In this document: one piece after another, positions 1-64,000 of the stretch
How positions within the stretch are numbered: the first letter of the stretch is position 1
Layout of the letters: each line of letters starts with the position of its first letter
Assembly (NCBI RefSeq): GCF_000317675.1
Contig: NC_019776.1
Location: 2,046,001-2,110,000, forward strand
Direction: 5' to 3'
Length of the DNA stretch: 64,000 nt
Source: Cyanobacterium aponinum PCC 10605
GTDB lineage: Bacteria > Cyanobacteriota > Cyanobacteriia > Cyanobacteriales > Cyanobacteriaceae
Position numbers and translations under genes: made by a program
Notes under the pieces: model-generated
Databases searched by the model: none
What the model saw: only the letters and a program-made list of their open reading frames with translations
Told to the model about the DNA's origin: nothing

Positions 1-1456
1 CTCCTCCATAACTTAATTCCATGATTGCCGACAGAGAATCATCTCTATTTAAAAGTATTTTAGGAATGGCTCTTAATGCCCATAAATCCTCCCCAAAAGT
101 TTCTATTTCCAAACCAATATTATTTAGTTGTTCTATTTGTTTAGGTAGTAATTTATCTAAAATAATGGGATTTTCTAAGGCTACTATTTCCCATTGATTT
201 TGTAATTGTTCATAGATAATTCTCTCATGGGCGATGTGTTGTTCTATTAACCATATTCCTTGGGAATGTTCTGCAACAATATATGTATTTCTTGCTTGAG
301 CTATGACTTGTAAATCAATTAAACCGATATTTTCTTCTGGACTTTTTTCTCTTTCTTTGATTTCCGGCGTTTCTAGGTGATAAATACTCTTATTCTCTGC
401 TAATTTAAGGATATTTTCGACTCTTTTATTCTCCCATTTTTGAGATATATTATTATCAGTTAATTTAAAAATTTCTGCAATAGTATCTTTAATTTGTTCC
501 TGCCAAAATTCAATATTATCTAAGAAAATTTCTGCTTTAGCAGGGTGTCGATTCCAGTCTATTTGTCGAGGAGATGTTTGTAAATGTAAAAAGGCGACGG
601 GAAAACGATCCCTTTCTAAGGTACGATGAAAACTGCTATAAATAGCTGATTCTAACTCAGGGCATTTGATTATTCTACCGTTGATTCCTATCTTAACCCA
701 ATCTGGTCGAGGACGAGAGATGCGATCGGGTAATCCTAAAACTAATTCAAGGTGAGAAATAGATTTTTCATAGGGAGTATCAATTGCTTTTTTTATAGTT
801 TTTAAATCAGAATAATGAATAGTTTTTAATAATTGCGGTAAAATTTTATCCGCAGAATTACTACGACTAATGGAAAAAATTAAGCGATCATTCACTAATA
901 ATTGCCAAGTAATATGAGGATGACATAAAGCAAATTCTCCTAACAAAATTTGAATTTTTTTCAACTGCTGTTTAAAAGGGGGATTTACCTGTCTTCTCAC
1001 AGGCATATTGCCAAATAAGTCGTTAACTCTTACTATTGTCCCCACGGCTGAAGGTTTGGGATAAATATGTTGTAGTTGGGCATTTTCTGCCATAATTTCC
1101 CAACCGCAATCATTAGTAACCCGACTGCTAATATTAATCTGTGCTAACTGAGCGATACTATGTAAGGCTTCACCCCTAAATCCTAACGTGTGAATATTAA
1201 TTAAATCATTAGTATTGTTTATTTTACTGGTGGCATGGGGTTGAATCGTCAGAGGTAAATCTTCTTGGGTAATACCTTCTCCGTTGTCGGCTACTTGTAA
1301 ATTCCATGTTTCTGGATAAATGGACACAAAAATGCGATCGGCTTTTGCATCTAAACTATTTTCTACTAACTCTCTGACAACGGCTACTAATGAATCTATA
1401 ACTTCTCCTGCGGCAATTAATTTAATTAAGTTGTCTGGTAATTTCCTGATAGCCAT
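1..1456 (-). CDS. mutL: DNA mismatch repair protein MutL, 3' end cut by window edge
   Basis: The reverse strand from the ATG at 1456 translates without a stop to the window edge, so the C-terminal end of the protein is missing. The N-terminus reads [20 protein letters not shown], then [15 protein letters not shown] and [11 protein letters not shown], which are the GHKL ATPase motifs of MutL. Further on, [13 protein letters not shown] matches the start of the MutL dimerisation domain. MutL couples MutS mismatch recognition to strand incision in the cytoplasm. One detail differs from the usual family text: [21 protein letters not shown]-type wording replaces [21 protein letters not shown], but the catalytic Glu and Asn remain. 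The gene stands alone, with the cytochrome gene following on the same strand upstream. Confidence 0.93.
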   Translation of the reverse strand, partial: [485 protein letters not shown]

Positions 1457-1546
1457 TTCAATTAGTGATTAGGGGTTGATGAAAAAATGGTTTCATGAGG
1501 GTGGGCAATAGGCAATAGTTTATAGTTTGATCATAAATAATAAAAA

Positions 1547-1593
1547 CACCTGAAACCTGCTACCTGAAACCTGCTACCTGAAACCTGCTACCT
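1547..1593. repeat. 14-bp tandem repeat, 3.4 copies
   Basis: The unit TACCTGAAACCTGC occurs three times in a row plus a partial fourth; the first copy begins with C instead of T. It is a local expansion of the intergenic text built from ACCTGAAACCTG words that recurs between genes throughout the window. It lies between mutL and the diheme cytochrome gene. Confidence 0.85.
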
Positions 1594-1606
1594 ACTTCTG
1601 ACTCAT

Positions 1607-2119
1607 TTACTCGTTAGTGACACTGTAGTCAAATTCTATAGCTCGATTATGACACTCAATACAGGTATTGTGAGTAACTGGGGTTGTAAATTTTATATCA
1701 GGATGTAGAGCGAAAAAGTAACGAGACTGGGCAATAAATTTTGGTCGAGGTTCATCTTTTAGCAGTTGCCTTGAGTATTGCTGTAAATATTGCCACATTA
1801 AAACTTGGGTAAAACGGACAATGCCATCTATTCTTACACCATAATGATTACCCGGATTTTCCAAAATTGTCTGCCATGTTTCCGAGGGTAAAACGGCGGG
1901 AGGAATTGGTATATGGCAAGTGGAACAATTTTCTAAGTATAAGTCTTTACCAATAACAAAGTTACCTACTGCCTTATCAACAGATTTTGTTCCTGCGGTC
2001 AAAGATTGATGATTCATCGCTAAGGATGCACCCCATCCAAAAATCGAACAGAAAAGGACTATTAAAGCTAATATTAGTGGTAAAGTTACTTTTTTTCTTT
2101 TTTTTGACCTAAAAAACAT
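1607..2119 (-). CDS. diheme cytochrome c-type protein
   Basis: This 170-residue protein has an N-terminal basic stretch and one hydrophobic helix (LPLILALIVLFCSIFGWG), so it is exported or membrane-anchored. It holds two CxxCH heme sites, CSTCH and CIECH, about 90 residues apart. Spacing and size fit the cyanobacterial dihaem cytochrome c (DHC) family, whose electron partners are not established. I prefer the ATG at 2119 because an AAGGGG ribosome site lies just before it. The longer frame to 2209 would add 30 residues that overlap the moxR gene end and spoil the signal sequence. The gene follows moxR on the same strand and may be cotranscribed. Confidence 0.75.
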   Translation of the reverse strand: MFFRSKKRKKVTLPLILALIVLFCSIFGWGASLAMNHQSLTAGTKSVDKAVGNFVIGKDLYLENCSTCHIPIPPAVLPSETWQTILENPGNHYGVRIDGIVRFTQVLMWQYLQQYSRQLLKDEPRPKFIAQSRYFFALHPDIKFTTPVTHNTCIECHNRAIEFDYSVTNE

Positions 2120-2192
2120 GATACCCCTTAAAATGAACAGTTGACAATTATCCCCTCCCCGTTCCGGTGGCATTATACGTTTGCCCTCGATA

Positions 2193-3104
2193 TTACTCCG
2201 CGATCGCAACAGTATTGAGTAACCGAGCTACAATCACTTTTGCATTTCTGCCTCCTGCTGGAATCAAACGATGAGATAATACACTAGGTGCTAAAAATTT
2301 AATATCATCGGGAATAACATAATCTCTCCCTTCCAAGAAAGCTAAAGCCTGAGATGCTTTTTGTAGAGCAATTGTTCCCCTAGGACTTACTCCCAAAGCA
2401 ATATCATCATCCTGACGAGAAGCATTGATTAAATTAACGATATACTTTTGAATCTCTGGCGCAACCCTAACTGAAAATACCTCTTTTTGTAAATCTTTCA
2501 CGTCTTGTAAACTCACACAGGGTTCTAATTCTTCCACTAAAGTAGGATTTAACTGCTTTTCTAACATTTGCAACTCTTCCTCAAAGGAGGGATAACCAAG
2601 GCTCAAAGAAATAGCAAATCTGTCCATTTGTGCTTCTGGTAAGGGAAAAGTTCCCTGATACTCTACAGGGTTTTGTGTGGCAATAACAAAAAAAGGTATC
2701 GGTACAATCTTAGCAACTCCGTCAATGGTAATTTGTTTTTCTTCCATTACTTCTAATAATGCGGATTGAGTTCTCGGAGTAGCCCTATTGATTTCATCTG
2801 CTAGTAAAACATTCGCAAAAGCAGGACCTGCTAAAAACTCAAATTCTCGACTGTTGGGATTCCAAACATTTGTTCCTGTTACATCACTAGGCAATAAATC
2901 AGGAGTGCATTGGATACGCTGAAACTTACCATTAATTGATTTTGCAAGAGATTTCGCTAAGAGGGTTTTACCCACTCCGGGTACATCTTCTAGTAAAGCA
3001 TGACCTCCACTTAATAAAGCAACTAAAACTAATTTAATGGCATCATCCTTCCCCACAATTGTACGGGCTAGATTTTCTTTGAGAATGGTAATTTTTTCCC
3101 TCAT
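2193..3104 (-). CDS. MoxR-family AAA+ ATPase
   Basis: The 303-residue protein is a full-length MoxR-type AAA+ ATPase. It shows Walker A (EDVPGVGKTLLAKSLA), Walker B (ANVLLADEINRA), the sensor-1 segment FFVIATQNPVEYQGTFPLPEAQ, and the arginine-finger text MDRF, followed by the lid domain with GVSPRGTIAL. MoxR ATPases act as chaperones that help activate metalloenzymes or complexes, usually with a von Willebrand A protein and a DUF58 protein. Neither partner is encoded within the window, so the substrate cannot be inferred. The gene is followed on the same strand by the diheme cytochrome gene, whose maturation might be related, but that is only a positional hint. Confidence 0.92.
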   Translation of the reverse strand: MREKITILKENLARTIVGKDDAIKLVLVALLSGGHALLEDVPGVGKTLLAKSLAKSINGKFQRIQCTPDLLPSDVTGTNVWNPNSREFEFLAGPAFANVLLADEINRATPRTQSALLEVMEEKQITIDGVAKIVPIPFFVIATQNPVEYQGTFPLPEAQMDRFAISLSLGYPSFEEELQMLEKQLNPTLVEELEPCVSLQDVKDLQKEVFSVRVAPEIQKYIVNLINASRQDDDIALGVSPRGTIALQKASQALAFLEGRDYVIPDDIKFLAPSVLSHRLIPAGGRNAKVIVARLLNTVAIAE

Positions 3105-3514
3105 TAGCAGTTATTTCCTTGTGTGATACTGAGTCCATATTTTATCAAATTTAGCCGAAGTGCGATATAGAAATATGACTCTCTAAGTAGGTTTCAGGCT
3201 TTAGGTTTTGGTTAATTTTTCTCAAAATTAATTTTAAACTATTAGTATCTTTATACTTAAGAAGTCATCTAAGATCTATTAAACCTAACTTTTTTATTAG
3301 GCGACGGGCTTAAGCCCCTTGTTATCATTCAAACGTTTACTTGTTGCCTGTTGCTCACTCTTTCCCTGACGATTTGATTTAGATGTTTATATTTCCTAGC
3401 CCACTACTAAAATGCTTTAGAATGAGCATCGCTACCGTGTCAAGAAGTAGTTTGTACCATTAAAAAGTGCTGTAAGATAAAGATTAGTTAGACACAAGAA
3501 ATTAAAAAACTATC
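3105..3514. other. 410-bp intergenic region between divergent genes
   Basis: The spacer separates moxR (minus) from the hypothetical gene at 3515 (plus), so it should carry both promoters. It contains AGGTTTCAGGCTTTAGG-type repeat words near 3190 and a degenerate copy of the palindrome family with core GGGCTTAAGCCCCTT around 3306-3320. I see no ORF or RNA gene. Confidence 0.6.
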
Positions 3515-4024
3515 ATGAGTAAATTACGCAACGTCCTCATTGGTGCTGGAATAGCGGCTGTTGGTGCTGTGGGAGTAAAAAAAGCCGTTGATTATTTCCA
3601 AAATAAAAAACAGCAAGAAGCATTACCCGAAACCCCCGAAGATGCTCAAATTTCTAATCCAGAAGAAGAGGTTGCTTTTGCCGTTGTCGAAACTTCTTCC
3701 GTTCAAGATTTCCTTGATAAAAGTTTTGGTAAGTCGGGGCGCTACAACCCTAATCGCCCTCCCAAAGTATTTGAATATCAGGATAAACAGTATATGGTAA
3801 TCTGGGCATACGATAACGAAAAATCTAAAAATCAAATGCTTGTTTTTCAATATACTGACAGTGGAAGACAAATGATTGCTAGTGTAGGCTATACCGATTC
3901 TGCCACAGACTATAATTTAAAGATGGGAAATACTCCCTTTGCCGTAGAAATTAACGGAGCAAAATTACAATCTGGGGAAGGTGAAACGGAAGGCACAAGT
4001 GATGTTGATTTCGTCTTAGCTTAG
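3515..4024 (+). CDS. hypothetical protein with N-terminal glycine-rich helix
   Basis: The protein has 169 residues and I do not recognise a named family. The N-terminus (RNVLIGAGIAAVGAVGVKKA) is a short Gly/Ala-rich hydrophobic helix that could anchor it in a membrane. An acidic linker (PETPEDAQISNPEEEVAF) follows, then a compact soluble domain with many aromatic residues (KVFEYQDKQYMVIWAYD, MLVFQYTDSGRQM). The tail is acidic and Gly/Ser-rich. Codon use is like the neighbours. It is a single gene transcribed away from moxR; a function cannot be assigned. Confidence 0.7.
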   Translation: MSKLRNVLIGAGIAAVGAVGVKKAVDYFQNKKQQEALPETPEDAQISNPEEEVAFAVVETSSVQDFLDKSFGKSGRYNPNRPPKVFEYQDKQYMVIWAYDNEKSKNQMLVFQYTDSGRQMIASVGYTDSATDYNLKMGNTPFAVEINGAKLQSGEGETEGTSDVDFVLA

Positions 4025-4247
4025 TTATTCTATTGGAGTTTTGATAAAAATTAGGATTTTTAAGGGGTAAAAAAGTCATTCTGCCTGTATATATTTATGG
4101 CGATGTCTGTTGGGGGATTAGAAGAATTAGGAATTATGTTGATCGAGAATTAGTGGTTAAATAACTTGTTAATATCATTAATTAGTGATCCACTATTAAC
4201 TATTAATTATTCACTATTTATTATACAGATGGAGGTTATCAACTTTT

Positions 4248-4538
4248 ATGGCAACTCAGGTTATTCAAAATCCGCAAACAAAAGCTAATAGTGAAAAAAA
4301 ACATCATCCGGGTTATCGAGTTTTACTGCATAATGACAGTTTCAATACGATGGAATATGTCGTAGAAACCCTGATGGAAACCGTTGGAATGAGTGAACCT
4401 CAAGCGGTTAGTGTAATGATGGAAGCTCATACAAATGGTGTTGGTTTAGTAACAGTATGTGCTTTGGAACACGCTGAGTTTTATTGTGAAAGTTTAAAAA
4501 GTAAAGGTTTAACTAGCACGATCGAACCTGCGGAATAA
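4248..4538 (+). CDS. clpS: ATP-dependent Clp protease adaptor ClpS
   Basis: The 96-residue product matches ClpS in length and motifs: YRVLLHNDSFNTMEYVVETL, then MMEAHTNGVGLVTVCALEHAE. ClpS docks on the N-domain of ClpC/ClpA and delivers N-degron substrates to the Clp protease in the cytoplasm. The DN-type pocket text (HNDSFNTMEYV) and the conserved HTNG segment are present, so N-end-rule binding is likely intact. A GGAGG ribosome site lies at 4232-4236, 11 bases ahead of the ATG. The next gene, a CPBP protease, starts 44 bp downstream and may be cotranscribed. Confidence 0.95.
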   Translation: MATQVIQNPQTKANSEKKHHPGYRVLLHNDSFNTMEYVVETLMETVGMSEPQAVSVMMEAHTNGVGLVTVCALEHAEFYCESLKSKGLTSTIEPAE

Positions 4539-4582
4539 TGGTTTATTATTACTATTTATATTAATTATTAATTGTCCTCATT

Positions 4583-5437
4583 TTGCTTTTATCTCATATC
4601 AAAAATTATCCTATAGTTGTAAGGTTAGGGCTATTTGTCTTAGCCTTACTATTTATTTGGTCTCCTTTTTTACTCTCTACTTATTATTTTCTAGGAGCAA
4701 AAGATCCTAATTTAACTACTATTATAACCATGGCAATTTTATTTGTCATTTTTCTATTTTTGGTTAAGTTTTGGGGTCAATTTGTGTATGATAAATCGAA
4801 TATTTTTAAAAGTTATGGTTTAGTTTTTTCTCGCACCAATTTTCTTTTTTTAATCAAAGGTTTAATTATTGGTTTTATTTCTAATTGGCTATTATTTGGA
4901 GTTGAATTTTTATTGGGGTGGGTAAGTTTTCAGTCTCCTTCTTTACCCTTGGTTAAACTCTTAACAGAAGGATTTATAAGTGCCATTGGTATTGGCTTGG
5001 CAGAAGAATTATTTTTTCGAGGCTTTTTATTATGGGAATTAGAAAGAGATTTTTCTCTGGCTTTTTCTGCTGGTTTAAATGCTTTTATTTTTGCTTTTTT
5101 ACATTTCATTAAACCCCTACCTGAAGTAATTCGTACCAGTGTTACTTTTCCCGCTTTAGTTATTTTAGGATATATTTTAGTATTAGGGAAGCGATCGCAT
5201 CTTAACTTATTGGGTATTAGTATTGGCATTCATAGTGGCTTAGTGTGGGGATACTATATTGTAAATGTAGGACAAATGGTAAAATATAACAACTTAGTAC
5301 CATCTTGGATAACAGGAATAGATAAAAATCCCATTGCAGGAGTTATGGGAATTAGTTTTTTATTGATATTATTATACAGTCTAAAAATAGATAATAAATT
5401 GAGAAACAAAGTGAAAAATGATGTTAATATGAACTAA
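4583..5437 (+). CDS. CPBP-family intramembrane metalloprotease (CAAX protease/Abi type)
   Basis: The protein has 284 residues and about eight hydrophobic segments. The three CPBP motifs are present: EELFFR (Glu141, Glu142, Arg146), FAFLHF (His174) and a final His near residue 217 in GIHSGLVWG. Family members cleave membrane substrates or act in bacteriocin immunity; in cyanobacteria the substrates are generally unknown. The frame opens with a TTG at 4583, with no good ATG near it, so the exact start is uncertain. It sits directly behind clpS, and a secreted LRR gene follows 45 bp downstream on the same strand. Confidence 0.87.
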   Translation: MLLSHIKNYPIVVRLGLFVLALLFIWSPFLLSTYYFLGAKDPNLTTIITMAILFVIFLFLVKFWGQFVYDKSNIFKSYGLVFSRTNFLFLIKGLIIGFISNWLLFGVEFLLGWVSFQSPSLPLVKLLTEGFISAIGIGLAEELFFRGFLLWELERDFSLAFSAGLNAFIFAFLHFIKPLPEVIRTSVTFPALVILGYILVLGKRSHLNLLGISIGIHSGLVWGYYIVNVGQMVKYNNLVPSWITGIDKNPIAGVMGISFLLILLYSLKIDNKLRNKVKNDVNMN

Positions 5438-5482
5438 TTTAAGAAAAATATTAACTAAAAAAAAGTGTAATAGAGGTTAAGA

Positions 5483-6322
5483 ATGTCCTTAATTAAAAAA
5501 AGTTTATTTGTTGCCAGTGTAATTATTTCCCCTCTTATTTATTCACCGATACAAGTGAATGCACAAAATTCAAACATGAGTTTTAGTCAATGGTGCGAAC
5601 AACAATCATTATCTGCTGAAACAGAAAAAACCATTAATGCAATCACTAAGGCTTTAAATGTAAAAAATTGTGCAGAAGCCGCTGAAATCGCCCCTAGAGT
5701 ATTCACCCTAACTATAGCAAATCAAAATATTTCCGACTTAAGACCACTCAAAAGTTTTATCAATCTTACAGACTTAAATCTATACAATAACAATATTGTC
5801 GATATTTCCCCTCTACAATCGATGACTAATTTAAAGAAAGTAGTTTTAGGTCATAATCCCATTCAAGATTTAACCCCTTTAAAATCATTAAATAACCTCG
5901 AAAAATTATATATCAGCAATATTAATACTAATAATTTTGAAGCAATTAAATATCTAAAAAAAATTAATACTTTATATATTAATCAGAATAAAATCAGTGA
6001 TTTAAAACCACTAGAAAATTTAACTAACTTACAAGAATTATATGCTAGAGAAAATAAAATTAGCGATTTAAAACCCTTAGCAAATTTAACTAACTTACAA
6101 GAATTATCGTTAGATAATAATCAAATTTCTGATTTAACTCCTTTAGCAAAACTGAGCAAACTAGAAGAATTATCTCTCAATAACAATCAAGTAACAGAAG
6201 CAGGAATCAAACCCCTGTGGGATTTAAAAAATTTAGAAAGAGTATATCTACATCAAAATCCAGTAGCACGACAATTTTGCCCCAACAACAGAGATAGTCT
6301 TTGTTTTATCGGTAATAGATAA
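5483..6322 (+). CDS. secreted leucine-rich-repeat protein (internalin-like LRR)
   Basis: The 279-residue protein starts with a signal peptide (SLFVASVIISPLIYSPIQVNAQ) and then a Cys-containing cap. From about residue 75 it carries roughly eight 21-23-residue LRR units of the pattern LTDLNLYNNNIVDISPLQSM, ending in a Cys-containing C-terminal cap (FCPNNRDSLCF). This spacing is that of SDS22/internalin-type repeats, which form a curved solenoid that binds proteins. Two consecutive units near residues 172-215 are almost identical at the protein and DNA level (KISDLKPL.NLTNLQEL), suggesting a recent internal duplication. Partner and role are unknown. A GAGGTTAAG ribosome site precedes the ATG. 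Confidence 0.85.
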   Translation: MSLIKKSLFVASVIISPLIYSPIQVNAQNSNMSFSQWCEQQSLSAETEKTINAITKALNVKNCAEAAEIAPRVFTLTIANQNISDLRPLKSFINLTDLNLYNNNIVDISPLQSMTNLKKVVLGHNPIQDLTPLKSLNNLEKLYISNINTNNFEAIKYLKKINTLYINQNKISDLKPLENLTNLQELYARENKISDLKPLANLTNLQELSLDNNQISDLTPLAKLSKLEELSLNNNQVTEAGIKPLWDLKNLERVYLHQNPVARQFCPNNRDSLCFIGNR

Positions 6323-6512
6323 AATGAATTAGTGAATAGTGAATAGTTGATAGTTGATAATTAAAAACTCCGTTCACGATTGAAAGGAATGTACAAGCAC
6401 AGCAAACTCTCATTTACCCCCAACACCCTAAGCCCCTAATCCCCTAACACCCTAATTCCCTAATCCCCTAATACCTCAACACCTGCAACCGTCAAACCCG
6501 ACCAAACTGAGG
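6323..6512. repeat. composite intergenic repeat between convergent genes
   Basis: The spacer between the LRR gene and the exporter gene is made of words that recur through the window: GAATAGTGAATAGTTGATAG, CCCTAATCCCCTAACACC, ACCTGCAACCGTCAAACC and a terminal AAACTGAGGTTA next to the exporter stop codon. No ORF is present. Confidence 0.75.
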
Positions 6513-9449
6513 TTACTCTAATTGTCGGGCGGCAAGTCTAGCGAATAATCCATCTTCTTGGATCAGTTGATCAAAATTACCTACCTGCACCACTCGCCCT
6601 GCTTCTAAAACATAGATGCGATCGGCGTTACGGATGGTGCTTAAACGGTGGGCTACCGCTACTCTAGTGGCGTTCATGCGATCGAGGCTTTTGGTGACAA
6701 TGGATTGAGTACGATTATCAAGGGCGCTTGTGGCCTCATCAAGGAAAATAATTTTTGGTTTTAAAACCAAGGCACGGGCAATTAAAAGCCTTTGTCTTTG
6801 ACCCCCAGAAAGGTTTGTTCCCCCCTCACTAATAACCGTGTGCATCCCCATAGGCATTTGTTCAATATCTTCGGCAAAACCCGCCATTCTTGCCGCTTCC
6901 CAAGCCTCATCAAGGGTAACTAAAGCCCCGGAAGTAATATTATCAAACAGAGAACCGGCACCGATACGTCCATTTTGCAAAACAACCCCTAATTGTCGCC
7001 TGACGGCTTGAGGATTTAAACCTGCTAAATCTTGTCCATCATAATAGATTGTTCCAGCTAAAGGGGTTTCAAAACCAAGCAACAAACGCATGATTGTTGA
7101 TTTACCACTACCGGAAGGACCCACCAGAGCAATGAATTCTCCGGGGTTTGCTTCAATGGTGACATCATCTAAAATTAAGGGACCATCTTCACGATAACGA
7201 AAAGTAACGTGATCTACTGTAAAACGTCCTGTTAAACGTCCAGGGTCAGCACTGGTAACGTCTGCTTCGGGTTTCCCGTCTAAAATAGGTTTTGCCCTTT
7301 CCCATAGGGGGACAATTTCTAAAACATCGGTAATAGTAACACTCAAATCGGTTACACCACTAAAAAAAGTGCCAAAAGCAGAGTTAAAAGCTAAGAAAGT
7401 ACCTGCATTTAAGCCTCCCGGTATGCCTTTTGCGATCGCACCTTGAATAAACATAATGGCAAACCAAAATAATAATACCGAACTCATTAAGGGTAAGACT
7501 TCTGTGACGACCGTAACACTATCATTAATTCTTTGAATACCAGCCATTAACTTTGTCCGTTGACCGAATTTTTTTGCCCAAGCCGCAAAAGCCCTTTCTT
7601 CGGCGGCCGCTACCCTCAATTTTGAAACTCCGTTAATTAACTCGATACTTAGACCATTTAACTCCCCGTCTAACTCCTCTGTTTTCCTTTGTCGGCGTAC
7701 AAGCATGGTACTAGAAACAGTGGTAACAATTGCCGCTACAAGGGTTATGCCCATTGCCACTAAAGCTAATTTGACACTGTAAATAAACATTAACCCCAAA
7801 TTTAACAGGGCGAAAATACCACTTAAAAGAGTACGTTGAGTCGCCCCACTTAACTGAGAACGAATTTGCCCCACCGCCAACAAACGCACCAATAAATCCC
7901 CTGTGGCATATTTACGGAAAAAAGCGGGACTGAGTTTAATTAAGCGATCCCATACGGCGGGTTGCAAAACCCCATCAGCCGCACTCTCTACCCTTAAAGA
8001 AAAAATCCCTTGGGCTAACTGAAAAGCCGCTTGTCCAAAAGCCGCCGCAAATAAAGCTAAACCGATTTGCCATAACAAACCTTGATCACTGTCAGGAATC
8101 GCATTATTAACTAAAAGGTTAGTCGCTTGAGGTGTTACCATCCCCATAAGAGTACCAACTGTACCCATAACACCAATGGCAATTACGTCTTTTTCATAAC
8201 CCCGAATACCAAATTTAAACACTTCCAAAAAATGGGAAATGCCACCAGGCAGAGGGCGATAAAACATATAGGCTTCCACCGACAAAGTTTCAGCAATCGC
8301 CTCATTAACAGGAGTTTTCGTTTTCGTAATTGGATCAAACAAAACGTATTTATTACCCCGATGGGGTAGTAATGCCACAGGATTATTTTCTTCTAGGGTA
8401 TAAGCTAAAAGAGGTCCGTTTTCTTGTTTCCACCATTCCCCCATTAATAACACCCGACGGGTACGAAATTGAGAAGCCCGTGCGATCGCATCTAGGGGAT
8501 CTTTAATCCGACTTAAATCTTCTGACTTAGCAGGAGGAAGAACAGTAATTCCTTGAACTCTGCCGATAGCTCCTGCGGCAACTAATAAAGGCATTCCCTC
8601 TTGGAAAAAGCCCACCTCTTCAGGGTGTAAAACTTCTTTTAATCCCCCCAAGGCACTTTCTGTCACCTGAACATTGAGTTCCTGCCGTTGCTGAAACTGT
8701 TGAAAATTTTCCTCTTGTTCCTTGACAACAACTAAGCGAAGATAATGCAATAGATAACGATGAAATTGATTTAAACTAAGACTTAAATCTTGACAATTTT
8801 CTAAATCAGAAGTGGGACAAGTATAAATTTCCGTCTGTTCTTTTGTATTTAACCACATTTCAGGAGTCAGGGGAAAAACAGAGCAATTCGACTCAAGCAT
8901 TATTTCCTCTAATCCCATCCAATGGAAACTTCCTGAGCGAACGTCAATCCAAGCTACCTGCCCTTTTCTAGCTTGAAGACTTTGCCCTTCAATTAAAGAA
9001 ATAAAATGACTACCCTCGGCTGTAACCAAACTTAAGGGAAATTCAGTGATTTTTACATACTGTCGGGCTAACCACTCATCCCAATGATGTAACCATGTTT
9101 CTAATGGGGTAATCTGTTTTAGATCTTGATTGGGGTCAGAATCAGAAGTTTTGTGGATCAAGGGTTCAAAAAAATCTTGAAAAGAGAACTTTCTTAAAAC
9201 CGTTTCCTCTAAACCCACCGCAATTATGCCATATTCATCCGAGAGAAAATCAACTCCTAGTAAAATTTCTCCCTCTACGGCGGTGAATAAATAACGGCGA
9301 ATATCTTGAGGCTTATCATCTTCAATCAGGGTAGAAAATAATACTAATGAACCTGATTCCACTAACCACACGGTTTGAGGGTCATTTAACAATAAAGGTT
9401 CGTTACCTTTAACTAAAATTTGTTCGGGTAATAAAGTTTGTTCTGTCAT
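6513..9449 (-). CDS. NHLP-type peptide export ABC transporter, permease/ATPase without peptidase
   Basis: The 978-residue protein matches the second ABC subunit of NHLP (nitrile-hydratase-leader-peptide) export systems (NHLM_micro_ABC2 type). Residues 1-400 are a soluble N-terminal region with an opening cyclic-nucleotide-binding-like beta fold (WLVESGSLVLFS...VEGEILLGVDF). Residues about 420-700 form the ABC exporter membrane domain. The C-terminal ATPase has Walker A GPSGSGKST, signature NLSGGQRQR and Walker B IIFLDEATSALD. The start is only 4 bp after the stop of the C39-type ABC gene, so the two are translated together and probably form a heterodimeric exporter. It is the last gene of the minus-strand export block. 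Confidence 0.93.
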   Translation of the reverse strand: MTEQTLLPEQILVKGNEPLLLNDPQTVWLVESGSLVLFSTLIEDDKPQDIRRYLFTAVEGEILLGVDFLSDEYGIIAVGLEETVLRKFSFQDFFEPLIHKTSDSDPNQDLKQITPLETWLHHWDEWLARQYVKITEFPLSLVTAEGSHFISLIEGQSLQARKGQVAWIDVRSGSFHWMGLEEIMLESNCSVFPLTPEMWLNTKEQTEIYTCPTSDLENCQDLSLSLNQFHRYLLHYLRLVVVKEQEENFQQFQQRQELNVQVTESALGGLKEVLHPEEVGFFQEGMPLLVAAGAIGRVQGITVLPPAKSEDLSRIKDPLDAIARASQFRTRRVLLMGEWWKQENGPLLAYTLEENNPVALLPHRGNKYVLFDPITKTKTPVNEAIAETLSVEAYMFYRPLPGGISHFLEVFKFGIRGYEKDVIAIGVMGTVGTLMGMVTPQATNLLVNNAIPDSDQGLLWQIGLALFAAAFGQAAFQLAQGIFSLRVESAADGVLQPAVWDRLIKLSPAFFRKYATGDLLVRLLAVGQIRSQLSGATQRTLLSGIFALLNLGLMFIYSVKLALVAMGITLVAAIVTTVSSTMLVRRQRKTEELDGELNGLSIELINGVSKLRVAAAEERAFAAWAKKFGQRTKLMAGIQRINDSVTVVTEVLPLMSSVLLFWFAIMFIQGAIAKGIPGGLNAGTFLAFNSAFGTFFSGVTDLSVTITDVLEIVPLWERAKPILDGKPEADVTSADPGRLTGRFTVDHVTFRYREDGPLILDDVTIEANPGEFIALVGPSGSGKSTIMRLLLGFETPLAGTIYYDGQDLAGLNPQAVRRQLGVVLQNGRIGAGSLFDNITSGALVTLDEAWEAARMAGFAEDIEQMPMGMHTVISEGGTNLSGGQRQRLLIARALVLKPKIIFLDEATSALDNRTQSIVTKSLDRMNATRVAVAHRLSTIRNADRIYVLEAGRVVQVGNFDQLIQEDGLFARLAARQLE

Positions 9450-9453
9450 AGCT

Positions 9454-11709
9454 TTAGATCAACACTCCTTGTTCTTGTTCTTCTTCTTCGGTTTCTTGGG
9501 AACTGGTTAACTGGGCATAAATACCTCCTTGTTCCCTTAGTTCCTCATGAGTTCCCCGTTGTACTACTTTGCCTCGATCTAAAACGATAATTTCATCACA
9601 ATCTCGAATCGTACTTAATCGGTGAGCAACCACAACACAAGAACAGCCTCGACGGCGCAAATTGCGATCGATAATTAACTCTGTTTCTGCATCAAGGGCA
9701 CTGGTGGCTTCATCCAAGACCAAAATTGAGGGATTTCGCACTAAAGCCCGGGCAATTTCTAGGCGTTGCCTCTGTCCTCCACTCATATTCATACCCCCTT
9801 CAATTAACTCCCCTTCATAACCCCCCGGCATAGCTAAAATCAAATCATGAATTGCCGCATCTTCACAGGCTTGAATGATATATTCTTCAGGTACAGTAGA
9901 ATCCCAAAGAGTTAAGTTATCCCGTACTAAACCTGCGAAAAGGAAGATTTCCTGCTCCACCATTGCCAAAGAATTAGCTAAAACTGCTCTTGATAAACGA
10001 GTGCGAGGAATACCATCAAATAAAATTTCCCCTTCCCAAGGCGCATAAAGTCCCGTTACTAATTTTGCGACGGTGGATTTACCTGAACCACTGCCTCCTA
10101 CTAAAGCTACTCTTTGCCCGGGTTTGATACTTAAGCTGAAATTGCTGATTAAAGGGGGTTCTAAACGGCTATAACCAAAACTAATATTGCGTAATTCAAT
10201 ATAACCTTTTAGTTTAAAATTATCTTGGTTCACCGTTGCTAGTTGGGTATTGGTTTCTGTTTCTACCTGTTCCCCTCTTTCCACTTCAGTATCAATAGGA
10301 TTGGCTAAAACATCATCTAAGCGTCCTAAATCTGCCTCTAATTCCTGTAAAGTGCTACCGAAATTAAGTAGGTTATTCACTGGAGATAAAAAACTTTGAG
10401 TTAAAGCCTGATAAGCAATCAACATACCAATACTAAGATTGCCATTCATCACCCGAAAACCTCCTACCACTAAAATAGCGGTGGTTGCAAGGGAGGTTAA
10501 CAAACTAGGAATAGAAGATAAAACTTGAGAGGGTAAACTCAATTCCTGTTGAGCATTAACCATTTTAGAATAGTAACCTGCAAATTTAGAAAATAGGTCT
10601 GACTCTAAACCTGCGGCTTTCACTGTTTCAATGGTCATAATTCCCCCAATGGCAACCCCTGCCACTTTTCCGCTCTCTTGGGCTAATCGGGCATTGGCAT
10701 CTAATCTGGTACGGGCTAAATATCTCAGAGCGACGAAATTAATGGCGGCAAAGAAAATAACCATTATTGTTAATACCCAATCATAAAGAAACATGATTAA
10801 GGCATAAAAGACAATCATCACCGTATCAATGATCGTTGTGGCTAACTGTCCTGATAAAATATTAGCAACCTTTTGATTAAGCTGCGATCGATTACTGATT
10901 TCTCCTGCGTATCTTTGGGCATAAAAACCAATGGGGAGGCGCAAAGTATGCCATAAAAATTGCCCTGACATAGAAATTGACAGTTTCAGCATCAATCTTC
11001 GCAAATAAGTCAACCTCAATCTTGCCAAAACTCCTATGAGGATAACGGCAAATAGCATTACTAACAATAACGGTTTGAGCCAGTCTTGCCGACCTTCTAC
11101 TATCACCTCATCAATAAAAACTTGAGTAAACGCTGGTACGGCTAATCGAGGAATCGTTAAAAATAGACCTGTTAAAAGACAAAATAAAATTGCGGCGTGA
11201 GAATTTTGTAAACGAGCAGTTAAAGCAGGTATAATTCCTTGTTTTTTACCTCCTTTGGTGAAATCTGCCCCCGGTTCAAAAACTAAGACAACTCCTGTGA
11301 AACCTTGGTCAAATTCTTCTAAGGTAATGCTTCTAGGACCTGAAGCGGGATCATTGAGATAGACTTTATTTTTTACGAATCCTTCTACAACTAAAAAGTG
11401 GTTAAAATTCCAAAAAACAATATAAGGGGGAGGAAGTTTTTGCACTTCTTCTAAGGATTTTTTAAAACCCTTCGCATTTAAGCCGTATATTCTAGCCGCT
11501 TTTAATACATTTGATGCTTTACTACCATCTCTAGATACCCCACACTCTCGCCTTAATTCGGGCAACGGTACAATACGACGGTGATAACCTAAAATAATCC
11601 CCAGAGCCGCCGCACCACACTCCACCGCTTCCATTTGAATAACTGTAGGAGTACGAACTCTTTTTGTTTGGGGAGAAGAAAACAGTTTTGATAAAAATGC
11701 AAAAGCCAT
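9454..11709 (-). CDS. NHLP-type peptide export ABC transporter with C39 leader peptidase
   Basis: The 751-residue protein has three parts. Residues 15-150 are a C39 papain-like peptidase with Cys31 (VECGAAALG), His104 (FNHFLVVEGF) and Asp120 (LNDPASG), all catalytic positions intact. An ABC exporter membrane domain follows, and the ATPase has GGSGSGKST, MSGGQRQR and LVLDEATSALD. The N-terminal text RVRTPTVIQMEAVECGAAAL is typical of the NHLM_micro_ABC1 family, which cuts Gly-Gly-type leaders of NHLP/Nif11 precursors while exporting them. It sits in one block with the HlyD adaptor and the second ABC subunit. No precursor is visible nearby, so the substrate must be encoded elsewhere. Confidence 0.95.
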   Translation of the reverse strand: MAFAFLSKLFSSPQTKRVRTPTVIQMEAVECGAAALGIILGYHRRIVPLPELRRECGVSRDGSKASNVLKAARIYGLNAKGFKKSLEEVQKLPPPYIVFWNFNHFLVVEGFVKNKVYLNDPASGPRSITLEEFDQGFTGVVLVFEPGADFTKGGKKQGIIPALTARLQNSHAAILFCLLTGLFLTIPRLAVPAFTQVFIDEVIVEGRQDWLKPLLLVMLFAVILIGVLARLRLTYLRRLMLKLSISMSGQFLWHTLRLPIGFYAQRYAGEISNRSQLNQKVANILSGQLATTIIDTVMIVFYALIMFLYDWVLTIMVIFFAAINFVALRYLARTRLDANARLAQESGKVAGVAIGGIMTIETVKAAGLESDLFSKFAGYYSKMVNAQQELSLPSQVLSSIPSLLTSLATTAILVVGGFRVMNGNLSIGMLIAYQALTQSFLSPVNNLLNFGSTLQELEADLGRLDDVLANPIDTEVERGEQVETETNTQLATVNQDNFKLKGYIELRNISFGYSRLEPPLISNFSLSIKPGQRVALVGGSGSGKSTVAKLVTGLYAPWEGEILFDGIPRTRLSRAVLANSLAMVEQEIFLFAGLVRDNLTLWDSTVPEEYIIQACEDAAIHDLILAMPGGYEGELIEGGMNMSGGQRQRLEIARALVRNPSILVLDEATSALDAETELIIDRNLRRRGCSCVVVAHRLSTIRDCDEIIVLDRGKVVQRGTHEELREQGGIYAQLTSSQETEEEEQEQGVLI

Positions 11710-12000
11710 AATTTATAACATCCAATCTTAAAAGTAAAAAAAGTAATCATCAGCCATTGTTATGACCTCAGTTCGATGCAAGAATATCGAGTTTGGGAAA
11801 GTATCAGGTTTCAGGCTTTTAATTAATTGCTAATTACTAAATTATTAATTGTTTATCGAACTCAGGTGTTGTGGTAATAAAATTAGTTAAATTAAATTCT
11901 AAAAATAGTTTTTATAGACCTAATTATAAAATATAGGTTAAATTAAATTAGAGTGTTTTATTGTAAATTTTAGCTTTTTTAAAGTATTTTAAAGCAAATT
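11710..12000. other. 291-bp spacer inside the export block
   Basis: The spacer between the HlyD and C39-ABC genes holds a repeat remnant at 11764-11818 (GACCTCAGTTCGATGCAAGAATATCG form) followed by very AT-rich DNA. I looked for a small precursor gene with a Gly-Gly leader on both strands and found none. Confidence 0.65.
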
Positions 12001-13596
12001 TTAATAAACTCCAGTCCAAGATCTAAATAAGGGAATAATGTAGGAAATTGGTGCAACTTCTCCCACTTGAATACGAGTTGTGGTGGTAGTGCCGGGGGAT
12101 AGTTCTTCATTAGGACCCTTAGAAGAAGACCATTTATAACCGCTAAAAGTGTTAGGGTCTTTTTCCAATTCAGCAAATACTTGTATGGGTGCTTTTTCTT
12201 GTCCTAATTGTTGGGCTAATTCTGGATTACCGATAATTGCAGTCATGTCTTGAGTTGTGACGGGAAAATCTGAGACATCGGTTACTTTACCTAAAATTCC
12301 TCCGTATCTTTCTCTTTTGACGAGACTAGGAGTCACTTGAACTGTCATCCCTTCTTTGACTTTTTGTCCATCTCTGTCGGCAAGATAGGTAACACTAATC
12401 AAAGGACTATTTTCTTCATCTATTTCAATAGAGCCAACACGAGTACCACTTTGAATTACTTGACCCGGTACGATGGCTAATTCTAAAATCTTGCCATGAT
12501 GTTTACTGATAATTTTTCCTTGATCCGCTAATTGAAGTTCTAATTGGGCTATTTTACGCTTTACTTCATCGACTTGATTGGATCTGTTAAAGGATGATTC
12601 TAGTTTTTGTTGATCTAGACTGGCTATTTGGCTGTTAACTTCGTCTATTTTATTTTGAATATCATCAAGACGATTGAGACTTTCCAGATATTGTCGTTGC
12701 ATATCTGTTTTTTGTACTTCTATTTCTTGGAGCTTACTTTTAAGATTATTGATTTGATCTAAACCTTGTAGATATTCTCTTTCTATTTGGGCTTCTCTCA
12801 CATCTAGTTGACTTAATTCTGCTTCTAGGTTAGATAATGAGGCAATATTTTCAAATAGTTGTTGTTCTGCGCTTAAGAGGGCATCCCCTGTAATTAATTG
12901 CTTTTCGAGGAGTTTACGGCGACTTTCAATTCTTTCTTTGAGGGTGGGTAGTAGGACATTAATTTGCCGAATACGCTCATTTAAACTTTTTCTTTGTTCT
13001 TCAAGGGCAGTAATACTTCTTTTACGCACGAGAGGAACGTTTGTTTCGAGGTTCTCAAGACTTTTTTGTAGGTTGATACGGTTTTTTTCTAATAGTGCAA
13101 AATTTTCTTCTCGTAAAACAGGTATGATAGATTCGCGATCGAGGGTTTTTTCTAAGTTATCTTTTCTTTGTTCTAAAGTTCCTCTTTCTAGTTCTCTTTT
13201 TAGTCCTTCTGCTTGTGTTGTATCCCGATTTTGATTGAGTAAATCGGCTAATTTTTGTTTTTCTTGGGCTAATTGTTGTCTTAAAGAGGATTGGTCAATA
13301 GTGCCTAATATTTCTCCTTCTTTGATCACATCACCTGATTTGACATTTAATGTGATAATTCTTCCTTGCCCTAGGGCTTGAACTTGAACCACACGGCGAG
13401 GTTGAACTAAAATTCCTTGACCTGTTACTGTCAGGGGAATACGACCAAAAACACTCCAAAGTCCTCCTACTAATACTAAAGAACTCATTGCGGTTAAAGG
13501 TACCCATGCTTTGGGGTTTATAACCTGCATTAATTGGTCTAATCTTTCTGGGGAAGAAAGACGTTCGAGAGATTCTTGTCTGAATAGTTTACTCAT
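12001..13596 (-). CDS. HlyD-type membrane fusion protein of NHLP export system
   Basis: The 531-residue protein has one transmembrane helix near residues 36-55 (VPLTAMSSLVLVGGLWSVFG), then a lipoyl/biotinyl half-motif (VQALGQGRIITLNVKSGDVI). A long coiled coil of about 250 residues (115-360) follows, then a return lipoyl segment and a beta-barrel domain (SVTYLADRDGQKVKEGMTVQV). This is the layout of the NHLP bacteriocin system secretion protein (NHLM_micro_HlyD). It should bridge the inner-membrane ABC pair to an outer-membrane TolC-like channel; such a channel is encoded divergently at 16320. The gene lies between the cNMP-binding and C39-ABC genes on the same strand. Confidence 0.92.
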   Translation of the reverse strand: MSKLFRQESLERLSSPERLDQLMQVINPKAWVPLTAMSSLVLVGGLWSVFGRIPLTVTGQGILVQPRRVVQVQALGQGRIITLNVKSGDVIKEGEILGTIDQSSLRQQLAQEKQKLADLLNQNRDTTQAEGLKRELERGTLEQRKDNLEKTLDRESIIPVLREENFALLEKNRINLQKSLENLETNVPLVRKRSITALEEQRKSLNERIRQINVLLPTLKERIESRRKLLEKQLITGDALLSAEQQLFENIASLSNLEAELSQLDVREAQIEREYLQGLDQINNLKSKLQEIEVQKTDMQRQYLESLNRLDDIQNKIDEVNSQIASLDQQKLESSFNRSNQVDEVKRKIAQLELQLADQGKIISKHHGKILELAIVPGQVIQSGTRVGSIEIDEENSPLISVTYLADRDGQKVKEGMTVQVTPSLVKRERYGGILGKVTDVSDFPVTTQDMTAIIGNPELAQQLGQEKAPIQVFAELEKDPNTFSGYKWSSSKGPNEELSPGTTTTTRIQVGEVAPISYIIPLFRSWTGVY

Positions 13597-13709
13597 TGCT
13601 ATATGAATTTCCCTTATATACTAATATTTCGTTATCTGTTTGATGTTTCAACTAATGTGCTAATGTGCCAATGGAAAATAAGGACATATCAAATTTTTGT
13701 CATCAAATA

Positions 13710-14819
13710 TTAACTAACTTTTAATCTTCTTAGCATCCAATCAAATCTTGCACCGCCGAGGGTCAGATTATCCATAACATCTAAGTCGATTTCATCTTCA
13801 TAAGTTGTATCTTGGGATAGTGTCTCTCCTTGGGAATAAGAAGTTTTGCCGAACCCCAGACGACTAATCATGCCTTGCACCCTACCTGACATTAGTTTTG
13901 CAATTACTCGATAAAAGCGTGATGCCATACCGACGTCTTGCTGTAGTTTAAGAATCATTTGTTGTCTTGAGATGACCAAAACAGAACAGTTTTCTAAGGT
14001 TTTAATTGTGCAGTAGGAGCGATGGGATTCTAAAACCGCAATTTCTCCTACTATTTCTCCCCTTGATATGTGACCAATTTCTCGCTCTACAGGGGCGGAG
14101 GATGTATTGTCGTCACTTTCTAAAAGAGCAAAAATGCTATTGAGACGATTTTTTTTCTGTTCACTCACAGAAACATTCATTACTCCTTGAAGCAATATAT
14201 AAATATTTTCTACTTGCTCCCCTGATTGAATTAAAACGGTATTAGCAGGGAATGTTTCTAATTTACCTTTTTGTAGAAACCAGTCCACATCTGAATCTCT
14301 TAGTTCACCAAAAATGAGAGACACTTCTTGGAGGGGGGCTATTTGACCTAGTCTTTTTTTCAAATAGAGAGTGATTAGATGTTGGAATCTTTCGAGTAAC
14401 AGTATGGTCATTCCTCGATAAAATCGAGCGGCAAATCCATAATCTTGTTGTAATTTTTGATTTAGGGATTCACGGGGAATACTTAAAACCACAGAATCTG
14501 CGATCGCTCTTATACTATTAGCGGCGGGATTCACTTCTAAAAAACTCATTTCCCCCAAAATTTCACCCTCAGAAAATTTGCCAATTTCTTGTTCAAGACT
14601 TTGATTATCTTCTAAAGCGGCAAAAACTTCTCCTAGTCGTCCTTTTTCATGACGGGTTAAAGTAGCAATAAATTCTCCCTGAATAATGATATAAACAAAA
14701 TCAACTTGTTTTGTCTGTTCAATTAAAAGGGTGTTAACAGCGACTCTTTGAGTTTGACCTGTGTTTTTGAGCCATTCAATATCGCTATTGCTTAGTTCCT
14801 GTAATAAAACATCTGTCAT
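13710..14819 (-). CDS. protein with two cyclic-nucleotide-binding domains
   Basis: The 369-residue protein contains two CRP-like cNMP-binding beta-barrels, at about residues 10-135 and 178-305. Each has the phosphate-binding cassette region rewritten (GEILGEMSFLEVNPAANSIRA and GEIVGEIAVLESHRSYCTIKT), so the classical RxA arginine is not preserved and ligand binding is uncertain. There is no DNA-binding helix-turn-helix and no membrane segment. The C-terminus (residues 310-369) is a short low-complexity tail. It lies inside the minus-strand export block, 113 bp before the HlyD gene, and shares the fold with the N-terminal part of the exporter at 6513. A regulatory or scaffolding role in export is an inference. 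Confidence 0.8.
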   Translation of the reverse strand: MTDVLLQELSNSDIEWLKNTGQTQRVAVNTLLIEQTKQVDFVYIIIQGEFIATLTRHEKGRLGEVFAALEDNQSLEQEIGKFSEGEILGEMSFLEVNPAANSIRAIADSVVLSIPRESLNQKLQQDYGFAARFYRGMTILLLERFQHLITLYLKKRLGQIAPLQEVSLIFGELRDSDVDWFLQKGKLETFPANTVLIQSGEQVENIYILLQGVMNVSVSEQKKNRLNSIFALLESDDNTSSAPVEREIGHISRGEIVGEIAVLESHRSYCTIKTLENCSVLVISRQQMILKLQQDVGMASRFYRVIAKLMSGRVQGMISRLGFGKTSYSQGETLSQDTTYEDEIDLDVMDNLTLGGARFDWMLRRLKVS

Positions 14820-15113
14820 AATTCAATTTATTCTCCGCAATCTTATAATTTGTTTTATTTTGGCGAAGTTGGTAATTTGAGATAATAAAAAATACTGATT
14901 ATTATTAGGGATCTTGCTTTAAAATAACATCGACTAACTAGCTAAAATGGTACAAATATCTTGAGTATGCTTCAATTAAAATTATTACTCAACTCTGTTT
15001 GTCACCTTCATTAGTCATCTATTCTTTGGGTCAAGATCTGAATATTACCTATTTCTCCTTGATTTTCTCCTTTTTTTCAGAGTCAATTATTCTTGTCCAA
15101 AGTATAACCATAT

Positions 15114-16286
15114 TTACTCAATCTTAAAGAATTTTTTTTGATAATTTATAGATTCTTGAACAAGAGTCTCGAAATCATCGGAAGCCAATTCTTCTAATGT
15201 TAAAGTTGTTAAAGCCATTAGTAAGGAAATACTTTCTTGTTTTGTGGGAGTAGAGTTAAAGTATTTGTTATGAAATTGCTCTAAATTTTCCGCGGCGGTT
15301 TTTACCAAATTCTGAAGTATTTTAAATGCTTGATCTGATAAAGGAGGGTTTCCTCGATAGTTTTCCAGTCTTCCTCCCTGACGATAATTTGGGAAGGATT
15401 CCAAACCAACAAAGTGGAGAAACCAATCAGCCCGAAAATACCCTAAAGCCGCCACAATTCCTTGGTAATCAGCAATAAGCTCATCTAGTAAGTTATTGCC
15501 CATATAGTTAAGCACTCTACGGGTGAAATAATGAGTGCACTCATGCTCTAAACGAATAGTGAGAGATAGTTTTTGCCACTGTTGTTCTGTTAAACCTAGT
15601 TGAGTGGCACTAACATTGCTATAAAAGCCTTGACTAAGAATAATAAAACGGTCTTGATATAAAGATTTTTGGGGTATTAGTCTTTTAAATTCTTGATTCC
15701 AATCTTCTTGGGTGCAATGGTTAGGATTATTTTTTTCCCATTCAAGACGATATTGTTTGATTCGATCCCAATTGTTATAACCCCCAATTATACAAGCTCC
15801 CATGGATGGGGGAATGGTTACAGGTTCATTTTTTTTGGTGATGGCTTGAATTAAAAGCTCAAAGTCTTGACGATTAGGGGCAATGATAATAGGTATTGCT
15901 CCTGCAAGAGTATCTTTTATTTCCAGTTGTAAATTATCTGGGTCTGTTAATTGTAATCCTCCCTCAAATCGGAAATTTTCTTCACATTCTCCCTTGCGCA
16001 CTGCCCGAAGATATTGTTCATTTTGACTCATGCCCTCTCGCACGGGAAATTTCAGTTGAACTAATGGAAAAGTTAAGCTATTATTAGTACCAATTTTATC
16101 AGCTAAGGTTTTATAATTTTGCCAAATTTTTACGTGAGGTTCTGATTTTAGTGGGAAAGAAATAAAATCATTGATATTACTATTTTGTTTGAACTTATTT
16201 TCGTTATAAGTTAATAATTCTTCAATTTCGGATTCATTTAGTTTAAATTTGGTTAAGGTTTTATAACGTGATTGTATTTTGTCCAT
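15114..16286 (-). CDS. HExxH putative zinc metalloprotein beside the peptide exporter
   Basis: The 390-residue protein is cytoplasmic by sequence: no signal peptide or membrane helix. Its key feature is HECTH at residues 248-252 in the helix TIRLEHECTHYFTRRVL, followed 16 residues later by Glu269 in LLDELIADYQG. This HExxH plus downstream Glu arrangement is that of gluzincin-type zinc peptidases. I recognise no well-characterised family; it may be one of the DUF-type zincin-like proteins. It is the promoter-proximal gene of the minus-strand export block, and its start lies only 33 bp from the divergent TolC-like gene. A role in precursor processing or protection is a hypothesis drawn from position. 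Confidence 0.75.
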   Translation of the reverse strand: MDKIQSRYKTLTKFKLNESEIEELLTYNENKFKQNSNINDFISFPLKSEPHVKIWQNYKTLADKIGTNNSLTFPLVQLKFPVREGMSQNEQYLRAVRKGECEENFRFEGGLQLTDPDNLQLEIKDTLAGAIPIIIAPNRQDFELLIQAITKKNEPVTIPPSMGACIIGGYNNWDRIKQYRLEWEKNNPNHCTQEDWNQEFKRLIPQKSLYQDRFIILSQGFYSNVSATQLGLTEQQWQKLSLTIRLEHECTHYFTRRVLNYMGNNLLDELIADYQGIVAALGYFRADWFLHFVGLESFPNYRQGGRLENYRGNPPLSDQAFKILQNLVKTAAENLEQFHNKYFNSTPTKQESISLLMALTTLTLEELASDDFETLVQESINYQKKFFKIE

Positions 16287-16319
16287 TATACTTTTTAAAC
16301 TTTTTTCCTACCATCATAA

Positions 16320-18140
16320 ATGAAGATAATGAAAAAATTTCTAATGATTTATATTTCTAAAAATAAAGTTTTTAGAGGTAGTGGTTTTAATCTTCTGATA
16401 TTAACTTTTGTTAACATAACCACTCTGTTTGTCGCTCAAAAATCTTTGTTAGCAAATGAACTTTTGTTAAATATGGCAGACCAAAAAAAAGAAGAAATCA
16501 CTCCTTTTATTGATGATCAGTATCAAACTATTGATACACAAGAATTTAATTTCTCTGAATATGAAAAATTATTCTTAAGTCAAAACCCTTCAGAGGTTGA
16601 AAATAGTATTCCTCCAGACTTACGAGTCAACCCGAATCCTTTAGAGTTGCCAACAACTCCCCAAGAAGTAGAAACCGTTACTATTCCTTTATCTTTAGAA
16701 GATGCGATCGCAGTTGCCAAGGGAAATAGTCAACAGTTAAAAATAGCCAAAATTAACTTAGAGAAAAGTCAAGCCGTCTTAGACGAAGCCAGAGCTGCAC
16801 TATTTCCTACTCTTTCGGCGGCGGTTACTGCTTCTCGCCGAGAGGAGGCTTCTCAAGGTTTATCCACCGAGGCGAGTGAACAAGACACGGAAAATCAAAT
16901 AGCACAGTTAGAGTCTTCTATTCCCGCCATTGAAAATCAACTTGATCAGATTGATAGTGTATTAGAACAATTGAACCCTGCTGATCCCACTGTCATACCA
17001 ACCATCGTTTCTTTATTGATAGAAAGAAATAATGTTGAACAAAATCTTCTGAGCGCTCAAAGTTCTTTAGAAAGCAGTAGGGAAGCCCTAAGAGACATCA
17101 AAAATTATGCGGGTACTTTCATTGATGGTACTGTGAGCTTAAACTATAATATTTACTCTCCCGGTCGTCAAGCAACTATCAACTCTGCCTCAGAACAAGT
17201 TTTAATCAACCAGTTAGAAGTTCAAAGAATTGAAAATGAACTGGTTTTAAATGTCACCTTAGCTTACTATGACCTTCAACAAGCAGATCAAGAAGTAAAA
17301 ATTAACCAAAGTGACGTAACTAACCGACAGATTAGATTAGAAGGCTTACAGTTGCAACTAGAAGCCCAGTTAGCCACCCGTGTGGATTTACTTAATGCCC
17401 AAGTTGAACTCGATAACTCCATACAAAACTTAAGAAATTCCCAAACCGTTCAACAAACCTCACAACGTAATTTAGCTCGTTTATTAAATTTACCCCCCAC
17501 TGTTACACCATCTGCCTCAGATGCGATCGCAATGAGTGATCTTTGGGAATATTCCCTAGAAGAAAGCATCATCATGGCATACAAAAACCGAGTTGAACTA
17601 CAACAAAAATTAGCCCAACGTAAAAGTTTTGAAGCCCAAAGACAAATTGCCCTAGCACAAGTTAGACCAACTTTAGCCTTGTTTGCTAATTATCAAATGT
17701 TACAATCTTATACCGATGACCCCAGAATCAATACCTTAGTAGATGGTAATTTTTCCACAGGATATGCTTTTGGCTTACAGTTAAACTGGAACTTTTTTGA
17801 CGGTGGTGCGGCTAACGCAAGGGCAAGACAAGCCGATGCAGACATTGCTAGAACCGATCAAGAATACTCTCAAGAAGCCGATTCCATACGCTTTCAAGTA
17901 GAACGGTCATACTTACAATTACCCTCCCAAATCGAAAATATTGACACAGCAAGACAAGCGGTCAATCGAGCCCAAGAAGCAGTCGAAGCCGCCCAAATTC
18001 GATTCAGTGCAGGTGTTACAACTCAAACAGAAGTTTTAGACGCTCAAACTCGTTTAGTTCAAGCTCAAAATAATTTACTCAATGCCGTCTTAGGTTATAA
18101 CAGAGCTAAAGCAGAACTACAAAGAGCCGTTAAAAATTAA
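16320..18140 (+). CDS. TolC-family outer membrane efflux protein
   Basis: The 606-residue protein has an N-terminal hydrophobic signal region (GFNLLILTFVNITTLFVAQ), then a linker of about 90 residues. Two outer-membrane-efflux repeats follow, rich in long coiled-coil helices (LSLEDAIAVAKGNSQQLKIA; then SLEESIIMAYKNRVELQQKL). The TolC hallmark text QTEVLDAQTRLVQAQNNLLN occurs near the C-terminus. TolC proteins form trimeric outer-membrane channels docked to HlyD adaptors. Its divergent position next to the NHLP export block suggests it is the channel for that system. A second ATG at 16329 is an alternative start. The two divergent starts are 33 bp apart, so promoters must overlap or lie in coding sequence. 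Confidence 0.92.
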   Translation: MKIMKKFLMIYISKNKVFRGSGFNLLILTFVNITTLFVAQKSLLANELLLNMADQKKEEITPFIDDQYQTIDTQEFNFSEYEKLFLSQNPSEVENSIPPDLRVNPNPLELPTTPQEVETVTIPLSLEDAIAVAKGNSQQLKIAKINLEKSQAVLDEARAALFPTLSAAVTASRREEASQGLSTEASEQDTENQIAQLESSIPAIENQLDQIDSVLEQLNPADPTVIPTIVSLLIERNNVEQNLLSAQSSLESSREALRDIKNYAGTFIDGTVSLNYNIYSPGRQATINSASEQVLINQLEVQRIENELVLNVTLAYYDLQQADQEVKINQSDVTNRQIRLEGLQLQLEAQLATRVDLLNAQVELDNSIQNLRNSQTVQQTSQRNLARLLNLPPTVTPSASDAIAMSDLWEYSLEESIIMAYKNRVELQQKLAQRKSFEAQRQIALAQVRPTLALFANYQMLQSYTDDPRINTLVDGNFSTGYAFGLQLNWNFFDGGAANARARQADADIARTDQEYSQEADSIRFQVERSYLQLPSQIENIDTARQAVNRAQEAVEAAQIRFSAGVTTQTEVLDAQTRLVQAQNNLLNAVLGYNRAKAELQRAVKN

Positions 18141-18206
18141 AAATAATTTATTAAGTTATTTATTTTGTTGATTAAGATAAAAAAAGATTTTCAAGAGGAT
18201 TTTTTT

Positions 18207-18971
18207 ATGGCTAAAATAATTTCAATTCATTCCTACAGAGGTGGTACCGGAAAATCAAATCTCACTGCTAATATTGCCAGTATTGTCGCAAGTCAGGGAA
18301 ATAGAGTCGGAATAGTAGATACTGATATTCAATCTCCGGGGGTTCATATTCTTTTCGGTGTCAATGAGAAAAAACTAGAATATACTCTTAATGATTTTCT
18401 TTGGGGTCAATGTCCCATAGAAAAAGTCGCTTGTGATGTAACCCATGTTTTACAAGAAAATGCCCATAAAGATAGCAAGATATATCTACTTCCTTCCAGT
18501 ATGAAAATCAATGATATTTCTCGTATTCTCAGAGAAGGATTTGACATTGAGTTGTTATTTGATGGTTTTCAAAGCCTAGTGGACAAATTAAAACTAGACT
18601 ATTTATTTATTGACACTCACCCCGGCTTAAACGAAGAAACTCTTTTATCTCTCACATTTTCTGATATTGTGTTTGTGGTTTTGCGTCCCGATAAACAAGA
18701 CTTTCAGGGAACTGCGGTAACGGTGGAAGTTGCACAAAAACTCAAAGTACCCCAAATATTTTTAATTATTAACAAGGCATTAGCGGCATATAACTTCATG
18801 AAAATGTCAGAACAAATAGAAAGTACCTATGGTCTTCCTGTAGTGGGAATTTTGCCAGAATCAAAAGATGTCATCAGACTTGCTAGTAATGGTATTTTTT
18901 CGTTGAAATATGAAGACCACCCCATTACAGAAACCATTAAGGAAATTGCCAAAACAGTAATGATTAAATAG
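18207..18971 (+). CDS. MinD/ParA-like P-loop ATPase next to export locus
   Basis: The 254-residue protein is a SIMIBI-class ATPase. The P-loop reads YRGGTGKSN (Arg11 to Ser17), so the signature lysine of MinD/ParA (KGGxGKS) is replaced by arginine. Switch I (GIVDTDIQSPGVH) and switch II (LDYLFIDTHPGLNEETLL) are intact. The lack of an obvious C-terminal amphipathic helix argues against a true MinD. I chose the ATG at 18207, preceded by CAAGAGGA, over a TTG 42 bases upstream. The gene lies 66 bp behind the TolC-like gene and probably shares its transcript. Positioning of the export machinery or of its cargo is a plausible role but not shown. Confidence 0.85.
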   Translation: MAKIISIHSYRGGTGKSNLTANIASIVASQGNRVGIVDTDIQSPGVHILFGVNEKKLEYTLNDFLWGQCPIEKVACDVTHVLQENAHKDSKIYLLPSSMKINDISRILREGFDIELLFDGFQSLVDKLKLDYLFIDTHPGLNEETLLSLTFSDIVFVVLRPDKQDFQGTAVTVEVAQKLKVPQIFLIINKALAAYNFMKMSEQIESTYGLPVVGILPESKDVIRLASNGIFSLKYEDHPITETIKEIAKTVMIK

Positions 18972-20456
18972 AGGTTGACGAAAAACTGGTGTCACTGACT
19001 CAGATCTTGTAGCCAAAAATGGACTGGTGAAGGTAGAAAACAGGGGAAAGTAATAAAAATTGATAAAAAAATTATTAAAATTGATTTTAAAGGTTTCGTT
19101 TTCTAGTATTAGTGTACTGGTGCAAGATCTCAGACCGAGGGTAAGCAACGGAGAATAGCTAACGGACAACAGTTCAAAATATTTATAAATCAAAGACTCG
19201 AACGGCAATAACTAATTTTTCATAAATTGTTATTTTGTATCAATTATGGCTCTATTACTTGTCATCGTGTAAATTATTATTTTCGGTAGCGGATTTGGGA
19301 AACCCCTCTGTATCTCGCTTTTTAAGGCAGGGCTATTTCATTCTAAAATCTTTGTTTAAGAGGGAGTGATGAGTAATGAATTAGAGGTTTTTAATTCTTA
19401 ATTCTTAATTCTTAATTATCAACTATTTACCTTTGCCCCTTGCCCCTTGCTCTTTTTGCCATCACTCATCGATAATTTATCCAGAACTCAAGTTAACTAC
19501 TGTAGAACAGCCTCAATTATCTTGATTCGGATTAGCTAGAAATAGTTACTAATTTTATGGACAAATATCCACTCAATTAGCTTTATAGACTTTAACGTCT
19601 AATGGCTTAACTACAAAGCTCACTATCGAGTCCTTAATCCTAAAAGATTAAACTTCTCGACTACTTTTGGTGGTTTTATTTCTAGCTAAAACTTTTACGT
19701 TGGTAGCCCAATAGTTAAGGAAAAATTAACTGAATCCTTACCAACAACCCCATAGTTTTAAGGTGAAATATTTAATTTTTAAGGTTCATTTAATCTTATT
19801 TACAACATATTTGACCATAAATTCGGTGAAATAATTTAATACAGTTTTTTTGGAGACAAAAAACTATTTTTTGCATTTTTTTCCGATTTTATTGTACTTA
19901 AAACTTTTAGTTGAAAAGGGTTTTGATTTGTTCAGCTAATTCTAAGCAATGATTAATTAACTCAATATCATTTATTAGTGATAGTAATTTATTTACTTTT
20001 GAGGGAAAAGAAAGATTAAAAAAGAGGAAAAGTGATATTAATCTACTAAAAATAGTATTAAATTCATTGAAAAGAGTTATTAAAAACTTAATTTTTTACT
20101 GATAAAATTTTATTAATTAATAAATTCTATAAACTTATTTTGCTATATTTTTCTAGTTTAAACTGAATAAATATAGTTTAAATAATCGTATTTTTTTGTT
20201 AACGCAATTTATATTTATAATCTATAAAACTAATTTTGATAATCCTAGAAAGATATTACTTTTTTCTTGAAACTTGAATTAAAATCGACAAATTGACTCA
20301 AAAAAGCTCTTTTTTATCGGATATGAATTGGATATTAATTAAAATTTTTACTTTTTGGAGGAATATTTAAGAATAAATTAGAGAAAAGAAATTTGAATAA
20401 AAAATGAAATATAAGTAAGATAGAAAAAACGTAAAGAATCAAAAATAGTAAAAATA
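18972..20456. other. 1.5-kb region without protein genes
   Basis: The region holds, in order: an unassigned stretch (18972-19230); a composite repeat (about 19241-19500) with GGCTCTATTACTT, AAACCCCTCTGTATCTC and TTAATTCTTAATTCTTAATT words; the 301-bp structured element (19542-19842); and a very AT-rich leader up to the channel gene at 20457. I examined it for a small peptide precursor of the neighbouring exporter and saw no ORF with a convincing leader on either strand. Confidence 0.65.
19542..19842 (-). repeat. 301-bp structured element, copy 1
   Basis: This is one of two inverted copies in the window; the other lies at 30365-30665. They are equal in length and differ at only four positions, all transitions, with no indels. 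Read on the minus strand, the ends can pair (TTATGGTCAAATAT with ATATTTGTCCATAA, one mismatch). Internal perfect stems include GTTGGTA/TACCAAC, TCGAG/CTCGA enclosing TTAATC/GATTAA, and AGCTTT/AAAGCT enclosing TAGAC/GTCTA. No ORF is seen and no clear target duplication flanks it. It could be a MITE-like element or a duplicated structured RNA gene; I do not recognise the family. Confidence 0.85.
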
Positions 20457-22061
20457 ATGTTTGACAATTCTTTATTGAATCCGTCTTTTAAGACAGTAAA
20501 TATTCTCGCTCAGATTGAAAACCCCATAAACACATTCTCCTTAGATGGGGCATTGGGAGAAAATCTGATTGTCATAGCAAAAGCCCTTTTAATTCTGGTA
20601 ATAGGTTTGATTTTTGCCAGTCTTTTTAAAGGGCAAGTAAAAAAATGGTTACACAAAACTGAAATCGACAATAAAATTGCCGCTTGGATTACTAATAGCG
20701 AAGACCCTTCTTCTTTACCGATTGAACAATGGATTGGAGAAATAGTCGGTTGGATTATTAGTTTATTCGTTATTGTTGCTTTTCTTAACGCTTTAGATTT
20801 AGAAGTTGTTTCTCAACCTTTAAATGCCTTACTACAGGAAATAACTCAGTTTTTGCCTCGTATAGGGGGAGCAGTTTTATTGCTTGCATTGGCTTGGGCA
20901 TTAGCCACAGTGATTAAACTTTTAGTGGTGAGTGCTTTAGGCAAACTAGAAGTAGATAAACGTTTGAATCAACAGATACAAGGGGAAAATTCAGAAACAG
21001 AAACTATTGCTTTAAGCGAAACAATTGGTAACGCCCTTTACTGGTTCATTTATCTTTTATTTTTACCTGCTCTTTTAGGTGTTTTAAGGTTAGAGGGAAC
21101 TTTACGTCCTTTAGAAGAGTTAGTTAATGAAATTGTTGGCATTTTACCCAATGTTTTTGCGGCGATAATTATTGCGGCCATTGGTTGGGTAATTGCACAA
21201 ATCATTAAAAAGGTTGTAACAAATCTGTTAATGGCTAGTGGTATAAATCAAATCGGAGAAAAATTCGGTTTAGGCAGAAAGGAAAATAGTCAATCTTTGG
21301 CTCAAATAGTTGGTTCTGTGGTGTATGTATTAGTCTTAATACCTATTGCCATAACTGCCCTTGATGCTTTGCAAATTGATGCCATTTCTACTCCTGCCAC
21401 AGAAATGCTCAATCAGGTATTAAATATATTACCAAAACTTTTTGCCGCGATCGTAATTATTGGTTTGGCTTATGTCGCAGGGCAATATTTATCTGAATTA
21501 ATTACAAATCTTTTAACTACTGTCGGATTCAATAATATTTTCATTTGGCTAGGAGTAACCCAAGAAAGTCCTCAAGCAGAAGAAACAGAAGAAGTAGAGA
21601 ATAATATCCAAACAACTACCCAGCAAACTCCTTCTCAAATTGTGGGAGTTATCGTCTTAGTGGCAGTAATGTTAGTTGCATCTTTAACAGCAGTCGACAT
21701 TTTGGAAATAGATGCCCTTAGAAGCGTTGTGGCTTTTATTCTGGTTCTTTCAGGACAAATTTTAGCGGGGTTATTGGTTTTTGCCATTGGCTTATACTTT
21801 GCCAATTTAGTATTCAGATTAATTGCTAACTCTGGCACTAATCAGTCGAATTTTCTTGCCCAAACGGCTCGTATTGCTATTATTGTCATGGTTTCAGCTA
21901 TGGCTTTAGAAAGAATCGGCATTGCCCCAAATATTGTTAATCTCGCTTTTGGCTTATTAACTGGTGGTATTGCAGTTGCGATCGCACTTGCTTTTGGTTT
22001 AGGAGGCAGAGAAGTGGCAGGAAAGGTTTTAGAGGATTGGGTGAATAATTTTAAAAAGTAG
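20457..22061 (+). CDS. mechanosensitive-channel-like membrane protein with conserved TM helix repeats
   Basis: The 534-residue protein has about a dozen hydrophobic helices arranged as repeated units: the text LPRIGGAVLLLALAWALATV recurs as LPNVFAAIIIAAIGWVIAQI and LPKLFAAIVIIGLAYVAGQY. These are the conserved TM helix repeats found in CmpX and small-conductance mechanosensitive channel relatives. The C-terminus ends with GGIAVAIALAFGLGGREVAG, the MscS-type pore-helix text, but no cytoplasmic MscS beta domain follows. It is expected in the plasma membrane with a role in osmotic or membrane stress. The gene is monocistronic, following an unusually AT-rich 600-bp leader beyond the 301-bp element. 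Confidence 0.85.
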   Translation: MFDNSLLNPSFKTVNILAQIENPINTFSLDGALGENLIVIAKALLILVIGLIFASLFKGQVKKWLHKTEIDNKIAAWITNSEDPSSLPIEQWIGEIVGWIISLFVIVAFLNALDLEVVSQPLNALLQEITQFLPRIGGAVLLLALAWALATVIKLLVVSALGKLEVDKRLNQQIQGENSETETIALSETIGNALYWFIYLLFLPALLGVLRLEGTLRPLEELVNEIVGILPNVFAAIIIAAIGWVIAQIIKKVVTNLLMASGINQIGEKFGLGRKENSQSLAQIVGSVVYVLVLIPIAITALDALQIDAISTPATEMLNQVLNILPKLFAAIVIIGLAYVAGQYLSELITNLLTTVGFNNIFIWLGVTQESPQAEETEEVENNIQTTTQQTPSQIVGVIVLVAVMLVASLTAVDILEIDALRSVVAFILVLSGQILAGLLVFAIGLYFANLVFRLIANSGTNQSNFLAQTARIAIIVMVSAMALERIGIAPNIVNLAFGLLTGGIAVAIALAFGLGGREVAGKVLEDWVNNFKK

Positions 22062-22068
22062 TAGTTTA

Positions 22069-22321
22069 GTAACCTCAGTTCGATTTAAGAATATCCGATA
22101 AGGTTAGGTGTCAGGTTGCAGGTGTTAGGGAGATGGGGAGATGAGGGGATGAGGGGATGAGGGGAGAGGGAGAAACAAGTAATGAGTTAGTTAGGGGCGA
22201 ATGGCCATTCGCCCGTACAGGAGTTAAGGGTTTTTAATTCTTAATTCTTAATTCTTAATTATCAACTATTCACTATTCGCTATTTACCTTTGCCCCCTGC
22301 CCCTTGCCCTTTTCCCCTTAA
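22069..22321. repeat. composite intergenic repeat with 20-bp perfect palindrome
   Basis: This spacer reads, in order, AACCTCAGTTCGATTTAAG, AATATCCGATAAGG, GGTGTCAGGTTGCAGGTGTT, GGGGATGAGG words, then the perfect palindrome GGGCGAATGGCCATTCGCCC at 22195-22214, then TTAATTCTTAATTCTTAATT and CCCCTGCCCCTTGCCC. The same order appears, mostly on the opposite strand, at 33145-33312, 37575-37797, 43170-43375, 53117-53345 and 60915-61070. Confidence 0.9.
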
Positions 22322-22825
22322 TCATCCTTGATAGCCCTGTAAATTTTCAGGCTCAAAAACTTTTAAAATTCTAGTAGCCTGATTTTTGGTCATTTGATCT
22401 CCTTCAACAATGATTAAATACTTACCCTGATTAAGACGATTACGATAAGGTAGAGCATCACCACTACCCTCTGCTAAACCGATACTTCCCCCCACAAAAA
22501 AACTACCCATAGCACCACCGATCGCACCTAAAAAACCACCTATAATATGGTTAAAAGGTTCACCAGCCCAACCAAAGGTATCAATACTGGTAATGGCATC
22601 AAAAGTATAGCCACCAAAAAAACCAAACGGCACTAACCAATAAGCCATTCTAATGGCATTTTTACGCCCCTCATCTTCAGGTTTAATTAAACCAAACTCA
22701 TCGGCACTTTTATAACCTTTTCCTAAAATTGATATTTGTTTTGTGGGAATACCCGCTTTTTCAAGCGCAGTGTAAGCATCTTCTGCTTGGATGCGATCGG
22801 ACAATACAGCAACTAAGTAATTCAT
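22322..22825 (-). CDS. general-stress-protein-17M-like membrane-associated protein
   Basis: The 167-residue protein opens with an alpha/beta segment (NYLVAVLSDRIQAEDAYTALEKAGIPTKQISILGKG, quoted here only in outline) of the type found in YflT/general stress protein 17M relatives. A central Gly-rich hydrophobic region (IIGGFLGAIGGAMGSFFVGG) follows, then a second alpha/beta strand pair (GKYLIIVEGD). Such proteins are common and uncharacterised in cyanobacteria. It is probably membrane-associated through the glycine-rich hairpin. It lies between the channel gene (convergent) and lpdA (same strand, with a repeat-filled spacer), and appears monocistronic. Confidence 0.65.
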   Translation of the reverse strand: MNYLVAVLSDRIQAEDAYTALEKAGIPTKQISILGKGYKSADEFGLIKPEDEGRKNAIRMAYWLVPFGFFGGYTFDAITSIDTFGWAGEPFNHIIGGFLGAIGGAMGSFFVGGSIGLAEGSGDALPYRNRLNQGKYLIIVEGDQMTKNQATRILKVFEPENLQGYQG

Positions 22826-22837
22826 GTTTTTAATTAA

Positions 22838-22935
22838 TAATTAACAATTGAGAGGTGTCAGGTTTCAGATTTTATTTAATTCTCCTTACTCATGTACGGG
22901 CAAACGGCCGTTCGCCCCTACTCATTACTCCTTAC
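22838..22935. repeat. composite repeat with variant palindrome
   Basis: The spacer between lpdA and the stress-protein gene contains AGGTGTCAGGTTTCAG and the palindrome variant GGGCAAACGGCCGTTCGCCC at 22898-22917. Its centre is CGGCCG instead of TGGCCA, changed on both arms so pairing is kept, with one A:C mismatch in the stem. Confidence 0.8.
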
Positions 22936-22941
22936 TCAAAA

Positions 22942-24366
22942 TTAACTTGCCCGTTTGTAAGCCTCGTCTAATACCTCCGATAAGGTAGGATGGGCATGAA
23001 CATTAAAGGCTAATTCATGAACGGTTTGACGAGATGCGATCGCATTTGCCGCTTCTTGAATTAAATCCGAGGCGTGAATACCAATAATATGGACTCCGAG
23101 TAATTCCCCTGTATCTTTGCGGAAAATAATTTTAGCGATCCCGTCTGTTTCTTTCTCTGCTAAGGCTTTAGAATTGCCCTTAAAGTAGGTTCTAGCGGTG
23201 GCTACCTCAAAACCATAATTTTTGCCTAATTCCTTGGCTTGAGGCTCATTTAAGCCCACATAGCTAATTTCGGGATGAGTAAAAGCGGCGGCGGGAATAC
23301 TACGATAATCAATGGTTTTGTCTCTACCGCACATATTTTCTACAGCAATGATACCCTGTCCTGATGCGGCATGGGCTAACATCATTTTACCATTAGCGTC
23401 ACCGACTGCCCATAAATGGGGTACAACTTTACCATCTTTTAACACTTGCATTTTATCGTTGACGGGAATAAAGCCCCTTTCGGTTTCAATGCCGAGATTT
23501 TCTAAACCGAGGTTTTTGGTGGCAGGAATGCGCCCTGTGGCTACTAAACAAGCGTCAACCTCCAATACATCAACTATTTCTTTGGTTTTAGCGTCTGTTA
23601 ATTCTATTTTTACTGGATTTCCGGGGGTAATTTTGGTGGCAAATACGCCTGTGTAGGTTTCAATGTCACGGCTATTAATTAATACTCTTTCAGCAATTTT
23701 AGCAATATCAGGATCAAAGGTAGGCATTAATTGATCCATGGCTTCAATCATGGTAATTTCTGAACCTAAAGCAGTGTAAACATCAGCAAATTCTAAACCA
23801 ATATAACCACTACCGATAATAGCAATCCACTGAGGCAAAGACTCTAATTTTACCGCTTGATCGCTAGTATAAACGGTTTTTCCGTCCACTTCTACCCCTC
23901 TAGGCACAAAAGGCACTGAACCCGGACACAACATAATATCTTTCGCTGTGATGACTTTCTCTGAACCATCATCCCCGATAACGATAACTTTTTGAGATTC
24001 AGCTACTTTACCCCAACCTCTGATAATATCTACTTTCAAACGGCTTAAGCTATTAGTTAAATCTGATTGAATTTTACTAACTAAATCATTAGCATGAGAT
24101 GCGATCGCACCTCTATCAAAACTAACACCGCCGACAGTAACCCCCATAGACTGTAAATGTTCAGTTTCTCTTAACTCTCTTACTTTTCCAGAAGCGGCTA
24201 AAAGGGCTTTAGAAGGGATACAGCCACGATTAACGCAAGTACCACCCATGTCTCCTGCTTCCACAATGGCAGTTTTCAAACCGCATTTAACAGCGTGTAA
24301 AGCGGCACCATGACCTCCGACACCAGCACCTATAATAATTAAATCATAATTAAAGGATTTACTCAT
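22942..24366 (-). CDS. lpdA: dihydrolipoyl dehydrogenase
   Basis: The 474-residue flavoprotein is full length. It has the N-terminal FAD site [15 protein letters not shown], the redox disulfide [13 protein letters not shown] (Cys44, Cys49), the NAD site [16 protein letters not shown], and the second FAD motif [10 protein letters not shown]. The C-terminal interface domain carries the catalytic His-Glu pair in [14 protein letters not shown]. The enzyme reoxidises dihydrolipoamide as E3 of the pyruvate dehydrogenase complex, and in many bacteria of other lipoyl complexes including glycine cleavage. The gene is alone, as is usual in cyanobacteria. The start ATG at 24366 is clear. Confidence 0.95.
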
Positions 24367-24608
24367 AATACTTTATACTTTGTTTCTGAAATTGAGAAAA
24401 ATAAACTATAACCCTTATAATACCTTAGTTTGGGGATTAGGGGGATGAGAGTTCAGAGAGTTCGCTGCGCTCGTACACTTTTTTCAGTCGTGAACGGAGT
24501 TCAGAGTTCAGAGTTAATATAAAAAAGAAATTTCCCTCTAAAACCCTAATACCTGAAAGCTGAAACCTGACACCTCCCTTAACTTAACACATGAATAAGT
24601 GCGTAACG

Positions 24609-26906
24609 TCAGTTCTTAATTTTCAAAATAGCTTGATTAAGTTCATTTATTTTCACTGGTTTACGAATATAATCATTCATTCCTGCAAATAAGCACATTT
24701 GTTGATCTTGATCTAAAGCATTGGCAGTTAAAGCGATAATAAAAGGTTGTTTGATGGACATTTCTCTAATTTTTTTTGTGGTGGTTAAACCATCCATTTC
24801 GGGCATTTGTACATCCATTAAGATGATGTCATAAGTCTTGTTTTCGATTTTGTTTAAGACTTCTAATCCGTTTTTGGCAATGTCTGCACTATATCCCAAT
24901 TTTTTTAGAAAGGAAAGAGTCACTTTTTGGTTAACAAGATTATCTTCAGCTAAAAGAATCTGGAGATTTGACGGTTTGATATTGTCTAAATTCTCAATAA
25001 TACAAAAAGATTTTTTTGATGTTAAATAACATCTAAGAACTTCTTTTGCCCGAAATGTAAAATAAAATGTTGATCCCGGTTGTTTTTGGCGATGATAAAA
25101 CCAGTTTTCTGGGGGAAAACCACCGATATTACCGTTACTTTCAACCCAAATTGTACCCCCCATTAGGTTGATCAAAGTTTTACTAATAGCTAACCCTAAA
25201 CCTGTACCGCCATACTTACGGGTAATTGAATTATCTGCTTGAGAAAATGGTTGAAATAAATAAGAGAGGCGATCGCGTTCTATGCCAACTCCAGTATCTT
25301 CCACTCTGATCATTATTTCATATTCTTGCCATCCCTGTTGACTATAAACATTTTTTATATCTGCATAAATCTTAATGCTACCAACGTGAGTAAACTTAAT
25401 ACTATTACCCATTAAATTAAGCAGTATTTGCCTGAAACGAATGCTATCACCCAATAAATTAGAGGGAATTTGTGGTGCAATAAAACAAGAAATTCGGATA
25501 TTATTTTTTTCTGCTTGGGGAGAAAGTAAATTAATAATAGTTTTAATGATTTCCCGAAAAGCAAAAGGACGTTCTTCTAATTGTAAATTACCTGATTCAA
25601 TTTTAGAAAAATCAAGAATGTCATTAATGATAGTTAGCAAAGTTTCCCCACTATCGATAATAGTATGGACATAGGTTTGTTGCTCTTCATTCAGATGGGT
25701 AAGAGATAATAGTTGCGCCATACCGATTACCCCATTCATTGGAGTGCGAATTTCATGGCTCATGTTAGCGAGAAACTCACTTTTAGCTTTTGCGACAATT
25801 TCTGCTTTTTCTTTGGCTTTTGCTAAGTTTAACTGAGTTTTGAGGGCTTTATTATATTCGACTAAAATTTTTTCCCTTTGTCGTCTATCTTCCCTTTGTT
25901 GTTTACTTAAATCCTTTAACTGTAAATTCTTTGCTCTTAAGTTTTCATTTGCTAGAGCTAAATCTTTTTCCGTTTGATTTTTTTCATTTAATACAGCACT
26001 CAAAACCAAAGTTGTAATGGCAATACAAGCAATAAAAGATTGTAAAAAAAGTAAAGAACCTCTAATATTATCTTGAGAAAAAGAAGTATTACCGTTGAGA
26101 GTTGTTACGCCTAAAGTAATAGCAATAATTAAAGTTAATAGTGTTCCACCTAATTCCTGAAACTTAAAAACAGTCCACACCAGTAAAGGTATAAGTAAAT
26201 ATTCAACGTTGTAACCGATAGAAACATAATAAATGATAATGATAGTTAAAGCGACAATGATGACACTTTGCCAATAACAACGATTAACCTTCACCAAAAA
26301 ACCTGAGAAATAATTATTCCACGCAATAATTAAAGGGGTAAAAACCAAAATACCGAAGGCATCACTTAACCACCAAGTTAAAGCTATATCAAAATATAAT
26401 TCCCAAGGTGCTTTTCCTAATAGGCAAATGATTAAAGCACAGAGAAAAGCGACAGGTAAGTGACTCAAGAAACAACCATAGGCAATAAACTTAATGGTAT
26501 TTTCTATACGACAAATAAATTGATAGCTACCAACGGATAATTGTATTAAATACACAGCCAATAACTTACCTAAAGTGGAAATTGCCGTGATAGTTAAAGT
26601 TAAAATTAGCTCAGGAATACCTAGCCAACTTTGATAAATCAATATTTCTGCCCCTAAAATGCCTATTAATAAAGCCCACCATAAAGAATCCCCCCAAATA
26701 CAGATTAAACCTACTCCTACTCCTCCAGCAATCCAAATGGGAGTTGAACCTGTTTCTGGATAAGTAGTAAAGTAATCTGAAAGTATTGCTGTGACAAAAT
26801 ATGCGATCGCAACCGTGATATATTTCCAAACGGCGGGGAGTGATTGCCGAGACAAAAATCTATTCTCTGATGATTCAATAGATGAAAAATTATCGGGGGA
26901 AGGCAT
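24609..26906 (-). CDS. MASE1 hybrid sensor histidine kinase/response regulator
   Basis: The 765-residue protein begins with a MASE1 membrane sensor of about eight helices (residues 25-310, with [17 protein letters not shown]). A coiled coil (315-370) leads into a HisKA domain with the phosphoacceptor His in [15 protein letters not shown]. The HATPase domain shows N, G1 (DTGVGIERD) and G2 ([11 protein letters not shown]) boxes. A C-terminal receiver holds [11 protein letters not shown], the phosphoacceptor Asp in [12 protein letters not shown], and the conserved Lys in IRKPV. No regulator gene is adjacent, so output is probably by phosphorelay to an unlinked partner. Ligand unknown. Codon use resembles the neighbours. 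Confidence 0.93.
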
Positions 26907-27253
26907 TATTAAGGGTTTTGTGACAAGTAATTTAATTAAAAAGATTAAAAATATAAAGATACACCTTTGCTGTCTCTATTTTAGACTAGATGTCAATTAT
27001 GGCGAATAAACTTGTAATAATTTAAGTATTTTCCGTATTATTCTACGTAAAATTAACTAAGTAACCTGAGTTCGGGATAAATTTTCATCTATGAATGATG
27101 GCGAAAAGGGCAAACCCCCCTTATCTCCTCATCCCCCAAACACCGTAACACCTGAAACCTTCCATATTTACCCCGATTTGTTTTTGAGAATTCAGATATA
27201 ATCTTGATTAATTAAACTACTATCCCTGTTTTGCAGAAAATCCCTCAAAGATT
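26907..27253. other. 347-bp divergent intergenic region
   Basis: The spacer separates the hybrid kinase (minus) from yvcK (plus). It contains a repeat at about 27060-27165 (AACCTGAGTTCGGGATAAATTTTC, then CTCCTCATCCCCC and ACACCTGAAACC). A TATAAT hexamer at 27195-27200, about 55 bp before the yvcK start, is a possible -10 box. No ORF is seen. Confidence 0.55.
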
Positions 27254-28627
27254 ATGGAAAAAAAACCCCGACACCGAAAAAAAGTCAATCATCTTTTTAA
27301 ATGGCTTTCCCCCGGAATTTTTGTGAAGCGTTGGCTACTTACGAGCATTATTGGGGCTTTTATGATTGCCCTAGGATTAGCTATTTGGAGTAACTTAACT
27401 CCTGTTTTTCGCATTTTTGAGTTTATTTTTAATACTTTAGATCAAATTACTAATTATATTCCTAGCCATATTTCTGGCCCCTTAGTTTTGTTTCTGGGTT
27501 TATTTTTATTATTGTGGGGGCAAACTCGCACTTTAGGTTCAATTACAGAGGTTTTAAAACCAGATAAAGATGAAGAATTAATCGATGTGCTTTGGCATTA
27601 TCGTCGTTTAAATAAGGGGACAAAAATAGTAGCTATTGGAGGTGGTACTGGTTTATCAACTTTATTACGGGGTTTAAAAGAATATAGTGCTAATATTACC
27701 GCTATTGTAACGGTTGCTGATGATGGGGGTTCATCGGGAAGGCTTAGACGAGAAATGGGTATTTTACCTCCCGGGGATATTCGCAATTGTATGGCGGCAT
27801 TGGCTGATGAAGAAAAATTATTGACAGAGTTATTCCAGTATCGTTTTACCGCAGGGGAAGGATTAAATGGTCATAGTTTTGGTAATTTATTTTTAACCGC
27901 TATGACTAATATTACTGGTGATTTAGAAGGTGCGATCGCAAAAAGTTCTAAGGTATTAGCGATTCAGGGGAAAGTTTTACCGGCAACCCTAGAAGATGTC
28001 ACTTTGTGGGCAAGATTAGAGGATGGCAGAGTTATTTATGGAGAGTCTAATATTCCTGATGCTGGAGGGAAAATAGTTGAACTAGGATGTAATCCCACTA
28101 ATCCACCTGCTACCCCGGCGGTAGTTAAGGCAATTCAACAGGCAGAATATATCATTTTAGGGCCCGGTAGTTTATACACAAGTATTATTCCTAATTTATT
28201 AGTACCTGAAATTAGAGAAGCTATTTTGAATAGCTCTGCTCCTAAAATTTATGTATGTAATATAATGACTCAAAAGGGAGAAACCGATGGTTATACAGTT
28301 AGTGATCATATTAAAGCGATAGATAAAGTGTGTGGGAAAAAAATATTTGATGCGGTTTTAGTGCAGGGAAGACAACCTTCTCCAGAGGCTTTGAGAAAGT
28401 ATGCAGAAAAACATTGTCATCCTGTATATTTGGATCGGGAAGAGGTGGAAAAATTGGGTCGAAGAATTGTTAAAGCAAATGTCATGAGTGAGAATCGAGA
28501 TAGTGCTTATGTTCGCCATGATCCTCAATTATTAGGAAAAGTTTTATTTCGTTGGTATAGTAATATGCCTAAATCAAAGTTTGTGAAAAATAGTAAGCAG
28601 TTTTTAATGGATATTTCCCGTCGATAA
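27254..28627 (+). CDS. yvcK: YvcK-type gluconeogenesis factor (CofD-like), with N-terminal membrane segments
   Basis: The 457-residue protein has two N-terminal hydrophobic helices (residues 27-48 and 70-90), an extension common in cyanobacterial members. The YvcK/UPF0052 core from about residue 118 reads [19 protein letters not shown], then [28 protein letters not shown] and [15 protein letters not shown]. In Bacillus YvcK binds UDP-sugars and links central carbon flux to cell-wall precursor supply. The glycine-rich and DDGGSSGR nucleotide-sugar motifs are intact here. Membrane anchoring of the cyanobacterial form is inferred from sequence. The gene appears monocistronic. Confidence 0.93.
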
Positions 28628-28730
28628 ATTAGACTCACTGCCCCGCATAACTTAATCTAAGTGAGGGTAAGCAAGATGCAAAAAGGGGCTTAAGCCTCAT
28701 AATTTTAATAAATGCGATAAAAAAATTATT

Positions 28731-29276
28731 ATGGAATCATCAATTTATCCTATTTCTCCTTTAATCAAAATAACCCTTCTTAATCTTTATTTCGCCTTAA
28801 CAATTCCTTTGCCTTTTCTGCTCAAAACAACTTCTCTCAATTTCCCTATTTGGTTACTTTCCTTACTCATTGGCTTAGGTGCGATCGCAATTTTTGCTAT
28901 TTTGAGTGAAAGAGTCATCGTTGATAATGAGGGTATAGCCGTCACCTATCCTCAATGGGTAAAATGGTTATGGCGTAAGGGATGGCATTTATCTTGGAGA
29001 GAAATTGATAGTCTGAAAATGCGTACTACAGGGCAAGGAGGATTAGTCTATTATTTTGTCTCAAAAAATAGAGATAAAGCCTATTTACTACCGATGAGAA
29101 TTGCTGGTTTTGCCAAAATGGTTCAACAGGTGCAGAATAAAACCAACATTGATACGACAGATATTCGTCCTTTAGCACAACCTTGGATGTATATTTTTTT
29201 GTTCTTTTTTACCTTTTTTCTCTGGTTAGTGGATATTTGGACTATTTATCAAATACAGTTTTCTAATTTAGTATAA
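28731..29276 (+). CDS. hypothetical membrane protein
   Basis: The 181-residue protein has two N-terminal helices (residues 10-30 and 38-58), a soluble middle of mixed strands (ERVIVDNEGIAVTYPQW to YYFVSKNRDKAYLLPM), and a C-terminal helix (MYIFLFFFTFFLWLVDIW). The middle resembles bacterial PH-like domains found in small membrane proteins, but I cannot name a family firmly. It starts a run of three closely spaced plus-strand genes (gaps of 14 and 5 bp), which suggests an operon with the DUF2358 and DUF3493 genes. Those are linked to photosynthetic organisms, so a thylakoid or plasma membrane role is possible. Confidence 0.7.
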   Translation: MESSIYPISPLIKITLLNLYFALTIPLPFLLKTTSLNFPIWLLSLLIGLGAIAIFAILSERVIVDNEGIAVTYPQWVKWLWRKGWHLSWREIDSLKMRTTGQGGLVYYFVSKNRDKAYLLPMRIAGFAKMVQQVQNKTNIDTTDIRPLAQPWMYIFLFFFTFFLWLVDIWTIYQIQFSNLV

Positions 29277-29290
29277 ATTAATATAAAAAA

Positions 29291-29668
29291 ATGAATTTAA
29301 TCGATATTATCAAAGAAGATTATCAAAAATTTCCTGAAGATCAAACCTATGCAATTTATGCCGAAAATGTCCATTTTAAAGATCCTGTTTATGATTTTTA
29401 TGGACTAAAAAAATATCAGGAAATGATTGCTTTTTTAAGAAAATGGTTTAGTAATTTAAACTTAGAATTACATGAAATAAATCAAATAGAAAATCAAATT
29501 AATACCCGTTGGACAATGTCTTGGAATAGTCCATTACCGTGGAAACCTTTTATTTCTGTGTCAGGAAGAAGTGAATTAAAATTGAAAGATGATCTCATTG
29601 TTGGTCATTATGACTATTGGGATTGCTCTTTCTTTGATATGATTAAACAACATTTTATTTTTAAATAA
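29291..29668 (+). CDS. DUF2358 family protein (NTF2/SnoaL-like)
   Basis: The 125-residue protein has the NTF2-like pattern of DUF2358: LIDIIKEDYQKFPEDQTYAI near the start, FKDPVYDFYGLKKYQEMI, then TRWTMSW and the closing IVGHYDYWDCSFFDMI. The family is found in cyanobacteria and plant chloroplasts and has no settled function. It folds as a cone-shaped alpha/beta barrel that could hold a small ligand. It lies 14 bp after the previous membrane protein gene and 5 bp before the DUF3493 gene. Confidence 0.8.
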   Translation: MNLIDIIKEDYQKFPEDQTYAIYAENVHFKDPVYDFYGLKKYQEMIAFLRKWFSNLNLELHEINQIENQINTRWTMSWNSPLPWKPFISVSGRSELKLKDDLIVGHYDYWDCSFFDMIKQHFIFK

Positions 29669-29673
29669 TTTTT

Positions 29674-29946
29674 ATGAATAATAATTCTGATAATCAGAAA
29701 AATAATAAATTAAGCTCTGAAAAATACGCCTATTTAAAAGCAGAAGCCCAAGCCCCTTATAAAGGTTTAAGAAAGTTTATTTATTTAGGTTTAGGAGCAT
29801 CAGGTGCGATCGGAGCTTTTATCTTTTTCGCTCAATTATTAGCAGGAAAAAACGTTAGTGATAACATTTATAATTTATTTGTACAAATAACAGTAATTGC
29901 TATTATGGTTTTTCTTTATCGTTGGGAAGATCGCAAAAAAAAGTAA
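29674..29946 (+). CDS. DUF3493 family small membrane protein
   Basis: The 90-residue protein has a polar N-terminus, the family text YLKAEAQAPYKGLRKFIYLG, and two hydrophobic helices (residues 33-55 and 68-83) ending in RWEDRKKK. This matches DUF3493, a family shared by cyanobacteria and chloroplasts; chloroplast relatives are linked to photosystem II assembly. That role is not shown for this gene. It is the last gene of a three-gene run starting at 28731. Confidence 0.75.
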   Translation: MNNNSDNQKNNKLSSEKYAYLKAEAQAPYKGLRKFIYLGLGASGAIGAFIFFAQLLAGKNVSDNIYNLFVQITVIAIMVFLYRWEDRKKK

Positions 29947-30364
29947 AATATTGGCTCTATCACTTTGAGTATGTAAATTATTAGTTAGGGTAGGCAAGAG
30001 GCAATAGGCAATAGGGGATTATTAAAGAATAATTTATAAACTTTTAGTTTTTGTTTTACTATAAACACTATTCAATAAAGGTTATGAAATTTATTTTCTA
30101 TTAATTTATTATAACCACTGTAGAAGAACCAAATATTTTTCGTTATTATCAATAGCTCTATTACTTTGAGTATGTAAATTGTTGATGTTTGGTAGGAAAG
30201 AGGCAAAAGTGTTTACTTAACTTCCCCTCATCCCCTCATTCCCCTAAAACCTGCAACCTGACACCTAATCTTATCCGATATTCTGAAACAGAACTGAGGT
30301 TATCTAAAAATTAGCAACCCTAAATTCTTTCAACTAAGGCATTCGGAAGAAACAAAAACTTGAC
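29947..30364. repeat. composite intergenic repeat upstream of structured element copy 2
   Basis: The spacer holds two copies of a module starting GCTCTAT.ACTTTGAGTATGTAAATT (29953 and 30150), each followed by GTAGG.AAGAGGCAA. An AT-rich segment with CTATTAATTTATTATAAC-CACTGTAGAA lies between them (similar text recurs near 63940). The end at 30270-30302 is CTTATCCGATATTCTGAAAC and GAACTGAGGTTA. No ORF is evident. Confidence 0.8.
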
Positions 30365-30665
30365 GTATTAAATTATTTTACCGAATTTATGGTCAAATAT
30401 GTTATAAATAAGATTAAATGAACCTTAAAAATTAAATATTTCACCTTAAAACTATGGGGTTGTTGGTAAGGATTCAGTTAATTTTTCCTTAACTATTAAG
30501 CTACCAACGTAAAAGTTTTAGCTAGAAATAAAACCACCAAAAGTAGTCGAGAAGTTTAATCTTTTAGGATTAAGGACTCGATAGTGAGCTTTGTAGTTAA
30601 GCCATTAGACGTTAAAGTCTATAAAGCTAATTGAGTGGATATTTGTCCATAAAATTAGTAACTAT
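30365..30665 (+). repeat. 301-bp structured element, copy 2
   Basis: This is the inverted partner of the copy at 19542-19842, 297 of 301 bases identical. Differences are at element positions 15 (T here, C there), 40 (A for G) and an adjacent AA for GG pair in the AACTATTAAGCTACC segment. The terminal and internal stems described for copy 1 are unaffected by these changes. The element ends only 56 bp before the tldD start codon, so it may form part of the tldD leader or supply a promoter or terminator there. Conserved similarity appears to stop abruptly at both ends. Confidence 0.85.
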
Positions 30666-30721
30666 AATAGACAGGATATAAAGCAAAAAATCAACAGTAA
30701 TTATAGTAATAGTTATAAAAT

Positions 30722-32191
30722 ATGTCCCCAACTTTACTAATATCTCGTGAAATCCCGAATTTATCTTATCATCCCACAGGCGATCGCTTCGATTTAACAT
30801 GGGAAAAACCCCTTTCAACCCTTCTTGGTATAGGCAGGGCATCTGGTGCAGATTTTATCGAATTTTTCTTAGAAAAAGCTAACTATATCAGTTGCTTGGC
30901 AGAAGATGATATTATTACCAGTATTACCCCTAGACTTTCGACAGGGGCAGGGGTTCGGGTATTTCGGGGCAAACAAGACTGTTATGTAAGTACCAATGAT
31001 TTAACCTTTAATGGCTTAAAACAAGCCTTAGAAAAAGCCCTCTCCATTTTAGGTTTAACTATCCCCCAAGGTACAGCTTTTATTCCTGAAATTAACTTAG
31101 AAATATTTAGAGATTACGCTACCGCCAAAAATAAAGATATATGGTTAGGTAACTGTAGCAATATGCAAGAGATGGGAGATATTCTCCTCAGTGCCAATCA
31201 TCAATTAAACAAAATTGCAAATCATGTACAATCCCGCCGTGCCGCTTATTTTCGTGACTGGCAAGAAGTTTTGGTTGCTTCTAGTGATGGCACTTTTGCC
31301 CGTGATATTCGTTTAACCCAATCCGTGGGCTATAATTTATTGTGTGCAGATGGAGAACATCGCTCATCCATTGGTAAAAGAGATGGAGACACCAGCAACC
31401 CCGATTTTCTGAGAAACTGGAATTATGACACAGTAGCGGAAGAAGTTGCAGAATCCGCTGGAAAAATGCTTTATGCCGATTATGTGGAATCTGGTCAATA
31501 TCCTGTAATCATGGCAAATCAATTTGGTGGAGTAATTTTCCATGAAGCCTGTGGCCATCTTCTCGAAACAACTCAAATCGAAAGAAAAAGCACTCCTTTC
31601 ATGGACAAAAAAGGAGAGAAAATAGCCCATGAAAATTTAACCGCATGGGATGAAGGCTTAACAGAACAAGCATTTGGTAGTATTGATATGGATGATGAAG
31701 GAATGCCTCCTCAACGTACTCTTTTAATTGAAAATGGCATTTTAAAGAACTTTTTGGCAGATCGTGCTGGTTCAATTCGTACTAATCATCCTCGTACAGG
31801 GAGTGGTAGAAGACAAAGTTATAGCTTCCCCGCCGCTTCTCGTATGCGCAATACTTATATTGCTCCCGGTGAATATACCCTTGATGAAGTTTTTGCTTCG
31901 GTGGATAAGGGTATTTACTGCAAAAAAATGGGCGGTGGCAGTGTTGGCCCCACAGGAGAGTTTAATTTCGGCGTAGATGAAGCCTATCTAATCGAAAATG
32001 GCAAAATAACCAAACCATTAAAGGGTGCTACTCTGATTGGTGAAGCGAAAGAAATTATGACTAAAATCTCTATGTCATCTCAAGATTTAGGTTTAGCGGC
32101 AGGTTTCTGCGGTTCTGTGAGTGGGAGTATTTATGTCACTGTAGGGCAACCTCATATTAAGGTAGATTCTATCACTGTTGGTGGTAGATAG
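30722..32191 (+). CDS. tldD: TldD-type metalloprotease
   Basis: The 489-residue protein matches TldD: the metal-binding HEACGH at residues 274-279, the following long helix region, [20 protein letters not shown], and the C-terminal [20 protein letters not shown]. TldD pairs with TldE to form a barrel-shaped protease that degrades or trims unfolded peptides, including microcin precursors in enterobacteria. The conserved His and the downstream Cys ligand region are present. A tldE gene is not in the window. Because an NHLP peptide exporter lies 12 kb away, a link to peptide processing is conceivable, but TldD is also widespread without such systems. Confidence 0.93.
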
Positions 32192-32371
32192 TTTTTTTAG
32201 AGGGCAAAGGGCATTAGGGAAACCCCTCTGTGTCTCCCCTTAAAAGGGGAGAAGGGCAATAGTGAATAATAGTAAAGTAAGTAACCCTGAACTCTGAACT
32301 AATTTCATCTGAAACCTGCCACCTGCAACCTGAAACCTGCCCTTATCCAATATTCTTAAACCGAACTCAGG
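32192..32371. repeat. composite repeat between convergent genes
   Basis: The spacer contains GAAACCCCTCTGTGTCTCCC, the ladder CTGAAACCTGCCACCTGCAA and the end module CTTATCCAATATTCTTAAAC followed by CGAACTCAGGTTAA directly against the regulator stop codon. Confidence 0.8.
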
Positions 32372-33097
32372 TTAATTTACTAAACCAGAGCGTAAAGCAT
32401 GGACGGCGGCTTGGGTACGATCGCACACACAAAGTTTAGCAAGAATACTACGAACATGGGTTTTCACAGTGCCGATGGAAATATATAAGTCTTCTGCTAT
32501 TTCTGCATTGTTTTTTCCTGCAACAATTAACTCTAATACTTCCATTTCTCGGTCTGTTAGGGATGAATTGTCGATAATTTCCTGAGATTCTGGAGATAAT
32601 GGTTCTATTTCTATTTTTTCTATATCTTTTGTGTTTAAATCTTCTGTTTTTTTCTGATAACTTTTTTTTGCTTGTTCTAAAATAATAGATGCGATCGCTG
32701 GTTCAATCCAACTATCTCCTTCGTGGGTAACTTGTATCGCCTGTTGTAAATTATCGATGGAAACGTTTTTTAAACAGTAAGAGTCTGCACCGAGGGCAAA
32801 GGCTTGTAAAACAGAATCTTCATCACTCTCTATCATTAAAACTATAAGTTTGAGTGGCTTCTCTTCTGAGGAATGAAATTTTTTCAACTGACGGATAAAT
32901 TCAATTTCTTCAGTACTGAATAAAGCTAAATCAATAATAACAATATCGGGATTTTTTTCTTGAATAAGATTAAACCCTTCTTGAATTTTTGATGCTTCCC
33001 CAATGACTTTTATATGTGCAAAATCCTTAAGGGCGTTAATTAATCCAATCCTCGTTAGATCATGACTTTCAACTAACACGATGGTGATCTTATCCAT
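32372..33097 (-). CDS. NarL/FixJ-type response regulator with LuxR HTH
   Basis: The 241-residue protein has an N-terminal receiver domain (ITIVLVESHDLTRIGL, phosphoacceptor Asp56 in PDIVIIDLALF, Lys in CLKNVS) and a C-terminal LuxR helix-turn-helix (LTDREMEVLELIVAGKNNAE, IGTVKTHVRSILAKL). A 40-residue acidic linker joins them. It should bind DNA as a dimer after phosphorylation. I chose the ATG at 33097; a longer frame opens with TTG at 33121. One receiver acidic pocket position is weakened (ESH in place of DDH), which can still allow phosphorylation. No kinase gene is adjacent, so its partner is unknown. Confidence 0.9.
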   Translation of the reverse strand: MDKITIVLVESHDLTRIGLINALKDFAHIKVIGEASKIQEGFNLIQEKNPDIVIIDLALFSTEEIEFIRQLKKFHSSEEKPLKLIVLMIESDEDSVLQAFALGADSYCLKNVSIDNLQQAIQVTHEGDSWIEPAIASIILEQAKKSYQKKTEDLNTKDIEKIEIEPLSPESQEIIDNSSLTDREMEVLELIVAGKNNAEIAEDLYISIGTVKTHVRSILAKLCVCDRTQAAVHALRSGLVN

Positions 33098-33144
33098 TGC
33101 CACACTCAACGAAAAAAACAATTATAGCAATAAAAGATTAAAAA

Positions 33145-33312
33145 AGGGTAAAGGGCAAAGATGAATAGTGAATAGTTGAGAATTAAGAATTAAGAATTAA
33201 GAATTAAAAACCCTTAACTCCTGTACGGGCGAATGGCCATTCGCCCCTAACTAACTCATTACTTGTTTCTCCCTCTCCCCTCATCTCCTCATCCCCTAAA
33301 CACCCTAAAACC
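33145..33312. repeat. composite intergenic repeat with palindrome
   Basis: This copy reads GAATAGTTGAGAATTAAG, three AAGAATT words, the palindrome GGGCGAATGGCCATTCGCCC at 33227-33246, CTAACTAACTCATTACTTG, and CTCATCCCC words. It is nearly identical over more than 100 bp to the copies at 37575-37797 and, inverted, at 22120-22300. Confidence 0.9.
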
Positions 33313-33314
33313 TT

Positions 33315-34928
33315 TTAGAAAGTGAATGTAGTTCTAATCGTACCAATAACTAAAGGATCGTTATTAGTATTATTAGCAGGATTGGTCACAACAACAACCC
33401 CAGGGGTGATACTAATATTATCGTTGAGAGCATATTGATAAAATGCCTCTACATGGAAAGAATTATCATCATTTCTCAGTCTTTCTCCATTAACTCTGAT
33501 ATTACTCTCTGACTGCCAAGGTTGCATACCAACGATAATACCTCCTAAGTTACCCTCTTTAAATAAGTCGGGAAAACCAAGAGTGGCCGCCCAATACCAG
33601 TAGTCGGATGTGCCTCGCCCTACAGTGTATAAACCGTTATCAAAAGAGTTTAGGTTTGAAACTTTTGAGTAGCCACCCCATGCACCCAAAACAAAACTTT
33701 CGGCTAATTGCCATGACATGGTTAAAGAGTAGGTGTTGTGAGATGTATTGATGTCATCGTTAGCAAGGGCAATGGTTTCACTAAATTTACGGCTATTAGC
33801 TGCGATCGCACTTGTGTTATATCCATGTCCATAAGCAAAAGCAATACCGAAATTATCATTTGGATAGTAGCCCACTTGTCCTAAAAGCCCATAAGCACCG
33901 TTGAACAATCCCTCTCCATTTTGAGGAGAAGAAGCGTCAGAGGCTAAATATCCAACACTCCAACCAAATTGTCCAAAATTGCCCTCCAAGGCTAAACCAG
34001 ACCCTTCTCCTTCGTAGTAAGCAAAGTTACGAGTACCAAAGACAGATAACGCACCACTGCCACCATCTCCATCTAAAATACTTAAGGTATTGGTAAAGTC
34101 GTCAAATGCACCCCCAGTGGCTTCTAACCATAAAGTAACATTGTCACTGATCGGGAAATTGTAGTTTAAAACTTCCACCGCTACATCATTATCATCGGGT
34201 TGAGCAAAGGCAAGAGTTGCTTGAGGAGTATTTGCCGTATCAGCAAAATCCGGGAAGTTACCAGTGGCTAAACGAGTATAAAGTAAATCTCTTCCTGTAA
34301 AGCTGGTGTTGAACTCTAAACGGGTACGATTCCCTAAAACTGGTACTTGTTCAATATTTTCGCTACCGTTATTTTTCTGCCCATTAAAAATACTAGCTAA
34401 TCCGATTACGACTTCTCCTGTTAGCTTAGTGGTAGTAGAAAATTGATGATCCTCTAAGAAAGCTACTCTACCCTCTAAATTGTCAACTTTTGCCCCTAAA
34501 GCCGCTAATTCTGCTTCAAATTCGCTCATTAAACGCTTTAATTTCTCTATATCTTCCCTTAACACTGACTCACTAGAAGCAATTAACCTTTCCATTTGTT
34601 GCATACAAGCATTTAAACCGGCGGCAAATTCGTAGCGACTTAAAGCTCTATTTCCTCGGTAGGTGCGATCGGGATAACCGACAATACAACCGTAACGCTC
34701 CACCAAACTTCTTAAGGCTTCAAATGCCCAGTCTGTGGGTGATACATCTCTTAATTGTGAAACCGAAGTGACTTGATTTTGGCTTTTTTTGCTGTTTTCT
34801 TGATTATAGTTTTCCAACTGTTGCAAAATATCTGCATTATTAACAGGATTACTTCTCACTTGAGATGGAAAAAATGCGATCGCACTTACTCCCATTAAAA
34901 CGAGAGTAGAAAAAAAACGATTATTCAT
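33315..34928 (-). CDS. SLH-domain outer membrane porin (Som / iron uptake porin type)
   Basis: The 537-residue protein has a signal peptide (NNRFFSTLVLMGVSAIAFFPSQ), an SLH domain with VSQLRDVSPTDWAFEALRSL and CIVGYPDRTYRGNRALSRYE, a coiled coil (residues 115-160) and a large beta-barrel of the OprB/carbohydrate porin type ending in Phe. This is the standard layout of the main cyanobacterial outer-membrane porins, which bind peptidoglycan-linked polysaccharide through SLH and pass small solutes such as inorganic ions. The ATG at 34928 is preferred over a weak start six codons upstream. The gene has its own long upstream region and is probably well expressed. Confidence 0.93.
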   Translation of the reverse strand: MNNRFFSTLVLMGVSAIAFFPSQVRSNPVNNADILQQLENYNQENSKKSQNQVTSVSQLRDVSPTDWAFEALRSLVERYGCIVGYPDRTYRGNRALSRYEFAAGLNACMQQMERLIASSESVLREDIEKLKRLMSEFEAELAALGAKVDNLEGRVAFLEDHQFSTTTKLTGEVVIGLASIFNGQKNNGSENIEQVPVLGNRTRLEFNTSFTGRDLLYTRLATGNFPDFADTANTPQATLAFAQPDDNDVAVEVLNYNFPISDNVTLWLEATGGAFDDFTNTLSILDGDGGSGALSVFGTRNFAYYEGEGSGLALEGNFGQFGWSVGYLASDASSPQNGEGLFNGAYGLLGQVGYYPNDNFGIAFAYGHGYNTSAIAANSRKFSETIALANDDINTSHNTYSLTMSWQLAESFVLGAWGGYSKVSNLNSFDNGLYTVGRGTSDYWYWAATLGFPDLFKEGNLGGIIVGMQPWQSESNIRVNGERLRNDDNSFHVEAFYQYALNDNISITPGVVVVTNPANNTNNDPLVIGTIRTTFTF

Positions 34929-35589
34929 TTTCAATTCCTCACACACAAAATTTTTAAGATTACATTTTTCCTTATTTTGTATATTATTACTTGAATTTAT
35001 TTATTTTTCAATACCCAAATAGGGGATAATTTTGAAAAAATATTTTTAAGCAAAAACTATTACCTCTGAATCAATTGATTGTCTAATAATAATTTCAGAC
35101 CTTTAGGCTTATATCTAAGTTTTAAATAAATATAAAAAAATAAAATAAAAATAAATTTTCTTATTACACTTTAATTCTTGAACATTTGTTCACAAAATAA
35201 TATAAATAAATAATTATTTTCTATTGTTTAGTTATTAATAAAATTTCCTCCTTTTCCCTGTGAAATACAACGAGAAGTTTCTTTTTTCCAATATCCTCCA
35301 TCAAACCAAGGGCAAATTAACTTAGGGCATTATATTATATTGATTAGTCAACTTGTTGAGAGCTAAAAAACTAACTAAATGCTTTAGCCCTATTAAAAAA
35401 GTTTTGTAATAAAAATGATAAAAACAAAAATAAAAATGGAAGGAACATGACTAAGAAACAACAAGTCAGATAACATATCAGGAAAAGGATAATTACTTTA
35501 TTCCTTTTTAGTCAGGATTATTGCTTGATCTTTATTTCTTGTGGCAATATTTTCAGTGTGAGCAAAATATCTATCTATTGGTAATAAAT
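34929..35589. other. 661-bp divergent intergenic region, very AT-rich
   Basis: The spacer separates the porin (minus) and the DUF3747 gene (plus). It is AT-rich with A and T runs, as expected for the leader of a strongly expressed porin gene. I see no repeats of the window-wide families, no tRNA and no convincing ORF; the frame opening with TTG at 35521 is only a 23-codon extension of the next gene. Confidence 0.6.
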
Positions 35590-36468
35590 ATGTTTAAATC
35601 CCTAGTCTCTCGGAAACTTTCAATTATCGCTTTAACAGCCTTAGCTAGTTTTCTACCTATCAACTCCGCAAAATCAGTTACTTTTCAGGAAACAGAAGTC
35701 CCTCAAGAAGAATTTATTGCGGTAGCTCAACCCTACGGAGAAGATAAATATAATTTAATCGTCATCGAACAAATTCCGGGTAAAAATCAATGTTGGAATG
35801 AAACAGGAGCAAATCCCGTCAATGTAGATCTATTACTATTAAATTTTGATTTTAGTGGACATTGTCGCCGTAGCACGGACGCTAACGGTTATTCTATTCG
35901 TTATGACAGTCAAGATTACGGCTTAGAGTATATTCTCAGTCTAGTGGAAAAAGACGGAAATTTATTGTTAATGGGCTTAAATCGTCGTAGTCCGGGTCAA
36001 CCTCCCGTGGTAATTGGCTCTGCAAAGGGAATCAGCGAATCTCCTATGAAAATTATTTTAAATCCCGGATGGCGTTTTACCAAAAGAACCTATGAGGGGA
36101 AAATACTAGGTCACGTTTATTTTAGCTATAATTCTGCGTCTGCACCCCAAGATGTAGTTCCCAATATGTTAGAGGAACAAAATCAAAATAGTGATCAAAA
36201 TAATATTGAGTCTATTCTTGAACCAAATACTATCGAATCCACTACAGAGCCGATTTCTGAGGAAGAAATATTACAACAAGGCACAATACAAGAAATTGTT
36301 GCCCCTGAAGCAGAGCCTCGTAAAGAAATTGATAAATCAGGAAAATATCACAGAATTGAAGATAATAGTAACAATTCCACAAAAATTGACCGAATTGACG
36401 GAGAAGAATCTTCTTCTAACCGATATAATTTAGGTCAAACTCGTTTTCAAAGAATGAGAAACTACTAG
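35590..36468 (+). CDS. secreted DUF3747 protein
   Basis: The 292-residue protein has a signal peptide (LSIIALTALASFLPINSAKS). The DUF3747 domain follows (residues 30-190) with FIAVAQPYGEDKYNLIVIEQ, NQCWNETG, NFDFSGHCRRSTDANGYSIR and a repeated Cys pair that could form a disulfide. The last 100 residues are low-complexity, acidic and Asn/Glu-rich. The family is almost confined to cyanobacteria and lacks a known role; placement outside the plasma membrane is the main inference. The ATG at 35590 fits the signal peptide better than the TTG at 35521. An inverted repeat followed by a T run lies downstream. Confidence 0.82.
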   Translation: MFKSLVSRKLSIIALTALASFLPINSAKSVTFQETEVPQEEFIAVAQPYGEDKYNLIVIEQIPGKNQCWNETGANPVNVDLLLLNFDFSGHCRRSTDANGYSIRYDSQDYGLEYILSLVEKDGNLLLMGLNRRSPGQPPVVIGSAKGISESPMKIILNPGWRFTKRTYEGKILGHVYFSYNSASAPQDVVPNMLEEQNQNSDQNNIESILEPNTIESTTEPISEEEILQQGTIQEIVAPEAEPRKEIDKSGKYHRIEDNSNNSTKIDRIDGEESSSNRYNLGQTRFQRMRNY

Positions 36469-36548
36469 AAATTATCAACAATGAGGAATTAGGAATTAGG
36501 TATAAGATTAAGAGGCGAAATGTTAGCAGAATAGAGATCTCCAGAAAT

Positions 36549-36569
36549 ACAGGCAAGATGCCTGTTTTA
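36549..36569 (+). terminator. hairpin terminator candidate after DUF3747 gene
   Basis: ACAGGCA-AGA-TGCCTGT forms a 7-bp stem with a 3-base loop, followed by TTTAC. It lies 80 bp behind the stop codon. The GGCAAGATGCC core is a common cyanobacterial intergenic hairpin, so it may also be a mobile repeat rather than a dedicated terminator. Confidence 0.55.
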
Positions 36570-36674
36570 CGGTGGTAAATTCGTAATTTTTACCAGAAGT
36601 CTCATAAATAAAAATGTTGCTTATAGCCTTTTAATCATTAAATTATTCATTCTTTAATTATTTAAAACCTGTCC

Positions 36675-37574
36675 ATGTGGAAAAAATTACTAAATATTGG
36701 TGTCGCTTTTACTTGTCTAGGCTTATGCTCAAGCCCTGTCTTGGCTGGTACTGTCTTGGAAAGAATAAAGGAAACAGGGGTGATTCGTGCTGGTTATCGA
36801 GATGATACTCCCCCTTTTGCTTTTCGTAATGAGCAGGGAAAACCCGTAGGGTATTCTGTTGATATTCTTGAGTTAATACAGGCAGAGGCTCAAAAGCAAT
36901 TAAATACACCAGTTACCTTAGAATTTGTGAGAATCAATCCCAGTAATCGTTTTGAGCAAATCCAAGATGGTTCTATTGATATTGAATGTGGTTCGACTAC
37001 CGTAACATGGGAAAGGGAAAAATTTGTTGATTTTACGGTTAGTTATTTTGCGAGTGGCACTCAGATGATTGTTAACCGAGGCAGTGGTTTTGCTAACAGT
37101 GATAATCTAACCGGTGCAAAAGTTGGGGTTATTCCTAATACCACTAATGAAAAAGCGATGAAAATATATGCTTCATCAGCAACTCTTGTTCCTGTTAAAA
37201 GTGAGGAAGAGGGGTGGGCAATGTTACAGAAGGGCGATTTAGACGGATTTGCAGGAGATGGAATTTTACTACAGGCTTTGAAAAAACAAAGTGATAACGG
37301 TCAAGATTATGAAATTGTCCCTGAATTTCCCTACATGATTGAGTCTTATGCTTGTACTGTTCCTGAAGATGAGTCTCAATGGCGTGGTTTAGTTAATAAG
37401 GCTATCGTTAAATTTATGCAAGGTGTTACTACTGATACTCCAAGTGCGATCGATATTTATGAGCGATGGTTTGGACAAAATGGCAATACACCTTATCCTA
37501 TTGAGACAATGGCGGATTATTTTCAGGGAATTATCAATGGTTATGAATGGATTATTATTGATGAAAGATATTAA
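36675..37574 (+). CDS. amino-acid-type periplasmic solute-binding protein (family 3)
   Basis: The 299-residue protein has a signal peptide (LLNIGVAFTCLGLCSSPVLA) and the SBP family 3 fold: RIKETGVIRAGYRDDTPPFA, FRNEQGKPVGYSVDILELI, GSIDIECGSTTVTWERE and VGVIPNTTNEKAM. This class binds glutamate, glutamine or other polar amino acids. No permease or ATPase gene is adjacent. The next gene, convergent at 37797, encodes a c-di-GMP enzyme with the same fold as its N-terminal sensor. The protein may feed an unlinked ABC transporter. Confidence 0.87.
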   Translation: MWKKLLNIGVAFTCLGLCSSPVLAGTVLERIKETGVIRAGYRDDTPPFAFRNEQGKPVGYSVDILELIQAEAQKQLNTPVTLEFVRINPSNRFEQIQDGSIDIECGSTTVTWEREKFVDFTVSYFASGTQMIVNRGSGFANSDNLTGAKVGVIPNTTNEKAMKIYASSATLVPVKSEEEGWAMLQKGDLDGFAGDGILLQALKKQSDNGQDYEIVPEFPYMIESYACTVPEDESQWRGLVNKAIVKFMQGVTTDTPSAIDIYERWFGQNGNTPYPIETMADYFQGIINGYEWIIIDERY

Positions 37575-37796
37575 AGGTCAAAGGGCAAGGGGCAAAGATG
37601 AATAGTGAATAGTTGAGAATTAAGAATTAAGAATTAAGAATTAAAAACCCCTAACTCCTGTACGGGCGAATAGCCATTCGCCCCTAACTAACTCATTACT
37701 TGTTTCTCCCTCTCTCCTCATCCCCTCATCACCCTAACACCTGCAACCTGAAACCTGAAACCTACCCTTATCCGATATTCTTAAACCGAACTGAGG
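37575..37796. repeat. composite intergenic repeat between convergent genes
   Basis: This full-length copy of the composite contains AGGGCAAGGGGCAAAG, three AAGAATT words, the palindrome with one centre mismatch (GGGCGAATAGCCATTCGCCC, 37664-37683), CTCATCCCCTCATC, ACACCTGCAACCTGAAACC, and CTTATCCGATATTCTTAAAC plus CGAACTGAGGTTAA touching the next stop codon. Confidence 0.9.
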
Positions 37797-40700
37797 TTAA
37801 TTAAGTCTTTGAAAATTTAGCCAGTCTGTCGCTTTGTCTTTTGCTATGGGGGGTGAAAACAAATATCCTTGTCCTAGTTTACACTTTTGGCTAATTAACC
37901 ATTGTCTTTGTTCTTCCGTTTCAATACCTTCTGCGATCGCGCGTATTCCTAAAGATTGAGCTAAAGCTAAAATAGAGCTAACAATTACTTGATTGTGGTT
38001 TTTAGAAGAAGAAAAATTCATAAAACTGCGATCTATTTTTAAAGCGTCCACGGATAATTGATGTAAATATCCTAAACAAGAGTATCCTGTACCAAAATCA
38101 TCAATACTGATTTGAATGCTTCTTTGTTTTATCTGGCTTAATAAATTATTAGTGCCTTCAAAATCTTTAATCAACATACTTTCGGTAATTTCCAACACTA
38201 ATGTATTTTGTTGAATGGGGTAAATATCGAGAATTTTGTCGAGTAAGGGAATAATAGATTCTGTGAGTTGTTGCACCGAAAGATTAATATTAATTTTTAA
38301 GGGTAAATTAAACTGATTTTGCCATTGAGATAATTGTTGACAGGCAGTTTTAAAAATCCACTCTCCCAAATCATTAATTAAACCAATCTCCTCCATTACA
38401 CTGATAAAATCGCAAGGAAATACAATCCCTTCTTGGGGATGTTGCCATCTAATTAAAACTTCAAATCCTTCGGTAGTTAGTTTATCTAAATTAATAATTG
38501 GTTGATAATAAAGTACAAATTGATTTTCCTCTAACGCCTTTCTTAAATTATTTTCCAAATTTAGTCTGAGGACAGTTTGTTGGTGCATATGGGGGTCAAA
38601 AATGGCATATTTCCCTTTTCCTTGGTGTTTTGCCCTATACATCGCTATATCCGCGTCTCTGAGAACATCTTGAGGTGTTTTATGTTTATGATTACCAATG
38701 ACAATTCCAATGCTACTGTTCGTAAATACCTGTCGGTTAGAAACCATAAACGGCGATCGCATCGAGTCTAAAATTCTTCTAGCAACTACTACGGCTTGTT
38801 CTACTTCTTTTATATCTTCAAGGAGAATGACAAATTCATCTCCTCCTAAACGGGCGGCTATATCTGTATCTCGAATAAAAGTTTGTAATAATGTCCCAAT
38901 TTGTAATAATAATTCATCGCCAATTAAATGACCTAAACTATCATTCACTAATTTAAAGTTGTCGAGATCAAAAAATAAAAGGGCAAAGTTAGATTGAGCG
39001 TAACGACGATTTCTTTTTAAAGCTAAATCAAGTCTTTTGATTAATAAATTACGATTAGGTAATCCCGTTAATTTATCATGGAGAGCATCATGTTTTAATT
39101 GTACTTCCATAGAGATGCGATCGCTCACATCCCTTGATGTCGTTTGTATATAAAGTAAATTTCCTTGGTCATCATAGATTTTTTTGCTAAGGGTTTCTAA
39201 CCAGATATAATCCCCGGATTTAGAAAGAATGCGATAGGTAATAGTTCGACTATCTTCATCACTATGGGTGGAATAAAGAGAACAATTATCATAAATATAG
39301 CTATGATCATCAGGGTGAAAAAGTGCTTCTAAATCTATTTCTTTTAACTCCGTTGCGGTATAACCCAATAAAGACTCACAAGAAGGAGTTGCATAAATCA
39401 GTTTTTTCTCGGCATTAAATAAACAAATTAAGTCACTCATATTTTCTGTGACTAAGCGCAAACGTTCTTCACTTTTAGCTAAATTTATTTCTGCTTGTTT
39501 ACGATTACTAACATCCATAATCAAACTATCCCAAAGTACCGTATCATCATCTAGTTTTGTCGGTCTGCCAAAGCCTTCTAACCATTTTTTCTTACCTGAA
39601 GGGGTTGTAATTCGCCATTGCCAAAACCAAGGTTGTAATGTTTGTGCTGATTTGAGTATAGATTCCTGCATAGCTGGTATATCTTCTGGGTGAACCAAAT
39701 TCCAAAGAATTTTAATACTATCGGTAATTTCTTCGGCTTTAATTTCCCAAAGTTCATAACATCCATCACTCATATAAATAACTTTATCAGTATAGTCGGG
39801 ATATAAAATATAACGGAAAATCGCCCCGGGTACATTTTTCGCCATGTTGCGGAATCTTTGTTCACTTTCTTTGAGTGCCAACTCTGCTAATTTGCGATCG
39901 CTAATATCCGTTAAAGTTCCCACATAACCTTTTAAATTTCCTTCGCTGTCATATTCTGGTAAAGATTGAGTATAAACCCAAACAACTTTGCCATCACGAT
40001 GCTGAAAACGGCATTCCATCTCAAATATAGTTTTCTCTTTGATGGACTTTTCCCATAACCTTAAAATGGATTCTTTATCATCGGGGTGAAAGGCATTTTT
40101 CCATTTATCTGCGATCGCATCCTTAAAGGAAATACCCGTTAGGGTTGTATAATGATGATTAACATAAATACATTGAAATTGATTATTAGTCCGAAAAATT
40201 CCCACAGGTAAAGAAGAAGCCAGACTGGCATAACTTTGTTGACTATCCTTTAACTTTTTTTCTAAAGCTATGCGGTGATTAACTTCTTTTTTGAGAGAAA
40301 AATTCCGAAGTAGAAGAAAAAATAAACCAATAAAAGGTAGATAAAAAACCAAATCTATTATTTCATTTTTAACAGTTAACCAACTAAATTTAGACTCTGG
40401 TTCTAACCATTTTTGTTTCGCTTGATAATAAACAGAATCCGCATTGTCTATTAATTTTTCTAATTGGCGATCCAATTTTGGTAATAGTGATTTCGGATCT
40501 TTATCTCTAACGATAAAATGTAAACGGGCTGGATTTAATAAAATATTTGTTTTTTCAACATTAAACTTAGTTTGAGCAATTTTCCCGAAAAGATGATTGA
40601 TAATTCCCGCATCAATATCTCCCTTTTCCAAAAGTACGAATATCTGTTCAAAACTATCTATTTCCACCAGCTCAGAAGAAATACCGAAGGATTTCATGTA

Positions 40701-41153
40701 TTGATTAATGTCTTCTTGTTGAATGCTATCTTTTAAAACTCCTACCTTTTTGCCGTCTAAATCTAATATTGTCTCTAACTTAAGACCTCTACGAGCATAA
40801 ACCTGAGACCAACTAGCTACAACTACTTCATGGTTAAAATCAAAGATGCGATCGCGCTCTGGAGAATAGGCAACATCTAACATCAAATCTAACTTGCCCT
40901 GCTCCACTAAACTTAAACACTGACTCCATTCACAGGGAATATAGTTAATAGACCAATTTTCTTGCTTACCAATTTCATTAATAATATCCACCCAAAAACC
41001 AGAAGGTTTCTTATCCTCATTAAAAAAAACCTTTGGCTGATTTTCGTAAATTCCAATGGTAACTGTTTCACTGGGATTTTGTGCTAAAACTTCCGATATT
41101 TTTACTGGACAAAGAAAGACGAAAAACCCCCATAACAGTCTTGAATATTTCAT
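37797..41153 (-). CDS. periplasmic-sensor PAS-GGDEF-EAL c-di-GMP enzyme
   Basis: The 1118-residue protein has a signal sequence, a periplasmic SBP family 3 domain (residues about 28-250, GFWVDIINEIGKQENWSINY), one membrane helix (about 266-286), three PAS domains with PAC ends, then GGDEF and EAL domains. The cyclase site ARLGGDEFVILLED is intact. In the phosphodiesterase domain the EAL text is EVL (FEVLIRW), retaining the Glu and Arg of ExLxR, and the second DDFGTGYS motif is present. It should sense an amino-acid-like ligand outside the membrane and adjust c-di-GMP. Whether synthesis or breakdown dominates cannot be told from sequence. Confidence 0.93.
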   Translation of the reverse strand: MKYSRLLWGFFVFLCPVKISEVLAQNPSETVTIGIYENQPKVFFNEDKKPSGFWVDIINEIGKQENWSINYIPCEWSQCLSLVEQGKLDLMLDVAYSPERDRIFDFNHEVVVASWSQVYARRGLKLETILDLDGKKVGVLKDSIQQEDINQYMKSFGISSELVEIDSFEQIFVLLEKGDIDAGIINHLFGKIAQTKFNVEKTNILLNPARLHFIVRDKDPKSLLPKLDRQLEKLIDNADSVYYQAKQKWLEPESKFSWLTVKNEIIDLVFYLPFIGLFFLLLRNFSLKKEVNHRIALEKKLKDSQQSYASLASSLPVGIFRTNNQFQCIYVNHHYTTLTGISFKDAIADKWKNAFHPDDKESILRLWEKSIKEKTIFEMECRFQHRDGKVVWVYTQSLPEYDSEGNLKGYVGTLTDISDRKLAELALKESEQRFRNMAKNVPGAIFRYILYPDYTDKVIYMSDGCYELWEIKAEEITDSIKILWNLVHPEDIPAMQESILKSAQTLQPWFWQWRITTPSGKKKWLEGFGRPTKLDDDTVLWDSLIMDVSNRKQAEINLAKSEERLRLVTENMSDLICLFNAEKKLIYATPSCESLLGYTATELKEIDLEALFHPDDHSYIYDNCSLYSTHSDEDSRTITYRILSKSGDYIWLETLSKKIYDDQGNLLYIQTTSRDVSDRISMEVQLKHDALHDKLTGLPNRNLLIKRLDLALKRNRRYAQSNFALLFFDLDNFKLVNDSLGHLIGDELLLQIGTLLQTFIRDTDIAARLGGDEFVILLEDIKEVEQAVVVARRILDSMRSPFMVSNRQVFTNSSIGIVIGNHKHKTPQDVLRDADIAMYRAKHQGKGKYAIFDPHMHQQTVLRLNLENNLRKALEENQFVLYYQPIINLDKLTTEGFEVLIRWQHPQEGIVFPCDFISVMEEIGLINDLGEWIFKTACQQLSQWQNQFNLPLKININLSVQQLTESIIPLLDKILDIYPIQQNTLVLEITESMLIKDFEGTNNLLSQIKQRSIQISIDDFGTGYSCLGYLHQLSVDALKIDRSFMNFSSSKNHNQVIVSSILALAQSLGIRAIAEGIETEEQRQWLISQKCKLGQGYLFSPPIAKDKATDWLNFQRLN

Positions 41154-41235
41154 TGATAAAGAAAGCCATTATAATTAAAATCTTTCCATCTTTAAGTATA
41201 AGTTATTTGAATTAAGTTATCTGAGCTAAGAGTTA

Positions 41236-43026
41236 CTAACTTCTAATGAGTTTTTCAATGTCTTGACTTGACTGGGGATGACCAAATAAGTAACCTTGCA
41301 CATATTCACATTGATACTGTTTAACTTTGTTTAGTTGAAATTCTGTTTCTACTCCCTCCGCCACTACTTCCATATCTAAGTTATGAGCTAAATTCACTAT
41401 ACTTGCAAGGATTTTTTCTTTTTTTTCATGTTTTCCAATGGCACGAATAAAACAGGAATCAACTTTCAAAATATCGATGGGAAACTGATATAAGCGACTG
41501 AGAGACGAATAACCTGTACCAAAGTCATCAATACACAATTTTACACCTAATTCCTTTAATTCTTTTAACATTAAATCTGCAGTATTATTATTTCCTAAAA
41601 TAGCACTTTCGGTAATTTCTAATTTAATTAAGTGGCGATCGCATTTTGTTTTTTGTAGAATATCATCCACTGTCGCAACTAAATCAGACTGTTTAAATTG
41701 ACGGGGAGACAAGTTAATATTCATAAATAAAGAATTACTTGAATTTAACTGATTAAACTTTCTTGATTGCTCACAAGCCTTTGTTAGTACCCATTTACCA
41801 ATATCAATAATCAGACCCGTTTCTTCGGCTAAAGGAATAAACTCGGCGGGAGAAATTGCACCTTTTTCGGGATGATGCCAACGCAATAAAGACTCAAAGC
41901 CGACTATGGTTTGCTCACTAACCGAAACTATTGGTTGATAAAAAAGCTCTAATTGTTCTCTTTCAAGGGCTTTACGCAAATCATTTTCTAAATTTAAGCG
42001 TTTAACTGCCACTTGGTGCATGGTTTTATTAAAAATTGCCGAGCGAGACTTCCCCAAAGATTTCGCCCGATACATAGCTAAGTCTGCATCTCTTAACATT
42101 TCCTCTTGAGTTTCATAACCCAAATTACTTAAAGCAATTCCGATACTGCAAGACGTAAATACCTCTTGAGAGCCTAAAGTTAAAGGTTTCTGTAGATTAA
42201 ATTGGATGCGATCGGCAATTTTAGAAACAATACTTAAATCATTCACGTTCTCAATGATAATTGTAAACTCATCTCCCCCCAAACGAGCTAATTTATCTTG
42301 AGGGCGAATACTTTTTTTGATTCTTTGGGCTACTTCTTGTAAAAAAACATCCCCCACTGAATGCCCTAAAGTATCATTAATTAACTTAAAACCATCCAAA
42401 TCTAAAAACAAAAGAGCAAACATAGAATCTTGACATTGATTTGCCTTGATCAAACTTTTATGTAATTCATTGAGAAACCAACCTCGATTGTATAAACCCG
42501 TTAAAGAATCATGAAAAGCATCATAGATTAATTTTTTCTCCGCTTCTTTTTTTTCAGTTACATCTCTTTGAATAGCTAAATAATGAGTTAATTTCCCTTC
42601 CGAATTATAAATAGGTTCAATATGCCATTGATTATAAAATTCCGTGCCATCCTTACGATAGTTGATTGCTTCTCCAAAAAAGACTTTTCCCTTTCTTAAA
42701 TTATTTTTTAATTCTCTAAAAATTGTACGATCTGTATTTGGTCCTTGTAAAATACGAGGAGTTTTGCCTATAATTTCACTCTCCTGATACCCAGTCATTT
42801 TCGTGAAAGCCTTATTTACAAATACTATTCTTGGTCCTGGATAATCTAGTTGTGTATCTGTAATTACAATAGAATCATGAGCGCTATGAACCGCCGCCGC
42901 CAACAATGTCACTTCTTCTGACCTATTTTTTCCTACTAAGTCAGATAATTTTTGTGTCGATGAAGATGAAATAGCAGAAATGGGATTTTCCATGACATTA
43001 CCTGAAGAATGTTGGCGAGAAATCAT
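41236..43026 (-). CDS. PAS-GGDEF-EAL c-di-GMP enzyme with LOV-like PAS
   Basis: The 596-residue soluble protein has one PAS domain (residues about 45-160), a GGDEF domain (RLGGDEFTIII) and an EAL domain (FESLLRWHHP, DDFGTGYSSLS). The PAS carries the LOV-type wording KTPRILQGPNTDR, but the photoactive cysteine of NCRFLQG is replaced by proline, so flavin photochemistry through a cysteinyl adduct is not expected. EAL appears as ESL, with Glu and Arg retained. The gene follows on the same strand upstream of the periplasmic-sensor enzyme, 82 bp apart, and the two may share regulation. Confidence 0.92.
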   Translation of the reverse strand: MISRQHSSGNVMENPISAISSSSTQKLSDLVGKNRSEEVTLLAAAVHSAHDSIVITDTQLDYPGPRIVFVNKAFTKMTGYQESEIIGKTPRILQGPNTDRTIFRELKNNLRKGKVFFGEAINYRKDGTEFYNQWHIEPIYNSEGKLTHYLAIQRDVTEKKEAEKKLIYDAFHDSLTGLYNRGWFLNELHKSLIKANQCQDSMFALLFLDLDGFKLINDTLGHSVGDVFLQEVAQRIKKSIRPQDKLARLGGDEFTIIIENVNDLSIVSKIADRIQFNLQKPLTLGSQEVFTSCSIGIALSNLGYETQEEMLRDADLAMYRAKSLGKSRSAIFNKTMHQVAVKRLNLENDLRKALEREQLELFYQPIVSVSEQTIVGFESLLRWHHPEKGAISPAEFIPLAEETGLIIDIGKWVLTKACEQSRKFNQLNSSNSLFMNINLSPRQFKQSDLVATVDDILQKTKCDRHLIKLEITESAILGNNNTADLMLKELKELGVKLCIDDFGTGYSSLSRLYQFPIDILKVDSCFIRAIGKHEKKEKILASIVNLAHNLDMEVVAEGVETEFQLNKVKQYQCEYVQGYLFGHPQSSQDIEKLIRS

Positions 43027-43438
43027 TGTAAATAATTAGAAATATATAGAATTAGTGAGGTAAAAGAATTATTGTTAATTTCTCAATATAAATTTACCTA
43101 GATTTAATTATAAAGGAAATATTAAGACTGATAAAAACAGATAAGCTAGAACCCGTCTAAATCGTTATTAAATAGGCAACAGGCAATAATAGGCAACAGG
43201 CAATGGACAAAGGTAAATAGTTAATAGTTGATAATTAAAAATTAAAAATTAAGAATTAAAAACCCTGAACTCCGGTAGGGGCGAATGGCCATTCGCCCCT
43301 ACTTCTCCCTCATCCCCTCATCCCCCTCTTGCAACCTGACCTTATAGGATATTTAAATCGAACTGAGGTTAAATAGTAAATAGTAAATAGTGAAGAATTG
43401 TCCATTGTTAACTAGAATAGGGTCAATTATTTATTATC
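43027..43438. repeat. 412-bp divergent region with composite repeat
   Basis: The repeat part (about 43170-43395) contains AGGCAACAGGCAATAATAGG, AATTAAAAATTAAGAATTAA, the perfect palindrome at 43278-43297 inside GTAGGGG...CCCCTAC, CTCATCCCCTCATCCC, CTTATAGGATATTTAAATC and CGAACTGAGGTTA. The remainder is AT-rich and should contain the promoters of the flanking divergent genes. Confidence 0.8.
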
Positions 43439-44311
43439 GTGGTTGAAACCATCATTGGTAAATCAATGGCTAATCAAACTTTTGTTTCCACTACTACCAT
43501 TAGAAGTCGCCGAGAAGAAAGAAAAAAAGAGCGTAGATGGCGAGATTTTATTGCAGTAGTACGTTTTTTGATGATTTTATCTTTAACAGGGGGAGTGTTT
43601 TGGTTTATTACTTTACCTAATTGGGTAATTAAGAATAGTCAGCAGATAGATATTGAAGGTAATAATTTACTTAGTGATGATGAGGTGCGTAGTTTAATTC
43701 CTTTACAGTATCCTCAATCTTTATTGAAGCTATCCACCCAAGAGTTAGGCAAAAATTTACAGACTTTAGCACCAGTTAACAATGTTGTTATTCAAAAAGA
43801 GTTATTCCCCCCTCATTTAAAAATTTCTTTAGAAGAGAAAAAACCAGTTGCGATCGCACTTGCTCCTGAAATAGAGGAAAAAACCAATAAATTAACAATT
43901 CAAACTATCGGATATTTAGATGAAGATGGAGTATTTGTTTCTAATGAAGTGTACCACAATTTAAAAGAAAATCCAGAGCAACTACCGACATTAAAAATAA
44001 TTGGAGCGCCCCAGACTTATCTTCCTTATTGGCAAGAATTATATGGGTTTTTGACTCAATCTACTGTCAAGATTAATACCGTTGACTGGCAAAATCCTAC
44101 TAACCTAGTACTACTTACGGACTTAGGAAAAATATACTTAGGTGCTTATACCCAGAAAAAATTTCCACAACAACTAATGGTATTAGAAAAACTTAAAGTT
44201 ATTACTGCCCAAGTGCGTCGAGAAGATATTATCTATATTGATTTAACAGACCCTGAAATTCCTTCCATTAGTAAAAAAGAACCAGTGAAAGAGGAGAAAA
44301 ATAGCAATTAA
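43439..44311 (+). CDS. ftsQ: cell division protein FtsQ (POTRA-domain, DivIB type)
   Basis: The 290-residue protein has a basic N-terminus (RSRREERKKERRWRDF), one membrane helix (residues about 40-60), then a POTRA domain (QQIDIEGNNLLSDDEVRSLI) and the FtsQ/DivIB beta domain (KISLEEKKPVAIALAPEIEE, IDLTDPEIPSISKK at the end). FtsQ links early and late divisome proteins in the periplasm. The frame begins with GTG at 43439; an ATG at 43466 is an equal alternative that removes nine residues. ftsZ is often next to ftsQ in cyanobacteria, but here it is not, so the gene stands alone. Confidence 0.87.
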   Translation: MVETIIGKSMANQTFVSTTTIRSRREERKKERRWRDFIAVVRFLMILSLTGGVFWFITLPNWVIKNSQQIDIEGNNLLSDDEVRSLIPLQYPQSLLKLSTQELGKNLQTLAPVNNVVIQKELFPPHLKISLEEKKPVAIALAPEIEEKTNKLTIQTIGYLDEDGVFVSNEVYHNLKENPEQLPTLKIIGAPQTYLPYWQELYGFLTQSTVKINTVDWQNPTNLVLLTDLGKIYLGAYTQKKFPQQLMVLEKLKVITAQVRREDIIYIDLTDPEIPSISKKEPVKEEKNSN

Positions 44312-44464
44312 TTTATTGTTTGGGATGTTAGGAAAGAGGTGTCAGGTGTCAGGTTTCGGAGTTAGGAGTTAAGAGTTAGAAGTTATTAATTATCAACTAT
44401 TTACCTTTGCCCTTTGCCCCTTGTCCCTTGCCCTTGTTACTTTGCCTTTTAATTCATAAAAATT
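44312..44464. repeat. composite repeat spacer
   Basis: The spacer contains AGGTGTCAGGTGTCAGGTTTC, TTATTAATTATCAACTATTT and CCTTTGCCCCTTGTCCC words of the window-wide composite. No palindrome is present in this copy. Confidence 0.7.
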
Positions 44465-44935
44465 ATGTCTAATAGAGTTAGAATATCTCAGGATAAAGCT
44501 GATTTAGTCCAAAATTTAGTAATCTCTCCTGATAATCCCCAAGGAGTATTTTCTACTTATGCGGATTTAATGGCTTTCGCCGCCGCTTTAGGTAAAAGGT
44601 ATAATTTTTCTGTGACTTTAGGTGCGATCGCAAAAGAACCTTCCCCCATCAGTATAGAGGTTTTTAACTCCCGTGGTTATGAATCTTTATTTAAACTGTT
44701 AGGCATTACTAGCACCCACAACTTAAATATTATTTCTAGCTATGAAGAGAATCAAGAAGAAGCCAGAATTAAAATTTTTGAAGAATATGCCAATGGCGGA
44801 TTAGATAGATTACAACAACAATTAAAAGGAGCAGTTGACTATAGTGAGAGAATATTATTAATTCTTACTCAAGAAAAAGAGTGTCTTTCAAACGGGGAAA
44901 ATAAGAATTTCGACCTTAGAAAATTTATTAAATAG
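44465..44935 (+). CDS. DNA phosphorothioation-associated protein 4 candidate (DndB-E-linked family), orphan
   Basis: The 156-residue protein reads NRVRISQDKADLVQNLVISP, GVFSTYADLMAFAAALGKRY, then ISIEVFNSRGYESLFKLLGI and IKIFEEYANGGLDRLQQQLK. I recall this pattern from the family called DNA phosphorothioation-associated protein 4, which often sits near dnd genes that put sulfur into the DNA backbone. No dndB, dndC, dndD or dndE homologue is in this window, so the gene is an orphan here. Its activity is unknown in the family. The protein is soluble. It is followed 67 bp downstream by a 2Fe-2S protein gene. Confidence 0.6.
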   Translation: MSNRVRISQDKADLVQNLVISPDNPQGVFSTYADLMAFAAALGKRYNFSVTLGAIAKEPSPISIEVFNSRGYESLFKLLGITSTHNLNIISSYEENQEEARIKIFEEYANGGLDRLQQQLKGAVDYSERILLILTQEKECLSNGENKNFDLRKFIK

Positions 44936-45002
44936 GAGGATAATAAAGCGATTTTTAGCTTGATGTGGAATAACATTTGTTCGAGCTTTTCAAAGAGGAA
45001 AA

Positions 45003-45257
45003 ATGCTTAAAGAAAACTTATTTTTATGTATGGGTTCAGCCTGTCATCAGTTAGGAGTTTATGAAGTTTTACCAAAACTACAAGCATTAATGAGTGAGTA
45101 TAATATAGACCAAATAGTTGAATTAAAAGGTTGTTTTTGCTTAGAAACTTGTAGCTCGGGAATTGTTATGAAATTTAAAGACCATTTATTTATTAATATT
45201 AGCCCTCAAAACTTAGAAGAAAAATTTATCCATGAAATTTTACCCATGATTAAATAA
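45003..45257 (+). CDS. thioredoxin-like [2Fe-2S] ferredoxin (NuoE-type)
   Basis: The 84-residue protein has the four-cysteine pattern of thioredoxin-fold 2Fe-2S ferredoxins: CMGSACHQ at the N-terminus and GCFCLETCSSG about 30 residues later. It matches the small NuoE-like proteins that accompany [FeFe] hydrogenases and NADH-linked complexes, where they pass electrons. It is shorter than full NuoE, which has an extra helical N-terminus. An AAAGAGG ribosome site precedes the ATG. A PAS-domain protein gene follows 97 bp downstream. Confidence 0.85.
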   Translation: MLKENLFLCMGSACHQLGVYEVLPKLQALMSEYNIDQIVELKGCFCLETCSSGIVMKFKDHLFINISPQNLEEKFIHEILPMIK

Positions 45258-45354
45258 AATTAATTTATAGCTATTTTTTCCTTATTTATTAAGTTTAAAT
45301 CTTAAATTATACTCCCTTTAAAGTAATATTTTCCTCAAAGCACTGATTAAAATA

Positions 45355-45858
45355 ATGTTAGAAAATAATCATAACTATCTCTATAAATTAGCGTGGGAAT
45401 ATCACCCCAATGCACTAATTGCCGTCAATTCTGACCTAGAAATTCAGTTGGTTAACCCTGCTTTTTGTACACTATTTAAACTGGAAAGTTGTGCAATCAA
45501 AGGTCAATCAGCTGTTAATATTCTCGGTGATATAGAACATTTAAAAAGTGCTTGGAAAGAGAATAAAAATATAGAAAATTCAATTAAAGAATATCCTAAA
45601 CCAGAGATATTTGTTAAAGAATTTATTTACCCTATAGAAGAAAAAAATTTGATTCTCTGCATAATGATAGATCTAACGTCTGAAATTAAACAAAAGAAAG
45701 AATTAACAAAAATGCAAGAACAAATGATTAAACAAGTAAATAATGTTGTTAATAATCAGATGAAAGTTGCCCAAGAAATTGCAGGACTTTTGGGGGAAAC
45801 AACAGCAGAGACAAAAGTTAATTTATTTAAGTTATTACAATTGTTTAATAATCAATAA
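45355..45858 (+). CDS. PAS-domain protein of the [FeFe]-hydrogenase-accessory type
   Basis: The 167-residue protein has a PAS domain (residues 12-105, WEYHPNALIAVNSDLEIQLV) and a coiled C-terminal helix. The end, MKVAQEIAGLLGETTAETKV, closely resembles the last helix of PAS proteins that sit in operons of [FeFe] hydrogenases in anaerobic bacteria. There the order is often 2Fe-2S protein, kinase or PAS protein, hydrogenase. Here only the 2Fe-2S protein precedes it; no hydrogenase gene is within the window. A redox or ligand sensor role is inferred from the PAS fold. The start ATG at 45355 fits the PAS boundary. Confidence 0.75.
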   Translation: MLENNHNYLYKLAWEYHPNALIAVNSDLEIQLVNPAFCTLFKLESCAIKGQSAVNILGDIEHLKSAWKENKNIENSIKEYPKPEIFVKEFIYPIEEKNLILCIMIDLTSEIKQKKELTKMQEQMIKQVNNVVNNQMKVAQEIAGLLGETTAETKVNLFKLLQLFNNQ

Positions 45859-45910
45859 TAGCGATTAAAAAATCATCCATTTTTTTTATTAATGATAATT
45901 ATGACGCTCT

Positions 45911-46798
45911 TTAATTTCCTTTTAAATAACCTCTTTCTTGAAGAAATGCTTTTAAAGCGGTGGGGAAATCGGGATGTTGTCCGACTTCTTCAAGTTCTGC
46001 ATTATAAATAGTTAAACCAGTAGTATCATTACGATCGAAGTTTTCTAACATAAATTGCCAACCTTCTTCATACTCATCTAGTAAAATTTTTTGAGCCACA
46101 TATCCAGCTAAAACCCCATTGACTTCATAATCATTTGCTATTCCTTCTTGTAGGGCTGTTAGCATATTATCGGCGGTTTCTCGTAGATAATTAGGATAGT
46201 TACGAGTATTTTCGATTAGTTCTCCTTTTCCTACGTCATAAATTAAACTAGGAGGATAAGACCCTGCATAAGAACTAAAAGCATAAAGAAAACTATTATC
46301 ATTAGTCACAAATTGCAAAGAATTATCCCCTTTTAAGTCTTTAAAAACTCCTCCGCCGGAGTTTAAATTTTCGATACTGGTTTCAACAAATTCTCCATCC
46401 AACCATGTATAAATATAAAAACTTGTACAACAATGAGCACCACCACTGTAGGTTTCAATAACAATGTAAGGATAGGGATTATCTTTTTCTGAGGGTTGAA
46501 AATAAACTTGAGAAAAAAAAGTCTCTTTAGATGCTTTTAATTTTTCTTTTCCTTGATAAAAAAGTCTATATTTTAAATTATTGTCATTACTTTCAAAATT
46601 ATAGGGCTGGAAATCAATTTCAATGGATAAGTCTCCTTCGGTTAGCCTTTTACCTTGAAATGCTGGTGTTTCATTGGTTAACTCTAATTGATTCTTAATC
46701 TGTGTTTCCGCTAATACTTTATCTGGTAAAAAAGAGGAAATTAAAGAGAATGAAATAAGAAAATACGCTCCAGTGCCAAAAATAGTTGAATATTTCAT
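45911..46798 (-). CDS. hypothetical secreted protein
   Basis: The 295-residue protein has a signal peptide (FGTGAYFLISFSLISSFLPD, ending near AETQ). The mature part contains LSIEIDFQPYNFESNDNNLK and a segment YSGGAHCCTSFYIYTW with a Cys pair and histidine that resembles secreted proteins with a conserved GGAHCC motif. It lacks further membrane segments. The C-terminal part is helical and acidic. The family has no function I can name. The gene is convergent with the PAS gene upstream and is separated from the NIL-ferredoxin gene by 197 bp. Confidence 0.75.
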   Translation of the reverse strand: MKYSTIFGTGAYFLISFSLISSFLPDKVLAETQIKNQLELTNETPAFQGKRLTEGDLSIEIDFQPYNFESNDNNLKYRLFYQGKEKLKASKETFFSQVYFQPSEKDNPYPYIVIETYSGGAHCCTSFYIYTWLDGEFVETSIENLNSGGGVFKDLKGDNSLQFVTNDNSFLYAFSSYAGSYPPSLIYDVGKGELIENTRNYPNYLRETADNMLTALQEGIANDYEVNGVLAGYVAQKILLDEYEEGWQFMLENFDRNDTTGLTIYNAELEEVGQHPDFPTALKAFLQERGYLKGN

Positions 46799-46995
46799 AG
46801 GTTTTTTTGTTAAAAATTCAATTGAAAATTAAATATTTTTTGAGGACTTATGTTGAAACAAAATATGATAAAGAATATCTCCTAAAAACTAAAAATTAGG
46901 GTAAATACCTTAATTTATAAGCACTTTTACTGATTTGGTGACTCGGTGACTTCTACCTTTACCACCAAATTTTTCCTTATAACCCCAAGTAAGTG

Positions 46996-47400
46996 TTACA
47001 TATTGCTTGTAATAGCTTGTACAGGGCAAGTGGGAATACATTGTTCACAAACAATACAAGTTTGTTGCCTAAATTGTAATTGATAACTACTAGGATTAAT
47101 GGTTAAAGATTCTGTGGGACATACTCCTGTACACAAACCGCAGTGAACACAAATTTCCTCATCAATAACTATTTCTCCTGTTGTTAGGGATACTCCTATG
47201 TTATTGCTTTTCATCCAATCGATCGCAGCTTCTAATTGATCAATATCTCCCGATAACTCTAAAACCAGTTTCCCGACTTGATTTGGGGCAACAGCCGCTC
47301 GAATAATATTTGCCGCAATGTTAAATTCTTTTGCCAATCGATAAGTAACGGGCATTTGTACCACTGTACGGGGAAAACTAAGGGTTACTCTTTTCTTCAT
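46996..47400 (-). CDS. NIL domain 4Fe-4S ferredoxin-like protein
   Basis: The 134-residue protein has an N-terminal NIL domain (residues 1-75, NIIRAAVAPNQVGKLVLELS and IGVSLTTGEIVIDEE) and a C-terminal bacterial-type ferredoxin with two clusters: CVHCGLCTGVCP and CIVCEQCIPTCP. The NIL domain is the substrate-binding module of methionine ABC ATPases. Such NIL-ferredoxins occur in cyanobacteria and methanogens, where related proteins support sulfur transfer for homocysteine or methionine synthesis. A role in sulfur assimilation is therefore possible but unproven. All eight cysteines are present. The gene is transcribed alone. Confidence 0.9.
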   Translation of the reverse strand: MKKRVTLSFPRTVVQMPVTYRLAKEFNIAANIIRAAVAPNQVGKLVLELSGDIDQLEAAIDWMKSNNIGVSLTTGEIVIDEEICVHCGLCTGVCPTESLTINPSSYQLQFRQQTCIVCEQCIPTCPVQAITSNM

Positions 47401-47680
47401 TTCTACTTATAAAAATCCATCTATATCAATAATAGACCTAGTACAAAATAAAAACTAGAATTAAATTAACCTAAAAATCTGTTTGAAAAGCACTATTTCC
47501 GATGATTGCCCTCTCCCCTCATCACCTCATCACCTAAACACTCTAACACCTACCGCCTAAAACCTGATACCTTCCTAAATCACATATTCCTACTGAATAA
47601 CTGAGTCCATGGAGACAGAGTCATAACTGGGGTTACAATATATTAAAGTTGCGCCTATTGTGAATGAGATTATCAAAGTA
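47401..47680. other. 280-bp divergent spacer with composite repeat remnant
   Basis: The spacer between the NIL-ferredoxin and FAD oxidoreductase genes contains a partial composite at about 47505-47610 (CTCCCCTCATCACCTCATC, ACACTCTAACACCTACC, CTGATACCTTCC). No ORF or RNA gene is seen. Confidence 0.6.
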
Positions 47681-48760
47681 ATGAAAAAAATTATTATTGT
47701 CGGTAGTGGTATTGTAGGAAGTGCGATCGCATATGAACTAAGTAATAATTCTGAATTTGATATTACCTTAATCGATGAAAAAAATCCAGGCACGGGGGCA
47801 ACTGGGGCGGCTTTGGGAATTTTAATGGCAATTATTAGTCTTAAAACGAAAGGCAGAGCTTGGAAATTAAGGGAGTTAAGTCTTAAGCGATATAAAACTT
47901 TGATTTCCGAATTAGAAAATTTCACAGGTTTATCAATTCCCCATAATCGGCAGGGTATTGTCAAGTTATTATTTACAGAGGAACAACTTCAAAGATACGC
48001 AAAATTAGCCCAATTTAGGGCTTCTCAGGGCTATAAATTGGATATTTGGGATCAATCTTTATTAAAATTTCATTGTCCAGAAATTAACACTTCTTCAATA
48101 GTTGGGGCTGTTTATTCCCCTGATGATTGGCAGGTTAGTCCTACATTTTTAACTAAAGCCCTTGTCAAAGGTGCATCGATGAAAGGAGTTAAATGTATTT
48201 TCGGAGAGAAAGTTAAGGGTTTGAATATTCGTTCGGAAAATCATACTGAAGTTATTTTAGAAAATCAATCTTTATCTGCAGATATAGTAATTATAGCAAC
48301 GGGTTTAGGTACTTCTTCTCTATTAGAATCATTGCACATACCCATCGAAATTAAACCAGTATTAGGACAAGCATTGTTAGTAAAATATGACCAATGGCAA
48401 AGCAAAGAGGATTTTAATCCAGTCATTACGGGAAATGATATTCATATCGCCCCTATGGGTAATAATGAGTTTTGGTTAGGGGCAACCGTCGAATTTCCTG
48501 ATAGTAAGGGAGAAGTCATTGCAAAAGACCAATTATTACAAAATTTACGCTCAGATGCGATCGCATTTTGTCCCAGTTTAGCCCAAGCTCCCATCATGTT
48601 ATCATGGACAGGGAAAAGACCACGTCCCGAAGGGAAATCTGCTCCTATAATTGAAAAATTAGAACCCTACAAAAATATTATCTTAGCAACGGGACATTAT
48701 CGTAATGGTGTTTTACTAGCCCCCGCTACCGCTTTAATAATCAAAGAAATGATAACTTAA
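47681..48760 (+). CDS. FAD-dependent oxidoreductase of the DAO/DadA (glycine oxidase-like) family
   Basis: The 359-residue flavoprotein begins with the dinucleotide motif IIIVGSGIVGSAIAYELS, then GTGATGAALGILMA. A long substrate domain follows, and the C-terminal FAD tail reads LATGHYRNGVLLAPATALII. The HYRNG text is typical of glycine oxidase/ThiO-type members that oxidise small amines. In cyanobacteria ThiO-like proteins serve thiazole formation for thiamine, but thiG and thiS are not nearby, so substrate is open. I use the ATG at 47681; a GTG seven codons earlier is possible. The gene ends 3 bp inside the broken tautomerase gene on the opposite strand. Confidence 0.87.
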   Translation: MKKIIIVGSGIVGSAIAYELSNNSEFDITLIDEKNPGTGATGAALGILMAIISLKTKGRAWKLRELSLKRYKTLISELENFTGLSIPHNRQGIVKLLFTEEQLQRYAKLAQFRASQGYKLDIWDQSLLKFHCPEINTSSIVGAVYSPDDWQVSPTFLTKALVKGASMKGVKCIFGEKVKGLNIRSENHTEVILENQSLSADIVIIATGLGTSSLLESLHIPIEIKPVLGQALLVKYDQWQSKEDFNPVITGNDIHIAPMGNNEFWLGATVEFPDSKGEVIAKDQLLQNLRSDAIAFCPSLAQAPIMLSWTGKRPRPEGKSAPIIEKLEPYKNIILATGHYRNGVLLAPATALIIKEMIT

Positions 48761-49432
48761 AAAGTTGATCCATTCCAACCCCATAAATACCCTTTTGCGT
48801 CAGCAAATTCAATATATATACGATTTTTAGCTTCTTCTGTAGGAAGCCTCACACCTAGTTTTCGACAAAAACAATAATTAAACAGGTGTGAGATGAATTA
48901 CGGACAAGGTTTGTGCTATGATCTGATCAAGCGGTATAAGAAAGAGTAGCCGTAGTCGGCGAACTTCCCGTTGCAAAAAAAACCTAGAGACTACCTGTCA
49001 GATATTATCTGATAGCCCAAACCTCACTGTTCCTCTTAAACAAGTTGGAATACTTAAATGAACAAAGGTTGGTGACAAAACTAAACAGAATTATATGACC
49101 TCTGGAACGGGGGGGCAAAGCCTATCGCCAGAAAGTAAGTCTGGTTACTTCTCGAAGTAAAAAGCATTTCTTTGGGTAGGAAACCTACACCATAATCTTT
49201 GATTTGGTTTACGGTAGTTCACTCTGACTAGAACTCATTGTACCAACACTTTTAATTTCCAAATAGCACACAGGGTCAAAAGTACCAGCGAAACTCATGG
49301 GTAAATCAGATTCAAATATTGTCATTAATAAGACTCTGGTTTAACTAATTTATGGGATAAATTCTTCAATAAATCTTTGACTTTTTCTTGATCAGGATTA
49401 GCGATAGATGTTTGAACTTTAATTAAAGGCAT
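48757..49432 (-). pseudogene. disrupted MIF-type phenylpyruvate tautomerase
   Basis: On the minus strand from ATG 49432 the frame starts MPLIKVQTSIANPDQEK and stops after KPESY at a -1 frameshift near 49327. The next frame then reads MTIFESDLPMSFAGTFDPVC and YLEIKSVGTMSSSQ. After a roughly 326-bp insert, the last part is LGVRLPTEEAKNRIYIEFAD ending in GYLWGWNGSTF. These are the MIF/tautomerase family segments in order. Removing 48897-49222 exactly restores an in-frame link (SSSQ-II-SHLFN), but the earlier frameshift still breaks the gene. So two events have damaged it. Pro2, the catalytic residue of active tautomerases, was encoded. Confidence 0.85.
48897..49222 (+). mobile_element. ORF-less structured insert in tautomerase gene, HEARO/omega-RNA-like candidate
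   Basis: The insert is about 326 bp, read on the plus strand from just after ATGA (48893-48896) to ...GGTAGTTCAC (49215-49222). It is richer in G and C than its flanks and has no long ORF. Visible hairpins are GCCG-TAGT-CGGC, CAGATATTATCTG, TCTGG...CCAGA enclosing GGC-AAA-GCC, TTACTT-CTCG-AAGTAA and GTAGG-AAA-CCTAC. HEARO RNAs, the guide RNAs of IscB nucleases, are reported to insert behind ATGA/GTGA motifs, and IS605-type ends often finish in TTCAC-like text. The boundaries rest on where tautomerase coding resumes. The family assignment is tentative. Confidence 0.55.
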
Positions 49433-49603
49433 AATTATTCTTGATCATTGATAAATAATGGTTTATCAGAATATATATTAACTGGCTTCACGCACTTATT
49501 TAACTCAAGAATATCGGATGAGGGCAAGTATAAATGATTTCAACATGAAATAAGCACAGTAGATAATAACATTCATCGACTTTACGGAAAATGAAAAAAT
49601 GGA

Positions 49604-49677
49604 CGGGTGCGACAGGATTCGAACCTGTGACCGACTGCTTAGAAGGCAGTTGCTCTATCCGGCTGAGCTACGCACCC
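49604..49677 (-). tRNA. tRNA-Arg (UCU)
   Basis: The minus strand folds as a 74-base tRNA. The acceptor stem GGGTGCG pairs with CGCACCC, the discriminator is G, the T-loop is TTCGAAT, and the anticodon arm CTGCC-TTCTAAG-GGCAG-type gives anticodon TCT, reading AGA/AGG arginine codons. CCA is not encoded. It is a single tRNA gene between the tautomerase pseudogene and the FHA gene. Confidence 0.95.
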
Positions 49678-49877
49678 ATTTATAAAATACGCTTACACAT
49701 TATAGCGATTTTTTTTGTGTTTGACAATCTTTAATGTTATAAATTTAAAAAGAATGGTAATAATTAGAAAATTTTACAGTAATTATTAATGACTAAAAGA
49801 CCGAATTTAGGTTAATATTTTTTCAGATCAAAGAATAATTCAATTAAACAATAAAATAACTTTAGAGGTTATTGGGA

Positions 49878-52379
49878 ATGAATGAACCAGTAGAACTAAA
49901 ACATATAATACATATTACTTATGGGGATATAAGACAAAGAATAGTATTGAGCAATGAAATACACTCTATTGGGCGTCATTCTAGTAATAAAATTGTTATT
50001 CATCATCCAACAATATCTCGATTTCATTGTACGATACTACCAGTAAAATACAAGGGAGAGAATCAACAAACTCTTTTTTGGATTATTGATGGTGATTTAA
50101 AGGGAAATCGTAGCTCTAATGGTATATTTATTAATGGGAATAAATGTTTGTCGTATGAATTGAGTTCTGGAGACTCCATAAAAATAGGGGGCAATGAAGT
50201 TGAAATTTGTTATGAAATTATTAATGAAGAAAGTGGTAGCTATTTAGCTATTTCAGAGGAGAATATATCATCAGTTAATTCATCTAACATTGTCATAAAT
50301 TCTAAATACCCAAAAATATCTTCTTCACAAACTACTATTACAGAAGAAAATCAAGAGCAAGAGGAAAAATTTATTAGGGAAGTTTTATTTACTTTACATC
50401 AAAATAATAACCATATTAAAGCCCCTTACATTCATATAAATAAAGATGGAAAAATAATTCACTTTAATTCATTTTTTAAAGACTTTTTCCCCGATTTTAA
50501 TCGTAATAGTTATCCTAATCCTTTTGTGGATAATTTACATCAAGATTTGAAATCAAATGGCAATAATTTTTGTATCAGAGAAATTAAACATCAAAATAAA
50601 TGCTATACTCAGTATGCTAATTATAAACAGCAACAAGATATTATTGAAAGCTATATTTTTTGTTTTGAAGATAGATATACCTTAGAAAAAAATTTGCAAG
50701 AAAATGAAGAAAAATATCGAGCAGTAGTAAGACAAATATCTGAAGGAATAATTTTAGTTGATCCTATTTCTAAACAAATTATTGAAGCAAATCAAGCCTA
50801 TTGTAGTCTAATCGGTTATAGTAACGAGGAAATTTTAACCTTAAAAATTTATGATGTTTTAGCCACTGATCCTGAAGTACATGATAGTATAATCCGTAAA
50901 GTTCAAAAAAATCGTCTTAATTTAGTTCAAGAATCTATTCATCGTCATCGCAACCGTCACTTCATTGATGTTGAAGTCAATATTAGTAGTATTTACTATG
51001 GTGCTAAAGAATATATTTGCTATGCAGTCCGAGATATTACAGAAAGAAAAATGGCACAGGAGATGCTATGTTATCAAGCCTGTCATGACTTACTTACACA
51101 GCTAGGCAACAGAAATCTATTTAATGAACAACTATATAAGGCGATCGCACGTTCTCAAAGGTATAAAAGTAAACTAGCTGTAATATTTATTGATTTAGAT
51201 CGTTTCAAGCATATTAATGATACTTTAGGTCACGATGTAGGCGATCGCTTTTTGCAAGAAGTAGCTATAAGAATAAAAAACTGTCTCAGGAGTGCTGATG
51301 TAATTGCCCGTTGGGGAGGGGATGAATTCACCATACTGTTATCAGAAATCAAAAATCCTCAAGATGCAACCATTGTCTCTAAAAGGATATTTAATAGCCT
51401 TAAACAACCGATAATTATTTCCGAATATCAACTATACTGCCATTTAAGTATGGGTATAGCTATTTATCCTCAAGACGGTGAAAACCCAGAAAACTTAGTC
51501 AAAAATGCTGACATAGCCTTATATCGCAGTAAAGATAGTGGCGGGAATCAATATCAGTATTATAATCCCTCCATGAACAAAAGAAATACAGAATTATTAC
51601 ACTTAGAAACAAACCTTTATCAAGCAATAAGAGAAAGCCAACTCTGCTTATATTATCAACCGCAGATAAATATTAACACAGGTAAAGTAACGGGAATGGA
51701 AGCCTTAATTCGTTGGCAACACCCCGATTTAGGAATGGTATCACCAGACCAATTTATACCTATTGCCGAAGAAACAGGATTTATTAATAGCATCGGAGAA
51801 TGGGTTTTATTTACGGCTTGTGAACAAAATAAAAAATGGCAACAATCAGGTTTAACTCCCCTTAAAATAGCAGTTAACTTATCCCCTAGGCAATGTCAAC
51901 CAAACCTAGTCACATCACTCAAACAAATTCTTAAAGAAACAAAATTAGAGCCAGAATATTTAGAGCTAGAAATAACAGAAACAAGTATTATTGTTCATCC
52001 AGAATTAACCCAAGAAATTTTAGAAGAATTGACAGAAATAGGTATTTCTATTACTATGGACGATTTTGGCTCTGGTTATTCTTCTGTCGGTTATTTAAAA
52101 AAATTTCCTTTTCAAAAAATAAAAATAGACCAAAGTTTTGTCAGAGATTTAAAAAATGAACCCAGCGACTTAGCCATTATTTCGGCAGTGATAACTCTAG
52201 GAAAAGGCTTCAATTTACAAGTGGTTGCAGAAGGGGTAGAAAGTCAAGAACAAGCCTACCTACTTAAAAATCTACAATGTGACACTATGCAAGGTTATTT
52301 TTTCAGTTATCCTTTACCTGTGGATGAGGCGACAAAATTTATTCAATCTGTTGCCAATGAGGGAATTTTCTTACCATAA
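49878..52379 (+). CDS. FHA-PAS-GGDEF-EAL c-di-GMP enzyme
   Basis: The 833-residue soluble protein begins with an FHA domain (residues about 8-105: HSIGRHSSNKIVIHHPTISR, NRSSNGIFING), then a poorly conserved PAS-like region, a PAS domain (about 275-390), a GGDEF domain (RWGGDEFTILLSE) and an EAL domain with intact MEALIRW and DDFGSGYSSVGY. FHA domains bind phosphothreonine, so input may come from a Ser/Thr kinase, or the domain may mediate dimer contacts. Both catalytic motifs are intact. I use the ATG at 49878 rather than a TTG two codons upstream. Confidence 0.93.
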   Translation: MNEPVELKHIIHITYGDIRQRIVLSNEIHSIGRHSSNKIVIHHPTISRFHCTILPVKYKGENQQTLFWIIDGDLKGNRSSNGIFINGNKCLSYELSSGDSIKIGGNEVEICYEIINEESGSYLAISEENISSVNSSNIVINSKYPKISSSQTTITEENQEQEEKFIREVLFTLHQNNNHIKAPYIHINKDGKIIHFNSFFKDFFPDFNRNSYPNPFVDNLHQDLKSNGNNFCIREIKHQNKCYTQYANYKQQQDIIESYIFCFEDRYTLEKNLQENEEKYRAVVRQISEGIILVDPISKQIIEANQAYCSLIGYSNEEILTLKIYDVLATDPEVHDSIIRKVQKNRLNLVQESIHRHRNRHFIDVEVNISSIYYGAKEYICYAVRDITERKMAQEMLCYQACHDLLTQLGNRNLFNEQLYKAIARSQRYKSKLAVIFIDLDRFKHINDTLGHDVGDRFLQEVAIRIKNCLRSADVIARWGGDEFTILLSEIKNPQDATIVSKRIFNSLKQPIIISEYQLYCHLSMGIAIYPQDGENPENLVKNADIALYRSKDSGGNQYQYYNPSMNKRNTELLHLETNLYQAIRESQLCLYYQPQININTGKVTGMEALIRWQHPDLGMVSPDQFIPIAEETGFINSIGEWVLFTACEQNKKWQQSGLTPLKIAVNLSPRQCQPNLVTSLKQILKETKLEPEYLELEITETSIIVHPELTQEILEELTEIGISITMDDFGSGYSSVGYLKKFPFQKIKIDQSFVRDLKNEPSDLAIISAVITLGKGFNLQVVAEGVESQEQAYLLKNLQCDTMQGYFFSYPLPVDEATKFIQSVANEGIFLP

Positions 52380-52525
52380 ATTAAATTTGTTGATCTCTTG
52401 CTTCTTGTTATGTAAATTATTAGTTTAGGAAGAGAAAAGACAATTATTAAACAGTAATTTAGGCTCTATCACTTCTCGTCGTGTCGATTATTCGTGTTTG
52501 GTAGGCAAGAGGCAATTAGATAAAA
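52380..52525. repeat. composite repeat fragment
   Basis: The spacer contains two versions of the module that starts CTCTATCACTT (52446) and ends GGTAGGCAAGAGGCAATTAG, shared with 29953 and 30150. It leads into the lipase start. Confidence 0.65.
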
Positions 52526-53116
52526 ATGAATCAAAAAAAAGTATTAATGGTTCACGGTATTACAGATACAGGGAAAATATTTCAATCCATGGGTAATATT
52601 TTGGAAAAATACGGTTATCAACCCCATACTATTGACCTAATTCCTAGCATTGGTATTGCCGACTTAAGAGATTTAGCACAACAACTTAAACAATTCATAA
52701 ACAATAATTTTCATGAGCAAGAAAAAATAAACTTAATTGGTTTTAGCATGGGGGGATTAGTTACTAGATACTATTTACAGAGATTAGACGGTATTGATAG
52801 AGTTAATAAATATGTTAGTATTTCTGCTCCTAATAACGGTACAAATAACGCTCATTTTCTACCCCTAAAAGGTATTCAACAGATGCGTCCAAATAGTGAA
52901 TTTTTACAGGACTTAAATAATGATGTAAAAGATATATTAAGTAAAATTGAAACCCTAGTGATGTGGACTCCTTTTGATGCTATGATTTTGCCTCCTAAAA
53001 GTTCTGTTATGGGAGTAGGAAAAGAGGTAAATTTCCCTGTATTAATTCATCGGTGGATGCTGGAAGATAAAAGAGTTTTTAATGCAATCCTTAATTTCCT
53101 TGGCAATAAATCATAA
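52526..53116 (+). CDS. alpha/beta hydrolase, lipase-like
   Basis: The 196-residue protein opens with VLMVHGITDTGKIFQSMGNI and carries the nucleophile elbow LIGFSMGGLVTRYYL (GxSxG with Ser near 76). ISAPNNGTNNAHF follows, typical of triacylglycerol-lipase-like (lipase class 2) proteins. A final His lies in VLIHRWMLED. It lacks a signal peptide, so it should act in the cytoplasm, perhaps on membrane lipids or esters. It is alone between repeat spacers. Confidence 0.85.
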   Translation: MNQKKVLMVHGITDTGKIFQSMGNILEKYGYQPHTIDLIPSIGIADLRDLAQQLKQFINNNFHEQEKINLIGFSMGGLVTRYYLQRLDGIDRVNKYVSISAPNNGTNNAHFLPLKGIQQMRPNSEFLQDLNNDVKDILSKIETLVMWTPFDAMILPPKSSVMGVGKEVNFPVLIHRWMLEDKRVFNAILNFLGNKS

Positions 53117-53432
53117 TTCAGTCTGTTTCAGGTAGCATCGGAGGGTTTGGCATGGTGAGGTGATGAGGTGATGAGGGAGAAGTAGGGGCGAATGGCCATT
53201 CGCCCGTACAGGGTTTCAGGTTGCAGGTGTTGGAGAAAGTAATAAGTAACGAGTAATGAGTAATGAGTAATGAGTGTTGGGAGTTTTTAATTTTTAATTC
53301 TTAATTCTCAACTATTCACTATTCACTATTCACTATTTACCTTTGTCCATTGCCTTGTCTTAATTATTATTTTCACTGATTAAGATACAATAACAAAAGG
53401 TTTAGACAAAGAATTTGAATCTACTTGAAATT
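53117..53432. repeat. 316-bp composite intergenic repeat
   Basis: In order: GTTTCAGGTAGCATCGG, GATGAGGTGATGAGGGAG, the palindrome GGGCGAATGGCCATTCGCCC at 53186-53205, CAGGGTTTCAGGTTGCAGG, four GAGTAATGAGTAAT units near 53249-53272, TTTTTAATTCTTAATTCTC and ACTATTCACTATTCACTATT units. The last 60 bp are the promoter region of ubiA. Confidence 0.85.
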
Positions 53433-54314
53433 ATGGTTTCTTCCCCTGAACTAAAATCATCATCTTTGGTGGAAAATATCGTTAAATTGTTGCGTTGGGA
53501 TAAACCCGCAGGAAGACTTATCTTAATGATACCTGCATTGTGGGCTTTATTTTTAGCTGGAGAGGGAAAACCTCCTTTACCTTTAGTTGGGGTTGTTATT
53601 CTCGGCAGTTTAGCTACCAGTGCGGCTGGTTGTGTTATTAATGATTTATGGGATCGAAATCTTGATAATCAGGTGGAAAGAACTAAAACTCGCCCTCTTG
53701 CCTCCCGTGCCTTATCGGTAAGGGTGGGAATAGTTGTCTTTTTTATTAGTTTAGCTTGTGCGGCGGTGTTGGCTTTTTATCTTAATGCCCTCAGTTTTTG
53801 GCTTTGTGTGGGGGCTGTACCTTTTATTGTCTGTTATCCTTTAGCAAAGAGGGTTTTTCCTGTGCCTCAATTGGTTTTATCATTGGCGTGGGGATTTGCT
53901 GTATTAATCAGTTGGAGTGCGGTGACAGGGAATTTGAATAATAATACCTGGTTGTTGTGGGGGGCAACGGTAACATGGACGATGGGGTTTGATACGGTAT
54001 ATGCTATGAGTGATAAAGAAGATGATCTCAAGGTGGGAATCAATTCGAGTGCCATCTTTTTTGATGATTTGGTGGGGGATGCAGTCGGCTTATTTTATGC
54101 CCTTACGGCTGGTTTATTTGCTTATATTGCGATGGTTAATGGTTTCAACCTCTTTTTTGGGGTAGCATGGGCGATCGCAGTTATTTTATGGGTGGGGCAG
54201 TATATCCAAATTAGGGGCATTAATCAGGATTCGATTAATTATGGTCAAATTTTTAGTCAGAATGTCTGGATTGGCTTTATTTTACTGTTAGGAATTATTT
54301 TGGGGGTGAGATAA
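53433..54314 (+). CDS. ubiA: 4-hydroxybenzoate polyprenyltransferase (UbiA type)
   Basis: The 293-residue membrane protein has about eight helices. The first Asp-rich motif reads NDLWDRNLDNQVERTKTRPL, and the second lies in YAMSDKEDDLKVGINSSAI. These bind the polyprenyl diphosphate through Mg. In cyanobacteria this enzyme prenylates 4-hydroxybenzoate in the plastoquinone route. I use the ATG at 53433; an upstream TTG at 53415 is less likely. The stop is 9 bp before the coaX start, so the two genes are probably cotranscribed. Confidence 0.92.
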   Translation: MVSSPELKSSSLVENIVKLLRWDKPAGRLILMIPALWALFLAGEGKPPLPLVGVVILGSLATSAAGCVINDLWDRNLDNQVERTKTRPLASRALSVRVGIVVFFISLACAAVLAFYLNALSFWLCVGAVPFIVCYPLAKRVFPVPQLVLSLAWGFAVLISWSAVTGNLNNNTWLLWGATVTWTMGFDTVYAMSDKEDDLKVGINSSAIFFDDLVGDAVGLFYALTAGLFAYIAMVNGFNLFFGVAWAIAVILWVGQYIQIRGINQDSINYGQIFSQNVWIGFILLLGIILGVR

Positions 54315-54323
54315 AAAGACATA

Positions 54324-55079
54324 ATGGAAAATTGGTTAGGCTTGATGATTGGTAATTCTCGACTCCATTGGGCTTATTTTCAGGGTAAAGAATTAAGAAA
54401 AACATGGAATACCCTTTCGGCGGATACTGTCAAAGAATTAGAAGCGGTTTTAGATGAGGAGCTTTTTGGCCATATTCAGAGTCGAATGTCTTTATATGTG
54501 GCTTCGGTTGTGCCATCGGCTACGAAAATTTATCTTTCCTTACCTCAAACAATTATCATTAATTATCAAAAAATACCCCTACACAATATTTATGATAGTA
54601 TGGGGTGCGATCGCATCTTAGCTTTATGGGGGGGAGGATGTCATTATGGTTTTCCTTGCCTAGTAATTGATAGTGGTACAGCTTTAACCTTTTCGGGAGC
54701 AGATGAGAAACAAAACTTTCAAGGGGGGGCTATTATGCCGGGGGTAAGATTACAATTACAAACCCTTTTCTTTAACACAGCCGCTTTACCTGAAGTACAA
54801 ATTATGGGGGAGATAACTCCCCGTTGGGCGACAAATACCCCCTGTGCCATCCAAAGTGGTGTCGTTTATACTATCGTTGCGGGAATCAAAGATTTTGCTC
54901 AAGATTGGTTCAAAAAATATCCCCAAAGTAAAGTCGTTTTGACAGGGGGAGACGCTTTATTATTATCTCGATATTTAGCAGATATTGATCCTGATTTTAG
55001 TCAAAAACTAATTATCGATCCTGATTTAATTTTTTGGGGTATGCAATATTATCAAAGTGCGATCGAATTTAGTAGTTAA
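54324..55079 (+). CDS. coaX: type III pantothenate kinase
   Basis: The 251-residue protein is a CoaX of normal length. It has the N-terminal nucleotide-binding wording WLGLMIGNSRLHWAYFQG (in place of the common DxGNT), the central GCDRILALWGG and DSGTALTF, and GGAIMPGVRLQLQTL, followed by the C-terminal phosphate-2 loop VVLTGGDALLLSRYL. It phosphorylates pantothenate as the first step of CoA synthesis. The first motif is GNS rather than GNT, which is seen in cyanobacteria. The window also encodes panC in panC-cmk, which supplies pantothenate. Confidence 0.9.
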   Translation: MENWLGLMIGNSRLHWAYFQGKELRKTWNTLSADTVKELEAVLDEELFGHIQSRMSLYVASVVPSATKIYLSLPQTIIINYQKIPLHNIYDSMGCDRILALWGGGCHYGFPCLVIDSGTALTFSGADEKQNFQGGAIMPGVRLQLQTLFFNTAALPEVQIMGEITPRWATNTPCAIQSGVVYTIVAGIKDFAQDWFKKYPQSKVVLTGGDALLLSRYLADIDPDFSQKLIIDPDLIFWGMQYYQSAIEFSS

Positions 55080-55357
55080 CTATTTTTTATTCCTCCTTTG
55101 CCCTTTTTATCCTTTCCTAATTCCCAATAATTAACCTGAGTTTTGGATAAGCTGAAAGCATCCCAACTCGTCGTCAGAAAACCTTATAGCTTCTTAGAAA
55201 TAACGATAAAATTGCCTTAACCCGAACTAACGTTAAACAAGGGGCTTAAGCCCCTTGCTAAAAACCCCTACCACCTGCAACCTGCAACCGTCAAACCTGA
55301 CACCTAACCTTATCGGATATTCTTAAACCGAACTGAGGTTAATTAAGTTTTTTTCCA
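55080..55357. repeat. composite repeat between convergent genes, with perfect 20-bp palindrome
   Basis: The spacer includes the perfect palindrome CAAGGGGCTTAAGCCCCTTG at 55238-55257, then ACCTGCAACCTGCAACCGTC, CTTATCGGATATTCTTAAAC and CGAACTGAGGTTAA just before the chlN end. Two related palindromes occur near 3306 and 28683. Confidence 0.85.
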
Positions 55358-57124
<1,767 letters not shown>

Positions 57125-57994
57125 TTATACTATCATTAACTCTAATTCATCCTCTTTCTCTTCTTTGGCTTGAGGAGGATTCAAATAATAATCGGAAAGT
57201 AAACCGAATAATTCTCTGTCGTGGGCTTCACTAGGGACAACTCCTTCTGGTAATGCTAAAATTTGATCGGCAATATTTAAGTAAAAGTCACACACATAAT
57301 CTAAAGTTGGGTCTTTTTCTGCCATTTCAAATAAGGTTTTTCCCTTGACTCTGGATACTCGGATGTCTTCAATTAAGGGTAAAACTTCCAACACAGGCAT
57401 TGCCACATGGGATACATATTTATCAATTAAATCCCGTTTCGAGGTGCGATTACCAATTAACCCTGCTAGACGAAGGGGATGGGTGCGTGCTTTTTCTCTG
57501 ACTGAGGCGGCGATGCGATTGGCGGCAAATAAAGCATCAAATCCATTATCAGTAACAATTAAACAGTAATCAGCATAGTTGAGAGGGGCGGCAAATCCCC
57601 CGCAGACAACATCTCCTAAAACATCAAATAAAATCACATCATACTCATCAAAGGCATTTAACTCCTTGAGTAATTTAACCGTTTCCCCTACCACATAGCC
57701 ACCGCAACCAGCCCCCGCAGGAGGGCCACCAGCTTCAACGCAATCAACTCCTGCATAGCCTTTATAAATAACATCTTCAGGCCAAATATCTTCATAGTGA
57801 AAATCTTTTTCTTGTAGGGTGTCGATAATAGTGGGAATTAAAAAACCCGTGAGGGTAAAAGTGCTATCGTGTTTCGGGTCGCATCCTATTTGTAATACTT
57901 TTTTGCCTCTTTTAGCGAGGGCGGTGGAAATATTGCAACTTGTGGTAGATTTACCGATACCACCTTTTCCATATACTGCTAGGGTTAAAGTCAT
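57125..57994 (-). CDS. chlL: light-independent protochlorophyllide reductase iron-sulfur ATPase
   Basis: The 289-residue protein is a NifH-like ATPase. It has the P-loop [17 protein letters not shown], the switch text [17 protein letters not shown], the cluster cysteines in [17 protein letters not shown] and [17 protein letters not shown], and a C-terminal acidic tail. The dimer holds one 4Fe-4S cluster and passes electrons to ChlN-ChlB with ATP hydrolysis. Length and motifs match cyanobacterial ChlL. The start at 57994 is clear. Confidence 0.97.
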
Positions 57995-58682
57995 TTTACT
58001 AATGTCTGATTAAAATTTATTCTTTTTGCATTATTGACTAATTTTTAGGAAATTAACAGGTGCTATGGTTTTATATTTGGTAGCTATAGGACTCTATTTT
58101 GTTGATTTAGATTTTAATTTAATTTTTTAGCCTTAAATTCTTTTTTAAGCCTTTATTTTATTAGTTTTAGTATTTTGTCAATTAATTTATAGTAATTATG
58201 TTTAAAAGCAAACTTTTAGATTTATGATTGCTTAATATTCTCTTAAATTGCCATTTAGCAAGGGTTTAATGATAAATAAAATGCGATCGCATCTTTGGAG
58301 AAATGATTTGAGAGAAGCAAAAAACCCCAAAAAAAGATTAAATGTTAATTATTATGTAGATGTTAACTATTGTGTAGTTAAGTAGCTCAGTTGTATTGAT
58401 TTTTTGGTTGTGAAAGGGCAAAGGGCAAAGGGCAAAGGTAAATAGTTAATAGTTAATAGTTAATAGTTAATAGTTAATAGTTAATAGTTAATAGTTAATA
58501 GTTAATAGTTAATAGTTAATAGTTAATAGTTAATAGTTAATAGTTGATAATTAAAAATTAAGAATTAAGAATTAAGAATTAAAAACCCTGAACTCATTAC
58601 TCCTTACTTGTTTCTCCCCCTCCCCTCATCTCCTCATCGCCCTAACACCTGAAACCTGCAACCTGTCACCTCTTTCTTAACT
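57995..58682. other. 688-bp region holding a composite repeat and 7-bp microsatellite
   Basis: The first 400 bp are AT-rich and should carry the chlL promoter; no ORF is seen. From about 58405 the composite repeat begins: GGGCAAAGGGCAAAGGGCAA, the 105-bp heptamer array (annotated separately), GATAATTAAAAATTAAG words, CCCTAACACCTGAAACC and ACCTGTCACC up to the panC-cmk end. Confidence 0.75.
58441..58545. repeat. heptamer tandem repeat, 15 perfect copies
   Basis: The unit AATAGTT is repeated 15 times without a change over 105 bp. It sits inside the composite repeat of this spacer. The same place in other composites holds one to three units with AATAGTGAATAGTTGATAA-type wording, so this copy has expanded by slippage. 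Confidence 0.97.
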
Positions 58683-60302
58683 CTAAACTAAAATAAGATA
58701 GCTTTTGATTTTTTCAATGACCTGATCTATAGTTAAATTATCAGTAATAAGCTCGATCGCATCTTCGGCTTTTTTCAAGGGTGCAATAGCTCTTGTACTG
58801 TCTAAGTAATCTCTTTCCTCTATTTCCTTGATTAAAGTATCTAAATCAATATTACTTTCTCCTTGATTTTGTAAATCAATTAAACGTCTCTTCGCTCTTG
58901 CTTGGGGAGTAGCGGTTAAAAATATCTTTAATTGAGCATGGGGAAAAACATTCGTGCCAATATCTCGCCCTTCTGCCACAATACCCCCTTTTGCTCCGTA
59001 TTCTTGTTGTAATGCTACCATTTTTTCTCTTACCGCAGATTGTGCCGCAACTTTTGACACCTGATTAGTAACTCTTGGGGTGCGAATCTCTTTTGTTATA
59101 TCCTGCCCATTAATTTTTACCGTTACAGGAATTTGTAAATTATCACTAGGTAACAATTCTAACTGCACATTTGCAACTAAAGAAGCAATACTTTCTTCAT
59201 CTTCAACATTAATATTATTTTCCATCACCAACCAAGTAATCGCCCGATACATCGCTCCAGTATCCAAATAAACATAACCCAATTCACGAGCTAAACGACG
59301 GCTAACGGTTGATTTTCCTGCCCCTGCCGGTCCATCAAGGGCTATAATCGGTTTAGTCACTGTTAAAATCACATTATCTATCAAACGAGTATTACCAATA
59401 TAAGCTGCGATCGCAATTAAAGCAGAATCGCTTATTTCCGTCAAGGGTTGCAAAGTTTTAGGCTCAACTATTTCTACATATTGCAATTGTATATTTATAT
59501 CATTTAAGCCCTTTTTATTAAGAGAATCATTAAGATTTAAGCTCTCCTTATTAAGGGAATTATCGAGATTTAAGCCCCCCTTATTAAGGGGGGTTTGGGG
59601 GGATCTAAATTCCTCCTTAACAATCTGTAACAATTTCTGACAATCCCTTTGCCCCTCTTGAAAAGCTCGTTGTGCTTTGCTTAAACTGCGATAAAGTAAA
59701 GTAGCTTTTTCCTTTTCCTCAGAGGATAAATACTGATTACGAGAACTCAAAGCTAACCCTGATTTTTCCCGAATAACGGGGCAAGATTGCACCTTTACAG
59801 GAATATTGAGGTCTTTTGTCATTTTTTGGATAATAGCCACTTGTTGAGCGTCTTTTTGCCCAAAATAGGCAACATTTGGACGGACTAGGTTGAATAATTT
59901 AGTGACGATAGTAGCCACTCCCTGAAAATGCCCTTGACGATATTTTCCACACAAAACCGAAGTCATAGCAGTGGGGGGATTGACGATGGTGGTTTCTTCT
60001 TCTGAAGGATAAATTTCTGTCACAGAAGGAGTAAATAAGAGCTTAACCCCTAATTGCTTACATATTGCCTTATCTTGCTCTAATGGTCTTGGATATTGAT
60101 CTAAATCTTCATTTTTGCCAAACTGTAGCGGATTGACAAATATACTCACTACCACAAAATCTGTTTCCGTAACTGCCCGTTGAATTAAACTTTCATGCCC
60201 CGAATGTAATGCGCCCATAGTTGGCACAAACCCAATTTTTTGAGAAGGAGAAACCCTGCTTATTTCCCTTTGCAATTCACTAATACTGGTTACAATTAAC
60301 AT
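58683..60302 (-). CDS. panC-cmk: bifunctional pantoate-beta-alanine ligase / cytidylate kinase
   Basis: The 539-residue fusion is the typical cyanobacterial PanC-Cmk. The PanC part (1 to about 313) has GFVPTMGALHSGHESLI, IFVNPLQF, YFGQKDAQQVAII and SSRNQYLS. The Cmk part (about 318-539) has ALDGPAGAGKSTVSRRLA, YLDTGAMYRA and GRDIGTNVFPHA. PanC joins pantoate to beta-alanine; Cmk phosphorylates CMP and dCMP. An in-frame stretch of about 37 residues (233-269) near the end of PanC consists of three LNK-start repeats and is not part of the family fold. I use the ATG at 60302. Confidence 0.93.
   Translation of the reverse strand: MLIVTSISELQREISRVSPSQKIGFVPTMGALHSGHESLIQRAVTETDFVVVSIFVNPLQFGKNEDLDQYPRPLEQDKAICKQLGVKLLFTPSVTEIYPSEEETTIVNPPTAMTSVLCGKYRQGHFQGVATIVTKLFNLVRPNVAYFGQKDAQQVAIIQKMTKDLNIPVKVQSCPVIREKSGLALSSRNQYLSSEEKEKATLLYRSLSKAQRAFQEGQRDCQKLLQIVKEEFRSPQTPLNKGGLNLDNSLNKESLNLNDSLNKKGLNDINIQLQYVEIVEPKTLQPLTEISDSALIAIAAYIGNTRLIDNVILTVTKPIIALDGPAGAGKSTVSRRLARELGYVYLDTGAMYRAITWLVMENNINVEDEESIASLVANVQLELLPSDNLQIPVTVKINGQDITKEIRTPRVTNQVSKVAAQSAVREKMVALQQEYGAKGGIVAEGRDIGTNVFPHAQLKIFLTATPQARAKRRLIDLQNQGESNIDLDTLIKEIEERDYLDSTRAIAPLKKAEDAIELITDNLTIDQVIEKIKSYLILV
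59496..59606 (-). repeat. in-frame repeat insertion inside PanC coding region
   Basis: This segment encodes three related units, LNKGGLNLDNS, LNKESLNLNDS and LNKKGLNDI, preceded by RSPQTP. The DNA carries the core GATCCCCCCAAACCCCCC and an inverted CCCCCCTTATTAAGGGGGG (59575-59593). This text is a common intergenic repeat of cyanobacteria, here placed in a coding region without breaking the frame. Confidence 0.8.
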
Positions 60303-60332
60303 GAAGCTCAAGAATTTTTGCAATAATTGTTT

Positions 60333-60914
60333 ATGGCTAATCAAGAATTAATTAACCAAGTTCGTCTTTCAATTTTCAATCTTCCTTCTCCCATTGTCAA
60401 TTTTATTTCTCGCTTTTTTCCCCTCATCGTTAAAGCAATTATTCTACTGTTATTAGCCATTAGTTTTATTCTTCTTACTCCCCAATCTGTTAACGCCCAA
60501 ACGGCGGTTAATTTTACCTATGCCCAACTAGAAGGGGAAGACTTTTCTCACCGAGACTTAACAGGTTCAGTTTTTGCCGCTTCTAATCTACGCAATGCTT
60601 CTTTTTATCAATCTAATCTCACTAATTCTGTGATGACAGAAGGAATTTTGTTCGGTGCTGATTTACGGGAAACCAACTTTACAGGCTCATTGATTGATCG
60701 TGTTACCCTTGATTTTGCTGACTTACGCAACGCTATTTTTACAGATGCGATCGCAACTCGTACTCGTTTCTATGATACAAATATAGAGGGTGCAGACTTT
60801 ACAGGGGCAGTAATTGACCGTTATCAAGTAGCTTTAATGTGCGATCGAGCTTCTGGGGTTAATTCTATCACAGGGGTTGCCACTAGAGATAGCTTAGGAT
60901 GTGATTTCAATTAG
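60333..60914 (+). CDS. pentapeptide-repeat protein, thylakoid-lumen type
   Basis: The 193-residue protein has a long hydrophobic N-terminal segment (FPLIVKAIILLLLAISFILL), ending in an AQT cleavage-like site, so it is exported or lumenal. Pentapeptide repeats of the A(D/N)Lxx type follow (DFSHRDLTGSVFAASNLRNA, ADLRETNFTG, ADLRNAIFTDA), and the C-terminus reads MCDRASGVN and TRDSLGCDFN. This end is shared with thylakoid lumenal pentapeptide proteins of plants and cyanobacteria. The fold is a right-handed beta-helix; the role is unknown. Start ATG 60333 is divergent from panC-cmk, 30 bp away. Confidence 0.85.
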   Translation: MANQELINQVRLSIFNLPSPIVNFISRFFPLIVKAIILLLLAISFILLTPQSVNAQTAVNFTYAQLEGEDFSHRDLTGSVFAASNLRNASFYQSNLTNSVMTEGILFGADLRETNFTGSLIDRVTLDFADLRNAIFTDAIATRTRFYDTNIEGADFTGAVIDRYQVALMCDRASGVNSITGVATRDSLGCDFN

Positions 60915-61071
60915 GGGTAAAGGGCAAGGGTAAATAGTGAATAGTTGAGAATTAAGAATTAAGAATTAAGAATTAAAAACTCTGAACACCTGTACGGGCA
61001 AATGGCCATTCGCTTCCCCCTCTCACCCCCTCACCTTTTATCCAATATTCTAAAACCGAACTGAGGTCAGA
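60915..61071. repeat. composite repeat between convergent genes
   Basis: Contains TAGTGAATAGTTGAGAATTA, AAGAATT words, a decayed palindrome (GGGCAAATGGCCATTCGCTT, 60996-61015), CTCACCCCCTCACC, and TTATCCAATATTCTAAAACC followed by GAACTGAGGTCA at the subtilase stop codon. Confidence 0.85.
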
Positions 61072-62829
61072 TTAATTGAAAGAAGCACTTTTACTGGCTA
61101 AATAAGCTAATCCAACACACATTAAAGCATTGATTAAGAGAAATATTTGAGACATTAACCCATAACCTAAACCCCACACAAAAGGATTTAGAAAAGCAGT
61201 AATCCCAAGACAAGATGCCACACCTAAACTACACCCGATCGCACCCCATTTAAGTTGAGGATGTTGAAGAAATAAAACAACCAGAATAAAGGGGATTAAA
61301 ACACTAGCAAACAAGGGATTTAAACTAGGTGTACCCATAACCACATTACCTAATTCTGGCACAGAACTACCCATTAAACGAAAAGGCCATTGAGGTAAAT
61401 CAAATAAATATAATCCTTGTAGGAAGAATAAACCGCTACTGCCAGTTACTAATCCTGCACTCAAACTGAGGTTGAAAACGACATAATTACGTAAAAACCA
61501 TGCTAGTAAATATGAACCTAGAACCATTGCTAATTTCGGTAAAAGGGTGATAGTGCCACCATTAATCCAAAAAACAGGGTTGAGATAGCCATTTTCTTTT
61601 AACCAGCGTAAAAAGTCTTTCGGGGTAATTTTTCCTTTAAGTGCCATTCTCACCGCTTGAGTTGCGTCTAATTGCCCTGCTCCATAATGGTTTAAGGGGT
61701 CTTTTTCTACTCTACGGGCTGATTGAATTAAAACTTCTCTCACTTCATCTGGATTTTCCATCCCTGTAGCTTTTACTAATGCCGCTACTCCTGCCACGTG
61801 GGGGGCGGCCATACTTGTTCCCTGATAACCGATAAATTCGGGTTGTTTATTCTCTGGATTGATGGTTTCTTGCAAAATTTTGCCTGTTTCACTACCTCCG
61901 GGGGCTGATATATCCACTCCTGCCCCAAAGTTAGAATAGGGAGCTTTAAGCCCCGCAGAATCAATAGCCGCTACACTAATAACTTGAGGATAACGAGCAG
62001 GAAATACCGCAGAGTTACGATTTTCATTCCCCGCCGCCGCTACGATGACAACTCCTTTATCGTGGGCATATTTGATGGCAGACTGCATTAATTGACTATC
62101 TCCTCCTCCCCCTAAACTCATATTAATTACATCCGCTCCTTTATCGGCGGCAAATTTAATGGCTTCGGCTATGTCTGCAATACTACCACCATGCTCTCCT
62201 AACACTTTTAAGGGCATAATTTTTGCTTTGTAAGCAATACCTGCCACACCATAGTTATTATTGGTAGATTGTGCGATTGTACCTGCTACGTGCGTTCCGT
62301 GACCTATATCATCGTCAGCATTAATGGTATTATCAACAAAATTATATCCTTCTACAAACTCGGTATTTTCTAAGTCGGGTACTTTACTTACTCCTGTGTC
62401 AATTACCGCAATGGTGACACCTTCTCCTTTGCTGTCTTCCCATGCTTGTTCAATATTGATACTGCGCAAATTCCACTGTTGAGAATAGGCGGGATCGTTG
62501 GGAACTTCTAAACTATGATAAATATAGTTCGGTTCTACATATTCAATATCACTTTTAAAAGGAGATTTTCTGATTTTTTTGATGGTTTTCTTATCTCCCT
62601 CTACAATGTAAATTCTTTCTTCTTCGGAAAAAATACTATTCAAAATCGGTACTTGTTTCAGTTGAGATGCGATCGCACTCAGGTTATATTCTAACTCTGT
62701 TTGAGAAATATCTTGACGAAAATTAATAATAATAGAATCAAATTCACCCTTAACTGCTAAACCTTGAAAATTAAGTAAGGCAAGGCTAACACCGACAATA
62801 AAAGCACAGGTAAGTAATAGTTTTTTCAT
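61072..62829 (-). CDS. S8 subtilisin-like serine protease with C-terminal membrane segments
   Basis: The 585-residue protein has a signal-like N-terminus (KLLLTCAFIVGVSLALLNFQ), a propeptide (residues 25-105) and a subtilase domain with the Asp motif VIDTGVSKV, the His motif GHGTHVAGTIA and the Ser motif GTSMAAPHVAGVAAL. After residue 410 there are about five hydrophobic helices, ending in LASKSASFN. This suggests a membrane-anchored protease facing the periplasm or lumen. The DTG, GHGTH and GTSMA residues are all intact. The gene is followed by repeat DNA on both sides and is likely monocistronic. Confidence 0.92.
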   Translation of the reverse strand: MKKLLLTCAFIVGVSLALLNFQGLAVKGEFDSIIINFRQDISQTELEYNLSAIASQLKQVPILNSIFSEEERIYIVEGDKKTIKKIRKSPFKSDIEYVEPNYIYHSLEVPNDPAYSQQWNLRSINIEQAWEDSKGEGVTIAVIDTGVSKVPDLENTEFVEGYNFVDNTINADDDIGHGTHVAGTIAQSTNNNYGVAGIAYKAKIMPLKVLGEHGGSIADIAEAIKFAADKGADVINMSLGGGGDSQLMQSAIKYAHDKGVVIVAAAGNENRNSAVFPARYPQVISVAAIDSAGLKAPYSNFGAGVDISAPGGSETGKILQETINPENKQPEFIGYQGTSMAAPHVAGVAALVKATGMENPDEVREVLIQSARRVEKDPLNHYGAGQLDATQAVRMALKGKITPKDFLRWLKENGYLNPVFWINGGTITLLPKLAMVLGSYLLAWFLRNYVVFNLSLSAGLVTGSSGLFFLQGLYLFDLPQWPFRLMGSSVPELGNVVMGTPSLNPLFASVLIPFILVVLFLQHPQLKWGAIGCSLGVASCLGITAFLNPFVWGLGYGLMSQIFLLINALMCVGLAYLASKSASFN

Positions 62830-63221
62830 AATAAAGACTTAATGAGAGGCAACTAGAACCATTATAAACCCAACTAGAATGCTCAAAATCTGAAGGGGAA
62901 TAAAATCAAACTTTTGTAACTTTATTTAATCTGAGTTCGGGATAAATTTTCACTGATGAGTGATGGCAAAAAGGGTAATAGTAAATAGTGTTGGGGCGAA
63001 TAATTAATCATTGATAACTCCGAACACTCATTACTCATTACTCGTTACTTATTACTTTCTCCAACACCTGCAACCTGAAACCTGACACCTGACACCTACT
63101 CTTATCCGATATTCTTAAACCGAACTGAGGTTATTTATTATTTATCTGAGTTCGATATAAAGTTGTCGCTTAGGGTGGATAACGGATAACAATATTTATC
63201 AAGATGAGCGTAAAAATAGCC
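62830..63221. repeat. 392-bp spacer with composite repeat
   Basis: From about 62930: ATCTGAGTTCGGGATAAATT, GATGAGTGATGGCAAAAAGG, ACTCATTACTCATTACTCG, CCTGACACCTGACACC, CTTATCCGATATTCTTAAAC, CGAACTGAGGTTA and a second start GAGTTCGATATAAAGTTG. No palindrome and no ORF is seen. Confidence 0.75.
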
Positions 63222-63806
63222 TTATTTTTTCTTCCAAAAAGCTAATCCTCCTCCCTTACCTCTGGCACAAATAAAATTTTCATCCACTAGAAAATAACGA
63301 AAAAAAGCTAAGTCTTTTAAAGAGGCATCCCAAAAAGTAGTTTCATTTTCTTTACCACCTCTAATTTCCGTTTCATATATTTTTGCTCCTAATATAAACA
63401 TTTTTAGGTATAAAAAGTCAAATGCTAAGATATTTTTATTATTAATAAATTTACAAACGCCACTAACATTAAACTGTACTAAGCCGAATTTAACTATATT
63501 TTCAATTATGCCTTGATTTTTATTTTGTTGGAGATTTTCAGGAATAGAATAATTAATTATAATAGATGCGATCGCTGGTAAATAAAAGCCATTTTTTAAG
63601 AAGTTTCCCCTTTGTTGTTGACTTTTTTTTGTCCCAGTAATAAAACATAATTGCCAACTACCTAATAATTGAGAAAAATCATATTTAATCTTATTTTGAT
63701 TAGCGTATTTTTCCGCCGAAATTAAAGCCTCATAGACATTTTTTGTGGAAGGGTTAGAAGAAGACTTATCAATAATTTGATTAAAAGTTGCTAAAAAATC
63801 AGTCAT
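63222..63806 (-). CDS. hypothetical protein, fibrillin/PAP-like
   Basis: The 194-residue protein lacks a signal peptide. It has an N-terminal helix (DFLATFNQIIDKSSSNPSTK), then YDFSQLLGSWQLCFITGTKK and the ending FFRYFLVDENFICARGKGGG. A single-strand beta core and the GSWQLCFITG start resemble PAP/fibrillin lipocalin-like proteins of thylakoid lipid bodies, but I would not assign this firmly. Three cysteines are scattered and no metal motif is visible. The gene stands alone near the window end. Confidence 0.6.
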   Translation of the reverse strand: MTDFLATFNQIIDKSSSNPSTKNVYEALISAEKYANQNKIKYDFSQLLGSWQLCFITGTKKSQQQRGNFLKNGFYLPAIASIIINYSIPENLQQNKNQGIIENIVKFGLVQFNVSGVCKFINNKNILAFDFLYLKMFILGAKIYETEIRGGKENETTFWDASLKDLAFFRYFLVDENFICARGKGGGLAFWKKK

Positions 63807-64000
63807 TTTTTGGCTTTCTCACTTTGAGTATATAAATTGTTGCTTAGGAAAGGTGTCAGGTTAAATAAAAATGTTAATTTATAACGATTTTATTTTTGAA
63901 ATAATTAAAACCATAGCTATCAAAGTTCCTGTTAATTATTTTCTGTTAATTTATCATAACTACTGTATAAAAGCTGATTTTGCTTTACAAAAAAACACCC
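63807..64000. repeat. repeat fragment at window end
   Basis: The end holds the module GGCTTTCTCACTTTGAGTAT (63815) then AGGTGTCAGG, and an AT-rich end with TTCTGTTAATTTATCATAAC and CTACTGTATAAAAG, related to text near 30090. No gene is visible before the window ends. Confidence 0.6.

Follow-up and report, generated by a model that had tools for sequence, protein, structure and literature searches.

What is the insert that splits a MIF-type tautomerase gene of Cyanobacterium aponinum PCC 10605, where does it begin and end, and what might it do there? The locus lies within a window of 64,000 nucleotides (the whole stretch of DNA that was analyzed) from a genome of 4.18 Mb. A first-pass annotation of the window had recognized an ORF-less insert in the tautomerase gene, which our analysis confirmed, as the insert holds no open reading frame of at least 50 amino acids, and had placed it at 48897-49222, right behind an ATGA. 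Its right end (...GGTAGTTCAC at 49222) proved exact by copy alignment, whereas the true left edge lies at 48831, behind TTAG, as indicated by a second copy in this genome (L002), related copies, and tnpB elements. The RNA-only element therefore spans 48831..49222 on the plus strand (392 bp) and contains neither tnpA nor tnpB; these edges were set by alignment to copies from its own and related genomes and by empty sites in G001, a genome of the same genus. The locus comprises the following features:

48757..48830, minus strand: MIF tautomerase pseudogene, 3' part (by comparison with the G001 ortholog)
48827..48830, plus strand: TTAG target, the presumed TnpB target-adjacent motif; the left flank reads TTTTTAG
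48831..49222, plus strand: whole RNA-only element (copy alignment, empty sites)
48831..48896, plus strand: left end with subterminal hairpin 48848-48856/48884-48892, common to the tnpB elements of the same genome
48917..48922, plus strand: -10-like hexamer TATGAT (TATAAT in several relatives)
48927..49075, plus strand: class I 5' RNA domain (model R1, 120.7 bits)
48952-48957/48989-48994, plus strand: helix P2, GUAGUC/GACUAC (GUGGUG/CACCAC and other pairs in relatives)
48995-49000/49010-49015, plus strand: helix P3 (covariation alignments)
49099..49113, plus strand: first omega-RNA scaffold hairpin, CCUCUG-GAA-CGGGGG, with loop GAA at 49105-49107
49173..49222, plus strand: right end, 94% identical over 50 nt to tnpB element L205 (genome G008) and 84% over 51 nt to L003 (own genome)
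49223..49242, plus strand: presumed guide (right flank), located after TTAG in the G001 ortholog with one mismatch
49223..49432, minus strand: MIF tautomerase pseudogene, 5' part (by comparison with the G001 ortholog)

The search for further copies and for TnpB that the first-pass annotation had proposed was productive on both counts, yielding the second copy L002, with 74% identity to the window element, and tnpB elements with the same ends. The last ∼50 bp of the element recur at seven more places in the genome (L003-L009), six of which are the right ends of tnpB elements, while L004 is without tnpB. In L002 and in copies from five genomes of the same family, the common sequence extends leftward to 48831, right behind TTAG, and the alignment of L002 and the related-genome copies fixes the right edge at 49222. 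The tnpB elements of the genome start with the same left end, namely TTTAG followed at the element's edge by CTTA...GCCTCACGCC...GGCGTGGGATGAATCG. In all six, this end includes the hairpin and the ATGA, which at 48893-48896 is internal to the left end and not the insertion motif for which it had been taken. The arms of this hairpin are CCTCACACCT and AGGTGTGAG, so the subterminal-hairpin feature of IS200/IS605 elements is present in the 48831-49222 element; a right-end hairpin (ACACC..GGTGT) is seen in several related copies and is weaker in the window copy. The left end follows TTAG in the tnpB elements L003, L005-L009, and L205, and in those copies for which a left end was found, by a left-end pattern that itself required TTAG and that gave no such left end in L061, L073, and L139. 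The right end of a further copy, L026, is 100% identical to that of L205 over 50 nt. The 3' part of the element matches tnpB elements in two blocks, (i) a hairpin plus the GGATAAAGCCTATCG..GTAAG region, which in tnpB elements encodes the end of TnpB, and (ii) the right end. Because the left end and these two blocks, which lie within the last ∼125 nt, match tnpB elements, we assign the element to the IS200/IS605 type, without tnpA and tnpB. In genome G006, three 389-bp copies are 100% identical, have different flanks, and each sit behind TTTAG, which indicates recent movement there. A search of viral contigs with the element pattern gave 0 matches.

Separately, L004 (G000:C1:3076326) consists of a right end with a tnpB 3' end and no intact tnpB in front of it, and is apparently a decayed element.

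In G001, the tautomerase gene is intact and syntenic. Besides carrying the insertion, the window gene lacks three stretches of this ortholog, one of 54 bp adjacent to the insertion and two others of 12 bp and 1 bp, and is thus a pseudogene; a search of the window's genome for the MIF family gave 0 matches. The G001 ortholog provided the empty site that the first-pass annotation had advised looking for, with boundaries that differ from a left edge at 48897. In it, the sequence that flanks the window element on the right is preceded by TTAG (one mismatch), and the 54 bp absent from the window start behind another TTAG of the gene, as if the left flank at the window site had been lost after insertion. 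The flanking coding DNA had been reported to join in frame upon removal of 48897-49222; this is a coincidence, since the left end is by chance free of stop codons in that frame (ISHLFNYCFCRKLGVRLPTEE) and the intact ortholog has other residues there. At L002, the empty site in G001 reads TTTTAG immediately followed by TCTAGTTCGGA: the left flank agrees with 3 mismatches in 299 nt up to TTTTAG, and the first 11 nt of the right flank then follow without a gap, after which G001 differs. The IS200/IS605 mode of insertion, 3' of a short motif and with no duplication of the target, is thus seen at this site, with right-flank agreement over 11 nt. At both empty sites (window and L002), the motif lies 5' of the guide start, a statement of position and not of function. 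The empty sites known here belong to the window's right-end type.

In place of tnpB, the element has a domain of ∼150 nt that separates its left end from the tnpB-like 3' part and for which DNA searches gave no match to tnpB elements; among the tnpB elements examined, none carries this class I 5' domain. Rfam 15 gave no family match of the domain at the cut-off in the window, and none up to an E value of 5 in nine other loci. A weak local match to RT-2 RNA (RF03077; AGUAGCCG..GGCGAA, 19.7 bits against a cut-off of 40) is absent in the nine other loci and was treated as chance. A pattern of the domain matched 45 stretches in named genomes, 31 of them cyanobacterial (Pseudanabaena, Microcoleus, Tychonema, Crocosphaera, Pleurocapsales, Geitlerinema, and others). 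The other 14, in other bacteria, read like coding DNA and were judged to be chance matches by eye, without model R1. In the window genome's order, 44 of 388 genomes have matches to model R1, with at most seven per genome, as do 11 of 386 genomes in a phylum-wide draw that overlaps the order set. Chance probably accounts for one of the R1 matches, that in G421, which has an E value of 8.4e-4 and 66% GC and is located close to the end of a contig.

A MAFFT alignment of 23 sequences supports three nested helices and one pseudoknot helix, P1, with 96.4% of cells paired and 29 cells changed on both sides, compared with 7.3 in shuffles; P1 itself shows no change on both sides. In a larger alignment, the nested structure is 97.1% paired, with 207 both-side changes (15 of 16 pairs) against 60 in shuffles; this alignment consists of 69 chosen matches (65 distinct rows) fitted to model R1, and it therefore leans toward the model. 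Helix P2 is paired in 100% and 98.2% of cells in the two alignments and has changes on both sides. As to the strong hairpins noted in the first-pass annotation, the whole insert folds no better than shuffled sequence (z -0.57 on the plus strand and -0.28 on the minus strand), whereas 48927-49030 alone reaches a z of -2.15 (7 of 200 shuffles equally good), and its structure is backed by covariation. We therefore rest the case for RNA structure on covariation and leave whole-insert folding out of it.

Upstream of the domain, TATGAT ends 6 nt before a conserved AAGCGG in the window. For 49 of the 69 matches, the 45 nt upstream include a loose -10 pattern, a count made without a chance control, and a formal promoter scan gave no plus-strand site within the element, including at TATGAT. 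In two copies, L174 (G279) and L169 (G190), the scaffold is interrupted by ∼67 nt that are bounded by GCGCGAAGGGGCGA...TCGCCCCTTNCGCGACC, apparently another small repeat.

Hairpins matching the first scaffold hairpin are present at the 3' ends of the tnpB genes L003, L205, and L043. In the window, the pseudoknot joins the GAA loop at 49105-49107 to UUC at 49218-49220. Across copies, the loop centre is GAA, GGA, GAC, or GGC, about 115-235 nt from the right end, and nucleotides -5 to -3 of the right ends are UUC, UUU, or GUC. We counted this pairing in 58 matches with a right-end motif, from which 3 repeats were dropped to leave 55 copies, two of them (L159 and L180) without a hairpin by our rule; L180 has one with a 6-nt loop. 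In 52 of the 53 distinct copies with the hairpin, all three nucleotides of the loop triplet can pair with nucleotides -5 to -3, whereas a shuffle control in which the ends were dealt anew gave a mean of 26.2 and a maximum of 38 in 1000. The one non-pairing copy, L186, is internally shortened. The hairpin rule keeps loop centres that start with G, so that the third pair is the informative one, and at this position A-U and C-G swap between right-end types. The right-end motifs used for this count, as well as for the tnpB counts below, were drawn up from these same sequences. The omega-RNA of ISDra2 likewise has a pseudoknot of upstream nucleotides with nucleotides -5 to -3, with GAA/UUC in both; the portion of PMC10097598 that treats the TnpB structure pairs -5U..-3C with -103A..-105G. 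We consider the pseudoknot the strongest single argument for the RNA being a TnpB guide RNA.

Among the 59 R1 matches with at least 400 nt of downstream sequence, none contains tnpB inside. A right-end motif is reached within 420 nt in 55 of the 59, and no same-strand TnpB-like ORF (defined by motif, at least 90 amino acids) starts earlier; one such ORF starts 1.7 kb past the right-end motif. The right ends fall into the types GTAGTTCAC, GTACTTCAC, GTATGTCAC, and GAGTGTCAA, and the left edges seem to differ with them: copies of the window's type have TTAG at the edge, 15 of the 16 listed GTATGTCAC-type copies have TTAAC, and 9 of the 15 listed GAGTGTCAA-type copies have TTAT, all as read by eye.

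Taken together, we consider it probable that the insert is a non-autonomous IS200/IS605-type element whose sole cargo is a stand-alone TnpB-type omega-RNA, with its right flank as the guide, served in trans by TnpA and TnpB. Its identity as a TnpB-type omega-RNA element is well supported, whereas we infer from sequence its transcription, TnpB binding, cutting, action in trans, and the function of its 5' domain. The first-pass reading of an omega-RNA-like insert without a nuclease, which would need enzymes encoded elsewhere, was in essence right. Candidate partners are encoded in the genome, where TnpB copies with the same ends include four 418-aa open frames between stops (L003, L006, L007, and L009). 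The proteins of L003 and L205 have three TnpB Pfam domains each, and TnpB is present in 12 of 12 carrier genomes tested, a figure to be read in light of TnpB being common and of carriers alone having been compared. There are 10 TnpA matches in the genome; these ends were found at none of their loci.

TnpB is generally accepted to cut the donor site once the element has been excised, which leads to the element being copied back. Under the proposed mechanism, transcription would start near 48929, behind TATGAT, and would run through the right end into the flank, of which the sequence from 49223 on would become the guide. TnpB from the relatives with open frames would bind this RNA in trans, and the complex would cut TTAG plus guide, that is, the empty donor site after excision, whereupon the element would be copied back. 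TnpA, which must come from elsewhere, would act in trans on the element ends. The 5' domain may replace the role of the tnpB mRNA, providing an RNA with its own start, and it probably protects the 5' end or aids TnpB binding. A guide search of the genome, within 3 mismatches of an 18-letter pattern, found the element's own flank only.

An unlikely alternative, though the best of those we weighed, is that the RNA keeps the TnpB-binding scaffold to act as a decoy, that is, as a sponge or inhibitor of the TnpB of autonomous relatives, without targeted cutting. Conservation of the scaffold and the presence of an extra 5' domain would suit such a role. The exact junction of right end and guide and the left-edge motif, which a decoy would not need, are nevertheless kept, although transposition alone could keep them.

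We give slightly less credence to a passive MITE, in which a deletion derivative of a tnpB element is moved by TnpA and its RNA has no function. The ends are indeed those of tnpB elements, and the absence of an ORF of at least 50 amino acids fits; but the 5' domain found no counterpart in tnpB elements in the DNA searches, and this domain and the long-range pseudoknot covary across genera and right-end types, which already disfavours this alternative.

Nuclease-dead TnpB-like repressors exist, and a stand-alone RNA could, by reasoning, serve any TnpB-like protein, including one that regulates genes. We regard a guide RNA for such a repressor as improbable, given that the right flanks differ among copies, except for one-locus copies in related genomes, and that all three TnpB domains are present in those matching TnpB proteins that were tested. 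Still less probable is a remnant of a self-splicing intron or IStron, as might be suggested by a structured RNA in an element of ∼390 bp inside a gene: Rfam scans of both strands of the window and of nine other loci gave no group I or II intron match, and the RNA strand is antisense to the interrupted tautomerase gene, which already disfavours this alternative. The family proposed in the first-pass annotation, a HEARO RNA serving as an IscB guide and inserted behind the ATGA, has next to no likelihood, as the ends, the TTAG target, and the 3' scaffold are of the TnpB-type IS200/IS605 kind, the suggested Rfam HEARO check gave no match in the window or in nine other loci, and the genome gave no IscB (RRXRR) match, in a search whose control was silent too.

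The preferred reading, a TnpB-type omega-RNA element, has precedents for several of its parts. ORF-less IS605-type elements and stand-alone IscB omega-RNAs are already known, as are TnpB guide RNAs, and Altae-Tran and colleagues reportedly described stand-alone IscB omega-RNA copies in Ktedonobacter in 2021. The MITEs and PATEs of the IS200/IS605 type, whose ends are used in trans, and Nezha are likewise short and without an ORF and have been described by their ends, whereas the present element is filled by a guide-type RNA that is conserved and covaries; Nezha is a cyanobacterial MITE according to a title cited in PMC10969869. HEARO/IscB omega-RNA (RF02033) is also a structured RNA in a mobile element, but it differs in the nuclease family and in the side of the guide, which lies in the 5' region in what PMC9755519 says of it, and its model, as noted, finds no match here.

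The closest likeness is to the omega-RNA (reRNA) of ISDra2 and other IS200/IS605 TnpB elements, in which the 3' end is the transposon right end, the right flank is the guide, and insertion occurs next to a short motif; placement of the guide 3' of the right end in TnpB-type elements accords with sections of PMC10097598 and PMC8612924. Ordinary omega-RNA overlaps the 3' end of tnpB (PMC10097598, in the section concerned), and TnpB cuts omega-RNA out of its own mRNA (PMC10278001, in the passage concerned). In the window element, there is no overlap with tnpB, and a structured 5' domain of ∼150 nt behind a -10-like box is found instead; since the element contains no tnpB, we regard it as a variant and not as an ordinary TnpB omega-RNA. 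RNAs derived from RAGATH-18, a structured family found to be IS607 TnpB guide RNAs, differ in that an upstream tnpB co-occurs with them, as stated in the relevant part of PMC11061315, whereas none does here. In the full-text literature, a tnpB-less TnpB guide-RNA element or this 5' domain did not appear among the matches listed, in so far as their text was covered, which is no proof of absence from print.

A second class of elements without tnpB in front of the right end is represented by L027, L029, L030, L032, L033, and L035. These class II copies have the same 3' part and a different, shorter 5' part around GGCGAAAACCAAGCC. Model R2, built from the six copies, assigned scores of 60-71 bits to four class I copies and of 29-40 bits to three tnpB ends, and it gave 50 listed places of at least 75 bits in 388 genomes, where the absence of tnpB was checked for the six seeds only.

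We suggest tentatively, and with somewhat less than even confidence, that RNA-only transposons form a large and ancient class in cyanobacteria, that is, free guide-RNA genes with their own promoter and at least two kinds of 5' domain (classes I and II), which would reprogram TnpB in trans by the flank of each copy and would serve several TnpB families (right ends TTCAC, TGTCAC, and TGTCAA). If true, these would be living examples of a guide RNA uncoupled from its nuclease gene, the step required for the origin of type V CRISPR from TnpB, and would show how guide and nuclease genes could separate before CRISPR-Cas12; a split of the omega-RNA ancestor into a separate RNA gene has been proposed, in the pertinent lines of PMC10097598. 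A widespread guide-RNA-only element would also show TnpB working in trans in nature and would demonstrate the ability of guide RNAs to turn into selfish genes in their own right. The 5' domain, as a structured RNA without an Rfam family match, is directly testable.

As a minor observation on model R2, four genomes belonging to a single genus each have a pair of matches on the same strand, separated by ∼590 nt, at G282:C1:5344746 and 5345337, G256:C121:1099 and 1689, G235:C1:534293 and 534883, and G240:C84:13040 and 13632.
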